Of a stretch of 35,345 bases of DNA, positions 1 through 35,345 are shown one piece after another. A model generated the notes under the pieces. It made no database searches. It was given only the letters and a program-made list of their open reading frames with translations, and was not told the DNA's origin. Source of the stretch: Mesaphorura yosii (Eukaryota; Arthropoda; Collembola; Poduromorpha; Tullbergiidae); the NCBI GenBank assembly GCA_009869945.1, contig WIXG01000586.1:1-35345 (forward strand), read 5' to 3'. Numbering within the stretch: the stretch's first letter is position 1; each line of letters opens with the position of its first letter. The translations under genes were made by a program, and so were the position numbers.

Positions 1-3000
1 GTTTCCAAACTCAGACAACACATGGTCCACCATGAGCAGCTGCTGACGCGTGGGGAACGCCCACCTCGACTTTACCTTGTCTCGAATGGCACTGAATCGA
101 AAGATTCTGGACTGCTTGGCCTCTTTCGCTGTATGCGCAAAGAACCTTTCACAAGTCACATGCGATGCATCATCACAACATCCAAGAAACAAATCCCATT
201 CGACTTTTCAAATCCGAGTCCGGCTTTGGCAGAAATTTTGGCTCATGATTTGGCAATAAACGCCGTGGACGAGGCAGGGCGTCCTGGATTCTATGTCCAG
301 GCACCCATCAACGCGACTCTGATGGTCTCAACCAACAATGCATTTGTGGGAATGCACGTCGTTGGGGACTTCACAACTTTTCACTGGATTCAAGGCACTG
401 ATTTACGGCGATTGTCGCTGGCGCCAGCTTTGACGCAGGAAATGGGGGGACGTTTCCTGCCAGTCGACGTGCACTACGCGGCACTCAACTTCAAAGACGT
501 GATGATGGCCACCGGAAACCTGCCGCTTGAATTGCGCGACCTGCCTCACCACGTAGAGAGTGCATTTGGTATTGAATTTTCGGGGACGACAGCGGATGCG
601 GGGCAGCGGCGCGTGTTTGGGCTAAGCGAAGGCCAAGCACTGGCGACACAGGTTTTTGCGACGGCCGACCTCTTGTGGGACATTCCACACGGGTGGTCGT
701 TTGAAGATGCAGCGACCGTCGCTGCAGTTTATTCGACGGTTTATTACGCGCTGATTATGAAGGGAGGGCTGAGCCGTGGTGACAGCGTTTTGATACACGC
801 CGGAGCAGGCGGTGTTGGTCAAGCAGCCATTCGAGTTGCGCAGAGCCTCGACTGCGTCGTGTTTACGACCGTTGGCACAAAAGCAAAAATGGCTTTTATA
901 CGCAAGGAGTTTCCGGAGATTCCAGAGTCCCGGATCGGAAGCACACGCGATACAGATTTTGAAATGATAGTGTTGTCCGAAACAGGCGGACGCGGAGTGG
1001 ACGTCGTCCTCAATTCGCTCACTGGAGAGAAACTTCAGGCTGGGTTGCGTTGCGTCGCTCGACATGGCCGATTCCTCGAAATTGGAAAAGTTGATCTTGT
1101 CAGTAACAAACAACTTGGAATGGCGCCCTTATTGAACGACGTGTCAATTCATGGCGTCATGCTCGACAGTGTGTGGGACAGCCGACCTGAAACACGCGCA
1201 GGAGTGAGGAAGTTGGTCCAGGACGGAATTGAGGCTGGAGTCGTCGTCCCTCTCCCGCGCCGCGTCTTTCAAAAGGATCAGGTTGAGCCTGCCTTCCGAA
1301 TTATGGGTCAGGGAACGCACATTGGGAAAATTTTGATTCAAATACGCGACGAGGATGTCGAGAAGCAGCAGCAGGCGCTGAAGATTTGCGCAGCTCCACG
1401 AATTTATTTCGACCCCAATAAATCCTACATAATTGCTGGAGGGCTGGGTGGCATCGGTCTGGAGATGGTCGACTGGATGATTGGGCGTTATGCAAGAAAT
1501 ATTGTGCTTACGTCGCGCTCTGGCGTCACAACGGCGTACCAGGAGTGCTACATCCGGCTTTGGAGAAACAAAAAAGCAGTCGTCGTTGTTTTGAAGCTGG
1601 ACGCCTCCGTCGTGGAAAATGCGGCTGCCATCGTGCAGGAAGCAAAACGCCTGGGGCCAGTCGGTGGTTTTTTCAACCTAGCATTTCAGCGAAATTTTGG
1701 TTCCATTAGCGAGTTGACGGCAGACGGATATCAGACTATGCTGAACCCAAAAATAGGCCTGAGTCGGAATTTTGACCTGTTGACACGACAATCATGCCCA
1801 GAATTGGATCACTTCGTCGTCTTTTCAAGCATAGCGTCTGGAATGGGCATTGATGGTTCGAGCAGCTATGGAATGGCCAACTGTGCGATGGAAAGCCTTT
1901 GCGAGCGACGTGTCGCCGACGGTTTGCCTGGTAAAGCGATTCTTTGGGGTCCGATCGGCAACGTGGGACAGTGGCAGGATTTCTACAACACGGAATACAA
2001 CCGGCAGAGTTTTCGAGGCTTCGGCATCCAAAGTCTGCGGTCTGTCTTGAAAACTCTCGACAACTTGTTGCTCCACGCGAGTTCCACCGTCATGTCAAGA
2101 AGACTCCTCGACTTGAACGCGGGTGATAAAAATACGGCGCAGCTCACATTGCTGGAGCGCCTCGCGCACATACTCGGATACTCGAACCTCTCACGCTTGG
2201 ATCCAAATTCCAAGTTGCCTGAGTTGGGAATGGATTCTGTCATGGCAATGGAAGTGCGACAAATGCTGGAGCAGGATTTTGCAATGACGCTCTCCGTTAT
2301 TCAAATCCGTGATTGTACGCTTAAGGAACTCGCCGAGATATCGAAAAACACGAAAGCGATGGGGATTGCACCGGAAGCACCAAAATTCCGTGCTGCGACG
2401 CACGATTTGTTTCAACTCAATTTGATGCGCACTCGAAAGGGAGCTTTTCAAGAAGAATGCGTGCACAAACTCAATGCGGCAGAGGACCACAGCAAAGGAG
2501 TTTTCATAATTTGCAATTCCATTGAAGGTCCGGAAGTACTGCAATTGCTTGGTCGGCAACTGAAAAGGCCCACGTATTCGATGCAATTTACGGAGGAAAT
2601 TCCATTGACTTGCTCTCAGGAAATGATAGAATACTTTTTCAAGGTTCGGCGTGTAATTCAATTTACTTACAGCATAAAATTATAAAAGTATTACAATTAA
2701 TTATGTTTACAGAAATTGAAGGAAGCCGTCCCGAATGGCCCGTATTTTATGGCTGGTTATTCAGGGGGAACGTATCCTGCGATTGAATTGGCTCTTCGAC
2801 TCCAGGAAAGCGGAGAGGTTAGACATTGACGCAATGTAATCGTAGAAATTGTAAAAGCCAGGCGCAACTTTCATCTTTCTTGACAGAATGACAAGCTGAT
2901 GCTGATTGACATGACGCCCGACCGATTACGAGCGGTTTTGGACGAAAATTGTGGGCCAGATCGGGAAAACATTAATGAAATCCTCGTTCTTTTGTACTCG

Positions 3001-3483
3001 CAAGTGCTTGATTTGGACAGAGAGGACGTGCGTGTTTTCATGCGTATTTTATCATATTTATCATGCATATCAAAAAATGTTTAGGCTTTTCAAATGGTCA
3101 CTTTAATTCTGCAGCTCGAGCGAATCATCAAAACGGAGGGAAGCACGGAAGCTGCAGCGAAGAAGTTGATGGAATTGGGTTTCGAGTTTTTCGAGTCACA
3201 CGGACAAGGCAAATTTAGTGAAATGATTATTGAACATGGCCTAAACATTCTGACGATGTCTGACGCTTACAAACCGAGTGGCGTCTACAACGGCCGAATG
3301 ACACTTGTTAAAACGACCCAAAATCTTATTGCATTTGACTCCGAGTCGGAGTACTGGGGACTCGAAGAATTTTGTACGCAAACTCCAAAAGTTGTAACAC
3401 TCGACACGACGCACTCGTATCTCGTCGCGGAGCCTGCCGTCAATGAGCTGGCAGCAGTCATGAACGAAGACTTTGGATGTTAG
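1..3483 (+). CDS. FASN: Fatty acid synthase, C-terminal half (ER-KR-ACP-TE), 5' end outside window
   Basis: Cytosolic animal type I fatty acid synthase, which builds palmitate from malonyl-CoA and NADPH. The frame is open back to base 1, so the N-terminal half (KS-MAT-DH) lies upstream. Exons read as 1-2643, 2713-2817, 2887-3027 and 3115-3483, with GT-AG introns of 69, 69 and 87 bp, all phase 0. The order seen is a linker (GLLGLFRCMRKEP), an enoyl reductase with the nucleotide loop HAGAGGVGQAA, a ketoreductase with GGLGGIGLE and the active-site stretch SSYGMANCAMESL, an ACP with the phosphopantetheine serine in LGMDSVMAMEV (Ser codon 2236-2238), and a thioesterase. The thioesterase nucleophile motif is GYSGG (Ser codon 2761-2763) and the likely catalytic His is at 3412-3414. 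All key residues seen are present, so the gene looks functional. AATAAA follows at 3551. Confidence 0.95.
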
Positions 3484-3544
3484 ATTTACATTTCAGGTCT
3501 ATGGAAATGTAATGATTTGTTTTTTTTCCTTACGAATTTCTCAA

Positions 3545-4049
3545 TTAAAAAATAAATAAATCATAAATATTTGTGGATGAGTTAATGCAGGCAAAATTAG
3601 ACAAAAAACTGACGAGTGTCTCATCACAACCTCGTTTTTGTCCATTTATTGTCTTTGTCGTCATTCGTAATTCGTAAGTGATGTCCAGAGTCTGGTAAGC
3701 GTCCGTTGTCAATAGTCCAGGCTCAGTCTCATGCATTATGTACTCTCCCCTGAGTACTGAGGTCTTGAAATGTTGCCATTTCTCTTCAAAAACATGCTCC
3801 ATCGCCTCACCAGTCAGAGGGCTCCCAAGCAGGCTCAACGATGGCACCTCCACAAGATGCCACCGGCCAACCGAAACCGTTCCAGTATCTGCTGTCGCTC
3901 ATCTTCCGTCGCTGGACCCAACACTGCCAACTCACATTTTTCTGCGTAAAGATGGACACCCACCTCTTCCAATCGCTTCTTCACCAGCTCGAGCACGCGC
4001 TATGCTACGTCTGGCTCGTCACCACATGATCCGTCATCTAGGTACCAAA
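3545..4049 (-). pseudogene. Reverse transcriptase remnant, 3' part (YLDD box onward)
   Basis: On the minus strand the frame starting beside the transposon end reads WYLDDGSCGDEPDVA, the catalytic YxDD box of a reverse transcriptase. After one stop codon it continues as RVLELVKKRLEEVGVHLYAE and KCELAVLGPATEDE, typical of the post-YLDD region of non-LTR-type RTs. A frameshift then leads into a 100-residue stretch (LVEVPSLSLLGSPLTGEAMEHV onward). The copy is decayed by at least one stop and one frameshift. The 5' part of the same domain lies on the other side of the mariner element at 4052-5367, so this is one RT copy split by a later insertion. Confidence 0.7.
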
Positions 4050-4051
4050 TA

Positions 4052-5367
4052 ACGGGTTATGACTAAAAAACTTGCACTCTTTGCACGCGCCTATAACTCT
4101 TAACACATTTATTGCTAAAATTTGGGGTTAACATATTTAAACAACTGCTTAATGGAGCTGAATACTAGTACTAATGATTAATCGAATAGGGCCCTTCCTC
4201 AGCGCACTGGCGTAGTTTCTTGCGTACGGTCTCCAAAGTGGCTCGGACGATGTCCATATCAACTTTCTTAAGGCAAGATTTCACTCTACGGATAAGCTGG
4301 TCAGTGTTTTTGGCTGTCCAACCCTTGTCGTATACCAATTGATCCAAATACCCGAAGAAGTCTTCAATTGGCCTGGCCTGTGGCAAGTTTGTTGGGTTGT
4401 CCTCTTTCTCCACATCAGCGATGCTTTCAGCACGGAGAAAGTCGACCACAGTCTTCGCGTAATGGGACGACGCCTTGTCTGGCCAGAAGAGGTAATCACC
4501 TTCCGAGTAGTTGTCTCGAATGAATGGGACCAGAATCTTCAAACAATCCTCCCGGTACACGTGCTGGTTCACAGCGTTGTTGGACGGCACGAAGAAAGGT
4601 CTCGAAATGCCCCGTGGTGAAAGTGCGATCCAAAACATCACCTTCTTCTCATACTTCTGCTTGAAATAGTGCTTCAGTTCTGGAGGAGCATTTTCTTTAT
4701 CCCTGGATTAGAATCGGCGGTTGCCGGGTAACTTGCGATTTGCTCAGAGGGAAAAAATGTTCGTCGTCGATGATGAAGTCTTTCCCCTATGACTTCCGAT
4801 TCAATCGTCGACATTGCGTCTTGACCTTCAGGATTTGTTCGTCTGTATACTGAGGGGAGTTTGTTTTCTTGTAGCATCTGATGTTTGTCTTGTCCTTGAG
4901 TGTTTTACTTACGTAACTTTGTGAGCAGTTGAGTCTGGAAGCCATGGTCGACTGTGAAACCTTGTCGGAACCGTCGAATGCTTTCACCAGACGCTTCAGA
5001 CCTTTCTTCATCATAATTTGTGCCGGGCGGCCAGAACCCCGTTTCCTTTCCATCGAATCACTATCTTCGTGTCTTCTGATGAGATGGTAGATGGTTCTTT
5101 TGGACACGCCTTCAGCGTGAAAGTGAGACACGAAGTCCGATTTCCGGAAGTGAAGGTTAAGGGTAATTAGCCGTCCGACGTGCTGGCGGAGCTCTTCTTG
5201 TTTCGAAGCCATTTTTATGGGCCCACTCACTGTTTAAAACTAGAATATACACTACCTGGTCAAGCATTTTGTGAAGAACAAGAAAAGTACTTTTCCCAGG
5301 TGAAAAGTTGATTTTTGGTCAACCAGCGCGCTATATACTTCTGTGCAAGTTTTTAGTCATAATCCGT
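4052..5367 (-). mobile_element. Decayed Tc1/mariner element (DD37E-like), 1316 bp, TA target duplication
   Basis: Terminal inverted repeats begin ACGGGTTATGACTAAAAAAC at the left and ACGGATTATGACTAAAAAC on the complement at the right. They match over about 25 bases with one mismatch and one indel. TA dinucleotides flank both ends (4050-4051 and 5368-5369), the target-site duplication of the IS630-Tc1-mariner superfamily. Nearly the whole interior is a broken transposase on the minus strand. The insertion sits inside an older reverse-transcriptase remnant: reading across the single TA site rejoins the RT frame exactly at the residues just before its YLDD box. Confidence 0.9.
4171..5212 (-). 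pseudogene. Mariner-type transposase, inactivated
   Basis: Likely start at 5212 (MASKQEELRQHVG). An N-terminal helix-turn-helix pair follows (SKRTIYHLIRRHED, then a GSGRPAQ linker, then TMASRLNCSQSYVSKTL). The frame meets an in-frame TAG after QCRRLNRKS, continues to the first catalytic aspartate in FIIDDEHFF, and then shifts frame before KENAPPELKHYFKQKYEKK. The last part (4171-4641) is open and holds the second Asp in FWPDKASSHYA and the third acidic residue in RPIEDFFGYL. Thirty-seven residues separate the second Asp from the Glu, which suggests a DD37E group. At least one nonsense codon and one frameshift make it non-functional. Confidence 0.85.
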
Positions 5368-5370
5368 TAT

Positions 5371-5640
5371 TGATCTCAGCGACGATGGCATCCACAATGG
5401 GCTGAATCTACAGGCAAACAGAGCCGGCCCGAGCGGGTCTCCTTGCTGAAATCCACATCGTGACAGAAGAGGTGGTGATCCGAAGAACAGGAGAGTTGGG
5501 TCACGGTATGCCAGAGCGACGAAAGGGTAAATGGCTGGAGCGAATTCCAGAACTGCCGCCAAAAATTTGTCGCAATTAGGCAATTAGAATAGAAACAAGC
5601 ACTCAATATTGTATTTATTGAATAGGTCAGCATCGGCTGA
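5371..5640 (-). pseudogene. Reverse transcriptase remnant, 5' part (QQGDPLGP box)
   Basis: The minus strand reads CDKFLAAVLEFAPAIYPFVA and then GFQQGDPLGPALFACR, the conserved RT block that precedes the YxDD box. A one-base frameshift follows before QPIVDAIVAEI, where the sequence runs into the right end of the mariner element. The same domain resumes beyond the element at 4049. Upstream, an AATAAA on the minus strand near 5611-5616 and a possible terminal exon at 5737-5838 may belong to another gene. The RT family is non-LTR-like; a closer assignment is not possible by eye. Confidence 0.7.
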
Positions 5641-6165
5641 GGTAGCAAAACACGACTTGAACGCTACAACTGAGTACGCTGGAATGTATACGAGTTCTGA
5701 AGGCTTAACTAAAACTCTACCCGACTAACTCTGAAGACCGGGATACAGAAAGTCGTACCAGAGACCGTAGCCAACCAGACCACAGCGAAAGAAAAGTTGG
5801 GCTGCAGCCACGAAACCACGTTGGATCCGACTGTAATTGAAGGTTTACTCAGCGCCACAAGCACAAATGAGTGTTACGCCAGGACTCGACGGCAAAAACC
5901 AAATCTACGTTTGTTTGTGTTGTCAATTTATTGACCGAGTATACTTCTCGGGGTTTCGTGTGTCACCGATTTTCGGTGATTCTGTAAACGTAAAGCTTGG
6001 CCTCGACGGATTACCATCCATCGAGCTCAAATAAATCTTTACAAAACTCCAGATCGTTTAGGTCTGCTCTGACTTTGAATTCTGCACTGCTTCATTTCTG
6101 GATCGATGTCAAGTCAATCGAATCATCATCACAAAAATTTCTTCAGGGAGGGGGCATATTGGGAT
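5641..6165. other. No convincing gene; possible orphan terminal exon on minus strand at 5737-5838
   Basis: After a CAG acceptor at about 5839 the minus strand reads RIQRGFVAAAQLFFRCGLVG and a dozen more hydrophobic or aromatic residues before a TAG at about 5737. A minus-strand AATAAA lies about 120 bases further on. This has the look of a last coding exon of a membrane protein, but no upstream exon could be tied to it. The rest of the interval holds only short open frames without recognisable content. A second minus-strand AATAAA near 5924-5930 could end the micropeptide transcript at 6166-6358. Confidence 0.2.
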
Positions 6166-6358
6166 TCAATAATACATGACATTGTAGACACCAATGTAGA
6201 TCAGGAGCACATACATTCCATCCCGAATCTGTAATCACATGTGAAAACTGTTAAATACGCAAATAAGCAATCAATCAGCCAGAAATACTTTTATGTGAGC
6301 TTACATCATTTGGTATGTGGTGAGATAATTTGGCCCCACAGCACGTGTCGTTACCCAT
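6166..6358 (-). CDS. Candidate two-exon membrane micropeptide, 38 residues
   Basis: Exon 1 (6358-6305) begins MGNDTCCGAKLSHHIPND and ends at a GTAAGC donor. Exon 2 (6228-6166) follows a TTACAG acceptor, reads IRDGMYVLLIYIGVYNVMYY and ends with TGA. Both junctions are phase 0 and the 76-bp intron fits the other introns of the window. The product would be a polar head of about 20 residues and one short hydrophobic helix rich in tyrosine. This resembles single-pass regulatory micropeptides in size and plan, though no family is recognised. It is transcribed divergently from the chitinase, with about 260 bp between the start codons. Chance is a real alternative at this length. Confidence 0.3.
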
Positions 6359-6452
6359 TTCACAATGCTTTTGGAAACTGTAACTGTCAAAGTCAAAATG
6401 TCAATCAAACTTGAACATCGGACTGGACTGGAGCCTGAACTGTCATCAAAAA

Positions 6453-6473
6453 CGAGCACGAGCACGAGCACGA
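6453..6473 (+). repeat. Short hexanucleotide tandem repeat (CGAGCA)
   Basis: Three and a half copies of CGAGCA, in the spacer upstream of the chitinase. A simple repeat with no evident function. Confidence 0.7.
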
Positions 6474-6555
6474 AGCTGAGATTAATTTGTCAAAAAACGC
6501 TGGTAAACAAGTAAAGAACTTGTCAATCACAAATCACTTGAATCACGATTACTGA

Positions 6556-6563
6556 CATAAATA
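6556..6563 (+). promoter_or_regulatory. Possible TATA-like element of the chitinase gene
   Basis: CATAAATA lies 55-62 bases before the chitinase start codon, a distance that would leave a short 5' UTR. Sequence match only. Confidence 0.35.
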
Positions 6564-6617
6564 CCAGACAAAGCCCATGCTGCGCGTGTTCATAAAAAAA
6601 ATCCCACGACGCTAACA

Positions 6618-7991
6618 ATGGAGTCTCGTCTTTTGCAAATTTTCGCGCTCTTCACCTTCGCAATCGCGTGTGCTCACGCCCAAACTTGTACTGTCTCCTC
6701 CAATTACGACATTGACCTCGATGACCTCGCCGTGCACAACAATCGACAAGAATTCGAGTGCTGTGGCCTCTGCTCCGCGAACCCAGCGTGTCGTGGTTAC
6801 TCATGGAACAATTACCAAGGCGGAACATGTTGGCTTAAGGCTGGCGCTGGTCCACTCGTCCCCAACGATGGAGTGACGTCTGGAGTGGTCGAAAACGGTG
6901 GGGGTGACCCAAGCGACAAGAAAACTGTGTGCTACTTCACGAACTGGGCTCGTTATCGTCCTGGGGGCTCCGGTTACTTCCCGAATGACATTGATCCAAG
7001 CATTTGCACACATGTCCTCTACAGTTTTGCAACTCTCAACAGCCAAAGCCTCACAATCCAAGTGGCCGACCATCAGACAGACATTGTCGACGGTTACTAC
7101 CGCCAAGTCACTGCACTGAAGGCACAAGGAGTGAAGGTGAGCATTGCAATTGGTGGCTGGGGTGATTCTGCGGGTAACAAGTACTCACGGATGGTCAACT
7201 CCGCGTCGTCTCGAGCATCCTTCGTGACATCCGTGGTCAGGTTTCTGCAGGAACACAATTTTGATGGTCTCGACCTAGATTGGGAGTATCCCGTCTGCTG
7301 GCAAGGTGACTGCAACGCTGGACCCGCGTCAGACAAGCAAAACTTTGCGAATCTTGTGACTGAGCTTCGAGCAGCGTTCCGGCCACATGGATTTCTGCTC
7401 AGCGCAGCGGTGTCCGCCTCGTCCTCCGTCGCAGCACGTGCGTACGACATTCCAGTGTTGTCTGCGCAATTGGACTGGATCGGCCTCATGACATATGATA
7501 TGGCTGGTGGCTGGGACGGACGCACAGGATACCACAGCGCTTTGGGAGGGTCGGGAGCCTCAAACACACGGGCAACAGTGAATTATTGGTTGCAACAAGG
7601 TGCAGCAAGAAATAAGTTGGCCATCGGTGTCCCGCTCTACGGGCGTTCGTTTACACTTCAGAATCAGAATAACAACGGTGTTGGTGCGGCTGCCTCAAAT
7701 GGTGCTCCTGGTCAGTACACAGGTGAAGCAGGCTACATTGCGTATTTTGAATTTTGTACGGGTGGATGGACACGTGTGTACGCAGCTGGTGTGGGGCCAT
7801 ACACGTACCGTGCAAATCAATGGATTTCTTATGATGACACGGCCATCCTCACTGAAAAAGCGAATTACGTGAAGGGGGAGGGCTTGGCTGGTGCAATTGT
7901 ATGGGCAATTGATCTGGATGACTGGAAAGGAAGCTACTGCAATGCTGGAAGGTATCCACTTCTTCGTCATCTTCATAGCGCGTTACAATAA
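6618..7991 (+). CDS. Secreted GH18 chitinase with N-terminal PAN/Apple-like domain
   Basis: A 457-residue intronless gene. Residues 1-21 form a signal peptide ending AHA. Residues about 23-91 are a Cys-rich module (TCTVSSNYDIDL, ECCGLCSANPACRGYSW, GTCWLKAGAG) resembling PAN/Apple domains. Residues about 98-457 are a GH18 barrel, starting VCYFTNWARYRPGG, with the substrate-strand motif SIAIGGWG and the full catalytic motif DGLDLDWE (Asp216, Asp219, Asp221, Glu223). The end GAIVWAIDLDDWKGSYC is typical of arthropod group chitinases. It should hydrolyse beta-1,4-linked chitin by substrate-assisted retention, outside the cell. There is no CBM14 peritrophin domain at the C terminus, where arthropod chitinases usually have one. 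AATAAA at 8034-8039 follows the stop by about 45 bases. Confidence 0.93.
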   Translation: MESRLLQIFALFTFAIACAHAQTCTVSSNYDIDLDDLAVHNNRQEFECCGLCSANPACRGYSWNNYQGGTCWLKAGAGPLVPNDGVTSGVVENGGGDPSDKKTVCYFTNWARYRPGGSGYFPNDIDPSICTHVLYSFATLNSQSLTIQVADHQTDIVDGYYRQVTALKAQGVKVSIAIGGWGDSAGNKYSRMVNSASSRASFVTSVVRFLQEHNFDGLDLDWEYPVCWQGDCNAGPASDKQNFANLVTELRAAFRPHGFLLSAAVSASSSVAARAYDIPVLSAQLDWIGLMTYDMAGGWDGRTGYHSALGGSGASNTRATVNYWLQQGAARNKLAIGVPLYGRSFTLQNQNNNGVGAAASNGAPGQYTGEAGYIAYFEFCTGGWTRVYAAGVGPYTYRANQWISYDDTAILTEKANYVKGEGLAGAIVWAIDLDDWKGSYCNAGRYPLLRHLHSALQ

Positions 7992-8039
7992 TCGACAAAA
8001 TGTTTGACAAAATCATGTACACCGGCTATATTCAATAAA

Positions 8040-8448
8040 CAGCATAATTCTGTATCAGAACTCATCGTTTTGCAATATTTACGAACCAAGCCATTTATTC
8101 AGCAGTATAAGACAAGATAAGGACAAGCACCTTATTTTACTGACCAGTGCATAGTTGTTGTCTATATGTGAGCCTCATTTTGCATGGAATTCGCAAATGA
8201 ATAAATTGGCAAGGAATTAATGTAAAATGCGCTGAGCGGCTGCTGCTGCTGCACGGGCTGAAGCGAGCGTGGAAGCTCGGCACTGAAAATCAGTGACGGC
8301 ATGGCAGCGCCTTGAAGCGCTGAGGGGCCAACATTTTATGCGCAGTCATGCAATATATATTTATACAGTGTTCCAGAGTCTATTTTTGTGTAAATTACAC
8401 TTTTGCTTCTATTTATTACAACGAATTTGAAAAGCAGAGACAGAGAGC
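8040..8448. other. Intergenic, 3' ends of two converging genes
   Basis: Lies between the chitinase stop and the lectin stop on the other strand. It holds the chitinase AATAAA (8034-8039, just before) and the lectin's minus-strand AATAAA (TTTATT at 8412-8417). A G+C-rich patch at about 8228-8330 with a CTG repeat and GCGCTGAG at both ends could fold back on itself. No gene is seen. Confidence 0.5.
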
Positions 8449-9102
8449 TCAGCCAGCGTAAGTTCCGTATCGAACGACTTTGAACTGTTGATTTGCGGCA
8501 TGGATGCAATCCCACTGATCGATTATTACACCCCCGCCCTGAACAGTCAGACACTTTTTGCTGTTGACAGCTTGCAAGAGAAATTGAGAGTTCTGCAATC
8601 ACAAGGTGCACAAATTCAAGAAGTCCTCAAATTGCCGTTCAGAGTTTGCACTTTTGCACTCACGTAATCTCCTGCGACGATGGCAAACTGCTGATTAGTT
8701 TGCGAGTTGTCGGGGTACAGAGCCACCTCGCCCCCGTTAGCAGTTCTGTCCCCACCAATGCTGATGACTTGGTTGTTCAGCGTGGCGGCGACGGGGCCTG
8801 GGGTGGAAGCATAGTTGACCATGTCCTCTACATTCCACAGTTGATCTAACGCGTAGTTGTCGCAGTCGGCGAGGTCCAGGCGCAGGCCCAGCTGCGTGGA
8901 CGCAGGGTTCTTGATGTGCAGGCACTTTGTGGGGTACTCGACGCTCTGGAGGAGGCCACCGGGGGAAGAGCATCGAGCCTCTGCCTACAAACCGAAATGT
9001 AACGCATGAGAAGCCTGCGAGGTGATAGACGAAGGGTGCAAGGATACTTACGCTGAATTGAGCTGTGGAGGCAATGAGAAACAAAACGAAAAGGCGTAAC
9101 AT
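8449..9102 (-). CDS. Secreted ricin-B-type (beta-trefoil) lectin
   Basis: Three exons on the minus strand: 9102-9052, 8984-8664 and 8592-8449, with introns of 67 and 71 bp, both phase 0. The 171-residue product starts with a signal peptide (MLRLFVLFLIASTAQFSAEA). The body has repeated trefoil-like units: KCLHIKNPAS...LADCDNYALDQLW, then a central unit, then KKCLTVQGGGVIIDQWDC and NQQFKVV at the end. These Q-x-W/F and hydrophobic-Cys-Leu patterns mark ricin-B/CBM13 folds, which bind galactose or related sugars. It is a lectin domain only; no enzymatic partner domain is present. It probably acts outside the cell in glycan recognition. The neighbouring chitinase and GH16 enzyme suggest a shared microbial or food-glycan setting. 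Confidence 0.85.
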
Positions 9103-9516
9103 TTCGAAATTCTCGCTTCTGTGCTGTCCAACTTGTGCTTCAGTGGGGCTGCCGTCTCTAACTAATGACTGCAGACTCTGTCACGCTATGTATAGGCTCT
9201 GGCATGCCCAAATGGTTCCTCGAACCACGATACGCGAACCTCACGAACTGCGGTCAGTGGAGGTTCATTAACGATGTGATATCGACCAGACTCGGCCAAC
9301 GCGACTTTATCGTCGGAAACAACAATCAATTTGAAAGCGACGTATGCGAGACTCAAGTTCACAGCTAGCTTATCTTATCGGAGTGCCAATCTGTTCAAAT
9401 TGTGCGTGATTGATCATCTTTAATGGATGGGGCACATGAAATGGGTGCGAATCTATTTGGAAAATGCTCTCTGCTCTTTATTGAGTATGGAAGCAGGCCC
9501 TGCAAATGGAAGAGAG
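9103..9516. other. Intergenic; lectin promoter side and transporter 3' end
   Basis: Contains upstream sequence of the minus-strand lectin and, near 9477-9482, TTTATT (AATAAA on the minus strand) as poly(A) signal of the transporter. No coding content recognised. Confidence 0.5.
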
Positions 9517-10928
9517 TCATGATTCCGGTGATTTGGCGATGACGCAACCGACGCACTCGCGCACCACCAGTCCTCCCAACACGACGAGAGTCAGCCCCAG
9601 AATCGCGTACGTTGCATTTTGGAATCCCACGGCGTCAGTGAGCCCTCCAGCCATCACTGGACCCACAAAGCCCCCCAAACACATGCACGCTGACCACCAT
9701 CCGGCAGCCAACGCGTTGGGGTTGAGGTATCCGTTGACTCTCGTTGTCTTGAGCACCACCAGGAAGGTCGAGAGGTAGATGACTGCCGTCGTGACCCCAA
9801 ATATCAGGAGGGCGCCAAATGTCAGGCCTAATTGTGGTCTGAGCTGCAGCAGTGGCAGCGGACCCACCAGCACGATGGCAATGCAGTTGGCCACCAGTCC
9901 TGTCATTGTAATACGCGCGATGATGGCTTCGTGTCGGACTCTGTCGAAGGCGATGCCCGCCAAGGGTGACAGAATGGAGTGAATCATGCCTGGCACAAGG
10001 AACGCCAGACCCACTGAGGCAGGAGCCAAGTGGAACTGCCGCAAGTGTGGCTCCAATGACGAGTAGATGAACGAGATTGAGATGACTGCAATCAGCAGAG
10101 CCAAGGATTGGAGTGCCACGTTGGGGACTGCGAGCAGCTCCAGTAACCCCTTTCGGCCCCCTTCTTCCCCCTCGAGGGATGGGACTCGGCCATCCCTCTG
10201 CTCCAATTTGAAGAACGGGAGCACCAGGCCGGCGGCAGTCAGCAGACCCCCGAGAATGAAGAATGGAAGCCCAAAGCCACCAACGACGAACAGCGCCTCT
10301 CCAAGTACGGGCCCTATGCTGTATCCAAGCCCAAAAGCAAGCTCCAGGAGTGCGAACGAGACGGCCACGCTGTCACTGGCAGCGGCTCGTTTTGTCACGA
10401 TCGTGTTGCCCGCAGTGAACAGCATCGCTGCGCCGAGAGCTTCCAAAAACCGGAGCAGAATTGAAAGGCCGAGAAAGAGTTCGTGGCTCTTGACCATATC
10501 CAGGAGTCTACAGAGGAAACAGAACAGGATGAAGCACCAAGGTGCAATCAGTCACTTGCTTACCCAAAGGCTGCGACGGTCACCCCCTGCACCAGAGTTC
10601 CAAAAGTGTACACGAGTTGTGGAGTGGTTCGGTGCATATTTGAGCCACAGATGGGGCTGGCAAAGAATTGTGTCAGCTGATGGACGCCAAACACGAATCC
10701 ATACTCGGTGGCAGACATCCCTTTGGATTCGGCTTCTTTTGGGTAAAAGGGCGCAGGGAGGGAGTACACCATAGCGGCTAAGAGATTGGTGCACCCAACC
10801 ACAAGTAACACACGCCAATGCTGGAAACCAGGAATACAATACTTGTCCTGCGCAGTGGGGGACACCGACTCCATTGTGGATTTTCTTAAAACTGATGCTG
10901 ATAACTCCGAGCCAGCCAGACTATACAT
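9517..10928 (-). CDS. MFS transporter, SLC18B1-like
   Basis: Two exons, 10928-10564 and 10507-9517, joined by a 56-bp intron in phase 2; the junction reads FGLLDMVKSHELF. The product is 451 residues, the usual length for SLC18B1, a vesicular polyamine or monoamine transporter of the major facilitator superfamily. Family marks are FYPKEAESKGMSATEYGFVF in the first loop, the SPICGSNM motif after helix 2, RFLEALGAAMLFTAGN in helix 4, LELAFGLGYSIGPVLGE and GGFGLPFFILGG. About twelve hydrophobic helices can be counted. The start could also be the inner methionine at 10874 (MESVSPTAQ). It likely exchanges protons for organic cations in vesicles or at the plasma membrane; the substrate cannot be told from sequence. 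Confidence 0.88.
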
Positions 10929-11406
10929 CTTGATAGATTCAGTTGCTTAAGTCGTAATTAACCATTTAATAGTCTGACTATCAATTCTCTACGCTTTTCT
11001 CTAACCGCAGCCATAATTGGACAATTAAGAAATCAGGCGAGCAAACTTTCGTAACATCGTAACTAGTAATGCAATTATTACACTTGTTCCAAGACACACT
11101 TGCGGTTGAACACTCGTTCAAGAACTTACTCATCTGCTTCTGAAGGACAACCACAAAATCCCGGCAGATTCCAACAACTCTTCCGCAGGTATTCTGCTGC
11201 TATTGTTCGGTCACCAGAATATTAATAATTTCAAGAGATTAATTGGGTTTTAATGAAAATTAACCAACTGAATGGATTTCACTATTCTTAACGGCTTAAA
11301 AGAGCAATAAAGAACTTAAGGGAGAATATGATTTTATATTTTTACAATTTACTGATTTGGTCTCGAGTGCTCTAATTCAGAAACTTATTGGACACTTTTT
11401 TTTTAT
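10929..11406. other. AT-rich intergenic region
   Basis: Upstream of the transporter start and downstream of the GH16 gene on the same strand. TTTATT at 11402-11407 is the GH16 poly(A) signal and overlaps its stop codon. No gene seen. Confidence 0.5.
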
Positions 11407-12351
11407 TCAGACGACATTTGTGTCGCAGTCTTTTCTCCAGACTTTGACGTAATCCGCCTTGAACTGCATGTCGTGGACTTCGGGGATGGGGGGGTGGTGG
11501 TGCCCCGCAGACCACCCCGCGCTGATGGCCAGGTTCAGGTAGATGAAGGCGTCAAAGTGAGGGCCCACTCCCTGGCCCCAAACCGTCGAGTTGGCGCGGC
11601 AGCCGTTGAGGTACCACGTGATGGAGTGCTCCCCGTAGTGCGTCCCCAACAGGACCTCCTGCCCCGGGGCGATTGTCAATGGGTTGTAAACGTACTTGGT
11701 GTCCCCCTCGAGGTTGTGGATGCGGCTCGTAAACTCCAGCGTATGGGGGCTGTCTGGGTGGTACTCGAAGGAGTCTACCTCCTGCCAAGGGTCCGTGATT
11801 CCGTAATTCCCCGCCCCCCACGTCCACAGCGAGGGCCATGCCCCGTATTCACTTGGGAGTACGAAGACTGTTTCAATGTAGTCGCCAGTCCTGACCTTGA
11901 AGGGGTGTTCCGTGTTTGCCCACTCGGTGGTCAAGAGTCCCGTGGCCCAAAAGTTGAGGCTTGTGTCCTTGTAAGGCTCGCTGGTCTCCCAGGCGTCAAA
12001 GACAACCCAGCCGCTCCCATCCAGGTAGACGCGGGAAGGGTCGATGATGTCCAGTCCCCCAAACTGGGCATTTCGGTCGCCGCCTCCGTAGGGACTCGCC
12101 CTTTTGTTGTTCCACCGAGTCAGGTTCACGCTGCCGCCCGCGGCGCCGTCGAAATCTTCATTAAACACGAGCTTCCAGGTGGAACGAATTAGCCTGGAGA
12201 AAAAGGCGAAATTATCGCTCTCATTTGTAGAGGAATCAAGGGATCCTTACGTAGGATCAGGATACTCCTCCAGGGGCTTGCAGAGGTCCACTTGCAGCTC
12301 GGCGCGGCCCGCGCCGAATTGGCCCAGCGCGAATAGAATGAGAAGCTTCAT
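11407..12351 (-). CDS. Secreted glycoside hydrolase family 16 enzyme (beta-glucanase-like)
   Basis: Exons 12351-12251 and 12193-11407 with a 57-bp intron in phase 2; the junction restores DPTLIRSTWKLVFNEDFDG. The 295-residue product has a signal peptide (MKLLILFALGQFGAGRA) and one GH16 jelly-roll domain. The catalytic signature E-x-D-x-x-E is seen as EVDSFE (Glu172 nucleophile, Asp174, Glu177 acid/base), followed by typical late strands HSITWYLNGCRANSTVW and ADYVKVWRKDC. GH16 enzymes cut beta-1,3 or mixed beta-1,3/1,4-glucans such as laminarin. The intact catalytic triad favours an active enzyme over a GNBP/beta-GRP recognition protein, where these residues are often lost. It probably acts in the gut or cuticle against fungal, algal or lichen glucans. 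Confidence 0.88.
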
Positions 12352-12723
12352 AGTATGGCTGCATTTAAAACTATTTTCACAACCGAAGCAGGCTTTTATT
12401 ATCGGATTTATTAGCGACAGCTTTCGGTGAGCCAGTGATAGCGATAACTCCAGAAACACGCTGTGACCACAACATTATTTCTAATTAGTTTGTTAATTAT
12501 TTCACAATCGTGTACTGTATCGTTTATCCTTCGATGGCCACTGAAATCGCGGAGAGTGCCACCAGCACTGCGAACGACACAAAATGAAGGCTCATTTCGC
12601 GATTAATTGTTTCAATTAACGAAATATCGCGCAGACATTTCAGCGTTCAACCAGAGGGGCCTGAGTTTTCTTTTTCAAGCAGTCTGACGGACACCTGTTG
12701 TCAAACGTCGCAAACCGAAAACG
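12352..12723. other. Intergenic; tiny signal-peptide-like frame on minus strand
   Basis: Upstream of GH16. At about 12586-12518 the minus strand reads MSLHFVSFAVLVALSAISVA followed by IEG and a stop. This looks like a signal peptide with no mature part, perhaps a decayed first exon. No other coding content is seen. Confidence 0.3.
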
Positions 12724-13313
12724 TCAGTTCCCGTCTTTGACGCAGGGTACGTCGCAGGTGCTAACAGCCAAGTGCATGGCCAGCAAGTCGAGGCTGACCT
12801 CTGGCAGATAAAGAGAGTTCCCGTCGTTGATACACCTGGTCAGGGAATGCAGCAGTTGGATCATTTTGGGATGCTCAATCGGCAGACATTGGGCTCCGAG
12901 TTTTCGGCATTTGCCCAACCACGCGGGCATACAACCGATGAATTTGGCGGGCCACAAATGTCTGGGAAAACATCGGGGCGCTAGACCCTTCACGATTGGC
13001 CAAAATGAAAACCGTTCAAACCCGTTCGGTTGACCCGCCACTTTGTCGAGACCCTTCGAGCCCAGTCCGGGTTTGAGTCGACTGACAATGTGCACGATTT
13101 CGGTGACGAAGGACCAGAGTAGCGTGCAGGTCTCGTGCAGCGACACGTCTGCTGCGCGAGTGCGTAAGAGAGTCGGGAGAGCAGGTCGGCGAATTGCTCC
13201 ATCGTGATTCGGAAGAGGTCCACGGTGTAACTGTGACCCTCGGAAACTTCCACGCTCGGCTGACCCTCCAGCAGTGTCTGCAGCTGCCCCCACGAACTGA
13301 CTTCCTGTGCCAT
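12724..13313 (-). pseudogene. Unrecognised gene broken by one frameshift
   Basis: The first part starts at 13313 (MAQEVSSWGQLQTLLEGQPS) and reads to SRLSYALAQQT. At about 13146-13156 the coding frame moves to the overlapping one, which continues ADVSLHETCTLLWSFVTEIV and runs about 130 more residues to a stop at 12724. Both halves have convincing protein-like composition, with amphipathic helices (LPIEHPKMIQLLHSLTRCIN, PEVSLDLLAMHLAV), and there is no room for an intron at the junction. It is therefore a pseudogene, a sequencing error, or a real frameshift. The joined product would be close to 200 residues and mainly helical. I do not recognise the family. Confidence 0.5.
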
Positions 13314-13667
13314 CGTCCGCCACGTTCAGCCAGCGCCTACGAAAGTATAGAACTGTGTTGACTATATATATAAGATATAGATAAAGGAGCGGCAGGATAT
13401 AATTATAGCCTGCCAGTGTAATTTTCATGACCCCCTAATGCTATTAACATGGGGAAATTTTTTGTCTCAAATCGACCCGAAAATAACTTTTTTACACGTT
13501 TCAGGCAAAAATCAGAATTCTTAATTTTTCTGGGACTCAGAAAATTTTCATGGGCCCCCTTTGGTCCAATCCAACCCCTTCTGCGTAACCTTCGTCAATA
13601 CTTTCCAGGCCATCGCCAGCGACGCCACACGCACAGTGCTGATTGGCCACCAAGCACGTGCTAAAAC

Positions 13668-13820
13668 ATGGATAACGTCAAGGCGAAGGAGCAAGCCCGA
13701 ATGAAGGCAGTGCAGTTGATGGGACTCGGCGCTTCCTTCACCCTTCTCGTCGTCGTCGTCTCGCGCTCGTCGCGTCGGCGTCGGGAGCGGAAGTCGAAAA
13801 CTCAAAATTCTTCGAGTTAA
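13668..13820 (+). CDS. Possible small single-pass membrane protein, 50 residues
   Basis: ATG in good context (AAACATGG). The frame begins MDNVKAKEQARMKAVQLMG, then has a hydrophobic stretch GASFTLLVVVV and a strongly basic tail (SRSSRRRRERKSK). The plan, an amphipathic head, one short helix and a basic tail, is that of small mitochondrial or ER tail-type proteins. No family is recognised. It lies divergent to the frameshifted gene at 12724-13313. A chance frame is possible. Confidence 0.3.
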   Translation: MDNVKAKEQARMKAVQLMGLGASFTLLVVVVSRSSRRRRERKSKTQNSSS

Positions 13821-14405
13821 AGCTTGTGCGTACGAATTTCATGAAAGGAGTAGGAGTCAGGCAGAGAGGCAAAGAGACAGATATAGAAAAGGTTTCAACG
13901 TATCAAAATAAAATCTTCCCTCTGGACATTTCTGGTCGTGAATCTGACTTGCTGCGGTTGAAAATCATGCGTTGTGTTGTGCTGGACATAAGGCCGTTGG
14001 ACATTCTAGATCAGAAATCATGAGCTAATAATGTAATGTGTAATGAAATAATGTAGATCTCGACTTCATGTAAAAGGTTTGCACTTATAACCAATCCAAG
14101 GACAATCGATCGGTTTGCGGTTTGCTGTCGGGCTTGGCCCATTCCAAGGCTATTCAAATTTAGAATCCCAATGGATCATTTTGAAGTGAAATACAGCGCT
14201 ATAGTATTATTTGAATTCCCATTGCAAATATTTTCGAGAATTTTTCGATGAACTGAGATACCACAAACAAATTCTAATTTCATGAGATGAAGTCATGCAA
14301 TGCTCTGATATTCTTCATTAGCTTTCTCTTGCCTGTAGACTTTTAACTGAATGTGCGACGGTGTTGCTCGTCAATTTAGTAATTAAAGAGAAGAGAGATG
14401 TCAAG
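13821..14405. other. Intergenic, upstream of the ionotropic receptor
   Basis: A short open frame at 13826-14023 has no protein-like pattern. The rest is AT-rich. Promoter elements of the receptor are not evident. Confidence 0.4.
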
Positions 14406-16607
14406 ATGAAGGTTGTGTACTTGCTCCTGCTATGTTTGTGTTCTGTCGCTGCTGTCATCGAAGTCCCAATCAAGTCGTCAAGCTCTCTGTACACGTCTCA
14501 AGTTGGCCAACTTTTTCACAGTCTCTTCTCAGCAGACAGCTGTCACCTGAGCATCGCCGGAGAATTCAATCCAGCAGCAGCCGACTACGACCAAGACATT
14601 GAAGTGTACTTGTTCCTCCTTGATCAGGAGCTCGGTCACAGTCCAGTTCGCCTGCACACTGAATTCATCCATGGAGAAGTTGCGTTCAAAATATGGAGGA
14701 TGTGGACAATACCCGAACGCCTGGCTGCGAATATGACAGACATTCGCCAGTTCACACACTTCATACACTGTCATGTTGAGGTCATTTTGTTCATTGATCA
14801 ACTTATTAAGAGCCAGTGGGATGACATTGTGACACAAGTCATTTATCATGACATTTTGAGTCATGCTTCACCAGCATTGACTGTATTTGTGTTCAAGGCT
14901 GATGTATCTCTAGGTACAAGGCTCAACATCGTCGATGGAGTGTACTGGGTCCCTGGTTTTCAAGCTACTTGCCTAGAAGTAGTCCACAGAGAGAACGATA
15001 CCCAAATCAGCTTCATATCAACGTACCCGCCAAGGCAACATCCACTTCCGGTGGCGTCATACAGTTTTTCTGAGGCTACCACCGCCTTTAAGGCCCTGAA
15101 TAATTTATGGCATACGAAGCATAAAGATCGGGAGGGTCACTATGTCTTGGTATCCATCAGTCGTCTGGATGAGTGGCTTGGATTGAAAATCAGTGGCAGC
15201 GCTCCACGCTCAATTAGATTCTCCCGACACATGCTTCCGGCATGCGGTAACCGACCTGGTGGCACCGCAGTGGCTGTCCGTGAGTGCGTACAGTTGGAGC
15301 TCTTGAAAAGATTCAACTTTACTGGATGCCAGTGCCGGAGTGAATTTAGTATGAGACGTGCAATGGGGTTGGGATACATTGTTGGAAGTGACGTACTCAC
15401 TGCAGATGATCAGATGATATTCGACTATCACTATCAGGAGTACGTCACAGTGGAGGTCATCCCGTACCGGCTTATACTTGTGATCGACAAAGACCACATC
15501 ACAAAGATAAACATGATGGCTATTCTTAACTCTATGGACCTGGAAACGTGGGTTTGCAGTCTTCTGTCCGTAACTGGAATCTGTGTTTTACTCCTTCGAC
15601 ATCAGCAGTCGTCATTGGCAAGTATTGAAACCGTCAGCAACTTTGTTCACGCGTTTATTTCCCTTTTGTGGTTAGTCTTCGGCCATGGAGCAAAAGTCGA
15701 AACAAAAGCAGAAAAACGAAGATCAACGACATTGCTTCGAATTTTGCTCTCCACCTGGCTTCTGGCCACCGTGGTTCTCTCAAATGGGTACTCCGGCATT
15801 GTCACATCTCTCATGACCAAGGAGATCATTCCAGACCACGCACAGTCACTCGAAGAACTGAGCAACACGTCAACACCAATACCAATATTCTCTCTTTCAT
15901 TGACTTCACGTCAGTATTTCAATGGCACGAGGAAAACGCTACCTGACCGCCCTATCCTTTGGAGTGGACCACCCTCCTTGAAGTACTCCAAGATATTGGA
16001 CACTGTGAAGTATGTATTTTCTGGCAACGACTACGACGTAGAGAAAGGAGGCAGGTATGAAGACTTCCGCCGGGCTGCTGCATTGAGCCAAAGTCAAATC
16101 TCAGTGATTGGTGACAAGAGTCAACAGCGCCTGCGTGTTGGGGAGAACTTTGCACTTCTGGAGGGTCTTAGTTACGTGGCTTCGTTACAATTAGTGAAGC
16201 ATGGCCTTGAAATGGAGAAGCTAGTCGTTCTAGATATACCTGTCCCACCTTTCGTACGTACTGGGCAACTCGTAGTCTCTAGAAACTATCTGCATCGACT
16301 TCTAAAACCGGCGATGTATGGATTGATCGAGTCAGGGATCTACGAGCGATGGAAGCAAAACCGGGAAATTCAAATTGACATTAATTCCAGAAGGGCACGG
16401 AAATTTTATTATCCTGATGCGGAGCACGAAAAGACATTGACACCAGCATTGTTTAGGCTACCACCGCCAGCACAACCCCCACGTCACGGGTCAATGCAAT
16501 TGTACAGGATTCCATTCACATTATTCGCGATCATGATCAGCACAGCGACTGGTGTATTTCTTATGGAAATTTTATTGAACGCCTGCAACATGTCATTCAA
16601 AAGTTGA
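14406..16607 (+). CDS. Divergent ionotropic receptor (chemosensory iGluR family)
   Basis: A single exon of 733 residues. An in-frame ATG at 14361 exists, but 14406 puts the signal peptide MKVVYLLLLCLCSVAA at the terminus. The N-terminal region is variable and glycosylatable. A split ligand-binding domain surrounds the channel: first helix about 382-398 (WVCSLLSVTGICVLLL), pore loop about 413-430 (FVHAFISLLWLVFGHGA), second helix about 445-466 (LLSTWLLATVVLSNGYSGIV) and last helix about 700-725 (LFAIMISTATGVFLMEILL). The SNGYSGIVTSLMT block after helix two matches the SYTANL-type region of iGluRs and IRs. It is a ligand-gated cation channel subunit of chemosensory neurons, likely working with a co-receptor. 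Intronless divergent IRs are typical of species-specific expansions. The ligand is unknown. Confidence 0.85.
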   Translation: MKVVYLLLLCLCSVAAVIEVPIKSSSSLYTSQVGQLFHSLFSADSCHLSIAGEFNPAAADYDQDIEVYLFLLDQELGHSPVRLHTEFIHGEVAFKIWRMWTIPERLAANMTDIRQFTHFIHCHVEVILFIDQLIKSQWDDIVTQVIYHDILSHASPALTVFVFKADVSLGTRLNIVDGVYWVPGFQATCLEVVHRENDTQISFISTYPPRQHPLPVASYSFSEATTAFKALNNLWHTKHKDREGHYVLVSISRLDEWLGLKISGSAPRSIRFSRHMLPACGNRPGGTAVAVRECVQLELLKRFNFTGCQCRSEFSMRRAMGLGYIVGSDVLTADDQMIFDYHYQEYVTVEVIPYRLILVIDKDHITKINMMAILNSMDLETWVCSLLSVTGICVLLLRHQQSSLASIETVSNFVHAFISLLWLVFGHGAKVETKAEKRRSTTLLRILLSTWLLATVVLSNGYSGIVTSLMTKEIIPDHAQSLEELSNTSTPIPIFSLSLTSRQYFNGTRKTLPDRPILWSGPPSLKYSKILDTVKYVFSGNDYDVEKGGRYEDFRRAAALSQSQISVIGDKSQQRLRVGENFALLEGLSYVASLQLVKHGLEMEKLVVLDIPVPPFVRTGQLVVSRNYLHRLLKPAMYGLIESGIYERWKQNREIQIDINSRRARKFYYPDAEHEKTLTPALFRLPPPAQPPRHGSMQLYRIPFTLFAIMISTATGVFLMEILLNACNMSFKS

Positions 16608-16686
16608 GCCAAACCTGTACTACTCTAAATACACATTGTCATCTCTACTGCCCGTGTCCTGCCTCCTCCCACCCGTCTCCACTCAG

Positions 16687-16877
16687 AGGGTAAACGTGCT
16701 CGGGACACTCAAGACAAGGATAAGTGGTTCAACAATGGTGGCGGAGGACGAATGATTCAAAACGTCGAAGGAAACATCTGTCTGCCCTTGTCTGGAGGGG
16801 CCACGACACCCAGAGCACCGATCATCAGCTGGGACTGTGACGATCACCCACAGAGCCAATGGACCATTTTTCAGTGA
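16687..16877 (+). pseudogene. Orphan 3'-terminal exon of a ricin-B-type lectin
   Basis: After a polypyrimidine tract and a CAG acceptor (ending 16686), the frame reads DKDKWFNNGGGGRMIQNVEG, then NICLPLSGGA and PIISWDCDDHPQSQWTIFQ before TGA. The closing Q-x-W and the Cys-Leu pattern are those of the last subdomain of a beta-trefoil lectin. An AATAAA follows near 16947. No earlier trefoil exon is found upstream; the ionotropic receptor ends only 80 bases before. This is therefore probably a leftover of a lectin gene. A real last exon with distant 5' exons upstream of the intronless receptor cannot be excluded. Confidence 0.6.
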
Positions 16878-16972
16878 AAAGTTTAGCAAAGGTTTATTCA
16901 AGTTATAAATTCGTTGAAGTTTTAGCAACGAATTTATTGAAATATTGAATAAATTTTGCATCCACAGTTTGT

Positions 16973-19208
16973 TCATGTAAAGTAATTATTATCCGGAAAA
17001 CCGTAACGCCACAGGGCTGTTGTTGGGTACTGCGGATACTGCGGACGCTGAAGCCGCACCAGACGAATCTCTAAAACCTCTGTATCGGGTAGCGCTCTCT
17101 GAGCTGGATCGATCTGCAAGCATCCGTTCAGTGTCTTCTCGTAGTCGTAGTACTCGTAGCAGTTTGGAACTCGTGTTGGGACAACGTTCGCCACACCGAT
17201 GTCTGCTACAGTCAATCCCTCCAGCCATTGTCTCTTAGCTTCGGGGTCGTTGACCATCTCCGGCTCAATGACACGCTGCAGTGGAGTCTTTCCACAGAGC
17301 ATGAAGTACAAAATGCAGCCGAGAGACCAAACGTCCGCAGGCGGTCCAGCCATATCCACACGATCCAAGAGCACTTCAGGCGCCATGAACACGAGCGTTC
17401 CTCCAATGCCAACTGGATGCTCAGCCAATGCGTTCTCTTCAAGCGCCTCAACCGTCCACGCCGTGCCAAAGTCCACCAGTTTCAGTGTCTCTCCGAACCA
17501 CACAAAATTCATGTGTTTCAGGTCGAGGTGCACGATACCGTGTCCATGGATGCAGCGCACCGCTTGCACCATCTGAGTCCACATTGACACGAGTTGACCG
17601 TTAGTCAGGCTTCCGCCATTGTTCAGTATTCGAGATCGTATGTCTTCACCACCGCATTCCATCAGAATTCGTCCACACGGTCCTCCGTCGGTGTGGGCCT
17701 CGAATAGCTCCCATTTCACAAGCTGAACGACGTGCCTGGATGCCGAAGGTCGCTTGAGGCGTCCCAGGATATGAACTTCCTGTAGAAAAGAGGATCGCAG
17801 GCGCTCAGCCTGCTGCTGGTCTCTTTGGTTTCGACGAGCCTGACGGAAGTTCTGCACGAAAGCGGCGACACGTGCGCGAGTTCGCTCCGCCACGGCCTGT
17901 GCTCGAAGATATGGGTCGTGTTCTTCGCCGTCCAGAGCTCCAGTTGAGTCTGCTTCCGCGTCTGGATCTTGGTCGATAACTCTCTGGGCTAGAATGAGTG
18001 CGATTCTTTCGTCAAACACTTCCGCATCTCTTTCAGCTTGACCTTCCGGTGCCGGCGCCGTGAAGCTGACCTCTTTCAGAGCATAAGCTCGACTCTGTAC
18101 CTTGACCAGCCAGACCGAGCCAAAAGCACCGCGTCCAAGGAGTCGATGGCGCCTGTACGCCTGTCCTTTGATAACGATGTCCTGTTGCGGCTCTTCACCG
18201 TCAGCTTCCCCGTTCGGTGGTAGCGGATTAGGGTTCTTTAGGATTCCTCGAAGAGGGCCCGCAGGGCGACGGCGTTGTTGCCGTCGGACGGGAGATGGAG
18301 ACCTCCGCCTAGGACTTGGTTGGCGAGGCGCGCTCACGTGTCTGGCCGGATGCTGAGCCTGAGGACGTGCTTGTGGGTCCGGGAGTACTCTCAGCACGAA
18401 TTCAGTGCCCCATTTCTGAGAATGCGTGAGAAGGGAAAAAGCTTAATTGGAAAAGGTTGTCAAAGTCTTAAGGGTGGCTGTGACTCACAAGTGCCACGAT
18501 GAGGATAAGAAGGGGCACGTACAATTGAAGAAGTGCCTCTGGCATTCCGTTCTTTGTAAACACCCAAAACCCCATCCAACGGGTCCACGCCGCTGGAGAC
18601 ATTCTAGTCAATCTTGTTCCCTGCAAATAGAAACGGACCGAATCTGGGTACATGTACCGGCGAAGTACCGCCGCCTCTTCCACCGAAAGGAGCGCCACGT
18701 GCGTCACAAAGTGGAATTTCTTATTAGTCAACGTAAACAGCCGTGAGTCGGGTTTGGGAAGCGGTTTGTCTCTTCCTTCGCTCTCGATGAGCACCATTGA
18801 GTACCTTGCGGTGTCCGCCTGGCGGAGCTTCCTTTCGAGGGTGCACCCCCAGCCAGCGTCTCTCTCGGAGTGCGAGACGAGCAGATGTGCGAAGGAGTCC
18901 GGTTCGGGTTTGGGCTTGAGTTTGGAGCACGCGTGGCGCGGGGAACCTTCGACCAGGAAACCTTTTCCGTCAGCCCAGACGGCAGGACCCACATTCGTGA
19001 CGGGTACAGTGTTGGCGATGAGGAGACTTGTCTCGATTTGTCCCGTCCGCTTCTTCATCACTGTGATATTCAATTCGTAACCGCCCTTCTTTCCTGCATT
19101 AGAGTTGTGAGGAAGGAGTGGAGGGCCGAAGAGGAGAAGAAGGATTTCTAGAGCAGGGACGACCAGAAAGGCGCACTGTAGCAGGCTTGGAAGCCTGATA
19201 GAGGCCAT
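16973..19208 (-). CDS. PA-like domain / transmembrane / TTK-like protein kinase fusion
   Basis: Exon 1 (19208-18489, 240 codons) encodes a signal peptide, a PA-like luminal domain with the RNF13/Goliath pattern GKGFLVEGSPRHACSKLKPK, and a helix ALLQLYVPLLILIVAL at about 224-240. Exon 2 (18415-16973) follows a 73-bp phase-0 intron. It encodes a basic Pro/Arg-rich linker and a kinase: Gly loop LLGRGAFGSVWLV (near 334), Lys354 in YALKEV, Glu453 in FLQEVHIL, HLDLKHMNF (Asp538), DFG (Asp555) and DVWSLGCILYFMLCGKTPL. The kinase most resembles TTK/Mps1 (ILMECGGEDI, GIVHLDLK). About 100 charged residues are inserted between the Lys strand and the Glu helix. No methionine precedes the kinase core in exon 2, so the kinase depends on exon 1 for translation. 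The predicted 720-residue type I membrane protein has its kinase in the cytosol. Minus-strand AATAAA lies at 16933-16938. Confidence 0.8.
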
Positions 19209-19712
19209 CTCGAGACAAATGGTATACTGATGCGAATGCGATGTACAAACGTTGCAACAATATGCAAATCAAATACAGAACACCATGCACTTCTGAACGA
19301 ACAGTGAATGAACCCTTCTGCATTCCTCGTCAACTTCATTATCGTGCTTCATCCTAAAGATTATAGAGAGATCTACTTCGTTATCAGCCCTGATACCGAC
19401 ACGGTCATCACTGTGCATTGTTTTGCCGCTTCCCGCACTCGAGAAATGCAAAACTGCGCTGTTGAGGTTCAAGAGCGATGGAAGCCGCTCGACCGTTTGA
19501 CTGAACACCACTGGCGAGTGCTCCGCGGCCATGAACTGACGCTTGAGTCTCTTCAGGAACGGAATAAATATGAGTCATGGAACTAGATGAGAAATTCACT
19601 TCACACATATTTTAATGACCACTTTCTCTCATTTACCACTTGGGAAATGAGAATGAATACATTATTAAAAGAATGGGAAATGAATGTAGTAATTCTCCAA
19701 GCCAATCCTCCC
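19209..19712. other. Intergenic, 5' side of the PA-kinase gene
   Basis: Only short frames without recognisable motifs are present. Presumably it holds the PA-kinase promoter. No clear TATA box was identified. Confidence 0.4.
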
Positions 19713-20175
19713 TTACAAAAGTGCCAGAGCCACTGCCGCTCCATCATCTCGTACACAACCGATATCTCAATGGTCCTAATCAGCTTTAAGCGATGGCAAT
19801 CGATCGCGTTCCCCCTCCGCATTCAGAGGCGGTGGCAAGTCCTAATCATGCTGACTTTCGTCGCTGCACTGTGGGTGGCGTTGGTCCGATTCGACAATGG
19901 GCTCCGCATCCTGGAGCTCTATCAAACCGACACACACGAAGCCATACTTCACGCTGATGACCATGGTGCCCCTGCTCCTGGTCTCCACCTTGTCCTTGAA
20001 GGCGGCCCCTTGCCTCCTGTTCTTGAAGTCACTGGGGCACCTGACGCCTGCAAAAGCAGCCCGACGGCGGGCGTCGAAGAAGAAGTCGATTCTGATGATC
20101 GCGACGGTAGTGGTCGCCTTTGGCACGTGCTGGCTTCCGGACAAGAATGTGACAAGAATTATATGCAAACGATAA
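19713..20175 (+). pseudogene. Decayed class A (rhodopsin-like) GPCR fragment
   Basis: The first frame reads ISMVLISFKRWQSIAFPLRI and then RRWQVLIMLTFVAALWVAL, matching the end of helix 3, the second intracellular loop (DRY region changed to FKRWQ) and helix 4. The frame is then lost by a shift at about 19895-19930. The second frame resumes with PYFTLMTMVPLLLVSTLSLK (helix 5), a basic third loop (AARRRASKKK) and helix 6 ILMIATVVVAFGTCWLP, whose CWxP box is a class A hallmark. Helices 1, 2 and 7 are not found nearby. The lost DRY, the frameshift and the missing ends mark it as a remnant, possibly of a neuropeptide-type receptor. Confidence 0.6.
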
Positions 20176-20189
20176 GGATTGTTAATTGA

Positions 20190-21305
20190 ATACCAAGGTA
20201 TCTACTGTACAGGGGTTAACTTACAGGGGTAGCGGCGATAAGAAGCATTATTTGATGTGGATGTCTTCAAGTCCTTGATCGTAACGGATCCGATAAGCAT
20301 TTCACACGATGCGCTCTTATCCGTGGAGCTTGAGCACTGACCACCTTTCCACAAATGCTACAACGTTGGAATTGATTCCCATTTGCAGCGCAGATTGTTG
20401 CGAAGGCCCAGATCGAGTCTTTGGGCATGGTCTATCCTGCCACAATATGCCTAAACTCACGAACTGCATTCCTGATCCCATGTAGAATCGTACGCAGGTA
20501 CACCTTCAATGGAATTACATGACCATCCACTATGTGCAGCAAAATCTGAAGTGAAAGCGGTAGAACAAGAAGAAAGGAAACAGCCGGTCAAGATTGCACG
20601 AAAAAATCGTGCACAAAAAGTGGTTCATGTCTCATGTGGTCGTGGTGGTTTGAGCAGGTCCGGGATTCGCCAAAATTTGCGAAATATCGATCTACCACAG
20701 AAGCATGCGTCGCATAGTAATCGCAATAGAATAAAGATATGACCGGTTGCACAATGAAGGTCGTTCCGCCCTTGACGACTTGACAATTGATATGAAGTAG
20801 GAAAATGAATTATGCGTGATGCCTTATTCGAGCATTACTTGCAAATTGGCGAGTTGGCAAATCAGCACTTGGTGTAATGGTCTGATTGCGATACAAAGTA
20901 ACTCGTGTTGTCTGACTGATTAAACTACGTAAATTAGCTGGTTCGAACCGAATGATTCCAAGAATTAATGAGAAACCCGAAATATAGTATCGTAATTAAT
21001 CATATTCACTATGTAAATCGGTAACTTTATTCGCAAACATGATGTGCCATTGCCACCGCGCTTGATTGAGTGACTGGACTGACTTGGCAAAAGAAGCTTC
21101 CCCCAGTTACATGTAAATCCATGAGTAAATAACACGCAATTAACCCCACGTTCTTGAATTAATCCAAGTCGTAGTCTCAGTCAGACATGCTCCACTCCTA
21201 AATTAGGGAAGTATCAGGATCAGAGGTCGGGTTAGAAGGTAAGAGTCGTGTATAAATCCAGACCCCAAAGTCTCAACCTGACCTCAATACAGGCTCGGTA
21301 TTACA
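20190..21305. other. 1.1-kb intergenic stretch without a clear gene
   Basis: A 77-codon frame at 20509-20742 contains KKVxV-like text (ARKNRAQKVVHVSCGRGGLS) vaguely like the KxxKVMVWGG block of mariner transposases; this is weak. At 20938-20949 a GGTTCGAACC motif resembles a tRNA B box, with an A-box-like TGGTGTAATGG about 70 bases before it, but no cloverleaf can be drawn. The rest is AT-rich. Confidence 0.4.
21251..21256 (+). promoter_or_regulatory. TATA box of the Cys-rich secreted protein gene
   Basis: TATAAA about 50 bases before the ATG at 21306. The position fits a core promoter with a short 5' UTR. Confidence 0.55.
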
Positions 21306-21841
21306 ATGGCATCACTTTCAGCACTCGCTGGCACCTCTGGTCGTGACCTGGCTCTGGTCCTGATCGCACTGACCATGACCATGGTCCCCGGGGCGGACGC
21401 TCGGTGCACCACTTCAGCCTGCTCCGCTGCCTGCAATCTCGTCGATAAGAACAACGGAGCGGCCGGAAGCTGTGATCCTTCGTACGAGAACCCTTTGTTT
21501 GGAAACGATCCGAGTTGTATCTGCGATGCATGCCCGCTTGGCGACGTAAGCCACTTCGAGATTGTATGTTTGTTAGGCTAGCAGTTTGCTAATTGCTTCC
21601 CCCGTTTCAGCTTTTGGACGGTGTCAACCTGAACGTCCTTGAGCTCACTTGCAGGGGACCGCTTCTGCAGACCGATTGCAGCGACTGCCCTCAGTCGAAT
21701 GCGAACACCTTGTACGTGCCACATATCTGCACAGTGAAGCCACCGGGAGGACCACTCACAGAATTGTGTGTCTGCATGTGCGCCAATATCACCTCAACTG
21801 TGGAGACATTCGAGACATGCCCGTTGGCTCTTCTCGAGTAA
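21306..21841 (+). CDS. Secreted cysteine-rich protein, family unrecognised
   Basis: Two exons, 21306-21545 and 21611-21841, with a 65-bp phase-0 intron (GTAAGC to TTTCAG); the junction reads CPLGD/LLDGVNLN. The 156-residue product has a hydrophobic leader (LALVLIALTMTMVPGADA) and a mature part with about 15 cysteines, seven in exon 1 (CTTSACSAACNLV, SCDPS, CICDAC) and eight in exon 2 (CRGPLLQTDCSDC, HICTV, LCVCMC, TCPL). The odd cysteine count leaves one free or in a dimer. No known fold is recognised. Secretion and disulphide bonding are the only safe inferences; cuticle, gut or defence roles are all possible. Confidence 0.7.
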
Positions 21842-22003
21842 TGCAGGCATCTGGAGTCGCAGTCGAGCTCAGTCATGCATTCCGTAGACTAGATGTTGAT
21901 TGTTGTACGTGTTATTCAAATAATTCCAACATATAAAACATCAATTGTCAATGCAATTGTAAGTGTCAAATTGTCAAAATTAGAGTTTGACTTGGTTTGA
22001 CTC

Positions 22004-23311
22004 TCAAAATGTCACGAGCAGCGACATTGCATTCTGCAGGATGAAGGACAGTACTTCCAAGAAGACTGCTCGTGTGGCCAATGGGAACAGTGTACCCACC
22101 AATATTTCCAGGGGGCGCAGTGCCCGAAACCACTTCTGGTCGTGAGGAGTTCGGTCAGTAGCAGTATCACGAATGCCGGAACTCAAAAACCGGACAGCAG
22201 CCTCGCGCACGTCGATTGCCTGATGGAATATCAGTTGCATACAGGACACGGCCACGAGTTCTTCGATTATGGTCGTCAGCGTATACAGAGGATGTAGACT
22301 CTTCCGGAGGCGGATGACGATGTAGATGGCAGCCATAGCTAACCCAGAACACGCAACGAACCCAACGACCAGAGGGCCGGCAGCGGCTTGGACGAACGTG
22401 ACATGCATCACCTGCAGTCGCTTGTACTCGAGCTGCTGAACTTGGCGTCCAGGATTTGTCCGTGTGACATCTTTAAGGAGCTGGTGCAACTGAGAAGTAT
22501 ACGCTAGGTATGTATTCGAGACTGATGTCAGAAGAATCAAGTCGAACTGGATGAAGTACCAAGCAGCCGCACACATACACGCATTTCCCAAAGTGGACGA
22601 TGTCTGGAACATTTGGAACATTGTGCCATTCTGCAGGAAGTAGAACAGGCAGAGTGCCAGTATGGCTGGAACTGACATGGAGACAATGACGTACCCAAGC
22701 ATGACAATTGTAGCAGACCGGATTTGAGCCGGCTCATGACCAGGCACCGCTTCACACGTCTGTACGTGGGCGACAGACATTTTGAGAACCATACGCAGCG
22801 TGGCCAGATACTTGGCATGGTTGACGCAAGCGAATAGTTGGACGATGCCGGCAAACAGCAAGAAACAAATCATATTCACGGAGTTGAGCAGCTCCTGGCG
22901 GAGGATACTGGGTGGTGCTTGCGCCAGGAACTGGACCATGCGGGTAACTAGGCAGACCTTGCCACTAAGATAGGCAACCGTTCCTAACAGGTACAGTTTG
23001 AAATGGGTTGGGGCACAGAACTCGAGTCTTGAACCTGCGAGCACTAGAGACGAGAACGGGTGGCCAGTGTCTCGCAGGTGGAATGGCGTCAGGTGTCGGT
23101 AGAGTGTGAGACTTGACATGAAAGGCAAGGAGAATGACCACACACTGAACCGGACGACATCTAAGTTGGTGAGGGAAGATGTCCACCATTTTTGGACGGC
23201 CTCAGTGCAGGGGGAGAGGAAGTTGGAGAGTCTGGTGTGAAGATTCGACCTTGCCACGCCCTTCACCTTGAACAGGAGCAACGCAAGGAAACTGATGCGC
23301 TTTTCAGACAT
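22004..23311 (-). CDS. Gustatory-receptor-like 7-TM chemoreceptor, intact
   Basis: A single exon of 435 residues. Several long hydrophobic segments (LYLLGTVAYLSGKVCLVTRM, MICFLLFAGIVQLFACV, IVMLGYVIVSMSVPAILALC, AGPLVVGFVACSGLAMAAIY) and the C-terminal block TRAVFLEVLSFILQNAMSLL fit the insect gustatory-receptor family (7tm_7). In that family the last helix carries a TYxxxxxQF-like end, here divergent. Such receptors are inverted 7-TM ligand-gated channels of taste or contact neurons. It is the intact member of a three-copy tandem block; the next copy at 23689-26386 is very similar over its full length. No known ligand group (sugar, CO2, bitter) can be assigned. Confidence 0.75.
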   Translation of the reverse strand: MSEKRISFLALLLFKVKGVARSNLHTRLSNFLSPCTEAVQKWWTSSLTNLDVVRFSVWSFSLPFMSSLTLYRHLTPFHLRDTGHPFSSLVLAGSRLEFCAPTHFKLYLLGTVAYLSGKVCLVTRMVQFLAQAPPSILRQELLNSVNMICFLLFAGIVQLFACVNHAKYLATLRMVLKMSVAHVQTCEAVPGHEPAQIRSATIVMLGYVIVSMSVPAILALCLFYFLQNGTMFQMFQTSSTLGNACMCAAAWYFIQFDLILLTSVSNTYLAYTSQLHQLLKDVTRTNPGRQVQQLEYKRLQVMHVTFVQAAAGPLVVGFVACSGLAMAAIYIVIRLRKSLHPLYTLTTIIEELVAVSCMQLIFHQAIDVREAAVRFLSSGIRDTATDRTPHDQKWFRALRPLEILVGTLFPLATRAVFLEVLSFILQNAMSLLVTF

Positions 23312-23688
23312 TTGGAGTCAGAGATAGGAATGGGGTACCTGAACCCAGACTTTATTCTGATAGTTAATAGGAATATGTAAAAATACTATTACAACCTGAC
23401 AATTCACGATCACAATTACACAAACACCTTCAGATGTACGTGTGAATTGAAATTGAAACATATACTCAGAAATCGAATCCAATGTTCACACGAACTACAA
23501 ATTACAATTTGCTATATATATAGAAATTGAATGCCAGGTTTTTAAACTGAATTAAATTCCCAATTCTACGGATGAGAATGAGAATGATATTTTTTATTAT
23601 TTTACTTGATTTATTCACACCACTAACCCTTTTTTTAGAGTAGAAATTGATGCAAAACTTATAGATTACAAGTCTAGTATGTAGTAAG
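23312..23688. other. AT-rich spacer between two chemoreceptor copies
   Basis: No open frame of interest. Probably holds the promoter of the 22004-23311 receptor and the 3' UTR of the disrupted copy. Confidence 0.4.
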
Positions 23689-24009
23689 TCAGAAGGCAAC
23701 CAGCAGAGACATGCCGTTCTGCAACACGAAGGAGACCACGCCCAGAAAGAACGCCCGTGTCGTGAGTGGAAACAGGGCACCCACCCACACCTCAACCGAG
23801 CATAGTGACCGAAACCATGTGCGATCATACCTGCTGAGGCTCTCCTGATTCGCACGCAGGTAGGATGCCGGGAAGTGTACAGCAGCCTCACGCACTCCAA
23901 TTGCCTGATTGATGATGAATTGCATACAGGCTAAAGCCACGACTTCTTCGATCATAGTCGTCAGTGTGTAGAGTGGATGCACGGTACGCCAGAAGCGAAT
24001 GACGATATA
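23689..24009 (-). pseudogene. Gustatory-receptor-like gene copy 2, 3' part beyond the transposon
   Basis: The minus strand from the TA at 24008-24009 reads IVIRFWRTVHPLYTLTTMIE, then VALACMQFIINQAIGVREAA, and ends RAFFLGVVSFVLQNGMSLLV-AF and a stop at 23689. This is the C-terminal quarter of the receptor whose 5' part lies at 25308-26386. No stop or shift is seen in it. It was separated by the mariner element at 24010-25307. Confidence 0.85.
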
Positions 24010-25307
24010 CAGGATTAGTCACCCTATTCCGGACAGACGGCGTTGCGGTATAACTCGAGTGTTTATGAACCAAAAAGCGCTGGGTCTTCGAATACATGTT
24101 CTTTTAACTTATAGCAACTAGTATTTCGGTTTAAATTCTTGTTTAACATCAAAATGCCTAAAAAATTGAGTGCTGAAGTGGAAGCTCAAGTTCGGACACT
24201 TTCCAGGGAAGGATACTCGATTAGGACCATCAAAACCAAGTTGGAGAAATCTGGAACAAGTCTCGGGAAGTCAACCATCGCCGATATTATCAATTGCATC
24301 GGTCAAAGACGAAATCACAGACTTGTTGGCCTTCCCACACCAGAAAAGTTTCAACCTCGTAAAGTACGGACAAACCAGCTGATCAAGAAAATTGACAAAT
24401 TCACGGACAAGGAGAATCCTCCGAGCCAAAATGAAATGGCGAAGATGTTGCGAGTGAGTCAGTCAACTGTGGGAAGGGCAATTAGAGATGACCTGAATGG
24501 AAAGTATCGAAGAAAAGTCAAAGTTCATCAATTGAAGGAATCTCACATCGCAAACAGGAAGACCAATGCAAGAAAATTATATGAAGGGCATCTGGCTGGA
24601 CCAAAGTGTGAGTTCGTCGCGACATTGGATGAAGCATGGATATATTTACATGATTGCGGTGGGAAACGAAAAATATATGTACAAAAGCCAGGAAAACCAG
24701 ATCCAGAATTCGTGTGTCCCAAATCAGAAAACTTTTGTGAGAAGTTTATGGTTGTTGCAGTTTTAACTGGACGAGGACCACTCCCACTAATTCGAGTACC
24801 AAAAAATACCAAAATTAACTCAGATTACTATATTGAGGATGTCCTGAAACCAATTTTAGAAATCGAAATTCCAAAATTGTACGGCCAGGACACCTGCAAA
24901 GTTTTCTTACATCATGATGCTGCACCATCTCACACATCAAGAAAAACAGAAGCCTACGCGAACGAGTTGCACAGCAGAACTGGAATAACCGTCATACCGA
25001 ACCCCCAGATTCCAGTAAAGTCTCCTGACATCAGCCCCTTGGACTTCTTTGGCTTTAGATATTTAAAACAACGACTTAATCTTCGACGAGCAAAAACCAT
25101 CAAGGGAGTTTGGAAACTCGCCAAAGAAGAGTGGAATGGAATTAGCTCAGAAACAGTGACAAAAGTGTACGATTCATGGAAGCGCAGGCTGAGACTGGTT
25201 ACAGAAAGGGATGGAGGCCATATTGAAAATAGTAAAAATATTCACCGTCGTAAATTGAACATCTGAGGTACGTTTTTGAACTGTCCGGAATAGGGTGACT
25301 AATCCTG
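24010..25307 (+). mobile_element. Intact DD41D Tc1/mariner element, 1298 bp
   Basis: Perfect 27-bp terminal inverted repeats start CAGGATTAGTCACCCTATTC and continue CGGACAG on each side. TA duplications flank them at 24008-24009 and 25308-25309. One uninterrupted transposase fills the element. Perfect ends and an open transposase point to a recent, possibly still mobile copy. It sits inside a gustatory-receptor gene on the opposite strand. Confidence 0.95.
24139..25266 (+). CDS. Mariner-family transposase, DD41D group
   Basis: A 375-residue open frame; the real start may be the second methionine at 24154 (MPKKLSAEVEAQV). Two helix-turn-helix modules lie at about 10-60 (GYSIRTIKTKLEKSGTSLGK) and 85-120 (NEMAKMLRVSQSTVGRAI) and bind the inverted repeats. 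The catalytic triad shows as ATLDEAWIYL, VFLHHDAAPSHT and SPLDFFGFRYLK, with 41 residues between the second and third Asp. That spacing is the DD41D signature known from the rosa/Visitor type. It should carry out cut-and-paste transposition into TA. All three acidic residues are present and no stop interrupts it, so activity is possible. Confidence 0.93.
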   Translation: MFNIKMPKKLSAEVEAQVRTLSREGYSIRTIKTKLEKSGTSLGKSTIADIINCIGQRRNHRLVGLPTPEKFQPRKVRTNQLIKKIDKFTDKENPPSQNEMAKMLRVSQSTVGRAIRDDLNGKYRRKVKVHQLKESHIANRKTNARKLYEGHLAGPKCEFVATLDEAWIYLHDCGGKRKIYVQKPGKPDPEFVCPKSENFCEKFMVVAVLTGRGPLPLIRVPKNTKINSDYYIEDVLKPILEIEIPKLYGQDTCKVFLHHDAAPSHTSRKTEAYANELHSRTGITVIPNPQIPVKSPDISPLDFFGFRYLKQRLNLRRAKTIKGVWKLAKEEWNGISSETVTKVYDSWKRRLRLVTERDGGHIENSKNIHRRKLNI

Positions 25308-26386
25308 TAGAAGGCAGCCAGGGCTAAACCGGAGCACCCTGCGAACCCTACCACAAGTGGCCCGGCAATGGCGTCCACGAATGTGGTATGCAACACCTGC
25401 AACCGCCTGTACTCCAGCTGAACTTGCCGCAGGGTCCTCTGGACGGTCTCCGCCTGGGGGTTGATGCCCTTTCGGGTGATTGTGATATCCTCCAGGTGGT
25501 ACACCAGCAGTGTCGTGTACGTGATGTAGTTGTTCGTGAGGGATGCAACCATTAACAAATCGAACTGGACCACGTACCACATGGCGATACAGACGCAGAG
25601 ATTGGCCCATGTTGAGTATGTCTGGAACATTTGGAATATGATGCCTCTCTGAAGCAAGTAGAACACGCCGATGGCCAGCTGGCCGGGAGCAGACACTGCG
25701 ACCAAGACATAACCGAACATGTATATCATCGCAGGCCGGATTCGTTTGGGATGGCCAACGGGTACAACTCTGCACGCTTGCACATGGTCGAGACACATCT
25801 TCAGAACCATGCGCAGCGTGGCCAGATACTTGGCATGGTTGACGCATGCGAATAACTGCACAATGCTGCTAAAGAACAGAAAACAGATCAAGTTAACGGA
25901 GTGGAACAGTTCACGACTACGGGTACTGGGTGGGGCTTGAGCCAGAAAATGGATCATGTGCATGGTGAGGTAAAGTTTCCCCAAGAGGCAGGCCCCGGTT
26001 CCGACTAAGTACAACCGGAAATGGTGCGGAGCCTGGAAGCTCTGTCCAAGGCCTGGATCGTGACCTTGTGTCGGCAGCTGAAATGGAAATAGGTGGCCAT
26101 ATAAGGTCTGGGCTGTCCATATAGGCAGGGAGAAGGACCATAGGAGGAAACGCGAGACTTCCACGCTCGTGACGGTGGACGTCCGATATTTGCGAACCAC
26201 TTCGGTCAAAGGCGTCATCGGGATTCGTGACATGGTCGGAGCTAGTCTGAACGAATTTGTACTCCAACCGATCAGAATGGCAAACAACGGGAGAAGGTCC
26301 CAGTCTTCCCATTCCCAGGAAGGAGAAGGCTCAAGAATCTTTGAATTTAGGTCATGGAAAACTTTAACTGCGTAAATGGCTTTCAT
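25308..26386 (-). pseudogene. Gustatory-receptor-like gene copy 2, 5' part cut by the transposon
   Basis: Start chosen at 26386 (MKAIYAVKVFHDLNSKI), because similarity to the intact neighbour begins shortly after it; the frame extends up to 26605. It runs through FLLWSFSLPIWTAQTLYGHL, FACVNHAKYLATLRMVLKM (identical block in the intact copy) and GPLVVGFAGCSGLALAAF, where the element is inserted. With one TA kept, the frame passes straight into the 3' part at 24009. The gene was therefore intact until the insertion. The truncated product lacks the last helix and cannot form a normal receptor. Confidence 0.85.
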
Positions 26387-26656
26387 ACCAACACAGTTCC
26401 CCGACTTTTGGCCAATTTTCTTGTCCATGTCAATTGGAATTGCGATAAATATTTTGAAATTAGGACTGACATGTCTCAGCAACATTTTCCACTGAAGCGG
26501 TGTCATTGGACCCTTTAGATTTGTAAAAACTTTTAGGAACATGATGGTAATTGCCCAACACAATCTTACAAATGGGATTCCATGATTGCTACATTTTACA
26601 CACACAATACTTTTAAATTAGATTGCGATAGCTCCTATTAAACAAATACGATCCCG
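26387..26656. other. Spacer upstream of receptor copy 2
   Basis: Minus-strand frame remains open to 26605 (MCVKCSNHGIPFVRLCWAI), but the text has no counterpart in the intact paralogue. It could be extra N-terminal sequence or chance. Confidence 0.3.
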
Positions 26657-26875
26657 TTAGAAGGCTACCAGCAACGACACCTCAGCCTGCAAATGAAAAG
26701 AGAGCATTTCCAGGAAGAATGCTCGAGTCGTGAGAGGAAACATGCAGCCCACCCATATTTCCATGGGTCGCAAGGTCCGAAACCAGACACGATCAGCTAC
26801 AAGTGTTTCGGAGCCATTCCGCAGGTGTGATGCCCCAAAGTCCAGCCTAGCTTCCCGCATATCTATAGCCAGATG
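26657..26875 (-). pseudogene. Gustatory-receptor-like gene copy 3, C-terminal remnant
   Basis: About 73 residues on the minus strand (AIDMREARLDFGASHLRNGS, then WFRTLRPMEIWVGCMFPLTT and the end RAFFLEMLSFHLQAEVSLLV) match the last seventh of the two neighbouring receptors, including the stop position. Similarity stops abruptly upstream, near 26875, and no other part of the gene is found. It is a truncated duplicate or the survivor of a deletion. Confidence 0.8.
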
Positions 26876-26880
26876 CAGAT

Positions 26881-27257
26881 GAGAATGCGTCTCAGATCTC
26901 TTTCTGACTCTTTCTCTTTGGTCAGTATTTCAGATTCTCGCACTCGTACTGACTCCTCCAGCAAAAGAACAACTGACTCATCTCAACTTTATGTGTTAAG
27001 TCTCTAAGCAGTTACACAAGTTGCGTTCTGGAGTGGGTGTTTGAATAAAGCGAGTAACTCGGCGACGATTCGCCAGCCGCCGCTGCCGTCGACGAAATGC
27101 TTCCCAAAAGCATGAATCAGTTCATCTGACAAGTTGAATGAGAACAATTTATTTATTGTCGACAAAATGAGCAAATTGTAAAACAGGCGGGACAAGTCTT
27201 AACGAGTAAAAGTAAAGTTAATGAGGCAGGTTAAGTGGAGGAGTGGCTTTGTTGTGT
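26881..27257. other. Intergenic; possible orphan exon on minus strand at 27004-27144
   Basis: After an acceptor-like CTTGTCAG the minus strand reads DELIHAFGKHFVDGSGGWRI and AELLALFKHPLQNATCVTA and then stops at 27004. The composition is protein-like but no family is recognised and no upstream exon is apparent. It lies just beyond the 3' end of ORC1. Confidence 0.25.
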
Positions 27258-29123
27258 TCAGTCTTCGTGTTTGTCTGGTGCGTGGAGGCCGAGGGCGTAG
27301 TTGACGTCCTCCACGGCTACACCCAGAGTGACCAGCGCGTGGAGCGAGGCGCGGCCCGTCTCGACGAGGAGGAGTCTGGAAGCGAAGAGGCGGGAGACAG
27401 CGCCCAGGATCTGATCGGAGGTCCACTTGGGGTGGCCCTCGAAGGGCGCCGCAGACTGGACGCCGCTCACGACGTGGGCGAGAAGGGTGCTGTCCCCGCC
27501 AGTCGCCTGTAGAATAGCGGCCAGGCGGCGGACGACCTCGCGCTCGAGCTTGGTGAGGGCCTTGAGGGCGGCGATGTGGGGGGAGGAGAAGAGCTCACGG
27601 AAGGCGTCCTGGATTGCCTTCGCCCCCGTCGTGCCTCCGTTCGCCTCGATGATCTCGAGGGTTCGGTTAGCGATCTCGATGGCTCGGCGGGCGTCGCCGG
27701 AGATGCCTGCGACCTTTCTGGCGAGGAGGAGGAGGGCGTCCTGGAGGAGATCCGTCCTGGCCTGGCCGAGGTGGTGGGTGACGATGCGCCCCAGCTCCTG
27801 GTGCGTGTAGGGCGCGAAGACGACGCGGTTGAAGCCCATGCGGGAGGAGTTCCTGGCGGCCAGCGCAGTCTCGGGCAAGTTCATCGTGTTGAAGATGGCG
27901 ATGAGGACGAAGCGGAGCTGCGGCCTGCTCGACCACTCGAGGAGGCTGTACAGGATGCTCTGGCGCTTGTCCAGCAGCTGGTCCAGCTCGTCCACCACCA
28001 GAATCACAGGCACGTGCTCAGACTCCAGGAAACGCTCCACCTTTGCCTGCATCTGCCCCCCCTTAGTCCCCGTAGTGGCCTTCAGTCCCAGCGCCTTGTG
28101 CATCCGGCTCCAGATGCGCTCGGGTGTGCCCAGCGTCAGACTGTTGACGAAAATGTACTGCGGGGAAATGCAGAACCAAATAAGTTAGCATTAGCCATTA
28201 TTCCACGACAAGGAGTTCGTGTGGCTCACCTTGAAGGCGTCGGGGGAGGTCTGCAGCATTTGGCTGAGGACGGCCTTGACGACGAGGGTCTTGCCCGTCC
28301 CCGGCACTCCGCTCACGTACAGACACCGGCTGTCTCGCTCCTCCACGCCAGCCTTCAAGAAACTCCAAATCTCGTCGTACTGCGACTCCCGACACGGCAG
28401 GCTGGGATGCGCAAAGGCCCCAATTTTGACCGCAGGTAACGCTGCTGGAGCTGGCTTCTTTACTTTTGACGCTGCAGAGGAACTGGGAACAGTAGTCGTT
28501 TGCTTAGCCTCCCGCCTCGGTCTCAGGCTGAGAGCACGTGCAGGAGTCAGTTTGAGATCCGAACTCCTGTCTTCTTCTATCGGGCCCTTCCGGGGCGGAG
28601 TTGCACATGTCTCGGGAGTTTCTGCAGCCGCTTTTCTCCTTGTCGTTCTTGTGGTCCTGGGCGTTGAAGTGGCTCCCTTCGGGCCCTCCGGGCTTGAGCC
28701 GTCAGAGTCACGGTGGAGTCCGATTCTTGAAGTGGTGACGCGCCTGCTTCTGGGCCGATGCGTGGACGTAGCCACTGGCTCCGGAGTCGCGATTTTCCCT
28801 CTGGACGGAATTGTGGCCTTCCGCTCCGTAGGCAGTTTCTGCTTGGCTGGCGTCGCTCGCTTCGTCGAGGGTTGGGGATCGTGAGAGCACTCTGGTTTGA
28901 CTGGCGTGCTCCGTTTGTTGAATTGCTTGTGAATGGAGGCTTCCACCGCCTCCATGGACGAGTCTGCGGGGCACGAGTCCGAGCTGTCTTCGGAGGTGTT
29001 CAGGGGCCGGCGATGAGGTATTCGCGTTGTGTGACGGGTGGTGCGGGCGGGCGAGTCACGGACAGGCGTGACTGGTGGTTTGATGCTGAGGCGAGTCGAC
29101 CTCCTGCTCGGGGTGGCTGACAT
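27258..29123 (-). CDS. ORC1: Origin recognition complex subunit 1, lacking the BAH domain
   Basis: Exons 29123-28230 (298 codons) and 28157-27258, with a 72-bp phase-0 intron. The 597-residue nuclear AAA+ ATPase is the largest ORC subunit and helps load MCM at origins. The N-terminal 245 residues are disordered, basic and Ser/Thr/Pro-rich (cyclin-kinase-like TP sites). The AAA+ core has Walker A GVPGTGKT (272-279), Walker B LVVDELDQLL (Asp354, Glu355), sensor IAIFNTMNLPE and the ORC1-type SSRMGFNRVVFAPYTHQEL (CDC6 differs here). The winged-helix end has LFASRLLLVE. Metazoan ORC1 normally starts with a BAH domain that reads H4K20me2. None is present, and only about 500 bp separate the start from TFIP11, so a missed BAH exon is unlikely. 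Confidence 0.92.
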
Positions 29124-29631
29124 GGTGTTTCTTGCACACTAATTAGAAAAGGAAATCAGGGTTTAAGCAGCCACAGAACTGTCAAACCTTCTCTAGCATA
29201 ACTAAAATAATCTTGCGTCGCTTACCGTGTGAAGTTTCCGGAAGCAGAATCTAAACTTGCCAATTTATATCGTGTTTTGTGATTTCGGTTAAACGCAGCT
29301 AGTTTGTGACGAATTAGAATTGTTTCGTTACTCGCAGTCTGGCAGTTCAGTTGCAGGCGAATTTTCGTCAAAAACACACGAGACGACACGACGAACACGA
29401 ACACGATAACACAAACGAGCGGAGAATGCGAATCTGTGTTTCTTTGTGAGAGGCGACATTTCACGCGCACAAAATCGCGTCTTCCTTGCACGACCACCTG
29501 TCTCAACGAACCGAGTCGAACTCGCTCTTGGCTTTTATTACGAGAAACTGAATGCAATCAGGATCAATAATTCTGAATTTTATTTAAATATAATAAATTA
29601 TGAATTAATGTTGAGTGTACAATTATTGTGT
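29124..29631. other. ORC1 upstream region and TFIP11 3' end
   Basis: TTTATT at 29579-29584 is the minus-strand AATAAA of TFIP11. The part next to ORC1 has no recognisable coding content, in particular nothing BAH-like. Confidence 0.5.
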
Positions 29632-32100
29632 TTATATTCTTGCGTAGTGGAGGAGGAGTTGTTCGAGGGAGGTTGGGAGCCAGAGCCCCGCCGCGTTGTC
29701 GAGGACGAAGATGACATTGTTGGCGATGTGGATGAGGGCGTTGCCGGCGCGGTAGACCTGCTTGCCCTCGTAGCTCCGGTTCGCCACAGGCACGAACACC
29801 AGCCCCAGCTCCTCACACTTCATCTGCACCAGGTCACGGAACCCGAATGGCACCGTCGACGTCAGCCGGAGCGCGTCCGCCATCAGCTCGGGAGTCATCA
29901 GCCCCAGCGGCGGCGGAAGGAGCGGCTGCTGCTGCTGGAGGAAGCCAAAGTCGAGGGGGACTGCGGGGTTCTGAAGCGAAGCGTTGATGAGCTGGAGCGC
30001 CTTCTGGAGCTGGTCCGTAACTGCCGCCTCCTTCATGAGGGGTTCTGGGAAGACGGAGCGCCACCAGGTGTACCAGCGGTAGACCTCCTCGAGTGCGGGG
30101 CGCTGGTTGAGCCAGGAGACGATGAAGTGGAGCCACTTGGGGAAGAAGTACGCCTCCAACAGACTGCAGAGATGCCGTGTGGGGAGGAGCCCCAGCCAGT
30201 CCATCACGGCGTTCCAGATGTCCAGGTTCTGGGGGAGCGGAGGCAGGGCGAGCACAAACTCCTTCTCCAGCACGGCCTGCAGCTTGGGGAGGATATTTTT
30301 GAGGAGGAAGGCGTCCATGGAGCCCCTGCTGAAGACGGAGGCCCAGGGTTGGAGGATCTGCTTGGCCGAGGCGTCGCAGGGGTGCCAGTGCACCAGGGCG
30401 TTGGCAAACTTGCGTCTGATGGGCGGGTAGACGACCTCCAGCTTGGCGCCCAGGACGGTTGCCCACGGATGCACCCACGAGTGGACGGGCACCGAGTCCG
30501 CAAGTGGATTCCAGGCGTCCACGCCCTCCGTCAGTTTGGGCAGGACGACCTGGTCCAGGACGTGGGCGTAGATCCAGGCGGGGAGGAGGGGCTGCCACGT
30601 TTGCAGGAAGTGCAGCATCGTCGAAGGCGATTTCACGTCCCAGGCGACGAGGTGCGGGCGGACGGCGGGCATCCAGCCCTCCCACATGAGGATATTAAAC
30701 TCCTTATGGTGCGAGCCCAGAAGCTCCTTCCACTGCAGCATGAGCGGGAACGGCTCCGACGGAGCGTCGAATGGGACCCACGCCCTGAGGTGTTTCAGAA
30801 GGCTGGGCACGACGGTGGCTGGGACGAGCGAGAAAATTTCGTTGAGCTCCCACTCCTCGGGGTGCTCCTTCCGGATCTCCACGAAACCCTCGAAGGCCGT
30901 TTGGATGTCTGGTGGCTGGGGCGTCTCCGTCAGCGCCTTGAGTCTGGCTACCAGCTGCTCGATGCTCCTGATCATTTCGTCCTCCTGGTCGATGACCCTC
31001 CGGAGTCTCTTCTGCTCCTGCTCGATCGTCACGGCGCGGTCGGCGGCGTAGCGGGACTTTTTGTCGTTTCGGAGGATGTCTTGTTCGCATGTTTCGAGGA
31101 GGAGGTTGATGTTGTGCGTCAGCTCTGGCAGGTCGAAGGCGCCCTTCTGCACAGCTACCGGGCCCCTCCTCGCGTCGTTCTGCCACTCCTCGACAGGACG
31201 TCTCTGGCCAGAGATGGCGTGGTAGCCGCTGAGGACCCTAGTCTCTGGCCCCGTCAGGTCGATGACTTTCGTCTGGGCGAGTTTGCCGGCGTCTGGGCGG
31301 ACGACGAGGTTCTTCTGCTCTAGCACCTGCTCTACCGTCAGGTATCGTGTCTCCACCGCCTCCTTCTCGTTCTTCCTCCAGCTGCGCTCCTTCGCTCCCT
31401 TCTTCTCGGTGGCTGTGTCCTCGATCACGATCTCTGCTGGCTTGGACTTGCTTTCTCTGCCGTAGGCTCCGATGGCGCCGCGTCCCTTGCGCACGACGGC
31501 CTCGATGGGAGCGGTGATGCCCTGCTCGTCCTTGCCCAGCCCCTTCCCAGGCTGCCAGCCCATCTTCAGCGCCAACTGAGCCCCAATCCCAAACATCCCC
31601 ATCGCCTTGTTCCCCGCACCGATGCCCGAAGCCCTGCTCCGAAGTCCCGCCGTGTCTCCCAGACTGCCCTCCTGCCGTTTCATGAACGCCTTCGGAATGG
31701 CTACGCTCTCATCCTCACTGCAAACACAATTAAAAATGGTGAACTTTCCATTTGCTACCAATCTGAAGGAGTAATTGGCGGTGGTGTACCTTGAGGAGTC
31801 TGTGACGGGGATGTCTTCTCCTTCGCCTTCCTCTTTGGCTTCGTCACTCGGTTTTTCAGCATCTTTGTTTGGTTGCTGGACTCCCGCGGAGATGAAGGAG
31901 ACTCCGGAGGTGTAGTCGGGGCGTCCTTTGACTCCTTTGGTTCTTCTGGGCCTCTCGTCTCCGTCACTGTCGTCCTCGGGCGCCCAGACTCCGTAAATGT
32001 GCTGGTTCTTGGTGGTCTTGCGCCTGAAGCGATTGGGGTTGAACTCTGTTTGGAGGTCATAGTCAGTCACCTCAAAGCTCTCGTACTCCTCGTCACTCAT
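29632..32100 (-). CDS. TFIP11: Tuftelin-interacting protein 11 (spliceosome disassembly G-patch protein)
   Basis: Start at 32100 (MSDEEYESFEVTDYDLQTEF); an in-frame ATG eight codons upstream is less conserved. Exons 32100-31790 and 31717-29632 with a 72-bp intron give 798 residues, near the usual 830. An acidic N-terminal region (DDSDGDERPRR, YTSGVSFISAGVQ) is followed by the G-patch (FGIGAQLALKMGWQPGKGLG, then ITAPIEAVVRKGRGAIGAYG). A coiled region carries the TVEQVLEQK and VKVIDLTGPETRV blocks. The long GCFC-type C-terminal domain is rich in Trp (LLPAWIYAHVLDQVVLPKLT, PLHSWVHPWATVLG-like). The protein activates the DHX15/Prp43 helicase to release the lariat spliceosome. The intron is a multiple of three with no stop, so retention would add 24 residues in frame. 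Confidence 0.95.
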   Translation of the reverse strand: MSDEEYESFEVTDYDLQTEFNPNRFRRKTTKNQHIYGVWAPEDDSDGDERPRRTKGVKGRPDYTSGVSFISAGVQQPNKDAEKPSDEAKEEGEGEDIPVTDSSRYTTANYSFRLVANGKFTIFNCVCSEDESVAIPKAFMKRQEGSLGDTAGLRSRASGIGAGNKAMGMFGIGAQLALKMGWQPGKGLGKDEQGITAPIEAVVRKGRGAIGAYGRESKSKPAEIVIEDTATEKKGAKERSWRKNEKEAVETRYLTVEQVLEQKNLVVRPDAGKLAQTKVIDLTGPETRVLSGYHAISGQRRPVEEWQNDARRGPVAVQKGAFDLPELTHNINLLLETCEQDILRNDKKSRYAADRAVTIEQEQKRLRRVIDQEDEMIRSIEQLVARLKALTETPQPPDIQTAFEGFVEIRKEHPEEWELNEIFSLVPATVVPSLLKHLRAWVPFDAPSEPFPLMLQWKELLGSHHKEFNILMWEGWMPAVRPHLVAWDVKSPSTMLHFLQTWQPLLPAWIYAHVLDQVVLPKLTEGVDAWNPLADSVPVHSWVHPWATVLGAKLEVVYPPIRRKFANALVHWHPCDASAKQILQPWASVFSRGSMDAFLLKNILPKLQAVLEKEFVLALPPLPQNLDIWNAVMDWLGLLPTRHLCSLLEAYFFPKWLHFIVSWLNQRPALEEVYRWYTWWRSVFPEPLMKEAAVTDQLQKALQLINASLQNPAVPLDFGFLQQQQPLLPPPLGLMTPELMADALRLTSTVPFGFRDLVQMKCEELGLVFVPVANRSYEGKQVYRAGNALIHIANNVIFVLDNAAGLWLPTSLEQLLLHYARI

Positions 32101-32284
32101 CTTGAAATAATTGCACTGATCCACTGATCTCGGAATAAATATTTCGCTCTCCGGTCAGACGAGCACACGAAGACACCGAGAAGCGTTTGTGGCTGTACGA
32201 GTTGAATCTTTGACTCTTCCGCGCGAGCAGCGAAAGCTTGTCTCACTCGTGCAGGAAAGACGAGACGCAGAATGAGAAATGCAC

Positions 32285-33000
32285 TCACCTCCTACGTCGA
32301 CGGCGGACTCTTCTGCTTCTCCTCTCCGACCCCACGCTCTCGTCGCCTTCTGCTGCTGATTGTTGGGGTGGTGGTGGAGGCTGACTCGGAGGACGGGAGG
32401 AGGCATGTTTGCTCAGGAAGTTGTTGTATTTCGGCTCTCCACCGCCCGTGTACGCAGAGTGCGACTGAGCCTGCGCCTGTTTGCTGAGGAGATTCGCCTG
32501 TGACCACCACAATCACCATTCTGCGTTAATCATCTACGCACAATCAACCTGCAATCAATGAAATGAAAAGGGAATGAAAGGCTTGTCATACCTGCACCGT
32601 TTGATTGAGGCGTGATGGCTTCTCCTTCAGGAGGCACCACAACAGGAAGCCGGAGACGGGGCTGGAATAAAAGAGGGCATTCATACTTGCCGGTGGGACG
32701 GAGCCAGAAAGTACCGGGTCATGGGTCTTGGAGACGAACCTGAGAAGATTCTATTGCCCATATTGTCTCCAACCACGAAACCCTGGACAACCTGTCCCTG
32801 GCTGGGGACGTCAGGAGGAGCTGCACAAACTCCAGGAATGCGAACTGCCTCCAAACATACTAATACCTAACCAAACGAGTCACAGGTAGAGTTCTCAGAA
32901 TATGTGTCATCATTCTGGAGAAGTTTGAGTTGCTGGAGCCAGGAGAGTATAATCTGCCACTGCAACTGACGATGATGCTGAATGTTGTGGTCACGGTTCT
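32285..33000 (-). CDS. Unrecognised multi-exon gene (exon joins uncertain)
   Basis: Four minus-strand segments look coding. About 33000-32872 reads NRDHNIQHHRQLQWQIILSW and SENSTCDSF. A 51-bp intron with GTTAGG and GTGCAG leads to 32820-32740 (PPDVPSQGQVVQGFVVGDNM). A middle segment about 32670-32592 ends LKEKPSRLNQTVQ at a GTATGA donor. A last segment 32497-32285 begins after a CAG (ANLLSKQAQAQSHSAYTGGG), continues with NNFLSKHASSRPPSQPPPPP and ends in a basic run and TGA. The first two and last two segments join in phase; the second-to-third join does not fit cleanly. A low-complexity, probably disordered nuclear or cytosolic protein is likely. I do not recognise the family. Confidence 0.4.
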
Positions 33001-33322
33001 TAATTATCAAAATACACATACGTTAAGATAAATTTTCGGTCACGTAGGCGGCTGGGTGTTAGGCTGAAGAAAGTTTCGTTTGACTTCTAATTATTACTGA
33101 TCTGACTCTGACTCCAACTTACAGAATGTATTAAATATTATTATGTGTCATGCCCATGCCGCTTGGTTCTGGTATCGAATTTCTCGAGAAATAGAACAGT
33201 GTTAATTGTCATTGTCTTTTTGTCCTTGAAATATACCAAAGGTGACTGTCACTGTAGACTAACTATGCATGCAGTGCGTCCATGTCGGGTACCCGCCTTG
33301 GCCTTGTCCGACGAGCTTGTCA
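33001..33322. other. Intergenic
   Basis: AT-rich sequence between divergent genes. No gene or structured element recognised. Confidence 0.4.
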
Positions 33323-33328
33323 TATAAA
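33323..33328 (+). promoter_or_regulatory. TATA box of the Cys-rich prepropeptide gene
   Basis: TATAAA about 115 bases before the ATG at 33441, consistent with a transcript starting near 33355. Confidence 0.5.
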
Positions 33329-33440
33329 ATGTCCGGCCCACCACTTGCACTGGTCCAGTCCACCATTGGCTATCGCTATCAGCTTCAGAAATCTCTGGCT
33401 TTTCACTGCTTACTACAGAAGGAAACTATAGATTTTCAAA

Positions 33441-33908
33441 ATGAAATTCACCGTAGTTATAATGATTTTGGCACTCATCGCGATCGCGGCCGCTGCCTTC
33501 TCGAACGAGGATATCCTCCGAACGATCCAAACACACGCGGAGCTGGAACAAGGTGACCACGCCGAAGCGAACGTGAACGTGGCGCGTGTTCGCAGGCAGG
33601 ACGAAGAAGGTGAGTGTAGGTCCATCATGATCCAGGCTGGCGTCGAAATCCCAACCGTCTTTGATGGAGGCTACTGTCGCCCCGCCCGTGGCTCGTACTG
33701 CTCGCCGTACTCCGAAGAGACGGACCCGTCCCGCCGGTGCGAGACGGGAACCAGCTGCACGTTCAAGGCCGACGGCGGTCGCTGCACGAAACAGAAGCTA
33801 CGCGACTTGCTCCAAACCAAGTACTCCCCCTCCAGCAAGCCAACGATTGAGGAGCTCGAGGACGCGATCGGTAAAATGCTCCGTGACATTCCGTGCACGT
33901 GCGAGTAA
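33441..33908 (+). CDS. Secreted Cys-rich prepropeptide with dibasic processing site
   Basis: A 155-residue intronless gene. Residues 1-19 are a signal peptide (MKFTVVIMILALIAIAAAA). Residues about 20-51 form an acidic propeptide ending in RVRR, a furin-type cleavage site followed by Q. The mature chain has eight cysteines (GEC, GYC, SYC, RRC, TSC, GRC and a final PCTC) spaced around a Gly-rich core (GGYCRPARGSYCSPY). It looks like a secreted, disulphide-locked small protein, for instance a binding, defence or signalling peptide. No family is recognised and there is no direct sign of toxicity. A decayed tandem copy lies at 34558-34981. AATAAA is at 34056-34061. Confidence 0.75.
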   Translation: MKFTVVIMILALIAIAAAAFSNEDILRTIQTHAELEQGDHAEANVNVARVRRQDEEGECRSIMIQAGVEIPTVFDGGYCRPARGSYCSPYSEETDPSRRCETGTSCTFKADGGRCTKQKLRDLLQTKYSPSSKPTIEELEDAIGKMLRDIPCTCE

Positions 33909-34557
33909 TAATGGAGTAATGACCAAGACGAAGACGAATGGCCTTCACTTTGCTTCGAAACTATATTCAAATTAGTAATAAGTACCTTGAAATGTTGCAC
34001 ACATGAAATCTTTTCCTTCTGGAATATAGAAGTAGACTAGACAAAGCCTCAGCTTAATAAAAAAAAGATTTTAATTGTCATCCATGTCATGATTGTCAGT
34101 TTCACGCTTCAAAGATCCCGAACATGCCAAAAGGCTAAAAGAAAAATATGCGAGGGAGATGTGCGGCCACCTGATCCTAATCAACTATCTGGACTTCCGT
34201 GACTCGGAAGCTGGATATCTGGAAAAATTGAGTAATTAGCGCTTGTTATATAAATTTTTATGCAACATACGTGCATAAATTATTTGCATATCTTGGTTTG
34301 CTTACTTAATTACTGTGATGCTATAAGTGCTTGTAAACATTGACATTGGCTTTGCTGACTGTCAGAGATCTGTACACGGTTGTTGTGCATGAGAGGAATC
34401 GAAGTTGATATCGTAATAAAATGTCCGCGTGCTGAAGGCCGAAGATTTGCAGTAGTTGGATCTCGAATTATGGAGACACTTAACTCCTTGCCCTTATCAA
34501 GACAAGTAAGACAATCAGACTTGAGCAACATCAGCATTGCAGTTTTAAAATTTAAAC
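33909..34557. other. Spacer between the two Cys-rich peptide copies
   Basis: Contains the 3' UTR and AATAAA (34056-34061) of the upstream gene, then AT-rich sequence. No gene seen. Confidence 0.45.
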
Positions 34558-34981
34558 ATGCAACCCATTCTACTGGCCTTGCTGTTCATCACGGCCCTGA
34601 CGATCACGGGAATCGAACGTCACATCCGAGCCATTGAATCCCACCTGGACTTGCAGTACTGCAGCAGAGGAAGGGAGACAACACCGCCGCCGGACCGTGT
34701 GGTCTGATGTCCTACGTCAGAATGGTCATCCAGACCGTTCCGGAGGACGGAGGCTGTCGTCGGACTGCAGGCCCCTTTTGCATACCGCTGGATTCGTCGG
34801 TTGGCAGAGACTACCCAAGTCAGAGGGAACCGAATGCCAGTTCCATGCCGATGGGAGCCAGCGCACAATGCCCAAGATGGGCGCCGAGCTCAAAAGCAAG
34901 TACCTAGTCGGAACTGAACGTCGCGATTGCTCGCATGTTGAAGGATATGGTCTGCACCTGCGCCTGAGCACAGCACGATTC
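34558..34981 (+). pseudogene. Decayed tandem paralogue of the Cys-rich prepropeptide
   Basis: A signal peptide-like start at 34558 (MQPILLALLFITALTITGIE) is followed by segments that match the gene at 33441 but sit in different frames. PEDGGCRRTAGPFC corresponds to FDGGYCRPARGSYC, GTECQFHADG to GTSCTFKADG, and the end MLKDMVCTCA to MLRDIPCTCE. Two or three frame changes are needed to follow the similarity (near 34665, 34825 and 34905), with no plausible introns at those points. It is best read as a pseudogene, or as a copy with assembly errors. AATAAA at 35078-35083 survives. Confidence 0.65.
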
Positions 34982-35184
34982 GAATTATCCGAGCCGTGAC
35001 TTGCGAATAATTTAAATGCTTGGCTTCTTTTTTTGTGAAAATGTTTCTGCCTTACTTCCAGCCTGTCATGTTCGTTTAATAAATGTGGGCAACGTTTTCC
35101 GAAGTTTGGCTTCCCTTGAAATTTCTGTGACACCATGGCTTGCTAATAGATCTGAAAATTAGCGCGTGGTGTAAAGGAGTAGGA

Positions 35185-35301
35185 CTCCTTCACTTTGTTC
35201 ATGTAATGTAAATGAGTCGTGCCTTCGTCTTCTACTTATGCTGTGTACGAGGCTTTGCCTTGCGTGAGCTGGGCAATGCCGAGTACACAAAGTGAAGGGA
35301 G
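35185..35301. repeat. Inverted repeat with 15-bp arms
   Basis: CTCCTTCACTTTGT at 35185-35198 is matched by ACAAAGTGAAGGGAG at 35287-35301 (one extra base), about 90 bases apart. The spacer has smaller pairings (GAGGCTTTGCC with GGCAATGCC). It could be a small foldback element or part of a structured transcript. The window ends 44 bases later, so its outer limits cannot be seen. Confidence 0.45.
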
Positions 35302-35345
35302 AGGCATGCGCTGAGCGCAGGAGTGGAGGCAGCGTCAGGCAGTCC

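Follow-up and report, generated by a model that had tools for sequence, protein, structure and literature searches.

The window, the whole stretch of DNA analysed here (35,345 nucleotides), is the entire contig C586 of a Mesaphorura yosii assembly of 93,006,257 bases in 1127 contigs. On its minus strand, two exons join to encode a predicted protein of 720 residues, arranged as an N-terminal hydrophobic segment, a PA-like domain predicted to be luminal, one helix, a basic linker and a kinase. The features of this gene are as follows.

18489..19208, minus strand: exon 1, from the start ATG at 19208 through the transmembrane helix, 240 codons (720 nt); placed by the ATG and by paralogues
19128..19184, minus strand: N-terminal hydrophobic segment, residues 9-27 (19-residue Kyte-Doolittle mean 2.44), either a signal peptide or a signal anchor
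18573..18965, minus strand: PA-like core, residues 82-212 in the alignment with this genome's own PA domains (hhalign, shuffles, Cys positions)
18927-18929, minus strand: Cys94, matching the PA Cys pair
18843-18845, minus strand: Cys122, matching the PA Cys pair
18489..18545, minus strand: transmembrane helix, residues 222-240 (Kyte-Doolittle mean 2.0)
18416..18488, minus strand: phase-0 GT-AG intron of 73 nt, GTGAGT...TTCTCAG (from the sequence; donor matched in C676)
16973..18415, minus strand: exon 2, basic linker and kinase, 480 codons plus stop (stop at 16975-16973)
18149..18415, minus strand: basic linker, residues 241-329 (by composition)
17093..18148, minus strand: TTK-like kinase domain (Pfam, PDB, residues, tree)
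17780..18073, minus strand: insert of 98 residues separating the beta-3 Lys from the alpha-C Glu (80 residues in C515, 73 in C567)
16933..16938, minus strand: AATAAA, a possible polyadenylation signal 35 bases past the stop (from the sequence)
16893-16898, minus strand: second AATAAA, 75 bases past the stop (from the sequence)

Canonical splice sites, both in phase 0, had been proposed in a preliminary description, and the coordinates, the boundary sequences and the phase are as claimed there. By eye, a further short intron apparently lies in the window's gene near 21550-21608. Elsewhere in the window, an intact frame at 14406-16604 (plus strand) with a ligand-gated ion channel domain (Lig_chan E 3.7e-9) resembles an ionotropic receptor, and a GH18 chitinase domain is joined to a PAN domain at 6561-7988 (plus strand). 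Two mutually similar long hydrophobic frames at 22007-23317 and 25271-26617 (both minus strand) match no Pfam family above the cut-off and are presumably gustatory-receptor-type proteins. Mariner-like transposase sequence was recognised by eye as a single frame at 24115-25266 (plus strand) and in two frames at about 4171-5233 (minus strand).

Paralogues and the unity of the gene

We searched the assembly separately with exon 1 and with the kinase exon. The kinase search returned 16 matches at E≤0.001, with C339, C676, C515 and C567 at 7.1e-80 to 3.2e-31; the exon 1 search (E≤10) returned five, namely itself, C515 (4.1e-8), C494 (1.5e-6), C567 (1.4e-4) and C42 (0.48). On both C515 and C567 the luminal part, the membrane segment and the kinase lie in one open frame (731 codons with the first methionine at codon 38, and 653 codons with the first methionine at codon 9, respectively), with N-termini longer than that of the window protein. 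C676 harbors a decayed relative in which PWVRWLGI, an in-frame stop, a hydrophobic segment and a GTAAGT donor occur in the frame of the kinase; its W-x-R-W-L pre-membrane motif, segment and donor occupy places equivalent to TRWMGF, the helix and GTGAGT in the window, and most of the PA part was not seen there. C339 is a kinase fragment, and C320 holds kinase pieces in shifted frames. PA-like exons followed by a strong helix are present on C494 (L016:4185-4988), a contig with no match in the kinase searches of the assembly, and may represent a stand-alone relative or a remnant.

These copies bear on whether exons 1 and 2 are one gene, as had been proposed, or a gene for a PA-TM protein and a neighbouring gene for a cytosolic kinase that have been wrongly joined. 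Two observations would suit the latter: i) C494 has a PA-TM-like frame in which no kinase was detected, and ii) the two exons of the window are in separate frames. However, because C515 and C567 hold the same order in single uninterrupted frames, the fusion is not an artefact of the gene model, and the separate-gene model was rejected on this ground. Further evidence against wrong joining comes from the donor at the matching place in C676 and from the window itself: read without splicing, the exon 1 frame meets a stop after only eight further codons in the intron, and exon 2, as the preliminary description held, has no methionine ahead of the catalytic core, the first being residue 492, inside the kinase. 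Two wrongly joined genes are thus very improbable, and a small gene family with the PA-like/transmembrane/kinase order is real.

The luminal domain and membrane topology

Sequence models of the PA domain do not detect the luminal part. Pfam returned no PA match for exon 1 at E≤1, the sole listed family being a sub-threshold herpes model (0.046), and Pfam PA likewise matched none of the paralogues of exon 1; a genome-wide PF02225 search found six places, with exon 1 and its paralogues not among them. We compared an alignment of those six PF02225 stretches with an alignment of four luminal sequences (exon 1, C515, C567 and C494) using hhalign, which gave a score of 40.8 (probability 71.7, P 3.5e-5, 115 columns) against 19.6 for the best of 200 column shuffles and 12.2 for the reversed control. 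As single rows against the PA alignment, exon 1 scored 37.3, and C515, C567 and C494 scored 20.2, 20.3 and 17.5, the latter three at shuffle level. Beyond the N-terminal segment the sole cysteines are Cys94 and Cys122; C515 and C567 each have a Cys pair aligned with them, as does a PA-TM gene on C215. C42, the weakest of the exon 1 matches, is one of the six PA stretches (PF02225 E 6.4e-5) and has RING pieces downstream. The resemblance of the luminal part to RNF13 and Goliath ligases, put forward earlier, is therefore borne out by profile comparison, shuffles and the Cys pair, and not by Pfam PA.

Other comparisons were less informative. The luminal part of C567, used to query the assembly at E≤10, returned C515 and, weakly, C494, and did not recover exon 1. 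Exon 1 alone gave short weak matches in the PDB (best E 0.045), and an AlphaFold prediction of its residues 20-240 from the single sequence (pLDDT 37.5) was uninformative. The fusion could be real and its luminal part an unrelated or newly evolved ectodomain rather than a PA domain; this would fit the silence of Pfam PA, a PDB profile search in which the luminal alignment found no match, and the shuffle-level scores of three of the four luminal rows taken alone. Yet the alignment score is twice that of the best shuffle, exon 1 by itself comes close to it, the Cys pair is matched, and the order of segment, PA domain and helix is the same as in the RING genes. We consider a non-PA ectodomain unlikely, and a PA-like domain the better description.

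The window protein has a single helix after the PA-like domain, as PA-TM-RING proteins do. The mean hydropathy of the corresponding segment is 2.05 in C567 and 3.2 in C494 and is weak in C515, at only 1.24; a hydrophobicity scan of C515 flagged a stretch of the kinase N-lobe in place of the membrane segment. Around the window helix, the net charge of the 15 residues that follow is 0 and that of those before is +2. These flanking charges give no orientation, and the topology is deduced from homology together with the basic linker farther from the helix, which exon 2 supplies, as previously described, with 18 Lys/Arg and 7 Asp/Glu. By analogy, the PA part would be luminal and the kinase cytosolic.

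Two further PA-domain genes, on C846 (L047:1225-2371) and C260 (L048:1237-2216), continue into a membrane-like segment and a J-like stretch (in C846, DnaJ E 8.6e-4, below the cut-off; in C260, by eye only), with HPG instead of HPD. The J-like stretch may be a further effector carried on the PA-TM plan.

The kinase domain and its affinity to TTK

Exon 2 matches Pfam Pkinase at E 1.3e-33, and the catalytic residues are present (Gly loop 334, Lys354, Glu453, Asp538, Asn543, Asp555 and APE 585). Human TTK was the best PDB match of the window kinase (1.2e-23; next kind PLK3, 7.8e-16) and TTK also that of a profile built from a five-row kinase alignment (3.9e-38 vs 2e-22 for the next); the C567 kinase alone was nearer to DAPK1 (1.3e-17) than to TTK (1.5e-14). 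We built a midpoint-rooted tree of 17 rows with several long branches, including ten other kinases of the same genome. Five PA-kinases form their own group (99/96), and this group joins human TTK and the TTK encoded on C167 of the same genome (96/97). The complete TTK-like kinase of the preliminary description is thereby substantiated, and the domain falls in the TTK branch.

Affinity to TTK does not amount to orthology: the canonical TTK on C167 stands separate from the PA-kinases, its kinase split over several exons while each PA-kinase domain lies in one. The H-x-DLK-x-x-NF pattern is found in both TTK/Mps1 and the PA-kinases; the latter differ in being membrane-anchored, as predicted, in the 73-98 residue insert from the Lys to the alpha-C Glu, and in their one-exon kinase. 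TTK/Mps1 carries an N-terminal TPR and kinetochore-targeting region. In the window protein no TPR was found with Pfam at E≤1, and the PA-like domain and helix stand there instead. We take the activation-loop Thr676 of TTK to have no clear counterpart in the window protein.

Seven pairwise comparisons of the copies gave synonymous differences (pS) of 0.64-0.80, which is near saturation, and nonsynonymous differences (pN) of 0.29-0.53. The disrupted or incomplete appearance of C676, C339 and C320 could indicate a decaying or non-signalling family, with a window copy that is young, unexpressed or catalytically dead. However, the frames of the window, C515 and C567 are open, with the Lys, Glu, Asp, Asn and DFG in place, and pN is below pS in 7/7 comparisons. 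A decaying or non-signalling family is accordingly quite improbable.

Relation to known systems and a model for the fusion

As defined in PMC8834447, PA-TM-RING proteins comprise a signal peptide, a PA domain, one helix and a RING-H2, and PA-domain variants mislocalise RNF13 and RNF167 from endosomes. The window protein has in common with these E3 ligases (Goliath/Godzilla, RNF13, RNF167, ZNRF4) the N-terminal hydrophobic segment, the PA-like luminal domain with its Cys pair, the single helix and a predicted cytosolic effector. It differs in that a kinase sits at the position of the RING-H2 and in that the PA sequence has diverged below Pfam detection. No RING family was found in either exon by Pfam at E≤1, in keeping with the earlier proposal that the kinase takes the place of the RING. 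Judged by sequence, the window protein is neither a PA-TM-RING protein nor a TTK orthologue.

The animal receptor kinases known so far use a few ectodomain-kinase combinations. Receptor Ser/Thr kinases of the TGF-beta receptor type and receptor tyrosine kinases consist of an ectodomain, a single helix and a cytosolic kinase; the window protein departs from both in its PA-like ectodomain and TTK-branch kinase. We know of no receptor-kinase family with this pairing, and the established role of TTK is in the mitotic checkpoint.

In a word-limited protein database search, the full fusion gave 27 matches from 8000 scored candidates, all of which carry a Pfam kinase entry, and PF02225 does not occur among the domains listed for them; the luminal region gave no match at E≤10 among 1135 candidates. 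As a control, the TFIP11 of the window returned 230 matches, including animals, and among the matches listed (best 120 of 230) the closest named were the springtail Allacma fusca (46%, 807 bits) and then Periplaneta (41%, 666 bits). This places the source probably in Collembola, and a mite (Tyrophagus) was discarded as the source. Since the full-fusion search missed even animal TTK, absence from the protein database is weak evidence. A viral origin was rejected, two viral-contig scans (15 and 35 pattern matches) having confirmed no relative, and literature searches of limited reach did not find a PA-TM-kinase. The earlier statement that no established animal family has this order stands insofar as none appeared in the protein, viral or literature searches; given their limited reach, it does not extend to uniqueness. 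The PA-TM-kinase is an undescribed combination within the material searched, and we do not claim that it is unique.

Taken together, the locus is very likely a single gene whose product is a membrane kinase of PA-TM layout, with a TTK-derived kinase replacing the RING. Sequence comparison establishes the fusion, the order of its parts, the PA-like homology, the TTK affinity and the intact catalytic residues; the best reading of the product is a putative endomembrane or surface receptor-like kinase. In the model we propose, the PA-like domain would face the lumen or the cell exterior, the single helix would cross the membrane, and the TTK-derived kinase would lie in the cytosol at the position of the RING in PA-TM-RING ligases. 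By analogy with RNF13 and RNF167, the PA part may capture ligand or cargo, or set an endosomal location; placement in endosomes or at the surface, together with partner binding, would be expected on the PA-TM-RING precedent. Clustering could then gather the kinases for proximity-driven trans-phosphorylation, and clients near the membrane would be phosphorylated rather than ubiquitinated.

The probable origin of the family is the fusion of a PA-TM module with a TTK-like kinase that was processed (intron-poor), followed by duplication and partial decay. Whether this swap of effector, from ubiquitin ligase to TTK-derived kinase, founded a class of receptor kinases that is lineage-specific and gated by ligand or cargo is a proposition on which we find the balance even. 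The possible PA plus J-like genes of the same genome suggest that the PA-TM chassis accepts several effectors. If the proposed swap is true, the family would amount to a natural experiment in PA-domain sensing, since the output would be phosphorylation in place of degradation, and it would illustrate clearly how effectors can be exchanged on a conserved membrane module.
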